From: Vandammella animalimorsus
Lineage (GTDB): Bacteria; Pseudomonadota; Gammaproteobacteria; Burkholderiales; Burkholderiaceae_C
Reading direction: 5' to 3'
Assembly: GCF_002285265.1 (NCBI RefSeq)
Contig: NZ_NSJB01000001.1
Location: 806,001-870,000 of the forward strand
Length of the DNA stretch: 64,000 nucleotides
Below, one piece after another: positions 1 to 64,000 of the stretch (position 1 is its first letter; each line of letters starts with the position of its first letter). The notes beneath the pieces are model-generated. The model worked only from the letters and a program-made list of their open reading frames with translations, made no database searches and was not told the origin of the DNA. The translations under genes were made by a program, and so were the position numbers.

Positions 1-221
1 CCTGGGCGCTGGGCGCCTGGGTCTTCCAGCTGCCGGCCACGCCGCTGCTGCTGGCCGTGCTGCTGGCCGCCCTGCCCACCGGCACCGGCCCCTACATGCT
101 GGCCGACCTGTACGGGCGCGACGGCAGCGTGACGGCGCGCACCGTGCTGTTTTCCACCATCGCCTCAGTGGCCACACTGGCCGCCCTGATCCACTGGATG
201 GGGCCTGCGGCGATGGAATAG
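1..221 (+). CDS. AEC-family (auxin efflux carrier-like) transporter, C-terminal end only
   Basis: Only the last ~72 codons are in the window; the reading frame is open from base 3 and stops at 219-221. The visible protein is a hydrophobic helix, then a Pro-Thr-Gly-Thr-Gly-Pro loop followed by MLADLYGRDG, then a final hydrophobic helix. This resembles the last two membrane segments of AEC-family carriers (MdcF/YfdV type), which move small organic acids across the inner membrane. The substrate cannot be deduced. The next gene starts 16 bases after the stop with its own ribosome site. Assignment rests on a short tail, so the family is probable rather than certain. Confidence 0.6.
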   Translation, partial: WALGAWVFQLPATPLLLAVLLAALPTGTGPYMLADLYGRDGSVTARTVLFSTIASVATLAALIHWMGPAAME

Positions 222-237
222 GCACGGAGGCGCACCA

Positions 238-534
238 ATGGCTGTCAATCAGGTTCTGGCCCCTGGCGTGGCTGTGGGCGATGTCGTACTGCTGAAGAAA
301 ATCCCTGATTGGCTGGTCTCAGATTCCAGCCTGGAGGAATTCTTCCGATTCATGCGCTATATCGGGCGCAAATCGCTGGTCACGGAAATCGACCCATACG
401 GCTATTACTGGCTTGGCTTTGGCAGCACGCAGCAAAGGCCGGATGGGGCCATCTATACCGGCGACTCTTTCTGTGTGACGGGCAATTGCATACAAAAATG
501 CACCGACTTTGATTTCAATTGGCTTGAGCCATGA
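238..534 (+). CDS. Small hypothetical protein, 98 aa
   Basis: I do not recognise the family. The product is soluble, with no signal peptide or membrane segment, rich in aromatic residues, and has two cysteines near the C-terminus (FCVTGNC). A GGAGG ribosome site at 226-230, seven bases before the ATG, supports this start. Codon use is less GC-biased than the flanking transporter and phosphomannomutase genes. The stop codon overlaps the start of a 34-codon frame (ATGA, 531-534), and a hairpin terminator follows at 642, so the two small frames look like one short transcription unit. Size and coupling would fit an immunity or accessory protein, but no homology supports that. Confidence 0.6.
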   Translation: MAVNQVLAPGVAVGDVVLLKKIPDWLVSDSSLEEFFRFMRYIGRKSLVTEIDPYGYYWLGFGSTQQRPDGAIYTGDSFCVTGNCIQKCTDFDFNWLEP

Positions 535-635
535 CCAGAGACAACAATCCAATGCTGCCCCCTCCTGATACCCATCAAAGGTTCAAATATTTCACGCAGG
601 CCACTGAGGAACAGCAAGGCGCTACTGCCCACTGA
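531..635 (+). CDS. Possible 34-aa protein overlapping the preceding gene
   Basis: The ATG shares four bases (ATGA) with the stop of the 98-aa gene, a typical translational-coupling overlap, and the frame ends eight bases before a hairpin terminator. There is no ribosome site of its own. The product is hydrophilic, proline-rich near the start and Gln/Ala-rich at the end. It could be a real micro-protein, or the surviving start of a longer gene whose 3' part was lost. No family is recognised. Confidence 0.35.
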   Translation: MTRDNNPMLPPPDTHQRFKYFTQATEEQQGATAH

Positions 636-641
636 TTGACT

Positions 642-684
642 GAGTCGATTTCAAACTTCGTTTTGAGATCGACTGGTTTTTTTC
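642..684 (+). terminator. Rho-independent terminator of the small gene pair
   Basis: Arms at about 644-655 (gtcgatttcaaa) and 661-673 (ttttgagatcgac) pair with a short cttcg loop, followed by a run of T from 677 to 683. It ends the rightward unit of the two small genes, immediately before the MITE-like element. Confidence 0.7.
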
Positions 685-687
685 TTA

Positions 688-848
688 GAGCCTGTTCAAA
701 ATCTCGGCGCGAGTGGGCAAGAAGCGGTTTGGGATGGGCTGCAAGGCGCAAAACGCAGCCATAGCTGGGGCTATGGCGAGGCTTTGCAACGCAGCAGAGC
801 GCCCAAATCCGCTCTCTTGACCGCCGTGCAAAGATTTTGAACAGGCTC
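688..848. mobile_element. 161-bp MITE-like element with IS5-type ends
   Basis: The ends are a perfect 17-bp inverted repeat: gagcctgttcaaaatct at 688-704 and its complement at 832-848. The element is flanked by direct 3-bp copies of TTA (685-687 and 849-851), the TNA-type target duplication known for one IS5 subgroup. Almost the whole length is one long imperfect palindrome; the centre (agccatagc / gctatggc, about 758-776) pairs as well. It encodes no protein and would depend on a transposase elsewhere. The right-hand TTA is also the stop codon (TAA on the minus strand) of the PH-domain gene. Confidence 0.75.
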
Positions 849-1442
849 TTACATGTTTTGACGACGCTGGGCGTCAAGAATGCTCCGAAAAACCTGCTGC
901 ACATTGGTTTTGATGTGCAGCTCTGGCGTGGCGGCGGCCCCGGGCCAGCCGGAGGGGAGCTGGATCAAGGCAGGGCTGCCCAAGGCGATGGTGCCGCTGC
1001 CGTCGGCACGCTCGGTTTGGGTGATGGGTGGCAATGTGCGCAAGGGGTGCGATTGCACTTTCTGACCATTGAAGCCGCTGACAACGAGGATGCGCTCGTT
1101 GGTCAGTGCGTAATGCGTATGCGCCCGCAGGCGGGCATCCCACCAAAAACGCCCGGCGATGAGGTACAGCCCGACGAGCACAAAGGGGATGCCCCAGAGT
1201 TTGAAGATCAGGGGCATATCCATACTCAGGGCGTTGATCTCCCAAGCAATGGCAAAGCCGCCCCAAAGCAGGGAAAACGGAATCAGCACTGCGTCGGCGG
1301 GGCGCAGCATCAAGCCTTGACGAGGGCTGTCGTGCCACAGCACTTGCTCATCAGGAGCGAGCTGGCGCCGCAAAGCTTCAGGCAAGACTCCGGACGAGAG
1401 ATCCGCAGCCGCAGAGGTAGAAGACGGATATCCATCGTGCAT
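849..1442 (-). CDS. PH-domain (YdbS/bPH-type) membrane protein
   Basis: 197 aa. Residues ~45-65 and ~80-100 are two hydrophobic helices, followed by a domain with [14 protein letters not shown], characteristic of bacterial pleckstrin-like proteins. Such proteins sit in the inner membrane and their role is mostly unknown. The start at 1442 is preferred over an upstream in-frame ATG at 1493 because AAAGGAG lies five bases before it (1448-1454). The gene lies 47 bases downstream of the phosphomannomutase on the same strand and may be co-transcribed. The stop codon is one of the two target-duplication copies of the MITE; removing the element restores the same stop, so the protein is unaltered. 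Confidence 0.7.
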
Positions 1443-1447
1443 GGCTG

Positions 1448-1454
1448 CTCCTTT
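1448..1454 (-). promoter_or_regulatory. Ribosome-binding site of the PH-domain gene
   Basis: AAAGGAG on the minus strand, five bases before the ATG at 1440-1442. It decides this start over the in-frame ATG 51 bases upstream, which has no such site. Confidence 0.75.
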
Positions 1455-1489
1455 GGCGGAGAGTAGAGCCTCAAAGCCTGCGCCAAGCC

Positions 1490-2944
1490 TCAATGCCCTG
1501 CCCCGCCCAGCTGCGCATCGGGCTTGACGCGGTGCAGCAGCGCCAGCATGTCGCCTTCGATGCGCGCCAGCGCCTCGGGCGTGTGGCCTTCAAAGCGCAG
1601 CACCAGCACGGGCGTGGTGTTGCTGGCGCGGATCAGGCCGAAGCCGTCGGGCCAGTCCACGCGCAGGCCGTCGATGGTGTTGACCTGCGCGGGGGCGCTG
1701 AAGGTATCGGCCGCCAGCGCTTGCAGCGCGGCGGCCAGGCGGTGCGGCTCGCCTTCGGCGCAGGGCACGTTCAGCTCGGGCGTGCTGTGGCTGCTGGGCA
1801 AGGCGTTCAGCACGGCGCTGGGGTCGGGGTGGCGGCTCAAGATTTCCAGCAGGCGGGCGGCGGCGTAGGTGCCGTCGTCAAAGCCGTACCAGCGCTCTTT
1901 GAAAAAGATGTGGCCGCTCATCTCGCCGCCCAGCGGGGCATCGACTTCCTTCATCCTGGCCTTGACGAGCGAGTGGCCCGTCTTGTGCATCAGCGGCACG
2001 CCGCCTGCGGCCTCAATGGCCGGGGCCAGGCGCTGGCTGCATTTGACGTCGAACACGATGGTGCTGCCGGGCACGCGGGTGAGCACGTCCTGCGCGAACA
2101 GCATCATTTGCCGGTCGGGGAAGATGGTTTGCCCGTCCTTGGTGATCAGCCCCAAGCGGTCGCCATCGCCGTCGAAGGCCAGGCCCAGCTCGGCGTCGGT
2201 GTCTTGCAGGGTGCGGATCACGTCGCGCAGGTTTTCGGGCTTGGAGGGGTCGGGGTGGTGGTTGGGAAAGCGCCCGTCCACCTCGGTGAACAGCTCGATC
2301 ACCTCGCAGCCCAGGGCGCGCAGGATGCCGGGGGCCGATGCGCCGGCCACGCCGTTGCCGCAGTCCACCACCACTTTCATGGGGCGCGTCATGGCCTGCT
2401 TGATCTCGCACAGGCCCGCGCTGGCGCTTTGGCCGCTGGTTTGCACGGGGCGCGCCAGGCGCACGTCGCCCACGATGCGCTCGCGATAGGCGGGCAGCAC
2501 GTCCGCCTGGCGCACGCTGCCGCCCTCTTTCAATTGCCAGCTTTCTTCTTCAATGATGCGGCGCAGCGCCTGGATTTCATCGCCGTAAATGGCGCGGCCG
2601 GCCAGCACCATCTTGAAGCCGTTGTCGTCGCGCGGGTTGTGGCTGCCGGTGACCTGGATACCGCTTTGGCACAGCGTGCTGGCGGCAAAGTACAGCATGG
2701 GCGTGGTGCACTGGCCGATGTCGATGACCTCAATGCCAGCAGCCACCAGCCCGCGGATCAATGCAGCCGCCAGCGCCGGGCCGGAGAGCCGCCCGTCGCG
2801 GCCCACGGCCACGGTGCGCTGGCCCTCGGCCAAGGCGCGCGTGCCGAAGGCGCGGCCCAGCGCCTCGGCCACGGTTTCGTTGATGGTCACGGGCGTGGTG
2901 CCGCGGATGTCGTAGGCTTTGAAAACACTGGGGGCGACTTGCAC
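1490..2944 (-). CDS. Phosphomannomutase/phosphoglucomutase
   Basis: 484 aa, cytoplasmic enzyme of the alpha-D-phosphohexomutase family that interconverts hexose 1- and 6-phosphates for surface polysaccharide and nucleotide-sugar synthesis. The phosphoserine loop TGSHNP has Ser at residue 101, the Mg-binding loop DGDGDR is at 258-263, the sugar-binding GEMSGH is at 340-345, and a C-terminal RASNTTP phosphate-binding loop is present. Length and domain order match the AlgC/ManB type that accepts both sugars. It is transcribed divergently from fumC across about 165 bases. A sugar preference cannot be read from motifs alone. Confidence 0.93.
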
Positions 2945-3109
2945 AGGCGGGCTCCGTTATCGCGGTTCTTCAATGGGTTCGGAAAACTGGCTGCGCGGAT
3001 TCTATGGAACTTCTGCCTGGGCTTGGCGCTACAACTCAAGCGCCGAAGAATAAGAATAATTTGCAATAATAATCCTGCTTTTCGACTTCAAAACCCTTTG
3101 CACCGCACC

Positions 3110-4501
3110 ATGACACAGCAGACCCGTACCGAAAAAGACACCTTTGGCCCCATCGAGGTGCCCGCCGACAAGCTCTGGGGCGCGCAAACCCAGCGCTCGC
3201 TGCAAAACTTCGACATCTCCGGCGAGAAGCAGCCGCGTGAAATCATCAAGGCGCTGGCGCAAGTCAAGCGCGCCTCGGCCGCCGTCAACCACGCGCTGGG
3301 CCTGCTGGACGAGAAAAAGGCCAAGGCCATCATCGCCGCCGCGCAGGAAGTGATCGAGGGCAAGCACCCGGACGAATTCCCGCTGGTGGTCTGGCAGACC
3401 GGCTCGGGCACGCAATCGAACATGAACCTCAACGAAGTCATCGCCAACCGCGCCAGCGAGCTGCTGGGCGGCCAGCGCGGCGAGGCCCGCCTGGTGCACC
3501 CCAATGACGACGTGAACAAAAGCCAGTCCTCTAACGACGTATTCCCCACCGCCTCGCACGTGGCCGCCGTCGATGCCCTGACCCACAAGCTGCTGCCCGC
3601 CATCGACCTGCTCAAAAACACCCTGGCCGAAAAAGCCAAGGCCTTTGACGGCATCGTCAAGATCGGTCGCACCCACTTGCAAGACGCCACGCCGCTGACG
3701 CTGGGGCAGGAGATCTCCGGCTGGGTCGCCCAGCTCGAACACGGCAAGAAACACGTGCAGGACGCCCTGCCCCACCTCTGCGAGCTGGCCCTGGGCGGCA
3801 CCGCCGTGGGCACCGGCCTGAATGCGCCCAAGGGCTATGCCGAAGGCGTGGCCAAGGAGCTGGCGGACATCACCGGCCTGCCCTTTGTGACTTCGCCCAA
3901 CAAGTTCGAATCGCTGGCCTCGCAAGACGCGCTGGTGCACGCCCACGGCGCGCTCAAAACCCTGGCCGCCAGCCTGACTAAGATCGCCAACGACGTGCGC
4001 TGGCTGGCCAGCGGCCCGCGCAGCGGCATCGGCGAAATCACCATCCCCGAGAACGAGCCGGGCTCCTCCATCATGCCCGGCAAGGTCAACCCCACGCAAA
4101 GCGAAGCCGTGACCATGCTGGCCGCGCAAGTCATGGGCAACGACGTGGCCATCAACATCAGCGGCGCATCGGGCAACTTCGAGCTCAACGTGTTCCGCCC
4201 CGTGGTGGCCCACAACTTCCTGCAAAGCGTGCGCCTGCTGGCCGACGGCATGCGCAGCTTCAACGACAACTGCGCCGTGGGCATCGAACCCAACCGCGAG
4301 CGCATCGCCGAGCTGGTGGGCAACTCGCTGATGCTGGTCACCGCACTGAACCCGCACATCGGCTACGACAAGGCCGCCTTCATCGCCAAGAAAGCGCACA
4401 AGGAAGGCACCAGCCTGCGCGAAGCGGCGATTGCCAGCGGCCACCTCAGCGCCGAGCAATTCGACCAGTGGGTGGTGCCTGAGAACATGGTGGGGCGCTG
4501 A
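3110..4501 (+). CDS. fumC: Class II fumarate hydratase
   Basis: 463 aa, cytoplasmic TCA-cycle enzyme converting fumarate to malate; iron-independent homotetramer. The superfamily signature [11 protein letters not shown] is at residues 318-328, GSGTQSNMN and [10 protein letters not shown] substrate-binding segments are present, and length is standard. The start at 3110 gives the conserved beginning of the family; the frame is open far upstream only because the opposite strand is GC-rich coding DNA. The upstream leader (3045-3075) is AT-rich and is the likely promoter region. No downstream partner on this strand. Confidence 0.97.
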
Positions 4502-4795
4502 TCCACATCCGCTCAATCGACCAGACGCCCCTGGGCAAAGGCGCCGCGCCAGCGCCGCCAAGGCGCACAGCAAAAACGCCTCCGGATGGCGCAGCCCCTG
4601 CCAGCTGAACAAGGCGCTGCCCGCCAGCCCGGCCGCGCCAAACCACAGCAGCATCTGGGTAATCGCCAGCCCAGCCACTGGCCCATGGCCCGGCCCAGCG
4701 GAATGCCCAGCACTATGCCCAGCGAAGTGCCGCCAGCGCCAAGGCCAGCACCGCCAGCCAGGCTCGGCTGGGCGAGGCGCTGTGAACATGAGGAA
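4502..4795 (-). pseudogene. Remnant of an MFS transporter with internal deletion
   Basis: On the minus strand, ~4740-4665 encodes SLGIVLGIPLGRAMGQWLGW, a pattern typical of the fourth/fifth helix of sugar-efflux-type MFS carriers. At ~4665 the recognisable protein continues in another frame as LAITQMLLWFGAAGLAGSAL and a following helix, resembling helix 7 of the same family, then degenerates before 4502. The two parts belong to non-adjacent regions of an MFS protein, so a deletion plus frameshift is likely. No start or complete frame remains. This accounts for the 440-base stretch between fumC and trxA. Confidence 0.5.
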
Positions 4796-4853
4796 CCAGG
4801 GGGCTTGGTGGCATCGGCAGGAAAACAGGCAGGGGAAAATGCTTCACGTCACG

Positions 4854-4895
4854 CCAAAAGGCCCGCCCCTGGGATCCCAGGGGCGGGCCTTTTGG
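4854..4895. terminator. 42-bp perfect palindrome, bidirectional terminator
   Basis: The sequence from 4854 to 4895 equals its own reverse complement: a GC-rich stem (ggcccgcccctggg) flanked by AAAA on one side and TTTT on the other. It lies 47 bases after the trxA stop (minus strand) and downstream of fumC (plus strand), so it can end transcription in both directions. Confidence 0.85.
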
Positions 4896-4942
4896 ATATG
4901 CAGCGCGGCATTGCTTTCGGGCCGCGCCGCGTGCGCGCGGCT

Positions 4943-5278
4943 TCAGGCGTTCAGTGCGCCGTCAATGAAGGCCTGGATCTGTGTCTTGCCTTGCGCGCCA
5001 ACCTGGGTGGCTGCGACCTGGCCGTTCTTGAACAGCATCAGCGTCGGGATGCCGCGGATGCCGTACTTGGCAGGCACTTCGCGGTTTTCATCGACGTTGA
5101 TTTTCTTGACCAGCAGCTTGCCTTGGTTGGCGGCGGCCAGCTCTTCGAGCACGGGGGCGATTTGCCGGCATGGGCCACACCATTCGGCCCAGAAGTCCAG
5201 CAGCACTGGGGTCTGCGACTGCAGCACTTCGGCCTCGAAGCTGGCATCGGTCACGGGGGATGTGAGGGCATTGGACAT
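4943..5278 (-). CDS. trxA: Thioredoxin 1
   Basis: 111 aa cytoplasmic disulfide reductase. The redox site WCGPC has cysteines at residues 34 and 37, preceded by LDFWAE; the cis-proline GIPT and the length are standard for TrxA. It is a single gene ending at the palindromic terminator and is transcribed divergently from the thi cluster. Confidence 0.97.
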
Positions 5279-5496
5279 GGCAGGTTCTCGCTGTGGGTTG
5301 CAAAAGACGAAAGATCGCAGCGCAGCGCGCGATCGAATAATGGTTGCGATTTTGACAGAACTTTGCCAAGCGCATCGCCGGCTGAGCCAGCCTGGCCTCA
5401 GGGCCTGAGGTCAAGCCGCGCTGGCCCCTGTGAGCGGGGCGATTGCGGTTAGGATTGGCCGCTTCTTCGACCAGCCACCGCGATGAATGCCACGCC

Positions 5497-6402
5497 ATGA
5501 CCACCAGCGCCGCCCTGCCCGATGCCTCCGCCCTGAGCCCTGAGAGCCTGCCCGCGTTTGCGGCCCAGGCCTTGACGCTGCTGCGCGCGCGCGCGCCCTT
5601 GGTGCAATCGATCACCAATACGGTGGTGGCCAATTTCACCGCCAATGTGCTGCTGGCGCTGGGGGCGGCGCCAGCGATGGTGGACATTCCGCGCGAGGCC
5701 GGGCCGTTTGCGCGCATGGCCTCGGGCCTGCTGATCAATCTGGGCACGCCCGTGCCTTCGCAGGCCGAGGCGGTGATGGAGGCCGCCTGCGCCGCGGCCG
5801 AGGCGGGCACGCCCTGGGTGCTCGACCCGGTGGCCATCGGCAGCCTGCCGGTGCGCACGGCGCTGGCGGCGCAGTTGCTGCAGCAGCGCCCCAGCGCGGT
5901 GCGCGGCAATGCCTCCGAGATTCTGGCCGCCGCCGGCTGCGGCGCGGGCGGGCGCGGGGTGGATGCCACGGCCAGCGTGGCGCAGGCCGAGCAGGCCGCG
6001 ATGCAGCTGGCATCGGCCAGCGGCGCGGTGGCGGCGGTCTCCGGCCCGGTGGATTTTCTGACCGACGGACAGCGCCAGATCCGCCTGGCCAATGGCACGC
6101 CGTTGCTGACCAAGGTCACCGGCGGCGGTTGCGCCTTGGGCAGCGTGATGGCGGCGTTTTTGTCGCTGGCCAACTCCCGCGCCGAGCATTTGCCCCTGGC
6201 CGCTGCGGCCGTGCTGGTCTACACCATCGCCGCAGAGATGGCCGCCGAGCAGGTGGCCCGCCAGCAGCAGGGGCCAGGCAGTTTTGCCGTGCAGTTCATC
6301 GACCGGCTGGCGCTGATCACGGCGCACGATGTGCTCGCGCACGCGCGGGTGCTGGGCATCGAGCGCGCTGGCGCTGCCAGTGTCACTTCTTCAGTCTTGT
6401 AA
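5497..6402 (+). CDS. thiM: Hydroxyethylthiazole kinase
   Basis: 301 aa. ThiM phosphorylates 4-methyl-5-(2-hydroxyethyl)thiazole so that salvaged thiazole can enter thiamine synthesis. Typical segments are [21 protein letters not shown] near the N-terminus, LDPVAIG in the middle and the active-site loop [15 protein letters not shown]. The start MTTSAALP at 5497 fits the family; a five-codon frame (ATG 5483) ends in an ATGA overlap with this start. First gene of a thiM-thiE-thiD unit, 14 bases before thiE. No TPP-riboswitch core was found upstream. Confidence 0.93.
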
Positions 6403-6416
6403 ACAGGCCCGGAACC

Positions 6417-7067
6417 ATGTCTCTTGATCTTGCTTTGTATCTGGTGACCGATTCGGAGCAGTGCGCCCGCGCCGGCCGCAGCCTGCAGGAGACAGTGCTG
6501 CGCGCCGTCGAAGGCGGCGTGCGCATCGTGCAGATCCGCGAGAAGGACGCCAGCGCGCGCGAGTTTCTCGCCAGCGTCTGCGCCGTCGCCCAGGTCCTGC
6601 CCGCGCAGGTGCCGCTGCTGGTCAACGACCGCATCGACGTGTTCTTGGCGGCCCGCGCGGCCGGCGCGCGCGTGGCCGGGGTGCACATTGGCCAATCGGA
6701 AATCCCGGCCGAGCTGGCGCGCCAGCTGATTGGCCCGCAAGCCATCCTGGGTCTGAGCGCGGCCACGCCCGCCGCGCTGGCCGAAGCCGAGCGCTGCGGC
6801 GTGGTGGATTACGTGGGCATCGGCCCGCTCAACACCACCACGACCAAGAAGAATGCGCCGCCGGCGCTGGGCCTGCCGGCGCTGCAGGCCTTGCGCCAGC
6901 GCGTGCGCCTGCCGGCCGTGGCCATTGGTGGCATCGGCAGCGGCGACATGGCCGGGCTGCGCGCCGCAGGCTTTGATGGCGCGGCCGTGGTCAGCGCCAT
7001 TTGCGCAGCGCCCGATCCCAGCCAGGCCGCGCAGGCGCTGCTGCAGGCCTGGCAGCGTGGCGCATAA
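6417..7067 (+). CDS. thiE: Thiamine-phosphate synthase
   Basis: 216 aa TIM-barrel enzyme that joins HMP pyrophosphate and thiazole phosphate to thiamine phosphate. Segments seen: QIREKDASAREF, LLVNDRIDVFLAA, GVHIGQ, DYVGIGPLNTTTTKK and VAIGGIGSGD, in family order. The start at 6417 is 14 bases after thiM; thiD follows after 85 bases. With ThiM and ThiD this forms a salvage-plus-condensation set; thiC and thiG are not in the window. Confidence 0.95.
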   Translation: MSLDLALYLVTDSEQCARAGRSLQETVLRAVEGGVRIVQIREKDASAREFLASVCAVAQVLPAQVPLLVNDRIDVFLAARAAGARVAGVHIGQSEIPAELARQLIGPQAILGLSAATPAALAEAERCGVVDYVGIGPLNTTTTKKNAPPALGLPALQALRQRVRLPAVAIGGIGSGDMAGLRAAGFDGAAVVSAICAAPDPSQAAQALLQAWQRGA

Positions 7068-7152
7068 AAACCCGCGCTCAAGGCAATCCATTCAAAGGCC
7101 TGCCCCAAATGCCTGCGCCACCCTTCTTCTCTTGCCCGAACATCCGCACTGC

Positions 7153-8028
7153 ATGCCCATGAACTCTGTCCCCAGCCCCTCCCCCACCGGCACGGCCCAG
7201 GCTGCGCCTGCCATCCCGCGCGTGCTCACCATTGCCGGCACCGACCCCACCGGCGGCGCTGGTGTGCAGGCCGACCTCAAGAGCATTGCCGCCAACGGCG
7301 GCTACGGCATGGCCGTGGTCACGGCGCTGCTGGCGCAGAACACCCAGGGGGTGCGCTCCATCCATGTGCCGCCGATGTCCTTTCTGCGCGAGCAGCTCGA
7401 TGCCGTCAGCGACGACGTGCGCATTGACGCCCTCAAGCTCGGCATGCTGGGCACGGTGGACATCATCGCCACCGTCGCCGACTGGCTGGCCCAGCATCGC
7501 CCGCCGGTGCTGGTGCTCGATCCGGTGATGGTCGCCACCAGCGGCGACCGGCTGCTGGACGCCGCCGCCGAGGATGCGCTGCGCGCCCTGCTGCACCAAG
7601 CCGATCTCATCACCCCGAACATGCCCGAGCTGGCCGTGCTGGCCGATGCCCCCGAGGCCAGCGACTGGCCGCAGGTGCTGCAGCAAGCGCAGCAGGTGGC
7701 CAGCCGCTACCAGGTGCACGTGCTGGCCAAGGGGGGCCATCTGCAAGGTGCGCTGGCGCCCGATGCGCTGGTGACGCCCGATGGCAGCGTGCAGGAGTTC
7801 CCGGGCGAGCGCATCGTCACGCGCAACACGCACGGCACGGGCTGCTCGTACTCCGCCGCGCTGGCCACGCTGCGCCCGCAAACGGCCAACTGGGCCGAGG
7901 CCGTGGCGCGCGCCAAGGCCTGGCTGACCGAGAGCATCCGCCACGCCGATGCGCTGCAGGTCGGCCAGGGCCACGGCCCCATCAGCCACTTCGCCACGCT
8001 GTGGCGGCTGCAGCAAGCGCGCGGCTGA
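7153..8028 (+). CDS. thiD: Hydroxymethylpyrimidine/phosphomethylpyrimidine kinase
   Basis: 291 aa ribokinase-family enzyme that phosphorylates HMP and HMP-phosphate to the pyrophosphate used by ThiE. Seen: LTIAGTDPTGGAGVQADLK, LDPVMVATSGD, LITPNMPE and the anion-hole/catalytic NTHGTGCSYSAA. Two in-frame ATGs lie close together (7153 and 7159); neither has a strong ribosome site. Last gene of the thiMED cluster. The C-terminus (GHGPISHF) is typical of ThiD. Confidence 0.94.
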   Translation: MPMNSVPSPSPTGTAQAAPAIPRVLTIAGTDPTGGAGVQADLKSIAANGGYGMAVVTALLAQNTQGVRSIHVPPMSFLREQLDAVSDDVRIDALKLGMLGTVDIIATVADWLAQHRPPVLVLDPVMVATSGDRLLDAAAEDALRALLHQADLITPNMPELAVLADAPEASDWPQVLQQAQQVASRYQVHVLAKGGHLQGALAPDALVTPDGSVQEFPGERIVTRNTHGTGCSYSAALATLRPQTANWAEAVARAKAWLTESIRHADALQVGQGHGPISHFATLWRLQQARG

Positions 8029-8095
8029 GCGGCTCTGTTCAAAGACTTTTCAGGGGGCGCCTCTGGCCCCTGCCCAGGCAGGGCTCAAGGCCCAT

Positions 8096-9169
8096 TCAGG
8101 CCACGGGGATGGCCGCCGGCGCATGGGCGCGCTGGCGCAGTGCGTGGTCCATCAGCACCAGGGCCAGCAGGGCCTCGGCAATGGGCGCGGCGCGGATGCC
8201 CACGCACGGGTCGTGCCGGCCCTTGGTGACGACTTGCACGGGGTTGCCGTCCACGTCGATCGAAGGCCGGGGCGTGAGGATGGAGCTGGTGGGCTTGATG
8301 GCAATACGTACCTCGATGTCCTGGCCGGTGCTGATGCCGCCCAGGATGCCGCCGGCGTGGTTGCTGGCAAAGCCCTGCGGGGTGATCGCGTCGCCATGCT
8401 CGCTGCCCAGCTGCGTGGCGCTGGCAAAGCCCGCGCCGATCTCCACGCCCTTGACGGCGTTCAGGCCCATCATGGCGTAGGCGATGTCGGCGTCGAGCCG
8501 GTCGTACAGCGGCTCGCCCAGGCCCCGGGGCACGCCGCTGGCGACCACGCGCACGATGGCGCCGCAGGAGTCGTGCCGCTTGCGCAGCGCGTCCATGTAT
8601 TGCTCCAGCGCGCTGGTGTCGCGCACCGGGGCGAAGAACGGGTTCTGCGCCACGCACTCCAGCGATTCGAAGCCGATCTCCAGTGGCCCCAGCTGCGCCA
8701 TGAAACCGTGCAGCTGCGTGCCGTACTGCTCTTGCAGCCACTTGCGCGCCACCGCGCCGGCGGCCACGGTGGGCGCGGTCAGGCGCGCCGAGGAGCGCCC
8801 GCCGCCGCGCGGATCGCGGATGCCGTACTTGTGCCAGTAGCTGTAGTCGGCATGGCCAGGGCGGAACTGGCGCGCAATCTCGCCGTAATCCTTGCTGCGC
8901 TGATCGACGTTGCGGATCAGCAGCGCGATTGGCGTGCCGGTGGTCTTGCCCTCATAAACGCCCGAGAGGATTTCCACCTGGTCGGGCTCGTTGCGCTGCG
9001 TGACGAAGCGGCTGGTGCCAGGGCGGCGGCGATCGAGTTCGCGCTGGATGTCGGGCTCGGCCAGCGCCATGCCCGGCGGGCAACCATCGATCACGCAGCC
9101 AATGGCCGGGCCGTGGGATTCACCAAAATTGGTGACGCGAAATAGGGTTCCAAAGGTGCTGCCGCTCAT
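8096..9169 (-). CDS. aroC: Chorismate synthase
   Basis: 357 aa. Last step of the shikimate pathway: removes phosphate from EPSP to give chorismate, using reduced FMN. The start [20 protein letters not shown] at 9169 is the conserved beginning; further signatures are [30 protein letters not shown] and [10 protein letters not shown]. Length is normal. Single gene between the convergent thi cluster and the terminator of rpsI. Confidence 0.97.
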
Positions 9170-9289
9170 AGTGGGCGCGATTATCGCCGCTGCGGCACCC
9201 CACTCTGCCCAGGCGGCGACCTGGCCCGCCGAATCTGCAAGCCTGTGGATCAGTGCGCCAAGGCAGACGCAAGGCTGGGAGCCGGACGC

Positions 9290-9325
9290 AAAAAAAGCCA
9301 TGCTTGTTGCCAAGCATGGCTTTTT
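9290..9325. terminator. Bidirectional hairpin terminator after rpsI
   Basis: Arms agccatgcttg (9296-9306) and caagcatggct (9311-9321) with a TTGC loop. An A-run on the left and a T-run on the right give a U-tract in either direction. It ends the rplM-rpsI operon, 23 bases after the rpsI stop. Confidence 0.85.
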
Positions 9326-9347
9326 GTCTCGCACAGCAGCAAGGCAA

Positions 9348-9740
9348 TTAACGCTTGGAGAACTGCTTGCGGCGACGGGCGGAGTGCAGACCAACCTTCT
9401 TGCGCTCGACCTCGCGGGCGTCGCGCGTGACGTAGCCGGCAGCGGACAGCTGGGGCTTGAGCGTCTCGTCGTAGTCGATCAGCGCGCGGGTGATGCCGTG
9501 GCGCACTGCGCCGGCCTGGCCGGATTCACCGCCGCCGTGCACGTTGACCTGGATGTCGAAGGTTTCGACGTGGTCGGTCAGCACCAGGGGCTGCTTGGCG
9601 ATCATGATCGAGGTCTGGCGACCGAAGTAGTTCTCGATCTCCTTGCCGTTGATGACGATCTTGCCGGAGCCTTTTTTCAGGAAGACACGGGCCACGCTGG
9701 ATTTGCGGCGGCCGGTGCCATTGTTCCAATCACCAATCAT
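9348..9740 (-). CDS. rpsI: 30S ribosomal protein S9
   Basis: 130 aa. Contains [29 protein letters not shown] and the basic C-terminal tail [11 protein letters not shown] that reaches the P-site tRNA in the small subunit. It follows rplM by 12 bases, the usual L13-S9 pair in bacteria. Confidence 0.98.
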
Positions 9741-9752
9741 GTTGCAGGCTCC

Positions 9753-10181
9753 TTAGATTTCCAGCGCTTTGGGCTGTTGGGCGGTATGCGGGTGCTCGGC
9801 GCCGCCATAGACCTTGAGCTTCTTGATCATGGCGTAGCCCAGCGGGCCCTTGGGCAGCATGCCCTTGACGGCCTTCTCCAGTGCGCGGCCGGGGTGCTTG
9901 GCCTGCATGTCACGGAAGTTGGTGGCGCGGATGCCGCCAGGATAGCCGGTGTGGCGGTAGTACATCTTGTCCAGGCTCTTGTTGCCGGTGACCTTGAGCT
10001 TGGAGGCGTTGATGACGACGATGTAGTCGCCCGTGTCAACGTGAGGTGTGTAAATGGCTTTGTGCTTGCCGCGCAGGCGCAGGGCAACTTCGCTGGCTAC
10101 CCGGCCGAGCACCTTGTCGGTGGCGTCGATCACAAACCACTCATGTTGCACCTCAGCGGGTTTTGCGCTGAATGTAGACAT
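9753..10181 (-). CDS. rplM: 50S ribosomal protein L13
   Basis: 142 aa. Typical segments are [28 protein letters not shown] and GMLPKGPLG. The start at 10181 is chosen because AAAGG lies at a suitable distance upstream (10190-10194) and the protein begins as in homologues. First gene of the rplM-rpsI operon. The ~200-base leader contains a hairpin followed by T-rich sequence that could act as an attenuator. Confidence 0.97.
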
Positions 10182-10273
10182 GCGGTTTTCCTTTGAAAAC
10201 AAGAAACTTGCCCTATTGCCACGGTCGGTGCTCTTCTTGGAGCGGAGCCTCTTAGGTGGTGGGCGGCGCGGGC

Positions 10274-10301
10274 TGCAAAACAAAAGCCTGGCAAGCCAGG
10301 C
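10274..10301 (-). terminator. Hairpin with T-tract: end of the yej unit or rplM attenuator
   Basis: On the minus strand gcctggc-tt-gccaggc (10301-10286) is followed by cttttgtttt. It lies 98 bases after the yejF stop and 93 bases before rplM. A -10-like TATACAAT (10355-10362) lies upstream of the hairpin. If that promoter is used, the hairpin is inside the rplM leader; otherwise it simply ends the yej transcript. Confidence 0.6.
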
Positions 10302-10354
10302 GCTGCATCAGCCGTGCCGTTTCGCTGCGGGGCAAAAACGCTGCAAACCGCGCA

Positions 10355-10362
10355 TTGTATAA
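10355..10362 (-). promoter_or_regulatory. Possible -10 element of the rplM-rpsI operon
   Basis: TATACAAT on the minus strand, 174 bases before the rplM start, followed by GCGCGG. A similar TACAATGCG context precedes leuC. No convincing -35 hexamer is visible, so this is tentative. Confidence 0.35.
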
Positions 10363-10398
10363 CAAACGCCAGGGCGCGCCCTGCGCGTCCTGCGCCGT

Positions 10399-12072
10399 TC
10401 ATGCAAGCGGCGGGACCTGGGCCTGGGCGGCGGCCAGCAGCGCCTGGGTGTAGGGGTGCTGCGGGCGCTGCAGCATGGTCGCGACAGGGGCGGCCTCGAC
10501 GGCCTGGCCGTTCTTCATCACCAGCACGTGGTGGGCCATGGCGCGCACCACGTCCACGTCGTGGGTGATGAGCAAATAGGCCAGGCCCCTCTCGCGCTGC
10601 AGGCGCTGCAGCAGGGCCAGCACCTGCTGCTGGATGGTGGCGTCGAGCGCGCTGGTGGGCTCGTCGAGCACCAGGATGGAGGGCTCGACCATCAGCGCCC
10701 GGGCGATGGCAATGCGCTGGCGCTGGCCGCCGGAGAATTCGTGCGGGTAGCGCTCCAGCAGCTGGGGGAATTGCGCCGGCCTCAAGCCCACTTCGGCCAG
10801 CAGCGCCAGGGCCTTGTCGCGCCGCTGGGCCGCGCTCAGGCCCAAGCCGTGCGCCAGCGCGCCCTCCTCGACGATTTCGCCCACGGTCAGGCGCGGCGAC
10901 AGGGCCGAGAACGGATCCTGGAACACGACCTGGATCTGCCGCCGCAATCGTTGGTTGTGCGCGCTGTTGCGCATGGCCGGCTGTTGCCAGGGTTGGCCAT
11001 TGATGCGCAGCTGCCCTTGCATGGGCAGCAGGCCCAGCACGGCCTGGGCCAGCGTGGTCTTGCCCGAGCCGGACTCGCCCACGATGGCCAGCGTCTGCTG
11101 CGGCGCGAGCGTGAAATCCATGGGCTGCACGGCGGTAAAACGCCCCTTGCGCAGCCAGCCGCGCAGACCGGGGATGGGCACCTCGTAGTGCACCGCCAGG
11201 CCGCGCGCCTCGATGGCCGGCGCGGGCTGGGCCGCCTGCTGCGCAGGGGGCGTGCCGGGCGCTTCGACGACGTCGCGCACGGGGCGGCTGCCGATGAGCT
11301 GCCTGGTGTAGGGCTGCTGCGGCGCCGCGAACAGCTGCTGCACCGGGCCTTGCTCGACGATGCGCCCGGCCTGCATGACGGCGATGCGGTCGGCAAACTG
11401 GCGCACCAGGTTCAAATCGTGCGTGATCAGCAAGATGGCCATGCCCGTCTCGCGCTGCAGATCGGCCAGCAGCTGCAGGATTTGCTGGCGCAGCTGCACG
11501 TCCAGCGCCGTCGTGGGCTCATCGGCGATCAGCAGCGCCGGGCGGTTGGCCAGCGCCATGGCGATCATGGCGCGCTGGCGCTGGCCGCCGCTGAGCTGGT
11601 GCGGATAGCTGCGCGCACGCCGCGCGGGCTCGGGGATGCCGGTTTTTTCCAGCAAGGCCACGGCCTGCTGCTGCGCGGCGGCCAGCGGCAGGCCTTGCTT
11701 GAGCTGCAGCACCTCGGCAATTTGCCGCCCAACCGTCATCAGCGGGTTGAGCGCGGTCATGGGCTCTTGAAAGATCACCGCCACCTCGCCGCCGCGCACG
11801 GCGCGCAGCTGCGCTTCGCCCATGGTCAGCAGGTCGCGCCCGGCCAGCAGCGCGCGGCCGCCCAGCTGCGCGCCTTCGAGCAGGCGCAGCAGGCTCAGCG
11901 CCGTGACGCTTTTGCCCGAGCCCGACTCCCCGACCAACGCCAGGCGCTCGCCCTGGGCAATGCGCAGATCCACGCCGCGCACGACCTGCTGGCTGCCAAA
12001 GGCCACGCTCAGCCCTTGCACGTCAAGCAAAGGCTGCTGGGCATTGGCTTGCAGGTTGGAGTGTTGATTCAT
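10399..12072 (-). CDS. yejF: Peptide-type ABC transporter, tandem ATP-binding protein
   Basis: 557 aa with two complete nucleotide-binding domains. Domain 1 has the Walker A GESGSGKS, signature LSGGQRQRAMIAMAL and Walker B LLIADEPTTALD; domain 2 repeats these (GESGSGKTTL, FSGGQRQRIAIARAL, LVLDEPTSALD). Each ends with the oligopeptide-type motif PQ(Q/H)PYT. This layout is that of YejF, the ATPase of a microcin C/oligopeptide importer. The start MNQHSNLQ is a judgement; an in-frame ATG lies 15 bases upstream and neither has a strong ribosome site. yejE ends 34 bases upstream. The expected yejA and yejB are not adjacent. Confidence 0.87.
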   Translation of the reverse strand: MNQHSNLQANAQQPLLDVQGLSVAFGSQQVVRGVDLRIAQGERLALVGESGSGKSVTALSLLRLLEGAQLGGRALLAGRDLLTMGEAQLRAVRGGEVAVIFQEPMTALNPLMTVGRQIAEVLQLKQGLPLAAAQQQAVALLEKTGIPEPARRARSYPHQLSGGQRQRAMIAMALANRPALLIADEPTTALDVQLRQQILQLLADLQRETGMAILLITHDLNLVRQFADRIAVMQAGRIVEQGPVQQLFAAPQQPYTRQLIGSRPVRDVVEAPGTPPAQQAAQPAPAIEARGLAVHYEVPIPGLRGWLRKGRFTAVQPMDFTLAPQQTLAIVGESGSGKTTLAQAVLGLLPMQGQLRINGQPWQQPAMRNSAHNQRLRRQIQVVFQDPFSALSPRLTVGEIVEEGALAHGLGLSAAQRRDKALALLAEVGLRPAQFPQLLERYPHEFSGGQRQRIAIARALMVEPSILVLDEPTSALDATIQQQVLALLQRLQRERGLAYLLITHDVDVVRAMAHHVLVMKNGQAVEAAPVATMLQRPQHPYTQALLAAAQAQVPPLA

Positions 12073-12106
12073 CGGGCAAGGGTGCATGGGGCTGTTGGAA
12101 TGCCGC

Positions 12107-13183
12107 TCATGCGGCCTGCTTGCGCGGGTCCAACGCATCGCGCAGCGCATCGCCCATCAGCGTCAGCAGCAGCAGCGTCAGCACCATCAGCAAGAAGGTG
12201 AACACCCCGATCCACCAGGCGTCGAGATTGCTCTTGCCCTGGTTGAGCAGCTCGCCCAGCGAGGGCGTGCCCGGCGGCACGCCCAGGCCCAGGAAGTCCA
12301 GCGCCACCAGCGAGGCGATGGCCGCGCTCATGCGAAATGGCAGGAAAGTCACCACCGGCGTCATGCTGTTGGGCAGGATGTGGCGGCGCATGATCTGCCA
12401 GTTGCCCACGCCCAGCGCCCGCGCGGACTTGACGTAATCGAGCTGGCGATTGCGCAGGAATTCGGCGCGCACGTAGTCCGACAGGCCCATCCAGCCAAAC
12501 AGGCTCAGGATCAGCAGCAGCAATCCGATGCTGGGCTGGAAGATGGCGCTGAGGATGATGAGCAAGAACAGCTCGGGCATGGAGCCCCAGACCTCCAGAA
12601 AGCGCTGGCCGACCAAATCGACCTTGCCGGCGAAAAAACCCTGCACCGCGCCGGCGGCCACCCCCAGCGCCACGCCAATGGCCGTCAGCGCCAGCGCAAA
12701 CAGCACACTGACGCGAAAGCCATAGATGAGCTGGGCCAGCAGATCGCGGCCGCGGTTGTCCGTGCCCAGCCAGTTCTGGCGCGAGGGCGGCGCCGGATCC
12801 GGGGCGCTGCTGTAGTAATTGATGGTTTTGGGGCCATAGCGATTGGGCGGGAACAGCGCCCAATTGCCTGCGCTGGTGATGCGCTGCAGGATCAGCGGGT
12901 CGAGGTAATCGGTCTCGGTCTCGAAATCGCCGCCGAAGGTGGTCTCCGGGTAGCTGTGCAGCAGCGGCAGGTAAATCCGCCCCTCATAGCGCATCAGCAG
13001 CGGCTTGTCGTTGGAGAGCAGCTCGGCCATCAGGCTGAGCAGCAGCAGCGCGGCAAACAGCAGCAGGCTCCAATAACCCAGCCGGTTGCGCCGAAAGCGC
13101 TGCCAGGCGCGCCGGCGCGGCGACAGCGGGCGGGCCATGCTGTGCGGCACGGTGGGGGCGTCTTCAATGGGCTGGCTGGGCAT
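12107..13183 (-). CDS. yejE: Peptide-type ABC transporter permease
   Basis: 358 aa inner-membrane protein. An N-terminal basic stretch and a first helix (residues ~35-55) precede a periplasmic part with the LGTDNRGRDLLAQLIYGFRVS motif, then five hydrophobic helices and the permease coupling loop around ARALGVGNWQIMRRHILPNS. This is the OppC/YejE type. It is followed by yejF. An internal in-frame ATG (13138) is an alternative start. The partner permease YejB and binding protein YejA are not in the window. Confidence 0.87.
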   Translation of the reverse strand: MPSQPIEDAPTVPHSMARPLSPRRRAWQRFRRNRLGYWSLLLFAALLLLSLMAELLSNDKPLLMRYEGRIYLPLLHSYPETTFGGDFETETDYLDPLILQRITSAGNWALFPPNRYGPKTINYYSSAPDPAPPSRQNWLGTDNRGRDLLAQLIYGFRVSVLFALALTAIGVALGVAAGAVQGFFAGKVDLVGQRFLEVWGSMPELFLLIILSAIFQPSIGLLLLILSLFGWMGLSDYVRAEFLRNRQLDYVKSARALGVGNWQIMRRHILPNSMTPVVTFLPFRMSAAIASLVALDFLGLGVPPGTPSLGELLNQGKSNLDAWWIGVFTFLLMVLTLLLLTLMGDALRDALDPRKQAA

Positions 13184-13290
13184 GTGCAGGGATGTTCAGG
13201 ACTGGCAAGCCCCCCGGCTGTGCATCCCGCAAGAGAAACTCACAAGCCCCAAGGCAGCGCCAGCGCCCGTTTATACCCCAGGCCAAGCGC

Positions 13291-14277
13291 TCAATCGCCC
13301 TGCGCCGGGCGAATGCGCACAAAGCTGGCAAAGCGCGGCAGGCCCTTGGCCGTCAGGCCGCGATAGCGGTAGGTGATGGTGCTGCCAATGGGCGGCGGAT
13401 CACTGCGCTCGCGGTCGCTGAAGCCCGAGCCGATGCGAAAGCGGCCTTGCGCGTTCTCGCAACTGAGCGAGCCCAGCAGCCCCTGCAAGCGCCCCCGACC
13501 CGGGTGGTGCGCGACCACGACGCACTCGGCATCGTGCGCGCTTTTCATCTTCAGCAGCAGCTCGCTGCGCCCGCGCGGGTAGGCCGCCTGGGGATGGCGC
13601 AGCATCACGCCCTCGCCGCCACCGGCTTCGATCTCGCGCAAGAAGGCCTGCGCCGCCGCCGCATCGGCCACCGGGCGCTGCTGCACGATGCGGATGCGCT
13701 CTGGCGCAGCCCCGGCCGCACCGGCAGCCGCACCCTGCGCCAGGTAATCGCGCAGCACTTGCAGGCGCTGCAGCAGGCCGCCTGCGGCATTGGGCACGTC
13801 GAACACCGCATAGTGCAGTGGCTGCCAGGCCTGTGGATCGCTGCTGTGCACGGCCGCTGCGGCCAGCTCAAAGCGGCCCCGGCCGGCAAACAGCTCGCCA
13901 TCGAGCGCGAAAGGCGGAAAGCCCTGCGTGAACCACGCTGGCGCCGTGAAGGCCTTGCCCGAGCGCCCGATGAGCTGGCGCCCATCCCAGAACGCGCGCA
14001 CGCCATCGAGCTTCTCGCTCATCAACCAACCGGCCACGGCCTGGCCGCGATACTCCTGGGCCAGCATCATCTGCGCCGGCTGCACCGGCTGCACCGGCTG
14101 CGAGGCCTGTGGCGCAGGCTCGGCCCCGGCCAGAGGCGCCGCCGCGCCCAGGGCCATGGCCCAGGCCACGGCCCATGCGCCCCAACGACGCCAGACTTGA
14201 CAAGACTTGCGGTGCAGCACTTTGGCCCCCTTCTTGGGCTGGGAGCCTGCCTCCCAAATCCCCACGCCGCGCCGCAA
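13291..14277 (-). CDS. ATP-dependent DNA ligase with signal peptide (LigE-like)
   Basis: 328 aa minimal ligase. Motif I is EKLDGVRAFWDG with the adenylated lysine at residue 89; motif III ALDGELF, motif IV GGEGVMLR and motif V LLLKMK follow, and an OB-fold domain makes up the rest. Residues ~28-53 form a basic then hydrophobic segment ending in an AxA-type site, so export to the periplasm is likely, as known for Lig E enzymes of Gram-negative bacteria linked to competence or biofilm. A 9-bp unit is repeated three times near 14077-14102 and encodes Gln-Pro-Val repeats before the catalytic domain. The exact start is uncertain. Confidence 0.82.
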   Translation of the reverse strand: MRRGVGIWEAGSQPKKGAKVLHRKSCQVWRRWGAWAVAWAMALGAAAPLAGAEPAPQASQPVQPVQPAQMMLAQEYRGQAVAGWLMSEKLDGVRAFWDGRQLIGRSGKAFTAPAWFTQGFPPFALDGELFAGRGRFELAAAAVHSSDPQAWQPLHYAVFDVPNAAGGLLQRLQVLRDYLAQGAAAGAAGAAPERIRIVQQRPVADAAAAQAFLREIEAGGGEGVMLRHPQAAYPRGRSELLLKMKSAHDAECVVVAHHPGRGRLQGLLGSLSCENAQGRFRIGSGFSDRERSDPPPIGSTITYRYRGLTAKGLPRFASFVRIRPAQGD

Positions 14278-14447
14278 ACAGGAACGGTCGGGCTGGATGA
14301 GCTGGGGCGAGCGCCGTGCGCGGCGATTTTGTGGAGGACAGGCCCTGTGAGGGATTCACTGCGCCCGCGCGCCTGGCGCCATCGCGCGCAGGCTGGGCAC
14401 AGGGGCTGCCCACTATGCCACAGGCTTGGCCTGCCCATGCAGTGCGT

Positions 14448-15089
14448 TCAGCGAAAGACTTCTTCCAGCAGTGTTTCGTATTCGTCGTCCACGCGGCCGT
14501 CGATCAGCTCCGACAGCGGCAGCACGTAGGCAGCCTCTTCCAGCAGGCGCTGGGAAGTCTTGGCGTAGTTGGGCAGGTCGAACTCGGGCACCATCACGCG
14601 GCAGCCAATGCCCTGCAGCTTGCGCACCAGCGGCGAGAAATCGGCCGCGCCGGTGAACAGCACCACGACGTCGAAGCGGTGGTGCAAGGCCAGGTCGTAG
14701 GTCTCCAGCGCCAGGCTGATGTCCACGCCCTTCTCCTCCGGCGGGCTGACCGCCTCGTTCATGGGCTGGTAGTGCGGGATCACGCCCGCCCACATCAGCA
14801 CCTGGTCCTGGAAGCGGTCCGTCTCCAGCTGCTTGAGCGGGTCGCGGGTGGCCTGCACCGCCTTGAGCGAGAAGCGGCCACGGAAGAAATGCGCCTCGGC
14901 AATCTGGCACAGCCCGATCAGCCCGTCTTTCTCGATGGCGCTGATGTGGTGGCGCAGGTAGTTGTGCAAAGCGCCAATGTTCAAATGGCTTTGGCGTTCG
15001 TGGGTGAAGCGGTAGTAGTTGCTGATGCGCCAGAAGAAGCTGCCGTCGTAAATCACGGCAATCTTCAGAAGACGGTGTCCATTGTTCAT
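14448..15089 (-). CDS. NYN/PIN-like domain protein (LabA/DUF88 type)
   Basis: 213 aa. The N-terminus KIAVIYDGSFFW carries the conserved Asp of the NYN fold, and VVVLFTGAADFSPLVRKLQ supplies further acidic residues of the putative metal site. These proteins are predicted cytoplasmic ribonucleases, with few members characterised. The start MNNGHRLLK at 15089 places the beta strand of the domain at the N-terminus as in homologues. The gene precedes the ligase gene by 170 bases on the same strand. A -10-like TACAAT occurs on the minus strand at 15177-15182. Confidence 0.78.
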   Translation of the reverse strand: MNNGHRLLKIAVIYDGSFFWRISNYYRFTHERQSHLNIGALHNYLRHHISAIEKDGLIGLCQIAEAHFFRGRFSLKAVQATRDPLKQLETDRFQDQVLMWAGVIPHYQPMNEAVSPPEEKGVDISLALETYDLALHHRFDVVVLFTGAADFSPLVRKLQGIGCRVMVPEFDLPNYAKTSQRLLEEAAYVLPLSELIDGRVDDEYETLLEEVFR

Positions 15090-15380
15090 TGGTGAAGTAG
15101 TCAAGTCGATCAAACGGGCTGGGCAAGAGCGCAATCACAGCGCCCCGGCATGCCCTTCAAAAAAATGAAGCGCGCGATTGTAGATAAAAGTCAACTGGCG
15201 CCGCCTGGCCAGTGCGCCCAACGCACGTAACAGGCGGCAAAAAGAGGCAGAGGCGGCAAAAATCCCCGCGCGCTCAGGGCCAGTGCAGTGTGAGCTGCCC
15301 AATCACCAGGCAAGCCATCGCCATTCACGAATCCAATCGGCGTTTTCATCGGAAATAATTCTCCATATTCGCAAAAAGCG

Positions 15381-16346
15381 ATGCCAGAAACCATGACGCC
15401 CACAGCCCACGCCCCCCGCCTGCTGCGCCCGCCCAGCCTGACGACTCTGCAATTGTTCGTGGCCGTGTGCGAAAGCGGCAGCATCGGCCATGCGGCGCAG
15501 CGCCAGTTCATCGCCGCTTCAGCGGTCAGCAAGCGCCTGTCCGATCTGGAGCGCGAAATCGGCATGCCGCTGCTGCAGCGCCACAGCCGGGGCGTGCGCC
15601 CCACCCCAGCCGGGCAAAGCCTGTTGCAGCACGCGCGCAGCATCCTCAACGAGATCGAGCGCCTGCACAGCGATTTGCAGGAATACGCCGAAGGCGTGCG
15701 CGGCCATGTGCAGGTGTTTGCCAACCTGTCGGCCATCGTGCAGTTCCTGCCCGAGGACCTGGGCCACTTCGTGCGCCAGCACCCGGCCATCAAGATCGAC
15801 CTGCAAGAGCGCATGAGCCGCGACACCCTGGCCGCCGTGCAGGAAGGCGCCGTGGGCCTGGGCATTTGCCACACGCCCGGCCAGCCGCCCGCCGCGCTGC
15901 AGGCGCGCCCCTATCACCGTGACCGCCTCGTGCTGGTCATGCCGCGCGGCCACCGGCTGGCCAGCGCCGGCGGCGCACACGGCCTGGCCTTTGCCCAGGC
16001 CCTGGAGGCCGATTTCGTCGGCCTGCACAGCGACAGCAGCATCGGCCTGCTGATGCGCCAGGCCGCGGCGGCGGCGGGCAAGACCCTGCGCCAGCGCATC
16101 CAGGTCACCGGGCTGGATGCCATGTGCCGCATGATCGACAACGGCCTGGGCATCGGCCTCATGCCCGACCGCGCCTTTGCGCTGATGCAAAGCTGGGGCG
16201 GGCTGTGCGCCATGCCCTTGCTCGACGCCTGGGCGCAGCGCCAGTCCTGGCTGATTGCACGCGATTTCGAGGCCCTGCCGCCAGCGGCCCGCCTGCTGGC
16301 CGAGCATTTGCAGCGCCGCGCCCAGGCCCCGCCCGCCCAGACTTGA
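15381..16346 (+). CDS. LysR-family transcriptional regulator
   Basis: 321 aa. The N-terminal winged helix-turn-helix starts with LTTLQLFVAVCESGSIGHAA and runs through AVSKRLSDLEREIGMPLLQR, followed by a linker helix and a two-lobe effector domain (GHVQVFANLSAIVQFLPEDL onward). It lies just upstream of leuC, same strand, 70 bases apart, and divergent from the NYN gene. LysR genes often control a neighbour, but no target or operator can be named. The inducer is unknown. Confidence 0.92.
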   Translation: MPETMTPTAHAPRLLRPPSLTTLQLFVAVCESGSIGHAAQRQFIAASAVSKRLSDLEREIGMPLLQRHSRGVRPTPAGQSLLQHARSILNEIERLHSDLQEYAEGVRGHVQVFANLSAIVQFLPEDLGHFVRQHPAIKIDLQERMSRDTLAAVQEGAVGLGICHTPGQPPAALQARPYHRDRLVLVMPRGHRLASAGGAHGLAFAQALEADFVGLHSDSSIGLLMRQAAAAAGKTLRQRIQVTGLDAMCRMIDNGLGIGLMPDRAFALMQSWGGLCAMPLLDAWAQRQSWLIARDFEALPPAARLLAEHLQRRAQAPPAQT

Positions 16347-16356
16347 GAAGCCCACC

Positions 16357-16362
16357 TACAAT
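16357..16362 (+). promoter_or_regulatory. Possible -10 element of leuC
   Basis: TACAAT followed by GCGCGCC, 55 bases before the leuC start. The same TACAATGCG context appears upstream of rplM. No clear -35 hexamer at the right distance, so the call is tentative. Confidence 0.35.
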
Positions 16363-16416
16363 GCGCGCCCATTAATGCGCCCCCCCAAATCCATCGTCAC
16401 CTGAGCGCCCCGCCCC

Positions 16417-17838
16417 ATGAACAAGACCCTCTACGACAAGATCTTCGACGAGCACGTCGTCCACACCGAGGAGGACGGCACCGCCATCCTCTACATCGAC
16501 CGCCATCTGGTGCACGAAGTCACCAGCCCGCAGGCCTTCGAGGGCCTGCGCGAAGCCGGCCGCAAGGTCTGGCGCGTCAGCTCCATCGTCGCCACCGCCG
16601 ACCACAACACCCCCACCACCGGCTGGGAGCGCGGCTACGACGGCATCGAGGACCCGATCAGCAAGGAGCAGATCGTCACGCTCAACGCCAACATCAACGA
16701 ATTCGGCGCGGCGGCCTTCTTCCCCTTCATGTCCAAAGGCCAGGGCATCGTGCACGTCATGGGCCCGGAAAACGGCGCCACGCTGCCGGGCATGACCGTG
16801 GTCTGCGGCGACAGCCACACCTCCACGCACGGCGCCTTTGGCGCGCTGGCGCACGGCATCGGCACCAGCGAGGTCGAGCACGTCATGGCCACGCAGACGC
16901 TGCTGGCCAAGAAGGCCAAGAACATGCTCATCAAGGTCGAGGGCAAGGCCGCGCCCGGCGTCACCGCCAAGGACATCGTGCTGGCCATCATCGGCAAGAT
17001 CGGCACTGCCGGCGGCACGGGCTACACCATCGAATTTGCCGGCTCGGCCATCCGCGACCTGTCCATGGAAGGGCGCATGACGGTGTGCAACATGGCCATC
17101 GAAGCCGGCGCGCGCGCCGGCCTGGTGGCCGTGGACGACAAGACCATCGACTACATCAAGGGCCGACCGCTGGCGCCCACCGGGCTGGAGTGGGAACAGG
17201 CCGTGCAGTACTGGAAGACCCTGCACTCCGACCCCGGCGCCGTGTTCGACAAGGTGGTCGAGCTCGATGCGGCGCAAATCGTGCCGCAGGTCACCTGGGG
17301 CACCTCGCCCGAGATGGTGCTGGGCATCGACGCCAGCGTGCCCGACCCGGACAAGGAAAAAGACCCGGTCAAGCGCAACGCCATGGAGCGCGCGCTGAGC
17401 TACATGGCGCTGGAGCCGGGCAAGCCGCTGCACGACATCTTCGTGGACAAGGTGTTCATCGGCTCGTGCACCAACAGCCGCATCGAGGACATGCGCGAGG
17501 CGGCCGCCGTGGTCAAGAAGCTCGGCCAGAAAGTGGCGCGCAACATCAAGCTGGCCATGGTCGTGCCCGGCTCGGGCGTGGTCAAGGAACAGGCCGAGCG
17601 CGAAGGGCTGGACCAGATCTTCAAGGCCGCCGGCTTCGAGTGGCGCGAGCCGGGCTGCTCCATGTGCCTGGCCATGAACGCCGACCGGCTGGAGCCGGGC
17701 GAGCGCTGCGCCTCCACCAGCAACCGCAACTTCGAAGGCCGCCAGGGCGCCGGCGGGCGCACCCACCTGGTCAGCCCCGCCATGGCCGCTGCCGCCGCCA
17801 TCCATGGCCACTTCGTCGACATCCGGCGCTTTGCCTGA
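16417..17838 (+). CDS. leuC: 3-Isopropylmalate dehydratase, large subunit
   Basis: 473 aa aconitase-family subunit. With LeuD it isomerises 2-isopropylmalate to 3-isopropylmalate in leucine synthesis. The three [4Fe-4S] ligands are visible as SCTNSR (Cys351) and PGCSMC (Cys414 and Cys417). Other signatures are [14 protein letters not shown] and the C-terminal [18 protein letters not shown]. leuD is not adjacent: an entericidin and a membrane-protein gene come between. Confidence 0.97.
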
Positions 17839-17995
17839 GCGCGCCTTGAGCGCACACTGAACGCACATTGCGCACACATTGAGCGCCCCCTGGCAGTTGC
17901 CTGGCCGGCGCGATTGGGCTACAAACTGCCCAGCCTTTTTCACAACCCTGCTGCCTTGCAGAAAATGCCCGGGCAGCCCCCACAAGGAGATCATG

Positions 17996-18127
17996 ATGAA
18001 AACCATCGCATCCAGCATCCTGGCCGCCCTCGTCGCCGCCCTGGCCCTGGCCGGCTGCAACACCGTGCAAGGCGTCGGCCAGGACGTGCAGCAAGGCGGC
18101 CGCGCCATCGAACGCGCCGCCAAGTAA
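17996..18127 (+). CDS. Entericidin-type small lipoprotein
   Basis: 43 aa. A short basic start, a hydrophobic helix and the lipobox ALAGC (Cys21) are followed by NTVQGVGQDVQQGGRAIERAAK, the usual tail of entericidin A/B proteins. The mature peptide would be anchored in a membrane; the family is linked to stress and cell lysis, though its role is poorly defined. AAGGAG at 17984-17989 gives six-base spacing to this ATG; a second ATG three bases upstream is possible. It lies between leuC and leuD, a common place for this gene in Burkholderiales. Confidence 0.85.
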   Translation: MKTIASSILAALVAALALAGCNTVQGVGQDVQQGGRAIERAAK

Positions 18128-18208
18128 TCCCGGCGGCTCGCTGGCCGCAGCCCTCCTCTCTCTCAGAAAGAGGGCTGCGACCCATCACTTCTTGCCAGTA
18201 CTGCGCCC

Positions 18209-18754
18209 ATGCTCCGCGTCACGCCCAACTTCCGCCTGGCCTATGCGATCAACCTGATCGCACTGATGCTCTCGGCCGGCACCACGCTGCTGGTGCTGCT
18301 CCTGAGCATCCTGCAAGTGCTTTACTGGGACATCAGCCGGCTCATGAGCCTGCTGATGACTCTGGTCTCGCTGCTGCTGGCCGCGCTCGTGCTGGCCCTG
18401 CCGCTGTACCGCCTGACTCTTCTGAGCCAGGACCCGCACCTGCTCGACGCCTATCTGTTTCCTGGCCCCATCACCTGGCTGCGCCGTGCCGGCATGGCCT
18501 TGATTTATCTGATGGCCGTGCTTGCGCCGCTGCAGTTGCTCTGGGTCTTGGTGGCCGTGGATCTGGTGCCCATCCACAAAGCCGGCCCCAAGGTGCTGGA
18601 ACTGCTCAGCTCGCTGTTTTCGCTCAGGCCCTTGCAGTTCGGCAGCATGCTGCTGGGCCTGCTGCTTTTCGAGCTCAGCCGCCTGCTGGGCTTCGAGCAC
18701 AAATTCCGCCTCTGGCGCGCGCAGCAGCGCGCCGCCAAGCCTTCGTCCGACTGA
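18209..18754 (+). CDS. Hypothetical four-helix membrane protein
   Basis: 181 aa, not recognised. Four hydrophobic stretches (residues ~10-38, 43-70, 92-118 and 140-162) suggest an inner-membrane protein; the C-terminus is short and basic. It ends one base before the leuD start, so the two are likely translated from one message. Leu and Ala dominate, and codon use matches the neighbours. A link to leucine synthesis is suggested only by position. Confidence 0.7.
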
Positions 18755-18755
18755 C

Positions 18756-19427
18756 ATGCAAAAGTTCACCACCCACCAAGGTCTGGTGGCGCCGCTCGAC
18801 CGTGAAAACGTCGACACCGACGCCATCATCCCCAAGCAGTTCCTCAAGTCCATCAAGCGCACCGGCTTCGGGCCCAACCTGTTTGACGAATGGCGCTACC
18901 TGGACCAGCCCGGCCAGCCGGGCGTGCCCGAGTCCGAGCGCAAGCCCAATCCGGACTTCGTGCTCAACCAGCCGCGCTACCAGGGCGCCACCATCTTGCT
19001 GACGCGGCAGAACTTCGGCTGCGGCTCCTCGCGCGAGCACGCCCCCTGGGCGCTGGCGCAATACGGCTTTCGCGCCATCATCGCGCCCAGCTACGCCGAC
19101 ATCTTTTTCAACAACAGCTTCAAGAACGGCCTGCTGCCCATCGTGCAACCGGCCAGCGTCGTCGATCGCCTGTTCAACGAGGTCTACGCCTTCCCCGGCT
19201 ACACCCTGACCATCGACCTGGAGCGCCAGTGCATCGTGCTGCCCCAGGGCGAGGAGCTGCCTTTTGACATCCTGCCCTTCCGCAAATACTGCCTGCTGGG
19301 CGGCTTTGACGACATCGGCCTGACCCTGCGCCACGCCGACAAGATCCGCGCTTTCGAGGCCGAACGCCTGGCGCGCAAGCCTTGGCTGGCGCGCACCATT
19401 GGCGTTGAAAAAGCGCCCGTGGCCTGA
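18756..19427 (+). CDS. leuD: 3-Isopropylmalate dehydratase, small subunit
   Basis: 223 aa swivelling-domain subunit that completes the LeuC active site. Seen: [22 protein letters not shown] at the N-terminus and [15 protein letters not shown], the substrate-recognition loop. The start is one base after the preceding membrane-protein gene. leuB, which usually follows in this order of bacteria, is replaced here by two tRNA genes. Confidence 0.97.
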
Positions 19428-19462
19428 GGGCCTTGTTTTTCCGAGAAGCAGTTTTTTTGTGC

Positions 19463-19468
19463 TAGAAT
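19463..19468 (+). promoter_or_regulatory. Possible -10 element of the tRNA-Arg pair
   Basis: TAGAAT, 11 bases before the first tRNA, preceded by a T-rich stretch. Position and sequence fit a tRNA promoter; no clear -35 box was identified. Confidence 0.45.
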
Positions 19469-19479
19469 CTTTGTTTTCA

Positions 19480-19557
19480 GCGGCTGTAGCTCAGTTGGAT
19501 TAGAGTACTTGGCTACGAACCAAGGGGTCGTGGGTTCGAATCCTGCCAGCCGCGCCA
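19480..19557 (+). tRNA. tRNA-Arg (anticodon ACG), copy 1
   Basis: The acceptor stem gcggctg/cagccgc pairs perfectly, followed by tagctcagttggatta (D arm), an anticodon arm ttggctACGaaccaa, and ggttcgaatcc (T arm). The encoded CCA is at 19555-19557. Length is 78 bases including CCA. Confidence 0.97.
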
Positions 19558-19633
19558 TTTTCAAAGTCTTGTTGCGCCCGGTGCGCTGCCATTTTTTTGG
19601 TGGCTCTGGCCAGCGACAGGGATTGTCAGTTTT

Positions 19634-19711
19634 GCGGCTGTAGCTCAGTTGGATTAGAGTACTTGGCTACGAACCAAGGGGTCGTGGGTTCGAATCCTGC
19701 CAGCCGCGCCA
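19634..19711 (+). tRNA. tRNA-Arg (anticodon ACG), copy 2
   Basis: Identical to copy 1 over all 78 bases including CCA. The 76-base spacer is unlike the tRNA, so this is a tandem duplication of the gene, or of a tRNA unit with diverged spacer. A hairpin terminator follows at once. Confidence 0.97.
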
Positions 19712-19717
19712 TTTTTG

Positions 19718-19755
19718 AAAGCCCGCTTGCGCTGTTTCCGGCCAGGCGGGCTTTT
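19718..19755 (+). terminator. Terminator of the tRNA-Arg pair
   Basis: Stem aaagcccgc (19718-19726) with gcgggcttt (19746-19754), followed by a T-run. It lies seven bases after the CCA of the second tRNA. Confidence 0.8.
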
Positions 19756-19933
19756 TCCATGGCAGCAAGGGAAGAAGCCGCAACGCCTTCTGTGCCGCTG
19801 GATTCGCGCAAGTTTTTGCAGCCTTTGCAATTTGCAAGCCCATGCGCGATGGCGCCCCGGTCTGTTGCAACCCCAGCGCTGGCTGCACGCCTGCGAACAT
19901 CGCCCGATTGGCAATTGGAGTGAGGTACGTCCG

Positions 19934-20500
<567 letters not shown>

Positions 20501-20544
20501 AGCAAAAGAGCCCGCAAAATGCCACGCGGGCAGCTCAGGCTGGT

Positions 20545-20877
20545 TCAGGCCGCTGCAAAGTCCAGCGCCGTTCCAGCCTGCTCGCTGGCAAAGCGGTTGA
20601 GCAGCGCGAAGAACTCGCCGCTGCCCTTGGTGTCCTGCCACTGGCCCTGCTCGAACTTGAAATGAAAGCCGCCTGCGCTGGCGGCCAGCCAGATCTCGTG
20701 CAAGGGCTTTTGCTCATTGATCACCAGCTGCGATCCGTTGGGGAACACGATCGTCACCATGCCGCCCACGCGCTGCGCATCCAGATCCACATCGGTGGTT
20801 TCAAGGATGCGGTCGCAGGCCTGCTCTACCTGCAGCAGCAGGGCGTCGGCGCGGTCGGCGTATTCCAAGTCTGTCAT
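20545..20877 (-). CDS. cyaY: Frataxin-like iron protein CyaY
   Basis: 110 aa. The acidic first helix ([19 protein letters not shown]), the beta-strand region [21 protein letters not shown] and HEIWLAA are typical of CyaY, which binds iron and modulates IscS-dependent cluster assembly. The isc cluster is in this window at 55-61 kb. Its start lies only 12 bases from the divergent lptM start. Confidence 0.93.
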
Positions 20878-20889
20878 TACAATTCCCGG

Positions 20890-21081
20890 ATGCTTTCAAT
20901 CCGCAAAATTGTAATCTGCGCCTGTGCCCACGGCCTGCTGGCTGCGGCGCTGGCAGGCTGCGGCCAGTCGGGCCCGCTGTACCTGCCGCCGCCAGCCGAT
21001 GCCGGCACGGCCGCGACGCCACAGCCGGCGGCCCCGGGCTCGCCCTCTTCCATCCCACACCCGGGCGCCCCGGCGCGTTGA
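20890..21081 (+). CDS. lptM: LPS-translocon maturation lipoprotein LptM (YifL)
   Basis: 63 aa. A hydrophobic signal ends in the lipobox LAGC (Cys24), followed by [10 protein letters not shown], the hallmark of LptM/YifL, an outer-membrane lipoprotein that assists maturation of LptD. The rest is a Pro/Ala-rich tail. It is followed by lysA on the same strand and is divergent from cyaY, an order frequent in proteobacteria. Confidence 0.88.
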
Positions 21082-21217
21082 GCCGTTTCGGCACCTTGTC
21101 TTCAGCACACAGCGCGCGCCTTTTGCGCGCTGTTGTACTTTCATTTGGTACTTTCACTTTCGCCAGCGCCCGCCCTGCCCCCATCGCAGGCGCACGGGCG
21201 CAGCCCTTGCCCCGATC

Positions 21218-22507
21218 ATGACTACCTCTCTTCCCGGCGCCCCGTTTTTTCACTACCGCGATGGCCAGTTGCACGCCGAAGACGTGCCGCTGCACACGCT
21301 GGCACAGCAACACGGCACGCCGCTGTTCGTGTATTCGCAAGCGGCGCTGGGCGCGGCGCTCGATGCCTATCTGCAGGGCTTTGCCGGGCGCCAGGTCAGC
21401 CTGCACTACGCCGTCAAGGCCAATTCCAATCTGTCGATCCTGCGCTTTTTTGCCCAGCGCGGCTGCGGCTTCGACATCGTCTCCCAGGGGGAATTGCAGC
21501 GCGCCCTGGCCGCTGGCGCCGAACCGGGCCGTATCGTGTTTTCCGGCGTGGGCAAAACCCGCGCCGAGATGCGCTTCGCGCTGGAATGCGGCATCGGCTG
21601 CTTCAACGTCGAAAGCGAGGCTGAGCTGGACGTGCTCAACGAAGTGGCACAGCAACTGCAGCGCAAGGCCCCGGTGAGCCTGCGCGTCAACCCCGATGTG
21701 GACGCGCAAACCCACCCCTACATCTCCACCGGCCTGAAGGGCAACAAATTCGGCATCGCGCACGAGCGCGCCCTGCCCGCCTTCCAGCACGCCGCCAGCC
21801 TGCCCTGGATCGAGGTCAAGGGCATCGATTGCCACATCGGCTCGCAAATCACCACGCAGGCGCCCTACCTGGATGCGATGGACAGGCTGCTTGATCTGGT
21901 CGAGCGCATCGAGGCGGCCGGCATCGCCCTGGGCCACATCGACTTTGGCGGCGGCCTGGGCATCCAGTACCGCGACGAAACCCCGCCTTCGCCACACGCG
22001 CTGTGGCAACAGCTGTTCGCCCGCGCCGATGCGCGCGGCTTTGGTCAGCGCCATTTCATGGTCGAGCCCGGGCGCTCGCTGGTGGGCAATGCCGGGGTTT
22101 GCATCACGCAGGTGCTCTACCTCAAGCCCGGGCAGGACAAGCATTTCTGCATCGTCGATGCCGCCATGAACGACCTGCCGCGCCCGGCCATGTATCAGGC
22201 CTACCACGCCATCGTGCCGCTGGCGCAGGCCGCGACGGCCCATGCCGCCGCGCCCCAGCAGTACGACGTGGTTGGCCCCGTGTGCGAAAGCGGCGACTGG
22301 CTCGGCCACGACCGGCAGCTGCAAGTGACCCCGGGCGACTGGCTGGCCGTGTGCTCGGCCGGTGCCTACTCCATGAGCATGGCCAGCAACTACAACAGCC
22401 GCCCACGCGCAGCCGAGGTGCTGGTCGACGGCGCGCAAAGCCGCCTGATCCGCCAGCGCGAGAGCCTGGAGCACATGCTGCACAACGAAATGCTGCAGGC
22501 AAGCTGA
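21218..22507 (+). CDS. lysA: Diaminopimelate decarboxylase
   Basis: 429 aa PLP enzyme making lysine from meso-diaminopimelate. The PLP lysine is in HYAVKANSN (Lys67); CHIGSQ, FGGGLGIQY, EPGRSLVG and the substrate-binding CESGDWLG are all present. The start MTTSLPGAPFF fits the family. Upstream, a weak hairpin (21109-21133) and a repeated gtactttca lie between lptM and lysA. Confidence 0.97.
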   Translation: MTTSLPGAPFFHYRDGQLHAEDVPLHTLAQQHGTPLFVYSQAALGAALDAYLQGFAGRQVSLHYAVKANSNLSILRFFAQRGCGFDIVSQGELQRALAAGAEPGRIVFSGVGKTRAEMRFALECGIGCFNVESEAELDVLNEVAQQLQRKAPVSLRVNPDVDAQTHPYISTGLKGNKFGIAHERALPAFQHAASLPWIEVKGIDCHIGSQITTQAPYLDAMDRLLDLVERIEAAGIALGHIDFGGGLGIQYRDETPPSPHALWQQLFARADARGFGQRHFMVEPGRSLVGNAGVCITQVLYLKPGQDKHFCIVDAAMNDLPRPAMYQAYHAIVPLAQAATAHAAAPQQYDVVGPVCESGDWLGHDRQLQVTPGDWLAVCSAGAYSMSMASNYNSRPRAAEVLVDGAQSRLIRQRESLEHMLHNEMLQAS

Positions 22508-22565
22508 AATTCCAGCCCCACGCCTGCCCCGCCTTCCCTCCCGCTCCACACCACCTTAGCTAGCC

Positions 22566-23873
22566 ATGGCCCAATCCCCCGAACTCCCCGAGCAACCCGC
22601 CTCGCCCGCCTGGCACCCCAGCACGGCCATCGTGCACCACCCCTACCAGCCCCCGGCTGGGTTTGAGGCCGTCCAGCCCGCAGTGCACAAGGCCTCGACC
22701 ATCTTCTTCCCCAGCATGGCCGCCGTGCGCCAGCGCGACTGGGCCTTCAAAAGCACCTACACCTACGGCCTGCACGGCACGCCCACCAGCTTCACGCTGG
22801 AGGAGCGTCTGGCCAGCCTCGAAGGCGCCCGCTACTGCCTGCTGGCGCCCAGCGGCCTGGCGGCCGTCTCGCTGGTCAACCTGGCCTTGCTGCGCCAGGG
22901 CGACCAGGTGCTGCTGCCCGACAACGTCTACGGCCCCAACAAGGAGCTGGCCCGCCAATGCCTGGCCGAATACGGCATCGACTGGGCCTGCTACGACCCG
23001 CTGGACGCGCAGGATCTGCAGCGCAAGCTCACGCCCCGCACCCGCCTGGTCTGGCTGGAGGCCGCCGGCTCCGTCACCATGGAATTTCCCGATCTGCTCG
23101 GCCTGCTGCAAGTCTGCCGCGCGCACGGCGTGACCACCGCGCTGGACAACACCTGGGGCGCCGGCCTGGCATTTGCGCCATTTGCACTGCCCGGCGCGGA
23201 CGGCAGCACGCTGGGGGTGGACATCAGCGTGCACGCCCTGACCAAATACCCCAACGGCGGCGGCGACGTGCTCATGGGCAGCATCTGCACGCGCGACGCG
23301 CAACTGCTGCAAACCCTCAAGCGCCGCCACATGCACCTGGGCCTGGGCGTGGGCATGAACGACGTCGAATCCGTGCTGCGCGGCCTGCCCAGCATGGCCT
23401 TGCGCTACGCCGCGCAAGACCGCGCCGCCCGCCAGCTGGCCCAATTCCTGGCCCAGCACCCGGCCGTGGCGCGCGTGCTGCACCCGGCCCTGCCCAGCAG
23501 CCCCGGCCATGCCCACTGGCGTCAGATCTGCGCCCCCGACGCGCCGCCAGCCCCGGCCAGCGACGGCCAGCGCGCCGCCGCCCCTATCGCCAGCGAAGGC
23601 GCAGCCGCCGGCATCTTCTCCTTCGAGCCCGCCGCGCACTGGTCCAGCCAACAAATCGACGCCTTCTGCGAAGCCTTGCAGCTTTTCCGCATCGGCTACA
23701 GCTGGGGCGGCCCCATCAGCCTGGTCATGGCCTACGACCTGCGCAACGACCGCGAACTGAGCAGCAGCCACGCCAGGCTGGCCAGCCAGCGCGTCATCCG
23801 CCTGTGCATCGGCCTGGAACACCCCGACGACCTGCAGGCCGACCTGGCACAGGCACTGGCCGCCTGCGGCTGA
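22566..23873 (+). CDS. metC: Cystathionine beta-lyase (MetC-type PLP enzyme)
   Basis: 435 aa, Cys/Met-metabolism PLP family. The PLP lysine is in HALTKYPNGG (Lys227), with LDNTWGAGL before it and TYTYGLHGTPT near the N-terminus. MetC splits cystathionine to homocysteine, pyruvate and ammonia. A ~30-residue Pro/Ala-rich insertion (SPGHAHWRQICAPDAPPAPA..) occurs near residue 320-345. Other gamma-family activities cannot be fully excluded. It lies 58 bases downstream of lysA, same strand. Confidence 0.88.
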   Translation: MAQSPELPEQPASPAWHPSTAIVHHPYQPPAGFEAVQPAVHKASTIFFPSMAAVRQRDWAFKSTYTYGLHGTPTSFTLEERLASLEGARYCLLAPSGLAAVSLVNLALLRQGDQVLLPDNVYGPNKELARQCLAEYGIDWACYDPLDAQDLQRKLTPRTRLVWLEAAGSVTMEFPDLLGLLQVCRAHGVTTALDNTWGAGLAFAPFALPGADGSTLGVDISVHALTKYPNGGGDVLMGSICTRDAQLLQTLKRRHMHLGLGVGMNDVESVLRGLPSMALRYAAQDRAARQLAQFLAQHPAVARVLHPALPSSPGHAHWRQICAPDAPPAPASDGQRAAAPIASEGAAAGIFSFEPAAHWSSQQIDAFCEALQLFRIGYSWGGPISLVMAYDLRNDRELSSSHARLASQRVIRLCIGLEHPDDLQADLAQALAACG

Positions 23874-23974
23874 ACGGCCTGCGCCACGGCCCTGGCCTCT
23901 TCGCCTGTTCGCCCGCCCAGTGCCGCACTGCCACCGCACCGCACCGCATTGCATCCATTGCACTCATTGCACCT

Positions 23975-26878
23975 ATGACTGCTTCCATCACCCCTCACCA
24001 ATCCCAATACTTCGCCTGGCAACTCACCCGCCAGGCCGAAAGCGGCAGCGTGGCTGCGCTGGCCAGCAGCCTGGTGGATGCGCAAGTGGATTTGAACCCG
24101 CACCAGGTCGATGCCGCCTTGTTTGCCTGCCGCAACCCGCTCTCCAAGGGCGTGATCCTGGCCGACGAAGTGGGCCTGGGCAAAACCATCGAGGCCGGCC
24201 TGGTCATCCTGCAACGCTGGGCCGAGCGCCGCCGCCGCATGCTCATCATCGTGCCCGCCAACCTGCGCAAACAGTGGCATCAGGAGTTGCAAGACAAGTT
24301 CGGCCTGCAAAGCCTCATTCTGGAAGCCAAGAGCTACAACACCCTGCACAAGCAAGGCCGCGGCAACCCGTTTGAACACACCGGCGGCCCCATCATCTGT
24401 TCTTACCAGTTTGCCAAGGCCAAGGCCGACGACCTCAAGCGCCTGGCCTGGGACCTGGTGGTGCTGGACGAAGCCCACCGCCTGCGCAACGTCTACAAAA
24501 AAGGCAACGTCATCGCCAGAACGCTCAAAGATGCGCTGGCGCACGTGCCTGCCAAGGTGCTGCTCACCGCCACGCCGCTGCAAAACACCCTGCTGGAGCT
24601 GTACGGCCTGGTCAGCCTGATCGACGAGCGCGTGTTTGGCGACCTGGAGAGCTTTCGCACCCAGTTTGGCGCCAAGGCCACCGAGCAAAGCCTGCACAAG
24701 CTGCGCCAGCGCCTGGCCCCCGTGTGCCAGCGCACCTTGCGCCGCCAGGTGCAGCCTTACGTGTCCTACACCCGGCGCAAGGCCATCGTGCAGGAATTCA
24801 CCCCCTCGGCAGACGAGCAGGCGCTTTCCAGCCAGGTGGCCGATTACCTGCGCCGCCCCAGCCTCAAGGCCCTGCCTGAAGGGCAGCGGCAACTGATCTC
24901 GCTGGTGCTGTGGAAACTGCTGGCCTCCAGCAGCCACGCTATTGCCGGGGCCTTGGGCACCATGGCGCAGCGCCTGCGCACCGTGCTGGCCGAAACCGAC
25001 CCCGGCTGCGATCTGCTCGAAACCCTGGACCAAGACTACGAAAGCCTGGACGAAACCGCCGATGAATGGAGCGATGAGCCAGGCACTGAAAGCGGCCCAA
25101 GCGCCTCCACCCAACCTGGCCAGCCCAGCCAGCCCAACGAATACCAGGCCATCCAGGCCGAAATCGAAGAGCTGGAACACTTCCAGCAACTGGCCACCCG
25201 CATCCGCCAGGATGCCAAAGGCCAGGCCCTGCTCACCGCGCTGGGCAAAGCCTTTGAAGAGCTCGAACGCCTGGGCGCGGCGCAAAAAGCCATCATCTTC
25301 ACCGAATCCAAACGCACGCAGGACTACCTGCTCACCCTGCTGGCCGGCACCCCTTACGCCGGTGAAAACGGCCAGGGCATCGTGCTCTTCAACGGCAGCA
25401 ACAGCGACGCGCAAGCACAAGCTATTTACAAAGACTGGCTCAAGCGCCACGCGGGCACAGACCGCATCACCGGCTCCCAAACCGCCGACACCCGCGCCGC
25501 GCTGGTGGAGCACTTCAAAGAGCGCGGCACCCTCATGATCGCCACCGAAGCCGGCGCCGAGGGCATCAACCTCCAGTTCTGCTCCCTCGTCATCAACTAC
25601 GACCTGCCCTGGAACCCCCAGCGCGTCGAACAGCGCATTGGCCGCTGCCACCGCTACGGGCAAAAGCACGATGTCGTCGTCGTCAACTTCGTGGACCGCA
25701 GCAACGAAGCCGACGCCCGCGTCTACCAACTGCTGGCCGAGAAATTCCAACTGTTTGAAGGCGTCTTCGGCGCCAGCGACGAAGTGCTGGGCGCCATCGG
25801 CAGCGGCGTGGATCTGGAGCGCCGCATTGCCGACATCTACTGCAGCTGCCGCAGCCCGCAAGAAATCCAGGCCGGCTTTGCCAATTTGCAAGAAGAACTG
25901 TCCGGCGAAATCAACCAGGCCATGATGCAAACCCGGCAAACCCTGCTGGAAAACTTCGACGAAGAAGTGCAGCAAAAACTGCGCCTGCGCCACGAAGACA
26001 GCCTCCACACCCGCAACCAGTTCGAACACATGCTGCTCGCCCTCACCCAAAGCGAGCTGGGCCCGCACGCTCGCTTTGACGAACACGGCTTCACCCTGCA
26101 CAGCCTGCCGCCCGGCCTGCACGGCGTGGAGCCCGGCCGCTACGAACTGCCCCGCCAAAGCGGCCACGCCCACCTCTACCGCACCGGCCACCCCTTGGCC
26201 GAACACCTGCTGCAACAAGCCCGCCAGCGCACCAACCCGCCCGCGCGGCTAACGTTCGACTACGTCGCCTACGGCAACAAAATCAGCACCTTGGAGCCCT
26301 ACCGCGGCCAAAGCGGCCAACTCGCCCTCAAACTGCTGCGCGTGCAGGCCCTGGGCCATACTGAAGAACACTGCCTGCTGGCCGCTACCACCGCCAGCGG
26401 CCAGGCCCTGCACCCCGAGGATGCGGAAAAACTCCTGCGCCTGCCCGCCACCACAGCCAGCATCCCCGCCCCCAGCGCCACACCGCCCCTGCTGGACGCA
26501 CTACACACCCGCCGCCAAGCCCTGCTGACAGGCATCCAGCAACGCAACCTTGGCCACTTTGAGCAAGAAGTACAAAAACTCGACGACTGGGCCGACGACC
26601 TCAAACTCGGTCTGGAAGAAGCCATCAAGGAAACCGACCGCCAAATCAAGGAAGTGCGCCGCAGCGCCACCCACGCCTCCACCCTGGAAGAAAAATTGCA
26701 CTGGCAAAAACAGCAACGCCAACTGGAAGCCCAGCGCAGCAAGCAGCGCCGTGAATTGTTTGAACGGCAGGATGTAATTGAGGCGCAACGCAATCGGCTG
26801 ATTGAACAGCTGGAAGGGCAGTTGCTGCAGCGGGTGGAGGAAGAGGAATTGTTTTTGATTGAGTGGACTGTTATTTAG
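23975..26878 (+). CDS. SNF2/RapA-type helicase, first gene of the defence operon
   Basis: 967 aa. Walker A is ADEVGLGKTIEAG (residues 63-75), motif II is DEAH (165-168), motif III LLTATPLQN, and the C-terminal helicase half has ATEAGAEGINLQ and PQRVEQRIGRCHRYGQ. This is the SWI2/SNF2 superfamily 2 translocase layout, closest to RapA-type proteins. An acidic spacer lies at ~365-395 and the last ~130 residues are a charged coiled coil. The start follows a repetitive ccgcacc/cattgca stretch without a ribosome site. The next gene begins nine bases after the stop, its ribosome site overlapping the stop codon. High GC, like the host. Probable role: DNA translocation in restriction. Confidence 0.9.
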   Translation: MTASITPHQSQYFAWQLTRQAESGSVAALASSLVDAQVDLNPHQVDAALFACRNPLSKGVILADEVGLGKTIEAGLVILQRWAERRRRMLIIVPANLRKQWHQELQDKFGLQSLILEAKSYNTLHKQGRGNPFEHTGGPIICSYQFAKAKADDLKRLAWDLVVLDEAHRLRNVYKKGNVIARTLKDALAHVPAKVLLTATPLQNTLLELYGLVSLIDERVFGDLESFRTQFGAKATEQSLHKLRQRLAPVCQRTLRRQVQPYVSYTRRKAIVQEFTPSADEQALSSQVADYLRRPSLKALPEGQRQLISLVLWKLLASSSHAIAGALGTMAQRLRTVLAETDPGCDLLETLDQDYESLDETADEWSDEPGTESGPSASTQPGQPSQPNEYQAIQAEIEELEHFQQLATRIRQDAKGQALLTALGKAFEELERLGAAQKAIIFTESKRTQDYLLTLLAGTPYAGENGQGIVLFNGSNSDAQAQAIYKDWLKRHAGTDRITGSQTADTRAALVEHFKERGTLMIATEAGAEGINLQFCSLVINYDLPWNPQRVEQRIGRCHRYGQKHDVVVVNFVDRSNEADARVYQLLAEKFQLFEGVFGASDEVLGAIGSGVDLERRIADIYCSCRSPQEIQAGFANLQEELSGEINQAMMQTRQTLLENFDEEVQQKLRLRHEDSLHTRNQFEHMLLALTQSELGPHARFDEHGFTLHSLPPGLHGVEPGRYELPRQSGHAHLYRTGHPLAEHLLQQARQRTNPPARLTFDYVAYGNKISTLEPYRGQSGQLALKLLRVQALGHTEEHCLLAATTASGQALHPEDAEKLLRLPATTASIPAPSATPPLLDALHTRRQALLTGIQQRNLGHFEQEVQKLDDWADDLKLGLEEAIKETDRQIKEVRRSATHASTLEEKLHWQKQQRQLEAQRSKQRRELFERQDVIEAQRNRLIEQLEGQLLQRVEEEELFLIEWTVI

Positions 26879-26887
26879 GAGAAAAAG

Positions 26888-28600
26888 ATGTCTGCAACCA
26901 ATTTCAAAACAGAAAACAATACATTCAGAAAGCTGATTGGGAATGGCCTGAGCTATCGGATTCCGCGCTTTCAGCGCGACTACAGCTGGGGCAGTGACGA
27001 ATGGGAGGATTTGTGGTCAGACATCATGGATATTCTTCAAGAAAACAGCCCTTCCCATTACATGGGCTATTTGGTGCTCCAGTCATCGGACGACAAAACC
27101 TTTGACGTCATCGACGGACAGCAGCGCCTGACCACATTGAACCTCATCATCTTGGCCGTTCTGAAGAACATTCAGCGCCTGATTGATGCGGGCAACGAGT
27201 CAGAAGCCAACACGCAAAGGCTGAATCAAATACGCCAAACCTACATAGGCTACCTGGATCCGGTGACCCTGGTCGCCCGGCCAAAATTGACTCTCAACAG
27301 AAACAACAACAGCTATTTTCAATATCACCTGGTGCCGCTGGGGCACTTGCCGCAACGCAGGCTCCGCGCATCCGAGCACCTGCTCAGAAAATCGTTTGAA
27401 TGGTTTGACAGAAAAATTGCAAACCATCTCAAGCAGGAGTCTGGGGGTGAGGGCAGAAGACTAGCGCAGCTGGTAGAAAAAATCAGCGATGCTCTGTTCT
27501 TTACGGTCATCACCGTGACGGATGAGCTCAATGCCTACAAGGTATTCGAAACGCTGAATGCGCGCGGCGTTCGTCTTTCATCCACGGATCTTTTGAAGAA
27601 CTACCTTTTCTCATTGCTGGATCGCGGCGGCGAAACGGATCACGAAATCACAGACCTGGAAAACCGCTGGGAGGCCATTGTTGGGAATTTGCAGTCTGAA
27701 AAATTTCCGGATTTCCTGAGAATTCACTGGAACAGTCGGAACAATTTTGCAAGGCAGGCTGATCTTTTCAAGATCATACGAGCAAAAATTACCGACAGGG
27801 AATCCGTTTTCTGCTTGTTGCGCGGCATGGAGGAAGACCTTGATACCTATCTGGCGCTTTCTTCTCCGGAAGGTTCAAATTGGCCGCAGGAAGATAAAAT
27901 CAATGCCGGAATACTTAAAACATTCCGCGTGCGCCAGCCATTCCCCTTGTTGCTTGCAGCAAAAAGAAGCTTCTCTCCAAACGACTTTTCCGATTTGCTG
28001 CGCGCAACGGTTGTAATCTCGCTGCGATACAACGTGATTGGGACTCAAAGCACGGCAGAGCAAGAGCGCGTTTATAACGCTGCCGCAGAAAAAATCGCCA
28101 ATAATGAATTGCAAAATCTTTCCCCGGCATTGCAAGCGCTGCGCGGCATCTATATTGACGACAAGCGATTTCAGGCGGATTTTTCCGAAAAAACAATTCG
28201 CACAACAGACTCGCGCAACAACAGAGTTGCAAGGTTTATCCTGTGCGCACTGGAGAAGCACCTGTCTGGGCAGGATTACTCTTTCATTAGCGATGCTTTC
28301 AATATTGAACACATTCTTCCTCAAAGTGCGCCGGACGGCTGGGGAGGGTTTAGCAATGAAGAAGCAGACAGCATGATTTACCGCCTTGGGAATATGACTC
28401 TCATGAAAACATCCGAAAACAACGACGCAGGCAACGAAGCCTATCATGCCAAGCGCGAAAAATACCGAAAGAGCGGGTTTGCCATCACTCGAAAATTGGC
28501 TGAAGAATATGCCGAATGGACACCTGCAAATATTGCCGCATGGCAAGCCTGGATGGCCCGGCAAGCCACATCCATATGGCGCATTGCACAACTGAGCTGA
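26888..28600 (+). CDS. DUF262-DUF1524 protein, GmrSD-like nuclease
   Basis: 570 aa. The DUF262 part has IPRFQRDYSWG (25-35) and DGQQRLTTL (76-84), the ParB-like NTP-binding motifs of GmrS, BrxU and SspE. The C-terminal DUF1524 part has FNIEHILPQS (His475) and YRLGNMTLM, the His-Me nuclease motif of GmrD. GmrSD enzymes cut modified phage DNA; this single-chain form is inferred to be a restriction nuclease, but its target is unknown. AGGAG at 26877-26881 overlaps the helicase stop. Base composition is clearly more AT-rich than the genes on both sides, suggesting a separate origin. It ends nine bases before mod. Confidence 0.88.
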   Translation: MSATNFKTENNTFRKLIGNGLSYRIPRFQRDYSWGSDEWEDLWSDIMDILQENSPSHYMGYLVLQSSDDKTFDVIDGQQRLTTLNLIILAVLKNIQRLIDAGNESEANTQRLNQIRQTYIGYLDPVTLVARPKLTLNRNNNSYFQYHLVPLGHLPQRRLRASEHLLRKSFEWFDRKIANHLKQESGGEGRRLAQLVEKISDALFFTVITVTDELNAYKVFETLNARGVRLSSTDLLKNYLFSLLDRGGETDHEITDLENRWEAIVGNLQSEKFPDFLRIHWNSRNNFARQADLFKIIRAKITDRESVFCLLRGMEEDLDTYLALSSPEGSNWPQEDKINAGILKTFRVRQPFPLLLAAKRSFSPNDFSDLLRATVVISLRYNVIGTQSTAEQERVYNAAAEKIANNELQNLSPALQALRGIYIDDKRFQADFSEKTIRTTDSRNNRVARFILCALEKHLSGQDYSFISDAFNIEHILPQSAPDGWGGFSNEEADSMIYRLGNMTLMKTSENNDAGNEAYHAKREKYRKSGFAITRKLAEEYAEWTPANIAAWQAWMARQATSIWRIAQLS

Positions 28601-28609
28601 GCCGTATCC

Positions 28610-30301
28610 ATGACAAAAAAGCAAAAACTCGAACTCACCTGGATTGGCAAGGAGAAGCGGCCCAAGCTGGAGGCGCGGATTTTGCTGGAGGATGGGGAGC
28701 GGTCGTATCACGCTGGGCGGCGGGTGTCGGAGGAGGATGTTTTTGATAACCGGCTGATTTTCGGGGACAACCTGCTGGCCTTGAAGGCGCTGGAGGCGGA
28801 GTTTGCGGGCAAGGTGAAATGTGTGTTCATCGACCCGCCGTACAACACCGGCAGTGCGTTTACCCATTACGACGACGGGCTGGAGCATTCGATTTGGCTG
28901 GGGTTGATGCGCGACCGGCTGGAGATTATCAAGCGTTTGCTTTCGGATGATGGTTCGTTGTGGATCACGATTGATGACAACGAAGCACATTATTTGAAAG
29001 TGCTTTGTGATGAGGTGTTTGGGAGGGGGAATTTTGTGGCGAATGCAATTTGGCAGAAAAAATATGCACCACAAAATGATGCAAAATGGCTGTCTGACTC
29101 TCACGACCATATCCTGATTTATGCCAAGAATAAAATACCATGGAGACCAAACCTACTTGCACGAACAGAAGAGGCGAACAGCTTATATAAAAATCTCGAC
29201 AACGATCCGAGAGGAGCATGGATGTCTGACAATATGTCGGTAAAAACATATTCTTCCACAACGGATTATCCAGTAGTCACTCCATCAGGGAGGGTCGTCA
29301 ATCCACCGGCAAGTCGATGCTGGGCATACACCAAAGAAAAGCTGGAGCAGTTAATTAATGAAAATAGAATTTGGTTCGGCGCAAAAGGCAACGGTGTTCC
29401 ACGAGTAAAGAGATTTCTCAGTGAAGTTCAAAGCGGGATAGTTGCAAAAACAATATGGCTAAGAGAAGAAGTTGGTGACAATCAGGATGCCAAAAAGGAA
29501 GCAAAACAATTTAATGCCAACGATGTTTTTGACACTCCAAAACCCGAAAATCTTTTACAGCGCATTTTGCATTTAGCCACAAACCCCGGCGATCTGGTGC
29601 TCGACTCCTTCGCCGGTTCCGGCACCACGGGCGCCGTGGCGCACAAAATGGGGCGGCGCTGGATCATGGTGGAGTTGGGCGAGCATTGCCATACGCACAT
29701 CATTCCGCGCCTGAAAAAGGTGATTGATGGCGAGGACCCGGGCGGGATTTCCAAGGCGGTGAACTGGCAGGGCGGCGGCGGGTTTCGCTATTACCGGCTG
29801 GCGCCGAGCCTGATTGTCAATGACCGCTGGGGCAATCCGATCATCAACCCGGAATACAACGCGGCGATGCTGGCCGAGGCGCTGGCAAAGCTGGAGGGCT
29901 TTACCTATGCGCCGTCGGAAACGCTGTGGTGGCAGCATGGGCATTCCAGCGAGCAGGATTTTATTTTCGTGACCACGCAAAGCTTGTCTGCTGAGCAGTT
30001 GCAGGCGCTGGCCGATGAGGTGGGCGATGGCCGCAGTTTGCTGATTTGCTGCTCGGCCTTTCGTGGCGTGACGGCGCAGCAGGCGCTTGAGCGTTGGCCA
30101 AATCTGACGCTGAAGAAAATCCCCAAGATGATTTTGGCGCGCTGCGAGTGGGGGCAGGACGATTACAGCCTGAACGTGGCGAATTTGCCGTTGGCCAAGC
30201 CGGATGTGCAAGCGCCTTCACTCCAGCCTTCTCCCAAAGGCAAAGGGAGAAAAGCCGCCGACACGCCGGATCTATTTGGCGATGACGGGGAGCAGGGTTA
30301 A
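28610..30301 (+). CDS. Type III restriction-modification methyltransferase (Mod)
   Basis: 563 aa N6-adenine methyltransferase. Motif IV DPPYNTG (75-81) precedes motif I FAGSGTTGAV (334-343), the beta-class order of type III Mod subunits. The target-recognition part between them (~29035-29580) is markedly more AT-rich than the ends, as if exchanged by recombination. The C-terminus SPKGKGRKAADTPDLFGDD includes a short palindromic insert. No strong ribosome site; translation probably couples to the upstream gene nine bases away. The stop overlaps the RhuM start by one base (TAATG). Confidence 0.93.
   Translation: MTKKQKLELTWIGKEKRPKLEARILLEDGERSYHAGRRVSEEDVFDNRLIFGDNLLALKALEAEFAGKVKCVFIDPPYNTGSAFTHYDDGLEHSIWLGLMRDRLEIIKRLLSDDGSLWITIDDNEAHYLKVLCDEVFGRGNFVANAIWQKKYAPQNDAKWLSDSHDHILIYAKNKIPWRPNLLARTEEANSLYKNLDNDPRGAWMSDNMSVKTYSSTTDYPVVTPSGRVVNPPASRCWAYTKEKLEQLINENRIWFGAKGNGVPRVKRFLSEVQSGIVAKTIWLREEVGDNQDAKKEAKQFNANDVFDTPKPENLLQRILHLATNPGDLVLDSFAGSGTTGAVAHKMGRRWIMVELGEHCHTHIIPRLKKVIDGEDPGGISKAVNWQGGGGFRYYRLAPSLIVNDRWGNPIINPEYNAAMLAEALAKLEGFTYAPSETLWWQHGHSSEQDFIFVTTQSLSAEQLQALADEVGDGRSLLICCSAFRGVTAQQALERWPNLTLKKIPKMILARCEWGQDDYSLNVANLPLAKPDVQAPSLQPSPKGKGRKAADTPDLFGDDGEQG
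30217..30255 (+). repeat. REP-like palindromic segment inside mod
   Basis: The sequence around ccttctcccaaaggcaaagggagaaa is an imperfect palindrome resembling dispersed intergenic repeats of proteobacteria. It is read in frame as Gln-Pro-Ser-Pro-Lys-Gly-Lys-Gly near the end of Mod. Only one copy is in the window, so the repeat class is inferred. Confidence 0.4.
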
Positions 30302-31425
30302 TGGCAAAGCAAGTGCCAGGCGACACACCCGCAAAGGCAGGCGGCTTGGTGCAGCAAGCTGCTGCACCTATGGCAGAAACGGGCGAATTTCTGCTCTACC
30401 AGACCGAGGATGCGCAGACGCGGGTACAGGTGCGCCTTCAGGATGGCGGCCTCTGGCTGACCCAGGCGCAGCTGGCCGAGCTGTACCAGTGCTCGCCACA
30501 AAACATTACCCAGCACATCCGCGCCATCTACCAGACGGGGGAGCTACAGGAAGCGGCAACTTGTAAGCCGTACTTACAGGTTCGGCTGGAGCGTGGGCGG
30601 CAGGTCAACCGCAGCCTCAAGCATTACAGCCTGGAGGTGGTGCTGGCAGTGGGCTACCGGGCCAAGTCGCACCGGGGTACACAATTCCGCCGCTGGGCCA
30701 CGGAGCAGCTCAAGACCTATCTGCACAAGGGTGTACTGCTGGATGACGATCGGTTCAAGCGGGGCGAGGATGCGGAGTATTTCGAAGAGCTGCTGGCACG
30801 CATCCGCGATATTCGCTCGTCGGAAAAGGTGTTCTGGCGCAAGGTGCTGGACATCTACGCCACCAGCATCGATTACGACCCGCACACGGAAATCGCACGG
30901 CAGTTCTTTGCCACGGTGCAAAACAAGATGCACTGGGCAGCGCATGGTCATACCGCCGCAGAGCTGATCGTGGCGCGGGTAGACGCGCAAGCCCCTAACG
31001 TGGGGTTGACGAATTGGCCGGGCGCCAGCAAAGGGGCGCCCGTGCGCAAAGCGGATGTCGGCATTGCCAAGAACTACCTCAATGCCGAAGAGTTGGACAC
31101 GCTCAATCGCATCGTCACGGCCTATATCGAGGTGGCGGAGCTGCAAGCCCAGGCGCATCAACCGATGACGATGCGCGACTGGGCGCAGGAGCTGGACAAC
31201 TTCTTGCGCATGACACGAAAAGACATCCTGACCCATGCGGGCAAGGTGTCGGCCAAGACTGCGCTTGCCAAGGCGGAGACGGCTTATGCCCAATACCGGG
31301 CTCGTGTGCGCAATTTGCTATCGCCAGTGGAAAAAGACTTTGAGGCCGCTCTTGCGCAACCGGTCAAGCAGTTGCAAAAAAGCCGGAAGTCGCTGCCAAA
31401 GAAGAAAAAAGGGGAACAGACTTGA
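30301..31425 (+). CDS. RhuM-family protein within the type III RM operon
   Basis: 374 aa. FLLYQTEDAQTRVQVRLQDGGLWLTQAQLAELY and NITQHIRAIYQTGEL, then SYLEVVLAVGYR-like wording (LKHYSLEVVLAVGYRAKSHRG), identify the RhuM family; a helix-turn-helix is likely at ~52-82. The last 20 residues are strongly basic. RhuM proteins are named after a Salmonella island gene and have no established biochemical role. The gene overlaps mod by one base and res by four, so it is built into the operon. A DNA-binding or regulatory job is inferred only. Confidence 0.85.
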   Translation: MAKQVPGDTPAKAGGLVQQAAAPMAETGEFLLYQTEDAQTRVQVRLQDGGLWLTQAQLAELYQCSPQNITQHIRAIYQTGELQEAATCKPYLQVRLERGRQVNRSLKHYSLEVVLAVGYRAKSHRGTQFRRWATEQLKTYLHKGVLLDDDRFKRGEDAEYFEELLARIRDIRSSEKVFWRKVLDIYATSIDYDPHTEIARQFFATVQNKMHWAAHGHTAAELIVARVDAQAPNVGLTNWPGASKGAPVRKADVGIAKNYLNAEELDTLNRIVTAYIEVAELQAQAHQPMTMRDWAQELDNFLRMTRKDILTHAGKVSAKTALAKAETAYAQYRARVRNLLSPVEKDFEAALAQPVKQLQKSRKSLPKKKKGEQT

Positions 31426-34199
31426 ACACCCGCGTACAACACCATGTCAACGGGCGGCTGTCGCTGCGCGCGCCGCAGGCGGAATCACTGGCAAAGCTGA
31501 TTCAGGCCATTGAGGCCGCGCCGGAAATGCTGACGCATGAACGGGATGTGGCCGCCATTTTGAGCAGTCTGAAGGCGCAGTTTGCGACGCTGGAAGACTT
31601 TGAGCGCGACTTCCCTTCGCTGTGCTTTGCGCTGGCGACCGGGGTGGGCAAGACGCGGCTGATGGGGGCGTTTATCGCCTATCTGCATCTGGCGCATGGC
31701 ATCCGCAATTTTTTCGTACTGGCGCCCAATCTGACCATTTACAACAAGCTGATTGCCGACTTCACGCCCAACACGCCCAAGTACGTGTTCAAGGGCATTG
31801 CCGAGTTTGCGCAGCAGCCGCCCCTCATCATCACCGGCGACAACTACGAGCAAAGCGGCGCGGCGGTGGAGGTGCAGCCGCAGGGGCTGGGCATGGGCTT
31901 TGTGCAGGACGTGCGCATCAACATCTTCAATATCAGCAAGATCAATTCCGAGGTGCGCGGCGGCAAGGAGCCGCGCATCAAGCGCATGCGCGAGGTGCTG
32001 GGCGAGAGCTATTTCAACCACCTGGCGAATCTGCCGGATCTGGTGCTGCTGATGGACGAATCGCACCGTTATCGCGCCCAGGCGGGGATGCGGGCGATCA
32101 ATGAATTGCAGCCGCTGTTCGGCCTGGAGCTGACAGCCACGCCGTTTGTGGAGAGCAGCCGCGGGCCGGTGGCGTTCAAGAACGTGGTGATGGATTACCC
32201 GCTGGCGCGGGCGCTGGAAGATGGTTTTGTCAAGGAGCCGGCCGTGGTGACGCAGCGCGGCTTTGATGCCAGCGCGCACATGCCGCAGGAGCTGGAAAAA
32301 ATCAAGCTCGAAGACGGCGTGCGCCTGCACGAGGCCACCAAGGTGGAGCTGCTGACCTATGCGCGCGAGAACGGGGTGCAGCCGGTCAAGCCCTTCATGC
32401 TAGTGATTGCGCGCGACACCACGCATGCCGCCGACTTGCTGGCCTTGCTGGAGTCGCCCGCGTTTTACGAAGGGCGCTACGCGGGCAAGGTGATTCAGGT
32501 TGATTCCAGCAAAAGCGGCAAGGACGAGGAGCAGATGATTGCGCGCCTCTTGGCGGTGGAGAGCGTGGATGAACCGACCGAGATCGTGATCCACGTCAAC
32601 ATGCTCAAAGAAGGCTGGGACGTGACCAACCTCTACACCATCGTGCCGCTGCGCGCGGCCAACGCACGCACACTGATCGAGCAAAGCATCGGGCGCGGCC
32701 TGCGCCTGCCCTATGGCAAGCGCACCGGCGTGGCGGCGGTGGACAGGCTCAACATCGTGGCGCACGAGCGGTTTCAGGAAATCGTGGACGAGGCCAACCG
32801 GGGCGATTCGCCCATTCGCCTGAAGCAAGTCATTCTGGAAGCGCCGCAGGCGGATGAGAAAAAGGTGAGCGTGCAGGTTAGCGCGGGCGTGCATGCGCGC
32901 CTGGGATTGGAAAGCGCACCGGAAATCGTCCAGGTTCCGGGTAGCGACGCTCTCGCCCCGCCTGCACCGGCGTTTGCCAGCGAAGCGGAAAAACAGGCCG
33001 CGCGCGCGGTGCTGGACGTGATCGGCCAGTACGAAACCCGGCCTGATGTGGCCCCCACCCGCAGCGCGCTGCTGCGCCCCGAAGTGCAGCAGGCCATCGC
33101 CGCCGAGGTGGCCGAACGTCTGCGACCCGCGCAGGGCAGCCTGGTGGCCGGTGCTGATGAAGCTGTGTCTGCCGTGGTTGCCAAGACGTTGGAGGCCGTG
33201 GTGCAGCAAAGCATCGACATCCCGCGCATCACTGTGGTACCCAAGGGCGAGGTGACAACGGGCTTTCGCCCCTTCACGCTGGATGTGAGCGGGCTGCATT
33301 TGCAGCCGGGCACGCGCGAGATCGTGGGGCAGATGCTGCACAGCAATGCGCAGTTCAGCCTGGCGGCAGAGATTGGCCTGAAGGAGCAGCGCGCCGAGGA
33401 CTATATCGTCCACGCGCTGCTGGACTTTGACGACATCGACTACTTCACCCAGTCCGAGCTGCTGTACGACCTGGCGGGGCAGATGGTGCGGCACTTGCGC
33501 AGCTATCTGGTGGACGAGGCCGATGTCATCAACGTGCTGGATCGTGACCGCCGCCTGATTGCGCGTGAAATCCATGCGCAGATGCAAGCGCATTTCTATG
33601 AGGAGGCTGCGGATTTCGAGGTGCGCATCAGCCGCGGCTTCACCCAGCTCAAGCCCTGCCAGTACACCGTGGCCGCGGGCGAGGCCGCGCGCCACTATCG
33701 CGAGACGCTGGCCGAGCCTGGCCGCATCAAGTCCCTGCTGTTTGGCGGCTTTGCGCGCTGCCTGTACCCCTTGCAGAAATTCGACTCGGACACCGAGCGG
33801 CGCTTTGCCATCCTCCTGGAGCGCGATGCGCTCAAGTGGTTCAAGCCCGCCAAGGGGCAGTTCCAGATCTACTACAAGCTCGGCAGCGAGCAGCCCGAAT
33901 ACGTGCCCGACTTCGTGGCCGAAATGCAGGACTGCATCCTGATGGTGGAAACCAAGGCACACAACGACATCGCCAGCGCCGAAGTGCAGGCCAAGGCGCA
34001 GGCCGCCGCCGAGTGGTGTCAGCACGCCAGCGCCTACAGTGCCCGCGTGGGTGGCAAGCCCTGGCGCTATGTGCTGGTGCCGCATGACGAGGTGCAGGAG
34101 TCGAAACGGCTGGCGGATTTTTTGCGCTTTGAGCAAAAGCGCAATGCCCCCGACAAAGCCATTGCATCCAAGAGATTGGCTGCCACACCCGAAGGCTGA
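31422..34199 (+). CDS. Type III restriction enzyme, Res subunit
   Basis: 925 aa. The helicase part has ATGVGKTRL (residues 72-80), LLMDESHRYR (DESH at 212-215), LTATPF and the C-terminal IEQSIGRGLRLP. The nuclease is at the end: YVPDFVAE (Asp830) and VETK (Glu843, Lys845), a PD-ExK site. With Mod this should give an ATP-dependent type III restriction enzyme. The start is a TTG overlapping the RhuM stop (TTGA), with GGGGA just upstream, so translation depends on coupling. Last gene of the operon; no clear terminator follows. Confidence 0.92.
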   Translation: MNTRVQHHVNGRLSLRAPQAESLAKLIQAIEAAPEMLTHERDVAAILSSLKAQFATLEDFERDFPSLCFALATGVGKTRLMGAFIAYLHLAHGIRNFFVLAPNLTIYNKLIADFTPNTPKYVFKGIAEFAQQPPLIITGDNYEQSGAAVEVQPQGLGMGFVQDVRINIFNISKINSEVRGGKEPRIKRMREVLGESYFNHLANLPDLVLLMDESHRYRAQAGMRAINELQPLFGLELTATPFVESSRGPVAFKNVVMDYPLARALEDGFVKEPAVVTQRGFDASAHMPQELEKIKLEDGVRLHEATKVELLTYARENGVQPVKPFMLVIARDTTHAADLLALLESPAFYEGRYAGKVIQVDSSKSGKDEEQMIARLLAVESVDEPTEIVIHVNMLKEGWDVTNLYTIVPLRAANARTLIEQSIGRGLRLPYGKRTGVAAVDRLNIVAHERFQEIVDEANRGDSPIRLKQVILEAPQADEKKVSVQVSAGVHARLGLESAPEIVQVPGSDALAPPAPAFASEAEKQAARAVLDVIGQYETRPDVAPTRSALLRPEVQQAIAAEVAERLRPAQGSLVAGADEAVSAVVAKTLEAVVQQSIDIPRITVVPKGEVTTGFRPFTLDVSGLHLQPGTREIVGQMLHSNAQFSLAAEIGLKEQRAEDYIVHALLDFDDIDYFTQSELLYDLAGQMVRHLRSYLVDEADVINVLDRDRRLIAREIHAQMQAHFYEEAADFEVRISRGFTQLKPCQYTVAAGEAARHYRETLAEPGRIKSLLFGGFARCLYPLQKFDSDTERRFAILLERDALKWFKPAKGQFQIYYKLGSEQPEYVPDFVAEMQDCILMVETKAHNDIASAEVQAKAQAAAEWCQHASAYSARVGGKPWRYVLVPHDEVQESKRLADFLRFEQKRNAPDKAIASKRLAATPEG

Positions 34200-34336
34200 A
34201 GGGACGTTGTCACAAGAAAAATTCTGCTCCCTCACAGTCAGCGAGTCCATCCAGGATGCTGAAATTTGAGAACAGCAAAAATCTGGTTCGCTACACTTAA
34301 CCGCCCGCCATGGTGGCCATTACCAGGAGTGATTGC

Positions 34337-34975
34337 ATGCCCCGCCGTAACCTTGCCCTGCATGGACTTGCCAAGCCCTTTGCTGCATCGCCCTTGCGGC
34401 ATCTGCCCGCCTCACCTGCTGCGGGGCAAGCCGCCGGTCTGCGCCAACGTTGGCGCCACTGGCTGGGCTGTGCGCTGCTGGCGCTGGGCATGGCCGGTTG
34501 CGCCGTGCACGACAGCGCCTATTACGGCGATGGCCACTACGGCCATGTGCGCGGCCACAGCCTGGGCGGCTATGCCTACCCGCCTAGGGCGTACAGCTGG
34601 CCGCCGGGCGCCGTCTACCGCGGGCGCTATTACGGCCAGCCCGCGTACCTCGTCCCCTACCCCGGGCCCGATGACTACTACTGGCCAGGCTACCGCCGGC
34701 CCTATTACGCCCCGCCGCCTGGCTATGGGCCGCCCTATGGTCATCCGCATGGGCATCGCCCCGCGCCCAGGGTGCCGAGCTGGCTCAATCGAAAGCCGCC
34801 GCCCTCGGTGCCAGCGCCGCCGCCCAGCGGCGCCCAGCAGGCCCTGGATCGGCCTTTCCAGCCCCCAGACCAGGGGCGCAACCCCCATTGGCTGCAACCG
34901 CAGCCCCCACAACCGCACACCGAGCGCCCCAGCCCCGCCAGCGGCAGTGTGTTGCGGCCGCTGCCCCAGCATTAG
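34337..34975 (+). CDS. Tyr/Gly/Pro-rich lipoprotein
   Basis: 212 aa. A basic N-terminal region of ~40 residues is followed by a hydrophobic stretch ending in the lipobox GMAGC (Cys55), then a long region rich in Tyr, Gly, Pro and His without recognisable domain. It is probably a membrane-anchored envelope protein. AGGAG lies eight bases before this ATG, which favours it over an in-frame start 27 bases upstream. It stands 137 bases after res and is not part of that operon by codon use. Confidence 0.65.
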   Translation: MPRRNLALHGLAKPFAASPLRHLPASPAAGQAAGLRQRWRHWLGCALLALGMAGCAVHDSAYYGDGHYGHVRGHSLGGYAYPPRAYSWPPGAVYRGRYYGQPAYLVPYPGPDDYYWPGYRRPYYAPPPGYGPPYGHPHGHRPAPRVPSWLNRKPPPSVPAPPPSGAQQALDRPFQPPDQGRNPHWLQPQPPQPHTERPSPASGSVLRPLPQH

Positions 34976-35023
34976 GGAAGGTCAGCACCACGCCAAACGT
35001 CTGCCCCCATGCAGGAGAAGCCC

Positions 35024-35908
35024 ATGACACACCACCGCAAGCCCCGGCGCATGGCTGCCCGCCACAAGCTGGGCATGGGCGCCGGCTGGCTGGCCGCGCT
35101 GCTGCTGTGCAGCCTGCCGGCCAGCGCCCAGGTCAACCGCTGCACGGCGGGTGATGGCCGCATCGTCTATACCGATGGCAACTGCCCTGCAGGCATGCAG
35201 GCAGTGCAGATCGAAGCGCCGCGCTCGCCCGAGGAGATCGAAGCCGATCAAGAGCGCGCCCTGCGCGCTTTCGAGCGCGAGCAGCAGCGCCAGCAGGCCA
35301 GGCAGCAAACCTTGCGCCTGCAGGCCGAGACCGAGGCGCTGCAGGCCCAGGCCGAGGCAGCCCGCGCCGCCGCCGGGCAGCAGCGCAGCGCCGCCCCCAA
35401 CCCGGCCGCCTGCCGTGCGGCCCGCCGGCAGCTGGAGCGCGCCACGCTCGACCACGGCCGCTACGACCGCGAAGGCCTGCAACGCCTGCATGCCGCCCAG
35501 GCCCAAGTCGAGCGCGCCTGCCCCAACGCAGCGCCCACGGGCAACGCAGCGCTGCCCGCGCCGCCCACACCGCTTGTGCTGCCGCCCTGGGCCTTTCCGC
35601 CTGCTGGCCATGGCCTGCCGCCTGGCTCAGACTGGGGGCTGCTACTGCCTGTGCCCCCGCCTGTCATCCCTGCTATAGATGTGCAACTGTTGCCGCCTTA
35701 CGGTCAGCGTCCGCCGCCGATCTACATTTCGATCGAGCCCCCGCCTGCGCGGCCCTTGCCTGCACCGCTCCATGGCAGATGGCCACCCGATGATGACGCT
35801 TGGCAGCCGCGCCGCCCTTCTGCCCCGGAGAGCGGCATCAGCACCGTGCCGCGCCAGCGCCCGCCCGCCCTGCAGCCGCAGGGCCACGAGCCGATGCAGG
35901 CGCGCTGA
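35024..35908 (+). CDS. DUF4124-domain periplasmic protein
   Basis: 294 aa. A signal peptide (hydrophobic core ~19-33, cleavage near ASA) is followed by VNRCTAGDGRIVYTDGNCP, the DUF4124 fold with two cysteines. Then comes a Gln/Arg/Ala-rich predicted coiled coil (~75-140) and a proline-rich C-terminus. Function is unknown. AGGAG upstream of this ATG supports the start. It follows the lipoprotein gene by 48 bases, same strand; both may act in the envelope. Confidence 0.75.
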   Translation: MTHHRKPRRMAARHKLGMGAGWLAALLLCSLPASAQVNRCTAGDGRIVYTDGNCPAGMQAVQIEAPRSPEEIEADQERALRAFEREQQRQQARQQTLRLQAETEALQAQAEAARAAAGQQRSAAPNPAACRAARRQLERATLDHGRYDREGLQRLHAAQAQVERACPNAAPTGNAALPAPPTPLVLPPWAFPPAGHGLPPGSDWGLLLPVPPPVIPAIDVQLLPPYGQRPPPIYISIEPPPARPLPAPLHGRWPPDDDAWQPRRPSAPESGISTVPRQRPPALQPQGHEPMQAR

Positions 35909-35917
35909 AGGCCGCGC

Positions 35918-36958
35918 CTATGCCGGTTGTGCGCTGCCGCCAGACACCCCGCCCCCGCCTGCCGCCGCCCACAGCGGGGCCAGCCCATCCCACACGGTGG
36001 GATAGCGCCATTGCAGGCGCAGTTCGGTCTTGATGCGCTGGTTGCGCAGCCGGCGCGATTCACGCAGAAAACGCATCTTGCTGTCACTGAAGATGCGCTC
36101 GGCCTCGGCGCGCGTGATGCGCGGCGGTGGCGGCAGGTCCAGGCGGCGGGCGGCCTCGTCCAGGTATTCGCCCAGCTTGAGCACAGTGTCGTCACAGGCG
36201 TTGAAGGCGCGCCCGGGCCGCGCCCGCCACAGGGCCAGCCAGCAGGCGCGCGCCAAGTCCTCGGCATGGATGCGGTTGATGTAGACGTCCTCGCGGTCCT
36301 GCAGCACGGGCTCGCCCTCTTGCAGGCGCTGGCGCGGATCACCGTGGGCGCGGCCGATGGCGTAGATGCCCGGCGCACGCAGCAGCGCCACACGCACGCG
36401 CTGGCGCGAGTGCAACAGACCGCGCAGCTGCGCCTCGGCGGCCACGCGCCGCCGCGCCTGGGCGCTGGCCGGTGCCGTGGGGCGGCTCTCGGCCACCCAC
36501 TGGCCCTGGCAATCGCCGTACACCCCCGTGGTCGAGACATAGACCACCGAGCGCGGCAGGCACCGGCCGCGGCGCAGGCTGCGGCACAACGCCAGGCTGC
36601 GCGGGTCGCCCAGGGTGCCGGCCGCAGGCGGCGGCGCCAGGTACACCAGGCGCGTGGCCAGCCCGGCCAGGCGGCGCAGCGTGGCCGGCTCGTCGAGGTT
36701 GCCCAGCAGCGGCTGCAGGCCCAGCTGGCGCAGCTGGCCGCAGCGCCCGGGGCTGGAGGTCAGCGCCAGCCAGCGCCCGTTGCGGGCCTGCAGGCGCGCC
36801 AGGCGCATGCCCACGTCGCCGCAGCCGATCACCAGCACCCGCTCCTGCCTGAAGCGCGCCGGCAGCGCGCCGCTGCGCCCCCTGCCTGCTGGTTTGCCAG
36901 GCCGAGCCGCCAGGCTGCGCCAGGGCCGCGCTGCCCCGCCAGCGGCCATGCGCGCCAT
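35918..36958 (-). CDS. NAD(P)-dependent SDR, extended type (YeeZ-like)
   Basis: 346 aa. The Rossmann motif is VLVIGCGDVG (residues 41-50); VVYVSTTGVYGDCQG matches the Ser/Thr-Tyr region of epimerase-like SDRs, and RAPGIYAIGR and YINRIHAEDLA are family features. Substrate unknown. The first ~38 residues are Arg/Pro-rich and atypical. AGGGA upstream favours 36958; an ATG at 37009 is also in frame. It lies divergent from the oxidoreductase gene at 37064 and converges with the DUF4124 gene, nine bases apart. Confidence 0.8.
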   Translation of the reverse strand: MARMAAGGAARPWRSLAARPGKPAGRGRSGALPARFRQERVLVIGCGDVGMRLARLQARNGRWLALTSSPGRCGQLRQLGLQPLLGNLDEPATLRRLAGLATRLVYLAPPPAAGTLGDPRSLALCRSLRRGRCLPRSVVYVSTTGVYGDCQGQWVAESRPTAPASAQARRRVAAEAQLRGLLHSRQRVRVALLRAPGIYAIGRAHGDPRQRLQEGEPVLQDREDVYINRIHAEDLARACWLALWRARPGRAFNACDDTVLKLGEYLDEAARRLDLPPPPRITRAEAERIFSDSKMRFLRESRRLRNQRIKTELRLQWRYPTVWDGLAPLWAAAGGGGVSGGSAQPA

Positions 36959-37063
36959 CCGGATATTCCCTGGTGAAATCAAGGGCACAATGCGGCCTTT
37001 CCCATCCATGGTTTGCACAAAACCGGCCATGGTAGCGCGTCTGCCCTGGCCTTTTCCGCAACG

Positions 37064-38128
37064 ATGAACACCACCACTGCTTCCTCTGCGCTGCACGTGA
37101 CCGTGCTGCCCAGTGCCCGGCGCTTTGACGTCGCTGCCGATGAATCCGTTCTCAATGCCGCCATCCGCCAGGGCGTGGGCCTGCCCTACGGCTGCAAGGA
37201 TGGGGCCTGCGGCTCCTGCAAATGCAAGCTGCTGCAGGGCCAGGTGCACATGCTGCCCTACGCCAGCAAGGCGCTGAGTGAGGAGGAAAAGGCCCAGGGC
37301 TACATCCTCACCTGCCGGGCGCAGGCGCAAGAGCCCCTGGTGCTGGAGTCGCGCCAGGTCACCCAGGCCGACGCCTTCCCGATCCGCAAGCTGCCCGTGC
37401 GCGTGCAGACGCTGCAGCAGCGCAGCCGCGATGTGATGCAGCTGACGCTGCAGCTGCCGGCCATGCAGCGCTTTGAATACCACGCCGGGCAGTACGTCGA
37501 GTTTCTGCTCAAGGACGGCGCCCGGCGCGCCTACTCGATTGCCATCGCGCCGCACGAGCAAAGCGTCGCGCCGCGCCTGGAGCTGCACATCCGCCACTTC
37601 CCCGGCGGGCTGTTCACCGATCACGTCTTCTCGCAGATGAAGGAAAAGGAGGTGCTGCGCATTGAAGGCCCGTTTGGCAGCTTCTACCTGCGCCAAGACT
37701 CCGATCGCCCCATCATCTTGCTGGCCTCGGGCACGGGTTTTGCGCCCATCAAGGCCATCCTCGAGCACATACAGCACCGACACATCGAACGCCCGGTGCA
37801 CTTTTACTGGGGCGGTCGGCGGCCAGCGGATTTGTACCTGCACGACTGGCTGCAACAGCAACTGCCTGCCATGCCGCAGCTGCGCTACGTGCCCGTGGTC
37901 TCCGACGCCCTGCCCGAAGACGGCTGGCAGGGCCGCACCGGCTTCGTGCACCAGGCCGTGCTCGACGACTTCGACGACCTCAGCGGCTTTGAGGTCTATG
38001 CCTGCGGCGCCCCCATCGTGGTCGAGAGCGCCCGCCAGAGCTACACCCAGCAGCGCGGCCTGCCGCCCGAGCACTTCTACGCCGACGCCTTCACCACGGC
38101 GGCCGACCTGGCCGAGACCACGGCCTGA
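37064..38128 (+). CDS. Ferredoxin-reductase-type oxidoreductase (CDP-6-deoxy-delta-3,4-glucoseen reductase-like)
   Basis: 354 aa, three domains. An N-terminal plant-type [2Fe-2S] ferredoxin has Cys44, Cys49, Cys52 and Cys84 (YGCKDGACGSCKC, LTCRA). An FAD domain with RAYSIA follows, then an NAD domain with LLASGTGFAPIKAIL and a terminal YACGAPIVVE. The name CDP-6-deoxy-glucoseen reductase is given to close relatives by annotation, but the real electron acceptor is unproven. No sugar-synthesis genes are nearby. Confidence 0.88.
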   Translation: MNTTTASSALHVTVLPSARRFDVAADESVLNAAIRQGVGLPYGCKDGACGSCKCKLLQGQVHMLPYASKALSEEEKAQGYILTCRAQAQEPLVLESRQVTQADAFPIRKLPVRVQTLQQRSRDVMQLTLQLPAMQRFEYHAGQYVEFLLKDGARRAYSIAIAPHEQSVAPRLELHIRHFPGGLFTDHVFSQMKEKEVLRIEGPFGSFYLRQDSDRPIILLASGTGFAPIKAILEHIQHRHIERPVHFYWGGRRPADLYLHDWLQQQLPAMPQLRYVPVVSDALPEDGWQGRTGFVHQAVLDDFDDLSGFEVYACGAPIVVESARQSYTQQRGLPPEHFYADAFTTAADLAETTA

Positions 38129-38178
38129 GCCCGTCCGCCATCGCCCTACCTTTGCCCACCCCATTCAGGAGATCCCCC

Positions 38179-39180
38179 ATGCGTCTTGCCAAACTTCTGC
38201 CCGCGCTGCTGTGCAGCCTGGGCCTGCTGAGCGCTGCCGGCTCGGCCCAGGCCCAAAGCGCGGCCACTGCGCCGGCCCGCCAACAGGAAGCCACCGCCAT
38301 CGTCGTGCCCTACGCCCCAGGCGGCCCGCTGGACATCTCGGCGCGCGCCCTGGCCGATGCCCTCAAGGACGCCATTGGCCCCACCATCGTGCACAACCGC
38401 CCCGGCGCGGGCGGCAACATCGGCCTGGGCCAGGTGGCGCGCAGCACCGCCGATGGCAAGACCCTGGGTGTTGGCGCCGTGGCCACGCTGGCCATCAACC
38501 CCTGGCTGTACGCGCAGATGCCCTACGACGCGCAAACCGCCTTCGAGGCCGTCAGCCCCATCGCCCGCGTGCCCAATGTGCTGGTCATGAATGCCCAGCG
38601 CGCCAAGGCGCTGAACATCGGCTCGCTGCAAGAGCTCATCGCCTACGGCCGCAAAAACCCCGGCAAATTGAACTACGGCAGTGGCGGCAACGGCAGCGCC
38701 GGGCATCTGGCCGGCGAGCTGTTCAAGCGCATGGCCGAGCTCGACGCCGTGCACGTGCCCTACAACGGCGCCAGCCCGGCGCAGCTGGCCCTGCTGTCGC
38801 AAGAGGTGGACTTCAACTTCGACAACCTGGCGGCGGCCTCGGCCAACATCCGCTCGGGCAAGCTCATCGCGCTGGCCGTGACCACGCTCGAAGCCAGCGA
38901 GCTGCTGCCGGGCGTGCCTCCCATGGCCCAGAGTCTGCCGGGCTTTGCCGTGGACACCTGGTGGGGCCTGGTGGCCCCGGCCGGCACCCCGGCCGAGCAA
39001 GTCCGCGCCTTGAACCAGGCCGTCACCCAGGCCCTGCAATCGCCCGCCATGCACAGCCAGCTGCAGGCCCTCTCGGCCAGGCCCTTCACAGCCAGCCCGG
39101 AGCAATTCAAGCGCTTCATCGAGGCCGAGCGCCAGCGCTACCAAGGCATCGTCCAGGCTGCGGGCGCGCGCATTGATTGA
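38179..39180 (+). CDS. Bug-family tripartite tricarboxylate transporter receptor
   Basis: 333 aa periplasmic binding protein. A signal peptide ends near residue 25 (SAQAQS). The Bug hallmarks are present: VVPYAPGGPLDISARALA, VHNRPGAGGNIG, VPYNGASPA and WWGLVAPAGTP. These proteins capture carboxylates or other small molecules; the ligand is unknown and no TctA/TctB membrane genes are adjacent. AGGAG lies nine bases before the start. Bug paralogues are abundant in Comamonadaceae. Confidence 0.92.
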   Translation: MRLAKLLPALLCSLGLLSAAGSAQAQSAATAPARQQEATAIVVPYAPGGPLDISARALADALKDAIGPTIVHNRPGAGGNIGLGQVARSTADGKTLGVGAVATLAINPWLYAQMPYDAQTAFEAVSPIARVPNVLVMNAQRAKALNIGSLQELIAYGRKNPGKLNYGSGGNGSAGHLAGELFKRMAELDAVHVPYNGASPAQLALLSQEVDFNFDNLAAASANIRSGKLIALAVTTLEASELLPGVPPMAQSLPGFAVDTWWGLVAPAGTPAEQVRALNQAVTQALQSPAMHSQLQALSARPFTASPEQFKRFIEAERQRYQGIVQAAGARID

Positions 39181-39604
39181 GCCATGCGCCCCTCTGGGCC
39201 CCGCTCGCGCGGCCCAGGCAAGGCGTCTTGCCTGCATCAAACCATGCACCAGCCCGGCCCGCGCGTGCACTGCGGGCCGGGCAAACCTTGCCCCGCGCCC
39301 CAGAAAGCCCACAAAGCATGCGCTTTGAAGCAGCCCCTCAAAAGAGGGGCGCAAGCTGCTGATTTGACTGATGCCTGACTGCAGCGTTGCCCGCAGGCAA
39401 CATGGCACAAAGTGTTTTCAATCGTAACAGCATTGCGCCATGAATTTCCTTGTCAGTGAAATTCATTGCTGCTATCTTCCATCAGCATTCTGGTGCGTTT
39501 TCGCCGCGTGAGGCGGCATTGCGCAGCGTTTTGGCTTTCCTGCAAAGGGCCGGCACAGTGCGCCAAGGCACCAATCCTCTCTTACATTTATTAAAAAGAA
39601 GCAC
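39181..39604. other. 424-base intergenic region before fimV
   Basis: No convincing gene. A hairpin gcccctc-aaaa-gaggggc (39333-39350), without a T-run, could end the Bug transcript. From 39400 the DNA is AT-rich and holds the inverted repeat at 39440-39466, so the fimV promoter is probably here. Confidence 0.5.
39440..39466. promoter_or_regulatory. Inverted repeat upstream of fimV
   Basis: Perfect 9-base arms, atgaatttc at 39440-39448 and gaaattcat at 39458-39466, nine bases apart. It could be an operator or an RNA hairpin in an AT-rich stretch 139 bases before fimV. No regulator can be named. Confidence 0.4.
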
Positions 39605-42460
39605 ATGGCATACACGCACCACTGGAAACATTCCGTCCTGACCGCCGCGGCATTGCTGGCCGCAGGTTTGCATGGCTCCAATGCCTGGGCACTGACCCTG
39701 GGGCAGATTCGTGTGCAATCGCACCTGGGCGAGCCGCTGCGCGCCACCATCCCCGTCACCAACATGACCAAGGATGAGGCCCAGTCGCTGCAGGCCAATC
39801 CGGCCTCGCCCGACGTCTTCAATGCGCATGGTGCGAACTACTCGGCCATCATGACGCAGCTCAAAGTCAAGCTGCAGCGCCGCGCCGATGGCAGCGCCGT
39901 GCTGCAGTTGAGCACCTCCGCGCCGGTGAACGAGCCTTTCCTGGATCTGGTGCTCAACACCACCTGGAATGGCGGCAGCGCCGTGCGCAGCTACGCCCTG
40001 CTGCTCGATCCCCCGGCCAGCACCCGGGCGGCCCCTGCCGTGCAGACGGCCCAAGCCGGCGCCGTGCCCAGCCAGACTGGCGCGCTGCCCGCGTTCGAAC
40101 CCGCGCCCGTGGCCGCCAGCGGCCAGCCCAGCACCTCGTACCAGCGCGCCCAGGAGTGGATGCGCAGCAAAGGCCATGTGAGCAGCGGCAGCGCCACGTC
40201 GCGCCGCCGCGCCTCGGCCACCATCCCGGCCCCAGTGGCAGCGCCTGTGGCCGCCGCACCGGCGGCCACCCGCACCCGCGCCCCGGCGCCGATGGCCCAG
40301 CACACCCCCAGCAGCGCCCGCTCCGGCTCGGTCACCACCCGCCGTGGCGATACGGCCGGCGCCATCGCACGGCGCAACCTGCCGGCCAATGTGTCGCTCG
40401 ACCAGATGCTGGTGGCCCTGCAGCGCGCCAACCCGCACGCCTTCATCCAGGGCAACGTCAACCTGCTGCGCTCGGGCGTCACGCTGGAAATCCCCGATGC
40501 TGGCGAGGCCCAGGCCGTTTCTGCCAAGGAGGCGCGACGCCTCATCTCCGCACAGACGCGCAACTTCAACCAGTACCGTGGCCGCATCGCCCACCGCGCA
40601 CCAGCTGCGCGCGTCGCGCCCCAACCCAAGGACACGACCAGCGGCCAGGTGACGGCCCCGCCAGTCGTGGCCCCGGCGCCGCAGCCCGACACCCTGGTGC
40701 TGACCCAGCCCAAGGCCGACGCCGCACGCAAGGCCGAGGAAGACCGCATTGCGGCGCAGCGCCAGCGCGAGGAAGACGCCGCGCGCAAGAAAGAGGCGGA
40801 AGACAACGCCAGCAAGATCGAGGAAATGCAGCGCCTGCTCGACGAGGCCAACAAGCAGGCGGCCACCAGCAGCCCTGCTGCCAGCGGCAGCGGCGATGGC
40901 TCGGCCAGCACAGCGCCCGGCGCCGACAGCGGCGTGGGCATCTCGGTCGAGGCCCAGCCACCCATGCCCCTGCCGCAGGAGCCCACCCCTGCCTCCACGG
41001 ACGCCACCGGCCAGAGCGGCATGGCCACCACCGGCAGCCAGGAGGGCGCGCCCGATGCGCAAGCGCCCATCGTACCGCCCGTGGAGCCTGCCGAGCCGGT
41101 TGCGCCCCCGCCTCCGCCTCCGCCCCCGCCTCCACCACCACCTCCTCCGCCCCCGCCGCCGGAGACCAGTCTGCTGGACGACTACATGCCCTACCTGCCC
41201 TACCTGGGCGGCGGCCTGCTGGCCTTGTTGCTGGGCTACGGCTTTTACCGCTACCGCCGCAACCGCGGCGAGGGCGACGTCGTCTACGAAAACAGCGGCA
41301 ACATCCCCGACTCCTTCTTTGCCAGCGGCTCCAAGAACGACGCCGGGCATGCCGACCATGAGCACGCCGACAGCGCCATCACCAAGTCCGGCACGACCGG
41401 CATGTCCACGGGCGTGTCCTCCATGTCCTATTCGCCCAGCCAGATCGACGCCACGGGCGAAGGCGATCCCGTGCTCGAAGCCGACGTGCTGCTGGCCTAT
41501 GGCCGCGATCAGCAGGCCGAGGAAGTGCTCAAGGAAGCCGAGATCAACAACCCGACGCGCGCGGCCATCAAGGTGCGCCTGGCGGAAATCTATGCCTCGC
41601 GCCAGGACAAGGTCGCGTTCGAGGCCAAGGCCAACGAGATTGCCCGCCTGACCCAGCAATCGGGCGCCGACTGGGTCAAAGTTGCGGAGATCGGCCGCAC
41701 GCTCGACCCGGGCAATGCCCTGTACCAGACGGCCGTGGCCCAGACGCCGCTGGCCGACCCCAATGCCGGCGCCGACTCCAGCATCCTCTCGGGCTTTGGC
41801 CCGCTCTCGGGCCTGGACTTCGACTTCCAAAGCTCCTCGCAATCGCCAGCGACCAAGCAAACCGGCTTCGACACCGACAGCCGCCAGGGTGCCAGCTCGG
41901 GCGTGGCCCCGCTGAGCGATCTGGATCTCTCGCTGGACAGCCTCAACACCTCGGCCACGACGCCTTTGTCCGTGTCCGATTCTGCGGCCGCACCGCTGGA
42001 TCTGGATTTCAACGCCATGCCGCCCGCCACCGCCCCGGCGGCGGACAGCAGCGCCGCCGGCCTGCCCTCCGGCCCATCCACCGGCCTGGATGCAGCGCCC
42101 GCGGCCGCCGTGACCACCCCGGCCACAGCGCCCTTGCTGGATCTGCCCACCGACCTGGCGCCGCCGGGCCCGGTCGTCAAGGACAGCCCGCCGCCGTCGC
42201 TGGATCTGGACCTGTCCGATCTGCAGTTCGACGCCCCGCCGCAAACCAGCGCCAAGGAAGAAAGCATGCTGGCCGACCTGGATCTGCAAGATGGCGGCGC
42301 CATGGCCGACAACCCCCTGGCCACCAAGCTGGCGCTGGCCAAGGAGTTCAGCGCGCTGGGCGACAACGAAGGCGCGCAGGCCCTGGCCCGTGAAGTGCTG
42401 GAGCAAGCCGACGGCGAGCTCAAGGAAAAGGCCCAGGCCCTGCTCAAAGAGTTGGGCTAA
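39605..42460 (+). CDS. fimV: FimV-type polar hub protein
   Basis: 951 aa. A signal peptide ends near residue 29, followed by the FimV N-terminal domain LTLGQIRVQSHLGEPLRATIPV. A LysM-like peptidoglycan-binding part is at ~240-300, a charged coiled coil at ~375-420, 19 consecutive prolines at 501-519, one membrane helix at ~530-550, and then a cytoplasmic part with TPR-like helices and an acidic repetitive region ending in the FimV C-terminal motif. FimV organises type IV pilus and polar machinery. It stands upstream of truA-trpF, the usual Burkholderiales order. Confidence 0.92.
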   Translation: MAYTHHWKHSVLTAAALLAAGLHGSNAWALTLGQIRVQSHLGEPLRATIPVTNMTKDEAQSLQANPASPDVFNAHGANYSAIMTQLKVKLQRRADGSAVLQLSTSAPVNEPFLDLVLNTTWNGGSAVRSYALLLDPPASTRAAPAVQTAQAGAVPSQTGALPAFEPAPVAASGQPSTSYQRAQEWMRSKGHVSSGSATSRRRASATIPAPVAAPVAAAPAATRTRAPAPMAQHTPSSARSGSVTTRRGDTAGAIARRNLPANVSLDQMLVALQRANPHAFIQGNVNLLRSGVTLEIPDAGEAQAVSAKEARRLISAQTRNFNQYRGRIAHRAPAARVAPQPKDTTSGQVTAPPVVAPAPQPDTLVLTQPKADAARKAEEDRIAAQRQREEDAARKKEAEDNASKIEEMQRLLDEANKQAATSSPAASGSGDGSASTAPGADSGVGISVEAQPPMPLPQEPTPASTDATGQSGMATTGSQEGAPDAQAPIVPPVEPAEPVAPPPPPPPPPPPPPPPPPPPETSLLDDYMPYLPYLGGGLLALLLGYGFYRYRRNRGEGDVVYENSGNIPDSFFASGSKNDAGHADHEHADSAITKSGTTGMSTGVSSMSYSPSQIDATGEGDPVLEADVLLAYGRDQQAEEVLKEAEINNPTRAAIKVRLAEIYASRQDKVAFEAKANEIARLTQQSGADWVKVAEIGRTLDPGNALYQTAVAQTPLADPNAGADSSILSGFGPLSGLDFDFQSSSQSPATKQTGFDTDSRQGASSGVAPLSDLDLSLDSLNTSATTPLSVSDSAAAPLDLDFNAMPPATAPAADSSAAGLPSGPSTGLDAAPAAAVTTPATAPLLDLPTDLAPPGPVVKDSPPPSLDLDLSDLQFDAPPQTSAKEESMLADLDLQDGGAMADNPLATKLALAKEFSALGDNEGAQALAREVLEQADGELKEKAQALLKELG

Positions 42461-42526
42461 AGCCCTGCCGAACGGCTGCGCTGCGGGCCGCTGCCAGGCC
42501 CACAGCAGTGGCCATCCATGACGAAC

Positions 42527-42548
42527 ACGCCGAAGCATGCTTCGGCGT
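42527..42548 (+). terminator. Hairpin after fimV
   Basis: 22-bp perfect palindrome acgccgaag-catg-cttcggcgt, 66 bases after the fimV stop, followed by only a short TT CTCATT tract. Probable terminator between fimV and truA. Confidence 0.55.
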
Positions 42549-42669
42549 TTCTCATTGGCAGGCCCGAAAAAGCCGCGCCCAAAACCGCCCCCCAAAACCG
42601 CGCCCAATACAGCAGGCACAATGGCGGCCATTTGCCCGCTGCGCCCACTCCCCCCGCCCGCCCCGCCCC

Positions 42670-43554
42670 ATGGACCACTCCCCCCGCATCGCCCTGGGCA
42701 TCAGCTACCACGGCCAGCACTACCACGGCTGGCAAAGCCAGCCCGATGGCCAGACCGTGCAAGACCGGCTTGAGCACGCCCTGCGGCAGTTCATCGGCCA
42801 GCCCGTCTCGACCCTGTGCGCCGGGCGCACCGATGCCGGCGTGCACGGGCTGATGCAGGTCGTGCATTTCGATTCGCCCGTGCAGCGCACGCCCATGTCC
42901 TGGGTGCGCGGCACCAACCGCTACCTGCCCGGCGACATCGCCGTGCAATGGGCGCGCAGCGTGCCAAGCCAGTTCCACGCGCGCAACCACGCGCTCAGCC
43001 GCCGCTACGTGTACGTGGTGCTGCAATCGGCCGTGCGCCCCAGCGTCGATGCCGGCCGGGTGGGCTGGACGTTTCTGCCGCTGGACGCCCAGGCCATGCG
43101 CGAGGCCGCCAGCCACTTGCTGGGCGAGCACGACTTCAGCTCCTTTCGCGCCGCGGCCTGCCAATCGCACACCCCCATCAAGCAGCTGCAGGCCATCCGC
43201 ATCAGCGCCACGCCGCTGCGCCAGCAGCACCCCGTGGCCGGGCCCGACGAGCGCGCCGTGCCCAGTTGCTACTGGCGCTTCGAGTTCGAGGCCAATGCCT
43301 TCTTGCACCACATGATCCGCAACATCATGGGCTGCCTGCTGCACATCGGCCAGGGCCAGCAGGCCCCGCACTGGATGCTGCAGGTGCTGCAGGCGCGCTC
43401 GCGCGCAGCGGCCGCGCCCACCTTTTCGCCCGATGGGCTGTACTTCATCGGGCCGCGCTATGCGCCGCACTGGGGCCTGCCCGAGAGCTGCGCCCTGCTC
43501 GACTTTCTGCCCGGCGGCCCCCTGGGCAGCGCACAGGAGCATTGCCGGCCATGA
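42670..43554 (+). CDS. truA: tRNA pseudouridine(38-40) synthase
   Basis: 294 aa. The catalytic aspartate is in AGRTDAGVHG (Asp55), with SYHGQHYHGWQ before it and ARNHALSRRYVYVV and FLHHMIRNIMG after. It modifies uridines 38-40 in the tRNA anticodon arm. The start MDHSPRIALG gives the standard length. The stop overlaps the trpF start by four bases (ATGA). Confidence 0.95.
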   Translation: MDHSPRIALGISYHGQHYHGWQSQPDGQTVQDRLEHALRQFIGQPVSTLCAGRTDAGVHGLMQVVHFDSPVQRTPMSWVRGTNRYLPGDIAVQWARSVPSQFHARNHALSRRYVYVVLQSAVRPSVDAGRVGWTFLPLDAQAMREAASHLLGEHDFSSFRAAACQSHTPIKQLQAIRISATPLRQQHPVAGPDERAVPSCYWRFEFEANAFLHHMIRNIMGCLLHIGQGQQAPHWMLQVLQARSRAAAAPTFSPDGLYFIGPRYAPHWGLPESCALLDFLPGGPLGSAQEHCRP

Positions 43555-44309
43555 CCACCGCCATGACCGCCGCCAAGACCACCACCGCGCCGCCAGCCGG
43601 CACCCACGCCAGCGCCCGCACGCGCGTCAAGTTCTGCGGCCTCACGCGCGAGCAGGACGTGGCCGCCGCCGTGGCCGCCGGGGCCGATGCCGTGGGCTTC
43701 GTGCTCTACCCCAAAAGCCCGCGCCACGTCACGCCCGAACGCGCCGCCGCGCTGGCGCGCGCCCTGCCGCCCTTCGTCACGCCCGTGCTGCTGTTCGTCA
43801 ACGCCAGCCAGGCCGAAGTCGATACCGCCCTGGGCCTGCTGCCGCACGCCTGGCTGCAATTTCACGGCGATGAAACGCCCGAGGACTGCCAGCGCCTGAG
43901 CCACCAAGGCCGCCACCCGTATCTGCGCGCCGCGCGCATTCCGGTGGCTGCGGACGGGGCCGGGGCGGCATTCGATCTCGTAGAATTCGCCCGTCGTTTC
44001 TCACAGGCCCAAGCCATTTTGCTGGACGCCCACGTCACGGGCTACGGCGGCGGCGGGCAAACATTCAATTGGTCACTTCTGCCAACAAGCGTCACATCTC
44101 ACCTCGTCTTAAGTGGTGGGCTCACACCATCAAATGTGATCGATGGCATCGCTGAGCTGCGCCATCGCGGCCTGTCGCTGGCCGTCGATGTGAGCTCCGG
44201 CATCGAGCAAGACGGCCCCGATGGCCGAACACTCAAAGGCATCAAAGATGCCGGCAAGATGATGCATTTCATGGCCGCAGTGCGGCAGGCCGATGCCAGC
44301 CAGGGCTGA
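43551..44309 (+). CDS. trpF: Phosphoribosylanthranilate isomerase
   Basis: 252 aa TIM barrel of tryptophan synthesis. Catalytic Cys is in [36 protein letters not shown] and [10 protein letters not shown] follow. A ~23-residue Thr/Ala-rich N-terminal extension precedes the barrel. The start overlaps the truA stop; trpB follows after 58 bases. Confidence 0.95.
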
Positions 44310-44367
44310 AAGCCTGGCGATCGCGCCCCGCCTGGCACGCAAGCGCGGCCATTTCAGGATGAGAAAG

Positions 44368-45648
44368 ATGACCACCACAACCACCCCTTGCACCCTGCCT
44401 AACGAACAGGGCCATTTCGGCCCCTACGGCGGCCGCTTCAGCAGCGAAACCCTGACCTACGCCATCGACGAGCTGACGGCCGCCTACGCCCGCTACCAGC
44501 ACGACGCGGATTTCCAGGCCGAATTTCAGCGCGAGCTGGCGCACTACGTGGGCCGCCCCTCGCCCATCTACCACGCCGAGCGCACCAGCCGCGAGCTGGG
44601 GGGCGCGCAGATTTACCTCAAGCGCGAAGACCTCAACCACACCGGCGCGCACAAGATCAACAATGTCATCGGCCAGGCCATGCTGGCCAAACGCATGGGC
44701 AAGCCGCGCATCATTGCCGAAACTGGCGCGGGCCAGCACGGCGTGGCCACCGCCACCATCTGCGCGCGCTACGGGCTGCAATGCGTGGTGTACATGGGCG
44801 CGGAAGACGTCAAGCGCCAGTCGCCCAACGTCTACCGCATGAAGCTGCTGGGCGCCACCGTGGTGCCGGTAGAGTCCGGCAGCAAAACGCTGAAAGACGC
44901 CCTCAACGAAGCCATGCGCGACTGGGTGGCGAACGTGGACGACACCTTCTACATCATCGGCACCGTGGCCGGGCCGCACCCCTACCCCATGATGGTGCGC
45001 GACTTCCAAAGCGTCATCGGCCGCGAGTGCCTGAGCCAAATGCCCGAGATGCTGGCCGCGCAGCGCATGGCCGCCACCCAGCCCGATGCGGTGATTGCCT
45101 GCGTAGGCGGCGGCAGCAACGCCATGGGCATCTTCCACCCCTACATCCCGCACGCGGGCACGCGCCTGATCGGCGTGGAGGCTGCGGGCCAAGGGCTGGA
45201 CAGCGGCAAGCATTCGGCCAGCCTGCTGCGCGGCAGCCCCGGCGTGCTGCACGGCAACCGCACCTACGTGCTGCAAGACGACGACGGCCAAATCCTCGAA
45301 ACCCACAGCATCAGCGCCGGGCTGGACTACCCCGGCGTCGGCCCCGAGCACGCCTGGCTCAAAGACACCGGCCGCGCCGAATACGTGGGCATTACCGACG
45401 CCGAAGCCCTGGCCGCCTTCCACCACCTGTGCCGCACCGAGGGCATCATCCCCGCGCTGGAATCCAGCCACGCTTTCGCCCACGCCATGAAGCTCGCCCC
45501 CACCATGCGGCCCGACCAGGCCATCCTGGTGTGCCTCTCCGGCCGCGGCGACAAGGACATCGGCACCGTGGCCGACCTGGACGGCGTGGACTTCTACGAC
45601 CAGCCCTCCATGCGCGGGCATGTGGTCAAGGGGGCTGGCAAGGGCTGA
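44368..45648 (+). CDS. trpB: Tryptophan synthase beta chain
   Basis: 426 aa. PLP enzyme joining indole and serine. The PLP lysine is in [10 protein letters not shown] (Lys96); [11 protein letters not shown], the glycine-rich [10 protein letters not shown] and the C-terminal CLSGRGDKD are all present. AGGAT lies upstream of this ATG. In most Burkholderiales trpA follows directly; here an ATPase/DUF4276 pair comes between, beginning 27 bases after the trpB stop. Confidence 0.97.
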
Positions 45649-45675
45649 AGGCCGACTACGTGAAAGGAATGTGTC

Positions 45676-46821
45676 ATGGCTGAATTCGGCACGCCTGGCC
45701 TGGCGCCCAAAGCGCCCGAACCTGCCCGTATCAAATCCGTCACCATCGAAGGCTTTCGCAGCCTGCGCGCCATTGAGGGGCTGGAACTGCCTGATTTGAC
45801 GGTCTTGATCGGCGCAAATGGCTCGGGCAAATCCACGCTCATCCGTTTTTTTGAAATGCTGAGCTGGATGCACAGATCTGCCAGCTTGCAGGAATTTGTG
45901 CTGCGCCACGGTGGCGGGGACGACCAGTTTTTCATGGGCGCACGCCGCACGCCGCGTATCCATGCCGAAATCTGCCTGGAAACCAACAAGGGCGATAACG
46001 ACTACCGTTTCGACCTGGTGCATTTGGCCGCAGGCGATACGGTCATGGTGATGAACGAGGCCTATCGCTTCTCGGACCGCAGCAAGCCGGGCAAGGCCAT
46101 GTGGACAGAAATCGATTCGCCCGGCAAGGAATCTGCCTTGCGCACCCGAGAGGAAAAAACAGCCCAAACCATTGCGCATCTTTTGAGGCAGTGTGCGACC
46201 TACCAGTTTCACGACACCTCCTTGCAGGCCTCCATTCACCACCGCTGGGACGTCGCCGACTCGCTGAGCCTGCGCACCGATGGCGGCAACCTGGCGGCCG
46301 TTTTGCTGGCGCTGCGCGAGGCGGACCCCCGCCGTTATGAGCTCATCGTGCGGCAGATCCGCCGTGCGCTGCCCATCTTCAAAGACTTTGTGCTGGAACC
46401 CGAAGCCGGCAAGGTACTGCTGCGCTGGCGGGGCGCGCAGAGCGACAAGGTATTTGGCTCGCACCTCACCTCCGATGGCTCGTTGCGGCTTTTCTGCCTG
46501 TTGACCTTGCTGAACCTGCCGCCCGAGCGGCTGCCGGGCGTGATGTTTTTCGATGAGCCCGAGCTGGGTTTGCACCCCCACGCCATCACGCTGGTGGCCG
46601 AGATGTTCAAACGGCTGGCGCAAAAGCGGCAAATCTTCATTGCCACGCAATCGCCCTATTTGGTGGATTGCTTCGAGCTGGAAAACATCATCATCGCCAG
46701 TGCCAGCCAAGGCGAAACCTCGCTGCGCCACTTGCCGCGTGCGCAATATCAGCAATGGCTGGACGATGAATACCTGCTCTCCGACATCTGGCTCAAACAG
46801 GCCATTGGAGGCCTGGAATGA
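45676..46821 (+). CDS. AAA_21/AAA_15-type ATPase inside the trp operon
   Basis: 381 aa. KSVTIEGFRSLRAIEGLELPDLT precedes Walker A GANGSGKST (46-54); Walker B is VMFFDEPELGLHP (Asp293, Glu294) and QIFIATQSPYLVD follows. This is the ABC-like, RecF/OLD-type ATPase fold found in many two-gene defence systems. AAAGGA lies before the ATG. The stop overlaps the start of the DUF4276 gene (ATGA). Position 27 bases after trpB, without a clear promoter, implies expression with tryptophan genes. A defence role is inferred from the pairing. Confidence 0.85.
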   Translation: MAEFGTPGLAPKAPEPARIKSVTIEGFRSLRAIEGLELPDLTVLIGANGSGKSTLIRFFEMLSWMHRSASLQEFVLRHGGGDDQFFMGARRTPRIHAEICLETNKGDNDYRFDLVHLAAGDTVMVMNEAYRFSDRSKPGKAMWTEIDSPGKESALRTREEKTAQTIAHLLRQCATYQFHDTSLQASIHHRWDVADSLSLRTDGGNLAAVLLALREADPRRYELIVRQIRRALPIFKDFVLEPEAGKVLLRWRGAQSDKVFGSHLTSDGSLRLFCLLTLLNLPPERLPGVMFFDEPELGLHPHAITLVAEMFKRLAQKRQIFIATQSPYLVDCFELENIIIASASQGETSLRHLPRAQYQQWLDDEYLLSDIWLKQAIGGLE

Positions 46822-47462
46822 TCCGCGTCTGCGTAGTATGCGAAGGCCAGACGGAAGTGCAGTTTGTGAAAAACTGTCTGGCGCCGTACTTCCAGCAGCA
46901 CGCATTGCATGTATTTCCCACGCTGCTGCAGGCGCCGTCGGGCGCGCACCGGGGCGGGAGGGTGACGGTGGAGCGGCTGGTGCGCTTTATTTCGCATCAG
47001 CGCCATCAGTGCGATCGCATCACGACGCTGGTGGACTTTTACGGTTTTCAAGACCGCAACGGACGCAGCCGGCAAGAGCTGGAACAAGCCATCCTGGATG
47101 GCGTGCGCACCAAAGGCGGCGACCCTCGCTTTGTGCTGCCCTACATCCAAATGCACGAATTTGAAGGCTTGCTGTTTGCAAATGTGCAGGCGTTTGAGTG
47201 GGTGGCCGATGGCTGGAGCGAGCCAGTGCACGCCCAACTGGCCCAAGTACGAGAGGCCTTTGCAACGCCGGAGGACATCAACGGCGGCGAGGACACTGCC
47301 CCCTCCAAGCGGATCCTCTCCATCTTCGGCCCGGGCATTTATTCCAAAACCGAGCACGGCCCATTGATTGCCGAATCCATCGGGATCGACGTCATGCGGG
47401 CGCAGTGCCCCAACTTCCACGCCTGGCTGGATCGGATTGCCGCATGGAGCCAGTCTGTGTAA
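46818..47462 (+). CDS. DUF4276 (Toprim-like) partner of the ATPase
   Basis: 214 aa. The start [17 protein letters not shown] is the DUF4276 signature; an acidic residue follows the first strand, as in Toprim metal sites, and TLVDFYGF and MHEFEGLLF supply further acidic positions. Such proteins are predicted nucleases or effectors paired with ABC-like ATPases. It overlaps the ATPase gene by four bases, and trpA begins 28 bases later. The arrangement resembles PARIS and AbiL, but the effector family differs from that of PARIS (DUF4435). Function inferred, not shown. Confidence 0.85.
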
Positions 47463-47490
47463 GCCCCCGAAATTTTTGCCTTTTCTTCCC

Positions 47491-48321
47491 ATGAGCCGCA
47501 TCCAAACCACCTTCACCACCCTCAAGCAACAGGGCCGCAAAGCCCTCATTCCCTACGTCACCGCGGGCTTTCCCTATGCCGACATCACCCCCGCCCTCAT
47601 GCACGGCATGGTCGCCGCCGGGGCGGATGTGATCGAGCTGGGCGTACCCTTTTCCGATCCCAATGCCGACGGCCCCGTCATCCAGCAAGCGGGCGAGCGC
47701 GCGCTGGCGCTGGGCGTGGGGTTGGCCAAGGTGCTGGGCATGGTGCAGACCTTTCGCGCGCAGGACCAGCAAACCCCCGTTGTGCTGATGGGCTACGCCA
47801 ACCCGGTGGAGCGCTACGACCAGAAGCACGGCGCGGGCAGCTTCATCCGCGATGCGGCGGCCGCGGGCGTGGACGGGCTGCTCATCGTCGATTACCCGCC
47901 CGAGGAATGCGCAGACTTCGCCGCCGCGCTGAAAAACGCCGGGCTGGATTTGATCTTCCTGCTCGCCCCCACCAGCACCGAGGCGCGCATGCAGCAGGTG
48001 GCCCAAATGGCCAGCGGCTACGTCTATTACGTCTCGCTCAAGGGCGTGACCGGCGCGGCCAGCCTGAACACCGCCGAAGTGCAGGCCGCGCTGCCGCGCA
48101 TCCGCCAGCACGTGCATATCCCCGTGGGCGTGGGCTTTGGCATCCGCGACGCCGACACCGCCCGCGCCATCGGCGAGGTGGCCGACGCGGTGGTGATTGG
48201 CAGCCGCTTGATCCAGGTGATCGAGAACCAGCCGCCCGAAGGCGTGGTGGCCGCCGCCCAGGACTTTCTGCGCCCTATCCGCGCGGCGCTGGACGGGCCA
48301 GCGCCCACAGTCGCTTCTTGA
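47491..48321 (+). CDS. trpA: Tryptophan synthase alpha chain
   Basis: 276 aa TIM barrel that cleaves indole-glycerol phosphate. Catalytic Glu49 and Asp60 lie in [36 protein letters not shown] and [10 protein letters not shown] are present. Start at 47491, 28 bases after the DUF4276 stop, with no strong ribosome site in the T-rich gap. Its stop is four bases from the stop of the convergent TauE pseudogene. Confidence 0.96.
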
Positions 48322-48325
48322 GCCC

Positions 48326-49062
48326 TCAAAAAAAGTAGCGCGCCAGCAAGGCCAGGCCCGAGGCCAACACAATGCCGTGCATGATGCGCAGGAACTGCTC
48401 GCGCGTCAGGCGCAGCGTGATGTGGCGGCCCAGCCAAAGCCCGCCCCACATGGCAGGCAGCAGCGCGGCGGCCAGCAGCAACTGGCGACTGTCGTGGTAA
48501 GCACCCTCCAGCAGGAAGAAAAGCAACGGCCCCAGGGCAGACAGACCAATCAGCATACTTTGCGTCACGCGCAAGCACTCCTTGTCCTCCACCCGGCCCG
48601 CCAAGTAAACGGCGTACACAAAACCACCACCGCCAAACAAGGCGCTGAACGCCCCGCCCAATAGGGCCTGGCGAACGTGGCGGGAAAGGACTTGTGCGCC
48701 TGCTGGTGCCGCAGCGCATGCAGCGCATAGGCCACGGCAAGAATGCCCACCATCAGCATCACCGTGGGTCCAGTCTGGAATCCCGCCACCACCCCCACAC
48801 CGTAACCGAGCAGCATCCAGGGCAGCAAGCGCTTGAGTTCGATCACGTCCACACGCTGACGGCCATCACACAGCAAATTGGTCGCGGCAGCGCCAAAGTC
48901 CAGTACAGCCAGCAATGGCCCCATGCGCAACAAAGGCATGAAAGGCTCCAGCACCGGTCTCGCTAACTGCACCACGCCAACGCCTGCAATGCCAAACACC
49001 ACGTAGGCCACAGCAGCCACTATCCAGATCAATACCCATTGGGCAGCTGAGAAGTCCATCAT
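48326..49062 (-). pseudogene. TauE/SafE-type membrane exporter, frameshifted
   Basis: The first part (49062 to ~48685) begins MDFSAAQWVLIWIVAAVAY and has helices typical of the TauE/SafE anion-exporter family. The second part, in another frame, carries GGAFSALFGGGGFVYAVYLA, the family motif of the second half, and runs to 48326. Adding one base near 48680-48695 (around ctttcccgcc on the minus strand) would give one 245-aa protein of normal length. Either a recent disabling mutation or a sequencing error. Confidence 0.8.
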
Positions 49063-49083
49063 CGCTTGCCTTTCATTGGTATG

Positions 49084-49119
49084 GAGAGACAGCGCTGCCC
49101 ATTAGGGGCAGCGTCTCTC
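49084..49119. terminator. Strong hairpin downstream of yicC
   Basis: Long near-perfect stem gagagac(ag)cgctgccc / ggggcagcgtctctc around ATTA. There is no U-tract, so termination is uncertain. It lies between yicC and the TauE pseudogene on the minus strand. Confidence 0.4.
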
Positions 49120-49202
49120 TGGGTTGTGCCCGTGATGGGCTGCCAGGCAGCTGGGTGGGCGGCCCTCTATCCTCTACCGCCAGGCCGCATGGCCAGCGCC
49201 AT

Positions 49203-50129
49203 TCACTCGATGTTCTGCACCTGCTCGCGCATTTGCTCGATCAGCACCTTCATCTCCATGCTGATGCGACTGAGTTCTAGCACGGGCGATTTGCTGCCCA
49301 GCGTGTTGGCCTCGCGGTGCAGCTCTTGCATCAAAAAGTCCAGGCGCTTGCCGATCACGCCGCCCTTGTCCAGCAGCGTCAGCACTTCCTGCAGGTGGGC
49401 CTCCAGGCGGGTGAGCTCTTCGGCCACGTCCACACGCATGGCAAAGGCCGTGGCCTCTGCCATGGCCCTTTGCTCCAGCTCCTTGCGGTCCAGCGCTGGC
49501 GGGGCGTCGGCTGCGCCGTCCAGGGCGGGGGCAAGTGCTTCGTGCCAGCGGTCGAGGAATTTTTGCTGCTGCTGCGCCACGACCTGCGGCACCAGCGGCT
49601 CGGCCTGGCGCACCCAGTGCTGCAATTGGCGCGTGCGCTCGGCCAGACCCTGCGCCAGCCGCGCGCCCTCGGCCTGCCGGGCCTGGCGCAAGCCGGCAAT
49701 GGCCTCGAGCACGAGCCGCTCGCAGGCCTCGTCCCAGATCAGCTCTTGCTCATCGCGCTCGTCCTGCGGTTGCGTCTGCAGCTGCAGGATTTCGGCCACC
49801 GACAGGCTGCGCGCATCCGGAAACCAGCTCTGGATCTGCGCCTGACTGTGCGCCAGGCGCTGCAGCGCCTCGACCTGCAAAGCGCCGTGCCGCACGGCTT
49901 CGCTGCGGCGCAGCGTCATGCGCACCTCGACCTTGCCGCGCGCCAGGTTTTCAGTCAGCAATTGGCGGATGCGCGCCTCGTGCGCCTTGAGGGCCTCGGG
50001 CACTTTCAGCGCCAGATCCAGAAAGCGGCTGTTGACCGAGCGCAACTCCATCCCCAGGCCCATGCCCTGGCCTTGCTGCTGCACCTGGCGCTGTACCGAG
50101 GCGTAGCCGGTCATGCTGTAGACTGCCAT
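49203..50129 (-). CDS. yicC: YicC-family endoribonuclease
   Basis: 308 aa. The start MAVYSMTGYASVQ is the conserved beginning; LRSVNSRFLDLALKVPE, the central helical region and the C-terminal KRLDFLMQELHREANTLGSKS with QMREQVQNIE are diagnostic. YicC is a conserved endoribonuclease family; physiological targets vary. It lies divergent from the protein-kinase gene. Confidence 0.93.
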   Translation of the reverse strand: MAVYSMTGYASVQRQVQQQGQGMGLGMELRSVNSRFLDLALKVPEALKAHEARIRQLLTENLARGKVEVRMTLRRSEAVRHGALQVEALQRLAHSQAQIQSWFPDARSLSVAEILQLQTQPQDERDEQELIWDEACERLVLEAIAGLRQARQAEGARLAQGLAERTRQLQHWVRQAEPLVPQVVAQQQQKFLDRWHEALAPALDGAADAPPALDRKELEQRAMAEATAFAMRVDVAEELTRLEAHLQEVLTLLDKGGVIGKRLDFLMQELHREANTLGSKSPVLELSRISMEMKVLIEQMREQVQNIE

Positions 50130-50446
50130 ACGTTGTTGCAATGGTTGGTTTTCGTTACAGACGCACGCCCGTGCGTGGCCTTTGCCACACGGGGCCGCGC
50201 GCGCAAAGCAGCTATTATCCCCGCTGCCGCAGGCGGAGATGCCGGCCTGCCATGGCCTTTGCCACGACAGGTTACAACTGCAAACCCAAGCGGCAAGGCT
50301 CACCGGCCAAGCTGCGCGGCGCAGTGCGTGGCGCCAATCGGTTGCCTCTGGCGCTCGCGCCCGCGCGCCCTCTCCCTCTCTCTGGCAGATCGCCCATCCA
50401 TCGCCCCATGCAGCAGCGCCTGCAGCATCAACCCCAGCAGACCGCC
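50130..50446. other. 317-base divergent intergenic region, yicC / kinase
   Basis: No convincing gene or named regulatory site. Presumably holds the promoters of yicC (left) and of the kinase-phosphatase-rph set (right). An in-frame ATG at 50408 would extend the kinase by 13 residues. Confidence 0.4.
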
Positions 50447-51448
50447 ATGGCCACCCCAGCAGCCCCCAGCACCAACGCCCCCAAGGCCAAGCCCGCCCCG
50501 CTGCCGCCCAACACCAAGGTGGGCGGCTACCAGTTGCTGCACCGCATTTCCTCGGGCGGCTTTGGCGTGGTGTACTTTGCCATCGACCCCGAAGGCCACC
50601 CGGTGGCCATCAAGGAATACCTGCCCTCGTCGCTGGTCACGCGCGAGCCGGGCCAGCTGATCCCGCAGGTCGCGCCCGAGAAGATGTCGCTGTACCGCCT
50701 GGGGCTCAAGAGCTTTTTCGAGGAGGGGCGCTCGCTGGCGCAGATCTCGCACGATTCGGTGGTCAGCGTGCTCAATTTCTTTCGCGAGAACGAGACCGTC
50801 TACATGGTCATGAACCACCTGGAGGGCTCGACCCTGCAGGAGTTCATCGTCACCGCGCGCAACCCCGACAGCCGCAAGGTGTTCAGGGAATCGACCATCC
50901 GCTCACTGTTTGACGAAATCCTGCGCGGCCTGCGCATCGTGCACCAGCACAAGATGCTGCACCTGGACATCAAACCGGCCAACATCTTCATCACCGACGA
51001 CGACAAGGCCGTGATGATCGACTTCGGCGCCGCGCGCGAGGTGCTCTCCAAGGAAGGCAATTTCGTGCGCCCGATGTACACGCCGGGCTTTGCCGCGCCG
51101 GAGATGTACAAGCGCGATGGCGCGCTGGGCCCCTGGACGGACATCTACGCCATTGGCGCCTGCATCTATGCCTGCATGCTGGGCGTGCCGCCCAACGATG
51201 TGCCACAGCGCAATGAGAAGGACCGCCTGAGCCTGTCGCTGAGCCGGGTCAAGCGCATTTATTCAGACAATTTGATCCAAGTCGTCGAGTGGTGCATGGC
51301 GCTCGACCCGCTGGCGCGCCCCCAGTCGGTGTTTGCGCTGCAAAAGGAATTGGCGCGCGAGACCGAGCTGCGCTACTCACAAATGAGTATGGGCGAGAAA
51401 ATGCGCATGCAGCTGAGCTCGCTGGTGGGCGGTAAGAAAGAAGAATAA
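50447..51448 (+). CDS. Hanks-type serine/threonine protein kinase
   Basis: 333 aa. Gly-loop ISSGGFGVVYFA (34-45), catalytic Lys56 in VAIKEYLP, catalytic loop LHLDIKPANI (Asp174; usual HRD is HLD here), DFG at 192-194, and TPGFAAPEM. No membrane segment or extracellular sensor; it looks cytoplasmic. A PP2C phosphatase follows, and the two probably act on the same targets. Start could also be at 50408. Confidence 0.9.
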   Translation: MATPAAPSTNAPKAKPAPLPPNTKVGGYQLLHRISSGGFGVVYFAIDPEGHPVAIKEYLPSSLVTREPGQLIPQVAPEKMSLYRLGLKSFFEEGRSLAQISHDSVVSVLNFFRENETVYMVMNHLEGSTLQEFIVTARNPDSRKVFRESTIRSLFDEILRGLRIVHQHKMLHLDIKPANIFITDDDKAVMIDFGAAREVLSKEGNFVRPMYTPGFAAPEMYKRDGALGPWTDIYAIGACIYACMLGVPPNDVPQRNEKDRLSLSLSRVKRIYSDNLIQVVEWCMALDPLARPQSVFALQKELARETELRYSQMSMGEKMRMQLSSLVGGKKEE

Positions 51449-51615
51449 GCATCCAGAGCGACCGCAGGCTGCGCCGCCCCGACCAGCGGGGAAAACCGCA
51501 GCTTGGCCTTCGGATGCTCGCCCACACGCCCCAATACCAGCGACAATACGCCGTTTTGGCCATCGGGCATGCCAACGCACCAGCCCACCGCTGCTGCCGC
51601 TGTGCCACCATCGCA

Positions 51616-52488
51616 ATGAAATTCTCTGTATTCCAAACCAGCCACCAGGGCGGCCGCAAGAAGAACGAAGACCGGATGGGCTATTGCCACACGGGTGACG
51701 CCGCCTTGTTCGTGCTGGCCGATGGAATGGGGGGCCACCCCGAGGGCGAGACGGCCGCGCGGATTGCCATCCAGACCATGGCCGCGCTGTTCAAGAAACA
51801 GGCCCTGCCGACGATCGACGATGTGCCGCACTTTCTCGAATCGGGCCTGCTGATGGCGCACCGCCAGATCCTGCGCTACGCCATCGACAAGGGCATGCCC
51901 GATTCGCCGCGCACCACCTTGGTGGCGGCCGTGGTGCAAAACGGCGAGATCCAATGGATCCATTGCGGCGACTCGCGCCTGTACATCACCCGCAAAGGCG
52001 TGCTGCTGACCCGCACGCGCGATCACTCCTATTCGGAGTTGCGCGAGTCCGTACTCACCAAGATGGGGGAAATGAACCGCAACGTGCTGTTCACCTGCCT
52101 GGGCTCGCCAGCACGCCCGATCTACGACCTCAGCAGCCCGGAAAACCTCGACAAGGACGACCGCATCCTGCTGTGCTCGGACGGCCTTTGGGGCCCACTG
52201 GACGAAGACGCCATCGTCAACAAACTCAATGGCGGCGACATCACCCTCACCGGGCCAGAGCTGGTCGAGCTGGCCTTTCACACCGCCGGCAAGTCCAGCG
52301 ACAACATCACCATCATTGCCGTCGATTGGCAGGAAGAGCGCAAGCAAACGGCCAGCCGCGCGGTCGAGATCAACGACGATTTCTCGGACATGGAGGAGTT
52401 CACCACCACCATCTCCGGCGACCTGCTCGACGACGTGGACATCGAGAAAAGCCTCAGCGAAATCAACCGCGCCCTGCGCCGCAGTTGA
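51616..52488 (+). CDS. PP2C-family serine/threonine phosphatase
   Basis: 290 aa. Metal-binding motifs: NEDR (18-20), LADGMGGH (35-41), [19 protein letters not shown] and [11 protein letters not shown], in PPM order. It should reverse the upstream kinase. A ~45-residue acidic tail follows the domain. The 167 bases after the kinase stop hold no gene. Confidence 0.93.
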
Positions 52489-52700
52489 AGCCGCCCGCCC
52501 ATCCCATACCTACCCACCCATACGCGCCACATTGCGGGCCACGCTTCGCGCCCTGCCCTCCCCCTTCAGCGGCCGCGCGATCTGCCAGCGGCATCGTGAC
52601 AAGCGCAGGGCATCGGCCGCCAGACAAACACCGCAACACATCTTCAAAAGCCCATCGCCCCCTTGAATGGATTTTCGGGGGCTGCATCCGCACCCACACC

Positions 52701-53450
52701 ATGACATCCTCCACGCTTTTCCTGCGCGCCGACGGCCGCGCCTGCGACGCGCTGCGCCCCGTGCACATCCAGCGCCACTACACCATGCACGCCGAAGGCT
52801 CGGTGCTGATCAGCTTTGGCCATACGCAGGTGCTGTGCACGGCCTCGGTCGAAGAGCGGGTGCCGCCGCACAAAAAAGGCTCTGGTGAGGGCTGGGTGAC
52901 GGCCGAGTACGGCATGCTGCCGCGTGCCACCCACACGCGCGGCGCGCGCGAGGCGGCCAAAGGCAAGCAAACCGGGCGCACACAGGAAATCCAGCGCCTG
53001 ATCGGCCGCGCGCTGCGCTCGGTGTTCGATCTGCAACTGCTTGGCGAGCGCACCCTGCAGCTGGACTGTGACGTGCTGCAGGCCGACGGCGGCACGCGCA
53101 CGGCCGCCATCACCGGCGCCTACGTGGCCGCCTGCGACGCCGTGCAATGGCTGCTGCAGCGGGGCCTGATCCAGCGATCGCCCATCCGCCAGGCGCTGGC
53201 CGCCGTCTCGGTGGGCATCGTGCAAGAGCAGGCCCTGCTCGATCTGGCCTACGCCGAGGATTCAGCCTGCGACACGGACATGAACATCGTCATGACCGAA
53301 AGCGGCCATTTCGTCGAACTGCAAGGCACGGCCGAGGGCCAGACCTTCAGCCAGGCTCAGCTGCAACAGATGCTGCAGCTGGGCGAGCAAGGCATCCGCA
53401 GCTTGATCGCGCTGCAAAAACAAGCCTTGCAGGCCACGCGCAATGCCTGA
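52701..53450 (+). CDS. rph: Ribonuclease PH
   Basis: 249 aa phosphorolytic 3'-5' exoribonuclease that trims tRNA precursors. Seen: [78 protein letters not shown] and NIVMTESG. Standard length. Followed by rdgB 39 bases later. Confidence 0.97.
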
Positions 53451-53489
53451 TGCACGCACCCGTTTCGCCCCTTGAGCACACCGCGCCCC

Positions 53490-54092
53490 ATGAAAACCAT
53501 CGTCCTGGCCTCCAACAACCAAGGCAAGCTGCAAGAGCTGCAATCCCTGTTTGCGCCGCTGGGGGTGCAGATCGTCGCCCAAGGCAAGCTGTTCAGTGGC
53601 GAGGCCGAGGAGCCTTTCCAGACCTTCGTCGAAAACGCCCTGGCCAAGGCGCGCTTTGCCGCAGAGCACTCCGGCCTGCCGGCCATCGCCGACGATGCCG
53701 GCCTGTGCGTCAAGGCCTTCGGCGGCCTGCCCGGCGTGCAAACGGCCCACTACTGCCAGCAGTTCGGCTACCCCAAAAGCGATGCCAACAATGTGCGCGC
53801 CCTGCTCGAACAAATGGCTGGCCTGGCCGATCGCAGCGCCTACATGGTCAGCACGCTGGTGGGCGTGCGCCAGCCGCACGACCCTGAACCCCTGATCGCC
53901 GTGGGCAAGGTGGCCGTGCACATTGCCCCCGAGCCACGCGGCGACAAGGGTTTTGGCTTCGACCCGGTGCTGCTGCTGCCCGAGCTGGGCCAGACTTTCG
54001 CCCAATTGCCCGAGGCCACCAAAAACCAATACAGCCACCGCGGCCGCGCCGCCCGCACCATGTGCGAACTGGTGCGCCAATACTGGCTGTAA
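53490..54092 (+). CDS. rdgB: dITP/XTP pyrophosphatase
   Basis: 200 aa Ham1 family enzyme that removes deaminated purine nucleotides. The start MKTIVLASNNQGKLQEL is typical; FVENALAKARFAAEHSGLPAIADDAGLCV, GFGFDPVLLLPE and SHRGRAAR follow. Next to rph, as in many betaproteobacteria. Confidence 0.96.
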   Translation: MKTIVLASNNQGKLQELQSLFAPLGVQIVAQGKLFSGEAEEPFQTFVENALAKARFAAEHSGLPAIADDAGLCVKAFGGLPGVQTAHYCQQFGYPKSDANNVRALLEQMAGLADRSAYMVSTLVGVRQPHDPEPLIAVGKVAVHIAPEPRGDKGFGFDPVLLLPELGQTFAQLPEATKNQYSHRGRAARTMCELVRQYWL

Positions 54093-54184
54093 CCACTGGC
54101 TGTGATGCCAGGCGCCACCCCCACACGCCACGGCCCTGCCCCGTACCGGGCTGGGCCTTTTCCCGACTGAAAAAGCGCCAGCCC

Positions 54185-55171
54185 ATGCCGATTGCGCGTC
54201 TGCTCCGCCTCCTGTTCGATCCCTTCACGCTGATTCTCATCGCCGTCGTGCTGCTGGCCACTTTCCTGCCCGCGCGGGGGCAGGCAGAGCATGCCTTTCA
54301 ATGGCTGACGCACGCGGCCATCGCGCTGCTGTTCTTCATGCATGGCGCAAAGCTCTCGCGCCAGGAGGTCGTGGCTGGCATCACCCATTGGCGCCTGCAC
54401 CTGCTGGTGTTTGCCTGCACCTTTGTGCTGTTTCCGCTGCTGGGGCTGGTGCTCAAACCCCTGGTGGCCCCTTGGGTCGGGGCCGAGCTGTACCTGGGCA
54501 TCCTCTACCTGTGCGCCCTGTCGGCCACGGTGCAATCGGCCATCGCCTTCACTTCGCTGGCCAGGGGCAACATCCCGGCGGCCATCTGCAGCGCCGCGGC
54601 CTCCAGCCTGATCGGCATCTTCATCACACCGCTGCTGGTGCTGTGGCTGATTGGCGCTGGCAGCGACGGCGCGCCCAGCACGCTCGATGCCATCGCCAAA
54701 ATCACCCAGCAGCTGCTCATCCCCTTCATCGCCGGCCAATGGGCCCGCCGCTGGATCGGCGCCTGGGTGGCACGCAACCGGCATTGGCTCAAGAGTGTCG
54801 ATCAAACATCGATTCTGCTGGTGGTCTACACAGCGTTCAGCCAGGCCGTCAATCAGGGGCTGTGGGCCCAGGTGCCGGCCGTGAATCTGCTGGCCTTGCT
54901 GGTGTTTTGCTGCGCCTTGCTGGCCTTGGTGCTGACGCTGGTCTGGATACTGGGCAAGGCACTGGGCTTCAATCTGGAAGACCGGATCACCATTTTGTTC
55001 GCAGCCTCGAAAAAAAGCCTGGCCACGGGCGTGCCCATGGCGCAGGTGCTGTTTGCCAGCCAGGCCATTGGCAGCATGCTGCTGCCCATCATGGTGTTCC
55101 ACCAGATCCAATTGATGGTCTGCGCCGTGCTGGCGCAGCACTTTGCACAGCGCCCGGGTCAGCGACCCTGA
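54185..55171 (+). CDS. Bile-acid:sodium-symporter-like transporter (YfeH/BASS type)
   Basis: 328 aa inner-membrane protein with nine to ten hydrophobic helices. LYLCALSATVQSAIAFTSLARGNIPAAICSAAASSLIGIFITPLLV and FAASKKSLATGVPMAQVLF match the conserved helices of the family. Natural substrate unknown; the name refers to eukaryotic relatives. 92 bases after rdgB. Confidence 0.9.
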   Translation: MPIARLLRLLFDPFTLILIAVVLLATFLPARGQAEHAFQWLTHAAIALLFFMHGAKLSRQEVVAGITHWRLHLLVFACTFVLFPLLGLVLKPLVAPWVGAELYLGILYLCALSATVQSAIAFTSLARGNIPAAICSAAASSLIGIFITPLLVLWLIGAGSDGAPSTLDAIAKITQQLLIPFIAGQWARRWIGAWVARNRHWLKSVDQTSILLVVYTAFSQAVNQGLWAQVPAVNLLALLVFCCALLALVLTLVWILGKALGFNLEDRITILFAASKKSLATGVPMAQVLFASQAIGSMLLPIMVFHQIQLMVCAVLAQHFAQRPGQRP

Positions 55172-55367
55172 ATCGGCCACAGCCGATTACCCGACAAAAA
55201 TTCTAGGGCTTGTGCTACACTTAGGAATATCCCGTATGTGGCGCCCAAGCATCGAAAAGCCCGGTGCAGCCTGGGGCCATTCATACACCCACTGCGTGAG
55301 GCCCACGCCATCCATTCACCTTCTGCCTGCCTCTGTCAGCCCTTGCGGCCCGCAAGCAGACCAACGG

Positions 55368-55374
55368 AAAGGAG
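55368..55374 (+). promoter_or_regulatory. Ribosome-binding site of iscR
   Basis: AAAGGAG seven bases before the iscR ATG at 55382. It fixes this start against upstream in-frame codons. Confidence 0.75.
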
Positions 55375-55381
55375 CCGCACC

Positions 55382-55918
55382 ATGCGTTTGACCACCAAAG
55401 GCCGTTTTGCCGTCACCGCCATGATCGACCTGGCACTGCGTGAAGGCAGTGGCCCAGTGACCTTGGCGGCCATCAGCCAGCGCCAGCAGATTTCGCTGTC
55501 CTATCTGGAGCAGCTCTTTGGCAAGCTGCGTCGCCATCAACTGGTGGAATCCACGCGCGGCCCCGGCGGCGGCTACACACTGGCGCGCAAGGCCGAGGAA
55601 ATCACCGTGGCCGACATCATCGTCTCCGTCGACGAGCCCATCGATGCCACCCAGTGCGGCGGCAAGGGCAACTGCCTGGGCGAAGGCCATCGCTGCATGA
55701 CGCACGACCTCTGGACGGCGCTGAACCAGCGCATGGTGGATTTTCTCGACTCCGTCACCCTGAAAAAACTGGTGGACGACCAAATCGCCAAAGGCGTGCA
55801 GGTCGAGGAGCGCAGCCCCACGCGACGCACGATCTCCTCTGCCCCGGTGGTCAAGCCCATCCGCGTCAACGCCCCCAACTCCGTCTTCGCGCTGGGCAAT
55901 GCGCTGGCCAAGTCCTGA
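55382..55918 (+). CDS. iscR: Iron-sulfur cluster regulator IscR
   Basis: 178 aa Rrf2-family repressor. The winged helix is MRLTTKGRFAVTAMIDLAL through ISLSYLEQLFGKLRRHQLV; cluster ligands Cys92, Cys98, Cys105 and probably His108 lie in QCGGKGNCLGEGHRCMTH. It normally represses its own isc operon when holding [2Fe-2S]. The 210-base leader has an AT-rich stretch at 55197-55230 that likely holds the promoter; a consensus IscR box was not identified. Confidence 0.96.
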   Translation: MRLTTKGRFAVTAMIDLALREGSGPVTLAAISQRQQISLSYLEQLFGKLRRHQLVESTRGPGGGYTLARKAEEITVADIIVSVDEPIDATQCGGKGNCLGEGHRCMTHDLWTALNQRMVDFLDSVTLKKLVDDQIAKGVQVEERSPTRRTISSAPVVKPIRVNAPNSVFALGNALAKS

Positions 55919-56125
55919 CCGGCATTTCCCTTGCCAGTTGCCAGCCTCAGTTGCCAGCCACGCCGCCGCAATGGGGCAGCAATGGCTTGGTGGGTCTGCA
56001 GGCACAGGCCAAGCGCCAAGCCATTGCCCAAGGGCAAGGCCCCAATCCCTGTAACCGCATCCTTGCATGCACGAGCATGCGCGCAACACACGCGCAGCCC
56101 TGACGATCGATAAGCAAAACCCACT

Positions 56126-57340
56126 ATGACACCCCATCTGCCCATCTACCTCGATTACGGTGCCACCACACCGGTCGACCCGCGCGTCGTGCAGGCCATG
56201 ATCCCCTGGCTTTCCGAGCACTTTGGCAATGCCGCCTCGCGCAGCCACGCCTGGGGCTGGGAGGCCGAAGAAGCCATCGAGAAAGCGCGCAAGCAAGTGG
56301 CCGACCTGATCGGCGCCGACCCCCGCGAAATCGTCTGGACCAGCGGCGCCACCGAATCGGACAACCTCGCCATCAAGGGAGCCGCGCACTTCTACAAGGG
56401 CAAGGGCAAGCACCTGATCACGGTCAAGACCGAGCACAAGGCCGTGCTGGACACCATGCGCGAAATGGAGCGCCAGGGCTTCGAGGTCACCTACCTCGAC
56501 GTCCAGGAAAACGGCCTGCTGGATCTGCAGGCCCTGGAGGCGGCTTTCCGGCCCGATACCACCTTGCTCAGCGTCATGGCCGTCAACAATGAGATCGGCG
56601 TCATCCAAGACCTGAACGCCATTGGCGCCATGTGCCGCCAGCGCGGCGTGATCTTCCACGTCGATGCCGCGCAGGCCACCGGCAAGATTGCGCTGGACAT
56701 GAAGACCATGCCCATCGACCTGATGAGCCTGGCCTCGCACAAATCCTACGGCCCCAAGGGCATTGGCGCCCTGTACGTGCGGCGCAAGCCGCGTGTGCGG
56801 CTGGAGGCCCAAATCCACGGCGGTGGCCATGAGCGCGGCATGCGCTCGGGCACCCTGGCCACGCACCAGATCGTCGGCATGGGCGAGGCCTACCGCATCG
56901 CCCAGGAAGAAATGGCGCAGGACTACGCCCACGCCCAGCGCCTGCAAAAGCGCCTGATCGACGGCCTGAGCGACATCGAGCAAGTCTTCATCAATGGCGA
57001 CCTGCAACAGCGCGTGCCGCACAACCTCAACATCAGCTTCAACTTCGTTGAAGGCGAATCGCTGATCATGGGCATCAAGGGCATTGCCGTGTCCTCGGGC
57101 TCGGCCTGCACCTCTGCCAGCCTGGAGCCCAGCTACGTGCTGCGCGCCCTGGGCCGCAGCGATGAGCTGGCGCACAGCAGCCTGCGCATGACCTTCGGGC
57201 GCTTCACCACCGAGCAAGAAGTGGACCACGCCATTGCCACCATCCGCGAAAACGTTGCGCGCCTGCGCGAGCTCAGCCCCCTGTGGGAGATGTACCAGGA
57301 AGGGGTCGATCTGAGCACCATCCAATGGGCCGCGCATTGA
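56126..57340 (+). CDS. iscS: Cysteine desulfurase IscS
   Basis: 404 aa PLP enzyme supplying sulfur for clusters and tRNA thiolation. The PLP lysine in SHKSYGPKG is Lys206 and the mobile-loop cysteine in [12 protein letters not shown] is Cys328, the same positions as in E. coli IscS. Start [21 protein letters not shown]. iscU follows after 101 bases. Confidence 0.98.
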
Positions 57341-57441
57341 ACCGGGCCCTCGGGCCCGCGCCAGGCATCGGCGCAATGCACGCCGCGCGCTGCGGCGGCA
57401 CCCATCCCATTCCCCCAAGATGAAACACACTGGAGCCTGCC

Positions 57442-57834
57442 ATGGCCTACTCTGACAAAGTCATTGACCACTACGAAAACCCCCGCAACGTCGGCTCCTT
57501 CGACAAGGGCGACAGCTCCGTTGGCACCGGCATGGTGGGCGCGCCCGCCTGCGGCGACGTCATGAAGCTGCAGATCAAGGTCAACCCGCAAACCGGCGTC
57601 ATCGAAGACGCCCGCTTCAAAACCTACGGCTGCGGCTCGGCCATTGCCTCTTCCTCGCTGGTGACCGAATGGGTCAAGGGCAAGACCCTCGACGAGGCCG
57701 CCGCCTTGAAAAACAGTGTCATCGCCGAAGAACTGGCCCTGCCGCCCGTCAAGGTGCACTGCTCCATCCTGGCCGAAGACGCCATCAAGGCCGCCGTGGA
57801 GGACTACAGGAAAAAGCAGGCCACCGCCGCCTGA
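57442..57834 (+). CDS. iscU: Iron-sulfur scaffold IscU
   Basis: 130 aa. Scaffold on which [2Fe-2S] clusters form. Ligand cysteines are Cys37 (PACGDV), Cys64 (YGCGSA) and Cys107 (VHCSIL). The HscA-recognition motif LPPVK is intact just before Cys107. 111 bases separate it from the cupin gene. Confidence 0.98.
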   Translation: MAYSDKVIDHYENPRNVGSFDKGDSSVGTGMVGAPACGDVMKLQIKVNPQTGVIEDARFKTYGCGSAIASSSLVTEWVKGKTLDEAAALKNSVIAEELALPPVKVHCSILAEDAIKAAVEDYRKKQATAA

Positions 57835-57945
57835 TAGATGGATGGGCAAGGCCCCACAGCTGCTTGACCACCGGCAAAGGCGCTGTGCGGCAGCTGCAAA
57901 GCCGATGCCCCACACCCCGCGCATGTTCATCGAGGCACAGACAAT

Positions 57946-58272
57946 ATGGCACTGATCCACGCGCGACAGGGCGAGCCCGTGGATGTGCGCCCTTATGGCG
58001 CGCGCATCGAAGCGGCGCAATCCATCGCCTTGTTCAAGTCGCATGATCTGGAGGTGTTGCGGCTGGTGTTTCCAGCAGGCCACCACATGCCCGCCCACAA
58101 GGTGGCAGGCGAAATCACCATCCACTGCCTGGAAGGCAGCGTGCAAGTCAGCCTGAACGATGGCCCTGCGGCGCTGCTGCAAGCCGGTCATTTGTTGTTC
58201 GTCGAAGCAGGGGTCACGCACGCGCTCACGGCCGTACAGGCCTGCTCCGTGTTGGTGACCATCGCGCTTTGA
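57946..58272 (+). CDS. Small cupin protein within the isc cluster
   Basis: 108 aa single-domain cupin. [29 protein letters not shown] is cupin motif 1, with His residues that could bind a metal; [15 protein letters not shown] is motif 2. Substrate unknown. It lies between iscU and iscA, 23 bases before the iscA start, on the same strand, so expression with isc is likely. A role in iron or redox sensing is only inferred from position. Confidence 0.8.
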
Positions 58273-58295
58273 GTTTTTATCGCCAGAGAATCCCT

Positions 58296-58619
58296 ATGGC
58301 CGTCACCATTACCGAAGCTGCCGCACGGCATGTCAGCAAATACCTCGCCAAACGCGGCAAGGGCGTGGGTGTTCGCCTGGGCGTCAAGACCACGGGCTGC
58401 TCCGGCCTGGCCTACCAGCTCGAATACGTCGACGAGCCCGACCCCAACGACGTCGTCTTTGAAAGCCACGGCATCAAGCTGCTGGTCGATCCCAAAAGCC
58501 TGGCCTACCTGGACGGCACGGAGCTGGACTTTGTCCGCGAAGGCCTGAACGAAGGCTTCAAGTTCAGCAACCCCAACGAGCGCGACCGCTGCGGTTGCGG
58601 TGAGTCCTTCCGCGTCTGA
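58296..58619 (+). CDS. iscA: Iron-sulfur assembly protein IscA
   Basis: 107 aa A-type carrier. Cys35 (TTGCSG), Cys99 and Cys101 (CGCGESF) are the conserved ligands, in E. coli positions. Start [13 protein letters not shown]. hscB follows after 239 bases with no evident gene in the gap. Confidence 0.97.
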
Positions 58620-58858
58620 GCCACGACTGACCCGCCTGCCCGCGCGCGCATGCGGGCGCTGGGCGGCGCGGCTTGGGCGCCCGTGCGCCCGCCTGGGATT
58701 GCCAAAGCATCCGATGTCATTGCCCACCCAAGGCGCAGCGCCGCGCGCAAACCACACCCACCTTGCCCGGCCAAGCCTTGCGAACGTGGCAAAGTCACGG
58801 CTTTGATCTGGAATGGCAACGCGGACCGCCCCGGCCACCGCTTGCCCTGCCCCTGCCA

Positions 58859-59371
58859 ATGAACCTGCAATCGACCGACTTTGAACTGTTTGCCGTGCCC
58901 GCCCGCTTCGCGCAGGATGCGGCCGCGCTCGACGCCCGCTGGAAAGAGCTGCAGCGTCAGGTCCACCCGGACAAGTTCGCCGCCGAAGGCCCTGCGGCCC
59001 AACGCCTGGCCATGCAATGGTCCGTGCGCATCAATCAAGCCTACCAGCGCCTGCGCGATCCGCTGCAAAGGGCCCGCTACCTGTGCGAGCTGCAGGGCCA
59101 ATCCGTCGGTGCCGAAGACAACACGGCCATGCCGCCACAGTTCCTGATGCAGCAAATGCAATGGCTCGAAGCCCTGGACGAAGCCCAATCGGCGCAAGAG
59201 CTGCAGCCCATCGCCCATGAAGTGCAGCAGGCGCTGGACGAGACCATCCAGGCCGTTGCGCAAGCGCTCGATGCCCAGGGCGATGCCCAGGCTGCGGCCG
59301 AACACATCCGCGCCTGGATGTTCCTGACCCGCTTCGAGCAGCGCCTGGCGCAGCGGCAAAAGCAGCTGTGA
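58859..59371 (+). CDS. hscB: Co-chaperone HscB
   Basis: 170 aa. N-terminal J-domain with the HPD motif at residues 36-38 (VHPDKF) and [20 protein letters not shown], plus the C-terminal helical domain that binds IscU. It stimulates HscA. 83 bases before hscA. Confidence 0.95.
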
Positions 59372-59454
59372 GCCGCCTGCGCCAGCGCAACCAGTCCGGC
59401 ACCGCCGCAACCGCCACTTTTTCTTCCCCCTCTTTTGCGAGGACGCACGCCACC

Positions 59455-61335
<1,881 letters not shown>

Positions 61336-61377
61336 CCGACCACAGGCCCCACACCGCCAAGCCACCTCCCCCCGACC

Positions 61378-61716
61378 ATGCCCAAAATCACCGTCCTGCC
61401 CCATGCCGAACTCGCCCCAGAAGGCGCAGAGCTGCAAGTGCCCACCGGAACCTCGATCTGCGAAGCCCTGCTGGAAAACGGCATCGAAATCGAGCACGCC
61501 TGCGACATGAGCTGCGCCTGCACCACCTGCCACGTCATCGTGCGCCAGGGCTTTGACTCGCTCAACGAGCTTCAGGAAGAAGAAGAAGACCTGCTGGACA
61601 AGGCCTGGGGCCTGGAGCCGCAATCGCGCCTGGGCTGCCAGGCCATCGTCGCACACACCGACCTGACGGTCGAAATCCCCAAATACACCATCAACCACGC
61701 CAAGGAAAACCACTGA
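61378..61716 (+). CDS. fdx: [2Fe-2S] ferredoxin of the isc system
   Basis: 112 aa adrenodoxin-type ferredoxin. Ligands Cys42, Cys48, Cys51 (HACDMSCACTTC) and Cys87 (RLGCQAI) are present. It supplies electrons to cluster assembly. Last gene of the isc cluster; no iscX follows. Confidence 0.97.
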   Translation: MPKITVLPHAELAPEGAELQVPTGTSICEALLENGIEIEHACDMSCACTTCHVIVRQGFDSLNELQEEEEDLLDKAWGLEPQSRLGCQAIVAHTDLTVEIPKYTINHAKENH

Positions 61717-62613
61717 GGCCAGCGGCGCACACCGCCATGAGCGAGCGCTGCATAGAAATTGCAGGCAGAAACATCCGCGCAGGCACGCGGTGCTTCTGCC
61801 CAAGGCAGCGGCCTTTTTGCACGTGGAGCCCCATATACCAAGCAGCTGTCGAAGCTGATCGAGCCACGCGCAACGATAAAAACTGCCATCGGCGCCTGAT
61901 TGTGCATGGGCGATTTGCGCATGGCTCGGCCCGCGCCAGCCCCTGACAAAAAGTCTTGGCTTACTGAGCAGGAAGCTGAAAGCTCGCGAAAGCCCCTGCC
62001 CCGAAGCGGCTGGAACGAGGCGGCCGAAGATCGACAGCCACCGCACACTGGCGGGCTGGCTGGGCCGGGTGCTGCGCGCCTTCCAACGGGCGCTGCGCCA
62101 GATCACCGGCGGCGGGCACGCGCACAAGATGACGACCCAGGACCTGGTGGACATGGCCCAGGGCGCGGCGCGCATCGCGCTGGCGGGCCAGACAGGCCCT
62201 GCGCGATGCGCTGGGCTTCGAGGCGGCAGAGGATGCCGATGGGGTGCGCCCCAGCCTGCGCCTGTGGAATGGCATGCGCCTGACGCGCGGGAATTTTCTG
62301 GTGCCTGAGACGCCGGAGTCCGCGGGCAACACGACGGGCGATCTGGCATATTTCTCGGGCAAGCCCATCCGCGTAGCAGTGGGCGATGCACCTGCGCCGC
62401 ACCGAAGGTTTGGGGCCATGCACATGCGCGACAACGCGCAGCGTTCGCCCCAGCGTGCCAGCGTGCCAGCGTGCCAGCGATGAGAAACTACATATGTTTG
62501 GCCTACGACACATCGTGACGCAGCTTTGTAGAGAATGACATTCTTCTCTAGTCGAATTGGCCGCCTCTAGTGCTAATGCTTATAGCGCTGGCTGCTGTCA
62601 AAAAGGATGTTTT
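61717..62613. other. 897-base stretch after fdx without an intact gene
   Basis: No complete gene. 61717-62020 shows nothing recognisable. 62021-62483 holds a frameshifted coding remnant. An octamer-like unit cgtgccag is repeated three times at about 62453-62478. From 62480 the DNA becomes AT-richer towards the Sir2 gene. Confidence 0.6.
62021..62483 (+). pseudogene. Frameshifted gene remnant, family unknown
   Basis: A frame reading TLAGWLGRVLRAFQRALRQ and MTTQDLVDMAQGAARIAL runs to ~62192; a one-base shift (in gccagacaggccctg) continues it as ALRDALGFEAAEDADGVRPS, LRLWNGMRLTRGNFLVPE and a short tail to the stop at 62481-62483. Both parts have GC-rich coding character, so they look like one broken gene. 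The wording recalls ends of large phage or integrative-element proteins, but I cannot name a family. Confidence 0.45.
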
Positions 62614-63678
62614 ATGCCTGCGCCCAAACCCAGCGATCCACTGTACTACCAAGCACGCCAGCATGTGCTGTATTCCAATGATCCTAGCATTTCGCACCTC
62701 CAGCTCCGTCTGCGCATAGGCTATCAGCGCGCTATCGCTCTGCGCGATGCACTTGCGGGTGATGCAGTGCAATACCGAGCTGATACCGACTCATGGCATA
62801 TCCATCCACAGGCTGATCGAGTCACCGACTTTCTGCTTGAAGACAAACTAGCGCAAGCTGCGCAGCTGATTGATAACGCCAAGGCTTTGGTTATCGCCGC
62901 AGGTGCGGGAATAGGCATCGACTCTGGCCTACCTGACTATAGGGGCAACAAGGGCTTTTGGCGCGCCTACCCCATGCTGGGCAGAAAAAGGCTGCCATTC
63001 GAGCGAATTGCCTCGCCGCATGCTTTTCAAAAGTATCCTGCCACTGCCTGGGGATTCTACGGCCATAGGCTCAACTTATACCGTGCGACGACGCCGCACG
63101 CAGGCTTCAGTTTGCTCCAGTCCTGGGCACAGCGTATGGAGCAAGGCTGTTTTGTTTTCACCAGCAATGTCGACGGACACTTTCAGAAGGCCGGCTTTCC
63201 CTCCGCCCGCGTGTATGAATGTCACGGCTCCATACACCGCCTGCAATGTATAGCCAACTGCAAAGGAAGTATCTGGCCTACTGTAGACCTACACCCGAAA
63301 ATCGACGAGGCCAACTGTGAATGGCAAGGCGATTTGCCCCACTGCCCTCATTGCGGCAAACTGGCACGGCCCAATATCCTCATGTTCGAAGACTGGCACT
63401 GGAATCAGACACGTAGTGACCAGCAGCAGATGCTGCTCGATATGTGGCTGGACAACTCACCTGCCCCAGTGGTGATCGAAATCGGGGCTGGCAGTACTAT
63501 CCCCACTGTGCGCCAGTTCACACGGTACATGCAGCGTCGCGGCAGTCGCCTGATTCGCATCAACTTGCGTGAGGCAAACATCCTCAACCCCGGCGCTATT
63601 GAATTGGCCTTAGGGGCGAAAGATGCCTTGCAACGAATCAACCAGTACTTAATCAATGCACACACTTCTCAGGCTTAG
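62614..63678 (+). CDS. Sir2-family protein with N-terminal FtsK-gamma-like domain
   Basis: 354 aa. Residues ~7-63 (SDPLYYQARQHVL, SISHLQLRLRIGYQRA) match the FtsK gamma winged helix, which reads KOPS in FtsK. Residues ~80-345 are a sirtuin: GAGIGIDSGLPDYRG (97-111), TSNVD (183-187), catalytic His204 in ECHGSIH, zinc cysteines 212, 216, 244 and 247, and GAGST (291-295). NAD-dependent deacylase or NADase activity is expected. AGGA seven bases upstream supports the start. Base composition is AT-richer than the isc genes, a sign of transfer. No translocase domain is present. Confidence 0.85.
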   Translation: MPAPKPSDPLYYQARQHVLYSNDPSISHLQLRLRIGYQRAIALRDALAGDAVQYRADTDSWHIHPQADRVTDFLLEDKLAQAAQLIDNAKALVIAAGAGIGIDSGLPDYRGNKGFWRAYPMLGRKRLPFERIASPHAFQKYPATAWGFYGHRLNLYRATTPHAGFSLLQSWAQRMEQGCFVFTSNVDGHFQKAGFPSARVYECHGSIHRLQCIANCKGSIWPTVDLHPKIDEANCEWQGDLPHCPHCGKLARPNILMFEDWHWNQTRSDQQQMLLDMWLDNSPAPVVIEIGAGSTIPTVRQFTRYMQRRGSRLIRINLREANILNPGAIELALGAKDALQRINQYLINAHTSQA

Positions 63679-63917
63679 AGGTTAAGCGCAATCCTGAACG
63701 GTTCGCAAAAATAGTCCATGTGCGGCGAGTAATTAGTGAAAACCAACATATCTCCAGCGACATGAATTACCGTCAATAAAACACATCAAAGCCAATCCCG
63801 CCTCTTTGGCTTGAGAATTTTTCATAAATAATCTGAAGCCATGTTTCAGAGCATGTGCAGCCTTTGCGTGGCAATGGCAAAACCAACAAGCTCCCCAACG
63901 CAGGCCAAGGTGAACCA

Positions 63918-64000
63918 ATGAGCGCCACAGCTGAATTTGCAAAATGGGCCACCAGTTTTTCTGGTTGTGATGGCGGCGACATCGGCACCCCTGCAGATCG
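63918..64000 (+). CDS. Start of an unidentified gene, cut by the window edge
   Basis: 27 codons, MSATAEFAKWATSFSGCDGGD and on, open to the end. AAGGTG lies five bases before the ATG. The wording TSFSGCDGGDIG resembles a conserved uncharacterised family, but no function can be given. It follows the Sir2 gene by 239 bases of AT-rich DNA in which no gene is seen. Confidence 0.5.
   Translation, partial: MSATAEFAKWATSFSGCDGGDIGTPAD

Follow-up and report, generated by a model that had tools for sequence, protein, structure and literature searches.

A probable three-gene ATPase-containing type III restriction-modification system carrying two exchangeable defence genes in Vandammella animalimorsus

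Related systems

Type III restriction-modification (RM) systems perform ATP-dependent cleavage of DNA between two unmethylated inverted sites; EcoP1I and EcoP15I represent the two-gene form, which is not known to include an SNF2 gene or cargo genes. An ATPase-containing variety of these systems, namely, Eco86II of Escherichia coli NCTC86 and BspHIV of Acinetobacter sp. H, was published in 2021 (PMC8259958). According to the accessible text of that article, the ATPase of Eco86II is dispensable for methylation and undetected in the active in vitro enzyme fraction; the word 'embedded' is absent from this text, and no mention of embedded genes was found in it.

Defence genes nested within other systems have also been described. 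As reported in the accessible part of PMC11411939, TgvAB is a GmrSD-like system located inside the type I RM system of VPI-2, and HEC-06 (Hma-embedded candidate 6, named for its embedding in Hma) functions independently. Similarly, DarTG2 lies inside a type I RM system, between hsdS and hsdR, at a potential recombination hotspot (accessible part of PMC12255303).

A five-gene operon on a type III core

The window, that is, the whole stretch of 64,000 nucleotides of V. animalimorsus DNA that was analysed, contains five genes on the same strand (23975-34199). By ORF analysis, the spacings between these genes are 9, 9, -1, and -4 bases, exactly the gaps of nine bases and overlaps of one to four that had been noticed in the sequence-only reading. 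The space between the SNF2 gene and mod is denoted slot A, and that between mod and res slot B. The features are as follows:

23870..34314, no strand: presence/absence block, the operon with short flanks; 138 bp instead in a sister genome; ends approximate to about 30 bp
23975..26878, forward strand: SNF2/RapA-like ATPase, 967 aa; Pfam SNF2-rel_dom and Helicase_C
26888..28600, forward strand: DUF262-DUF1524, GmrSD-like nuclease, 570 aa; GmrSD_N and GmrSD_C; cargo of slot A
26888..29749, no strand: low-GC block, DUF262 and Mod aa 1-380, as compared with SNF2 and Res
28610..30301, forward strand: Mod, type III beta-class methyltransferase subunit, 563 aa; N6_N4_Mtase; PADLOC MTase_III, 751 bits
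29045..29584, forward strand: Mod centre, aa 146-325, probably the target recognition domain; low identity compared with both sides
30301..31425, forward strand: RhuM family, 374 aa; Virulence_RhuM, E 1.9e-107; PADLOC PDC-S05, 453 bits; cargo of slot B
31422..34199, forward strand: Res, type III restriction subunit with an SF2 motor and a C-terminal PD-ExK-like motif, 925 aa, TTG start; ResIII; PADLOC REase_III, 691 bits

These matches bear out the type III core, the second translocase, and the GmrSD-like nuclease of the sequence-only reading. The defence-system finder suggested there, PADLOC, yielded matches gene by gene, in operon order: DrmD (651 bits), HEC-06 (783 bits), MTase_III, PDC-S05, and REase_III. 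The HEC-06 match spans the full length of the single-chain DUF262-DUF1524 protein (residues 1-567 of 570 against profile positions 1-567 of 569); in this case, HEC-06 is found in a type III frame. Pattern searches detected Walker A, DEAH, and motif VI patterns in SNF2, DGQQR and the HNH-like EHILP in DUF262-DUF1524, DPPY (aa 75) and FAGSG (aa 334) in Mod, and GVGKT, DESH, QSIGRGLR, and PD...ETK in Res; the names given to the motifs are general background.

Both Mod and Res are homologous to the EcoP15I subunits in PDB (Mod to 6k0w and to EcoP15I Mod, 4zcf; Res to 4zcf_C over part of the motor, E 8.8e-6) and, like EcoP1I and EcoP15I, combine motor, nuclease, and methyltransferase motifs. As in the Eco86II/BspHIV group, an SNF2-type ATPase gene is located 5' of mod, followed by res, all on the same strand; if slot A is ignored, the ATPase gene is immediately 5' of mod-res, the ATPase lacks an endonuclease motif (no nuclease family was matched in it in the Pfam search), Mod is of the beta class with DPPY and FxGxG, and Res contains Walker A, DExH, and a C-terminal PD-ExK. 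The window ATPase and that of the NCTC86 locus are 44% identical over 984 aligned columns, that is, along the whole length. In contrast, Mod and Res of the window are of class a, whereas those of the NCTC86 locus are of class b (HMM); the two Mod proteins are only 27% identical over 376 aa, and blastp found no significant match between the two Res proteins. Given that the window Mod and Res are so distant from those of NCTC86, the biochemistry may differ from that of the Eco86II/BspHIV group, which is characterised by N4-methylcytosine in an asymmetric site.

Another difference from Eco86II and BspHIV is the presence of two cargo genes inside the window operon. In this respect, the locus resembles TgvAB, where GmrSD-type restriction is nested in an RM operon so that modified and unmodified phage DNA are covered together, although in that case the host operon is of type I and the GmrSD system consists of two proteins. 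DarTG2 likewise is cargo nested in an RM operon, but of type I, and the cargo is a toxin-antitoxin.

The SNF2-Mod-Res frame across loci

As judged by comparison of loci, the SNF2-Mod-Res frame recurs; the two slots and the central part of Mod vary, and the rest is constant. Mod followed by Res was found in 68 of the 81 loci in which the sequence downstream of the SNF2 relative extends for 8 kb or more; these loci were chosen by SNF2 similarity and, hence, are no random sample. In two further loci (L154 and L168), Mod-Res is located in front of SNF2. The classes of Mod and Res agree in all 76 loci with both genes (44 a-a, 20 b-b including one duplicate, L164, and 12 c-c), and one SNF2 family precedes all three of these divergent Mod-Res classes. 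Among 35 class-a loci, SNF2 and Res distances correlate with r = 0.87, a value that was not reached in any of 2000 permutations. SNF2, Mod, and Res co-diverge; joint transfer by itself can produce such a pattern. The linkage is not universal: some loci contain SNF2 without Mod-Res, such as L178, with SNF2, HEC-06, and a YprA-like helicase, and SNF2 is absent beside Res in 3 of the 20 genomes of the order that carry this Res, one of which (G193) has intact Mod-Res. SNF2 repeatedly overlaps the following ORF by 16 bases, probably an artefact of taking the first start codon; this feature was not used.

The SNF2 gene could be an embedded neighbour, that is, an independent defence helicase that happens to precede an ordinary type III system of two genes, as would befit locus L178, the occurrence of the same family before three divergent Mod-Res classes, and the Eco86II ATPase being unneeded for methylation and undetected in the active fraction (accessible text of PMC8259958). 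We consider this unlikely because the linkage to mod-res is found in 68 of 81 loci in a fixed order, plus the two rotated ones, and because, in class a, the SNF2-Res correlation exceeds that of SNF2 with every cargo family tested (r from 0.16 to 0.71). It is also conceivable, but distinctly doubtful, that the SNF2 ATPase is a hub: itself constant, it would pair with any of three divergent Mod-Res cassettes and with the slot A and slot B effectors, possibly coupling them. Under such a scheme, the translocase could pass stalled or failed restriction, for example, of modified phage DNA, to an embedded effector; if true, the defence would be programmable and have two stages, with the recognition domain, slot A, and slot B as its three plug-in positions.

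Two slots and an exchangeable centre of Mod

Slot A is occupied in 55 of 86 loci and slot B in 26 of 75, and both contain many unrelated families. The sequence-only reading, which envisaged a mosaic with one slot of variable content, was right to that extent, with many alternatives in both slots; however, DUF4391, named there as an alternative occupant of slot A, is absent from the Pfam families listed for this slot (25 of 50, including all families with at least 2 of the 87 proteins), although single occurrences may exist. In the PADLOC search, the commonest slot-A family matches 10 of the 87 proteins, and the commonest flank family matches 3 of 106 (106 of 119 listed flank proteins); no enrichment of slot cargo is claimed from these counts. 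For slot B, 32 proteins were aligned. RhuM occupies slot B in 9 loci including the window, whereas the DUF262 subfamily of the window was found in slot A only in the window and in L043. Among 399 genomes, we identified 10 close relatives of this DUF262 protein, of which 2 lie inside the frame. For 7 others, the upstream DNA, of which at least 3.5 kb is available, does not contain this SNF2 gene; the contig of the last one ends 0.46 kb upstream, so that it cannot be judged. Accordingly, by its genomic distribution, the DUF262 gene looks like cargo. The possibility raised earlier, that the helicase and DUF262 genes are rarely linked to mod-res elsewhere, thus applies to DUF262 but not to the helicase.

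The distances of several cargo families correlate weakly with those of SNF2, albeit in small sets (AIPR, r = 0.35, n = 9; SMC-like, r = 0.16, n = 6; AAA_21, r = 0.20, n = 10). For RhuM and AlbA, the correlations are higher (r = 0.62 and 0.71, respectively), suggesting that some cargo may stay for a long time or be co-adapted.

The centre of Mod (aa 146-325) is a probable third exchangeable part, namely, the target recognition domain. In the 35 class-a loci, the mean identity of this part is 0.28, compared with 0.71 and 0.72 on the two sides, and its distances correlate only weakly with those of SNF2 (r = 0.16, a value reached in 47 of 1000 permutations). In one pair of loci, L035 and L147, SNF2, SIR2, and Res are 97%, 92%, and 95% identical, respectively, and the ends of Mod are conserved, but the two loci differ in the centre of Mod and in the occupant of slot B (YhcG vs RhuM).

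The whole operon varies in presence as well. In the sister genome G405 (L202), an empty site was found, with the flanks at 23869 and 34315 (92.7% and 88.7% identical to the window) only 138 bp apart, which indicates that the five-gene block was inserted or lost in one event; finer alignment shows weak similarity extending slightly beyond both block ends. Such a site was detected in 1 of 11 relatives compared, the remaining ones matching the upstream side only. The idea that a mobile element borders the block was considered and rejected given that no clear target duplication was apparent by eye at the empty site. Within the block, DUF262 and Mod aa 1-380 share low GC (0.492 and 0.495, respectively, compared with 0.632 for SNF2 and 0.631 for Res) and, therefore, perhaps were brought in together.

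Such joint arrival, along with the tight spacing and the single insertion or loss, would fit SNF2, the GmrSD-like nuclease, Mod, RhuM, and Res forming one integrated machine, acting in one complex or pathway, as proposed in the sequence-only reading. We find this very improbable: the exact five-gene set occurs once, in the window, among the 86 loci with SNF2 and Mod, the slots hold many unrelated families, most of the HEC-06-like relatives lie outside the frame, HEC-06 is reported to work independently (accessible part of PMC11411939), and the three frame genes co-diverge.

Proposed mode of action

From these comparisons, the operon appears to be modular, a carrier of other genes, and not a novel machine of five parts. 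Probably, the three genes SNF2, mod, and res make up an ATPase-containing type III RM system of the Eco86II/BspHIV group, with two exchangeable defence genes as its cargo. By the general type III mechanism, the recognition domain in the centre of Mod would select a short, asymmetric site, of which Mod would methylate a single strand. Where two such sites lie head to head and are unmethylated, Mod-Res complexes bound there would slide, using ATP, and Res would cut the incoming DNA beside a site. Given the published dispensability for methylation and absence from the active in vitro fraction, the SNF2 ATPase is probably an accessory double-stranded DNA motor that aids restriction in the cell, perhaps, by gating Res or by removing proteins bound along the path of sliding. 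DUF262-DUF1524 would act separately as a nuclease powered by NTP, its probable target being modified phage DNA that the RM core cannot cut, and RhuM would be a second separate defence gene. Embedding would provide the cargo with the transcription of the frame and with joint transfer; a complex of all five proteins is not expected.

Other defence systems

A DISARM-like system, with the SNF2 gene being DrmD, has next to no chance of being the correct assignment: DrmD is indeed the best PADLOC and NCBIfam match of SNF2, but the best NCBIfam match (DrmD_b, 658 bits) misses the equivalog cut-off of 950 bits, the own genome contains no match to the MZB family (PF09369; control matches in 8 of 14 genomes), and the methyltransferase and nuclease match type III Mod and Res. 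BREX and Hma were rejected because PglZ (PF08665; control positive in 2 of 14) and the DUF499 domain of HmaC (PF04465; control positive in 1 of 14), respectively, yielded 0 matches in the own genome. With MADS, the only feature in common was the name of the HTH protein (MAD1-type in MADS) seen upstream in relatives; none was detected within 500 bp upstream of the window operon. ARMADA/YprA systems (PMC12458937, accessible part) were considered and set aside as well.

Novelty and distribution

The sequence-only reading knew of no named system with this set. Yet the ATPase-Mod-Res frame is already published (PMC8259958, accessible text) and the cargo genes are known candidates, HEC-06 and PDC-S05. 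Within the open-licence literature, the two-slot organisation, the co-divergence of SNF2 and Res, and the service of one SNF2 family to three Mod-Res classes are probably new. What seemed an odd mosaic follows a rule: other genes dock at two fixed places in a type III RM frame that is widespread and also has a swappable recognition domain. The two slots define a search space for new defence genes, L035 and L147 provide a natural swap pair for experiments, and there is reason to ask what role is played by the conserved ATPase gene described in 2021. At least 564 places with SNF2 kin were confirmed in one scan, and DNA matching SNF2 kin, at least partially, is present in 248 of 5426 E. coli genomes.

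Anatomy of the operon

The sequence-only reading described positions 23975-34199 as a five-gene operon, correctly so: the genes lie on the same strand, with successive spacings of 9, 9, -1 and -4 bases.

Genes of the operon at 23975-34199, in order
First, +, SNF2/RapA-like ATPase, 967 aa
Second, +, GmrSD-like DUF262-DUF1524 protein, 570 aa
Third, +, type III Mod, 563 aa
Fourth, +, RhuM protein, 374 aa
Fifth, +, type III Res, 925 aa

Pattern searches detected GLGKT, DEAH and QRIGRCHR in SNF2; DPPY and FAGSG in Mod; GVGKT, DESH, QSIGRGLR and PD...ETK in Res; and DGQQR with an HNH-like EHILP in the DUF262 protein. Against the Protein Data Bank, SNF2 scores best with RapA, Mod finds 6k0w and the Mod subunit of EcoP15I, and the DUF262 protein finds 9jfl and SspE. 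For Res, the match covers a part of the motor of EcoP15I Res (E 8.8e-6); RhuM yielded a single match, at E 0.075, and nothing lower. The gene composition is mosaic, with GC content of 63.2% in SNF2, 63.1% in Res, 59.9% in RhuM and 49.2% in the DUF262 gene, and, within mod, 49.5% for residues 1-380 and 60.0% for the C-terminal part.

In the sister genome G405, only 138 bp separate the metC-like gene from the gene that follows the operon in the window (flanks 92.7% and 88.7% identical). The segment 23870-34314 (ends approximate, ~30 bp), with its five genes, is therefore a presence/absence block; the empty site comes from one of 11 relatives compared, the other 10 being uninformative because they match the upstream side only or stop there. 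Two tandem tRNA-Arg (acg) genes lie ~4.3 kb upstream of the operon (19480-19557 and 19634-19711), with no connection to the insertion seen.

A recurrent SNF2-Mod-Res frame

Among 399 genomes of the order, 32 have close SNF2 kin (E <= 1e-100). When named genomes were scanned with the SNF2 family alignment, at least 564 of 594 candidate stretches were confirmed, of which the best 80 were retained, with names spanning many phyla; the resulting 112 loci (32 + 80) were picked by SNF2 similarity and include at least one genome twice (L054 = L164). Among the 81 loci in which 8 kb or more of sequence follows SNF2, 69 have a same-strand Mod downstream and 68 have Mod then Res (purpose-built HMMs, thresholds 60 and 25 bits); L176 has Mod and no Res within the stretch examined. 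The 12 loci outside the Mod pattern comprise four whose frame is broken or incomplete (L044, L049, L058, L060), three with more distantly related SNF2 genes from myxobacteria (L173, L174, L177), two with Mod-Res ahead of SNF2 (L154, L168), and L143, L178 and L188, the last with an SMC-like gene followed by a transposase. The rotated loci keep the SNF2 linkage, with SNF2 behind Res: the order is Mod-(X)-Res-SNF2 in Lonepinella koalarum (L154:2403-12874) and, without X, Mod-Res-SNF2 in Schaalia odontolytica (L168:5127-12853).

In the reverse test on 20 genomes of the order with window-type Res, SNF2 is in the frame in 14, a remnant in one (G011) and absent in three (Mod-Res is intact in G193 but broken in G220 and G358); two are cut by a contig end within mod (G091, G190). 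Of 5426 E. coli genomes, 248 have a DNA match to SNF2 kin, which in 29 spans 80% or more of the query, and 46 plasmid records, 28 of them predicted conjugative, carry such kin.

A small helix-turn-helix gene lies ahead of or overlaps SNF2 in several relatives (14 of the 112 loci by one search, which detected none before SNF2 in the window). In enterobacterial copies, it overlaps the SNF2 start (L213:6232-6432, L218:16001-16201, L219:16001-16201) and could encode a controller protein; RefSeq labels the E. coli gene MAD1, with no further MADS gene annotated in the opened stretches around it.

Mod-Res classes and co-divergence

Assignment by the best-scoring HMM gives three classes each of Mod and Res, a (that of the window), b and c, which coincide in all 76 loci with both genes (44 a-a, 20 b-b with L164 counted, 12 c-c); three to five of these loci served to build the b and c HMMs and so agree by construction. 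On the SNF2 tree (FastTree; 81 rows with SNF2 of at least 800 aa and Mod, a set different from the 81 loci above), the class label needs 9 changes, against a shuffled mean of 28.7, which indicates that Mod-Res pairs were exchanged several times under the same SNF2 family. One example is the pair of L052, of class c, and L054, of class b, whose SNF2 genes share 79% DNA identity, with no match outside SNF2 at E 1e-10 across both stretches.

Distance correlations within the frame (SNF2-Res; Mod-Res; SNF2-Mod)
Class a, 35 loci: 0.87; 0.75; 0.60
Class b, 16 loci: 0.66; 0.86; 0.51
Class c, 9 loci: 0.96; 0.90; 0.88

These values were reached in 0 of 2000 permutations throughout, save 1 of 2000 for class-b SNF2-Mod. 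For genes carried between the frame genes (cargo), the correlation with SNF2 is 0.16 for SMC-like (n=6), 0.20 for AAA_21 (n=10), 0.35 for AIPR (n=9), 0.52 for YhcG (n=6), 0.62 for RhuM (n=9) and 0.71 for AlbA (n=11), the last two being intermediate; Res-SNF2 in cargo-set loci with both genes gives 0.67-0.94 (n=5-8), the 0.67 of the SMC-like set being not above chance (183/2000 permutations). Thus, the frame genes move together, and most of the tested cargo follows them less closely. Within Mod, residues 146-325 show a mean identity of 0.28 and r = 0.16 with SNF2 distance, and the C-terminal tail r = 0.90 with Res distance; given the general anatomy of type III enzymes, this variable centre is probably the recognition domain.

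Two slots with exchangeable cargo

Cargo occupies slot A, between SNF2 and mod, in 42/51, 7/23 and 6/12 loci of classes a, b and c, and slot B, between mod and res, in 11/44, 8/19 and 7/12 (same-strand ORFs of at least 150 aa, duplicate L164 left out, at least one transposase included). By Pfam or similarity, slot A families are AIPR, SMC/AAA-type ATPases, AAA_21 proteins, schlafen-AlbA/HATPase, SIR2, PLDc, OLD-TOPRIM, DUF2130, KilA-N/Bro-N, Fic, TIR plus AAA, and GmrSD types; slot B holds RhuM (9 loci), YhcG/DUF1016 nuclease, Abi_2, DUF3800, AAA_21 and unlabelled ORFs. Among 136 cargo ORFs of at least 80 aa, 78 were labelled via similarity to annotated ones and 58 were not. PADLOC matches among 87 slot A proteins include AbiU (10), AriA (7), mad3 (6), HEC-01A/B (5), PDC-M07A (5) and Dsr2 (3).

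Swaps are visible between L035 and L147 (Mesopusillimonas faecipullorum), with identities of 97% for SNF2, 92% for the SIR2 cargo and 95% for Res: both ends of Mod are conserved, each block of 30 columns within 151-330 contains 5 to 15 identities, and the slot B gene is YhcG in one locus and RhuM in the other, two proteins that blastp does not match to each other. DNA similarity is also lost mid-mod in L041/L042, L109/L034, L110/L034, L045/L046 and L057/L059. The close class-c copies L045:6421-16525 and L046:6871-13546 (SNF2 region ~93% DNA identity) differ in the ORFs between Mod and Res, and Res of L046 is seemingly broken into pieces.

The DUF262 gene of the window looks like cargo, judging from its relatives: of 399 genomes, 10 have a close one (E <= 1e-100), which lies in the frame in the window and L043. 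In seven of the other eight, 3.5 kb or more of upstream sequence has no frame-type SNF2 gene (L106, cut 0.46 kb upstream, counts neither way; the sequence of L101 and L102 ends 0.2 and 0.4 kb downstream). A class-c frame on p7, a conjugative plasmid of Rhizobium, has a DUF262 protein in slot B (L217:16899-18170); hence both slots are used by such proteins. In Thiomicrospira microaerophila (L178), a HEC-06-like gene (918 bits to the DUF262 HMM built here) is flanked by a frame-family SNF2 and a DEAD/MZB (YprA/MrfA-like) helicase, with neither Mod nor Res found in the stretch; the row SNF2, HEC-06-like DUF262, 1759-aa DEAD/MZB helicase and second SNF2 protein (L178:9932-22834) is possibly a further hybrid defence frame.

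Possible function and published relatives

Type III Mod-Res enzymes methylate one strand and, after ATP-triggered sliding, cut between head-to-head unmethylated sites. Sequence comparison establishes the anatomy, recurrence, co-divergence and exchange of frame and cargo; how the proteins work is a proposal. The chances appear about even that SNF2 would assist restriction in cells, an alternative being some other regulatory role. That SNF2 is a passenger seems rather improbable; its distances track those of Res. According to PMC8259958, the ATPase encoded 5' of mod in the Eco86II/BspHIV group is dispensable for methylation and was undetected by mass spectrometry in a partially purified, active Eco86II fraction. 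The DUF262-DUF1524 protein would cover phages with modified DNA and RhuM would be a separate effector; a complex of all five proteins is unlikely.

The window operon is a known kind of system; what our analysis adds is the two-slot rule, in which a single SNF2 family stays constant. HEC-06, the PADLOC label of the DUF262 protein, reportedly originates from a 'guilt-by-embedding' study. It is antiviral and works independently, according to citing papers (PMC12988326, PMC11411939). Embedding of defence genes in RM operons is already known in general: GmrSD-like TgvAB (PMC11411939) and DarTG2 (PMC12255303) are nested within type I RM, direct analogies to the window operon.

In the NCTC86 record NZ_LT601384.1, the SNF2-kin locus, which we infer to be Eco86II, is SNF2 (963 aa)-Mod-Res of classes Modb/Resb. 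Both its slots are empty. Identity to the window protein is 44% over 984 columns for SNF2 and 27% over 376 for Mod; for Res, blastp finds nothing significant. In E. coli O8:H28 BMH-17-0027 (L223:9504-20250), slot A of a class-a frame is filled by a pair of genes, for an AAA ATPase and an S8 peptidase; Mod and Res of this frame are 62% and 44% identical to those of the window.
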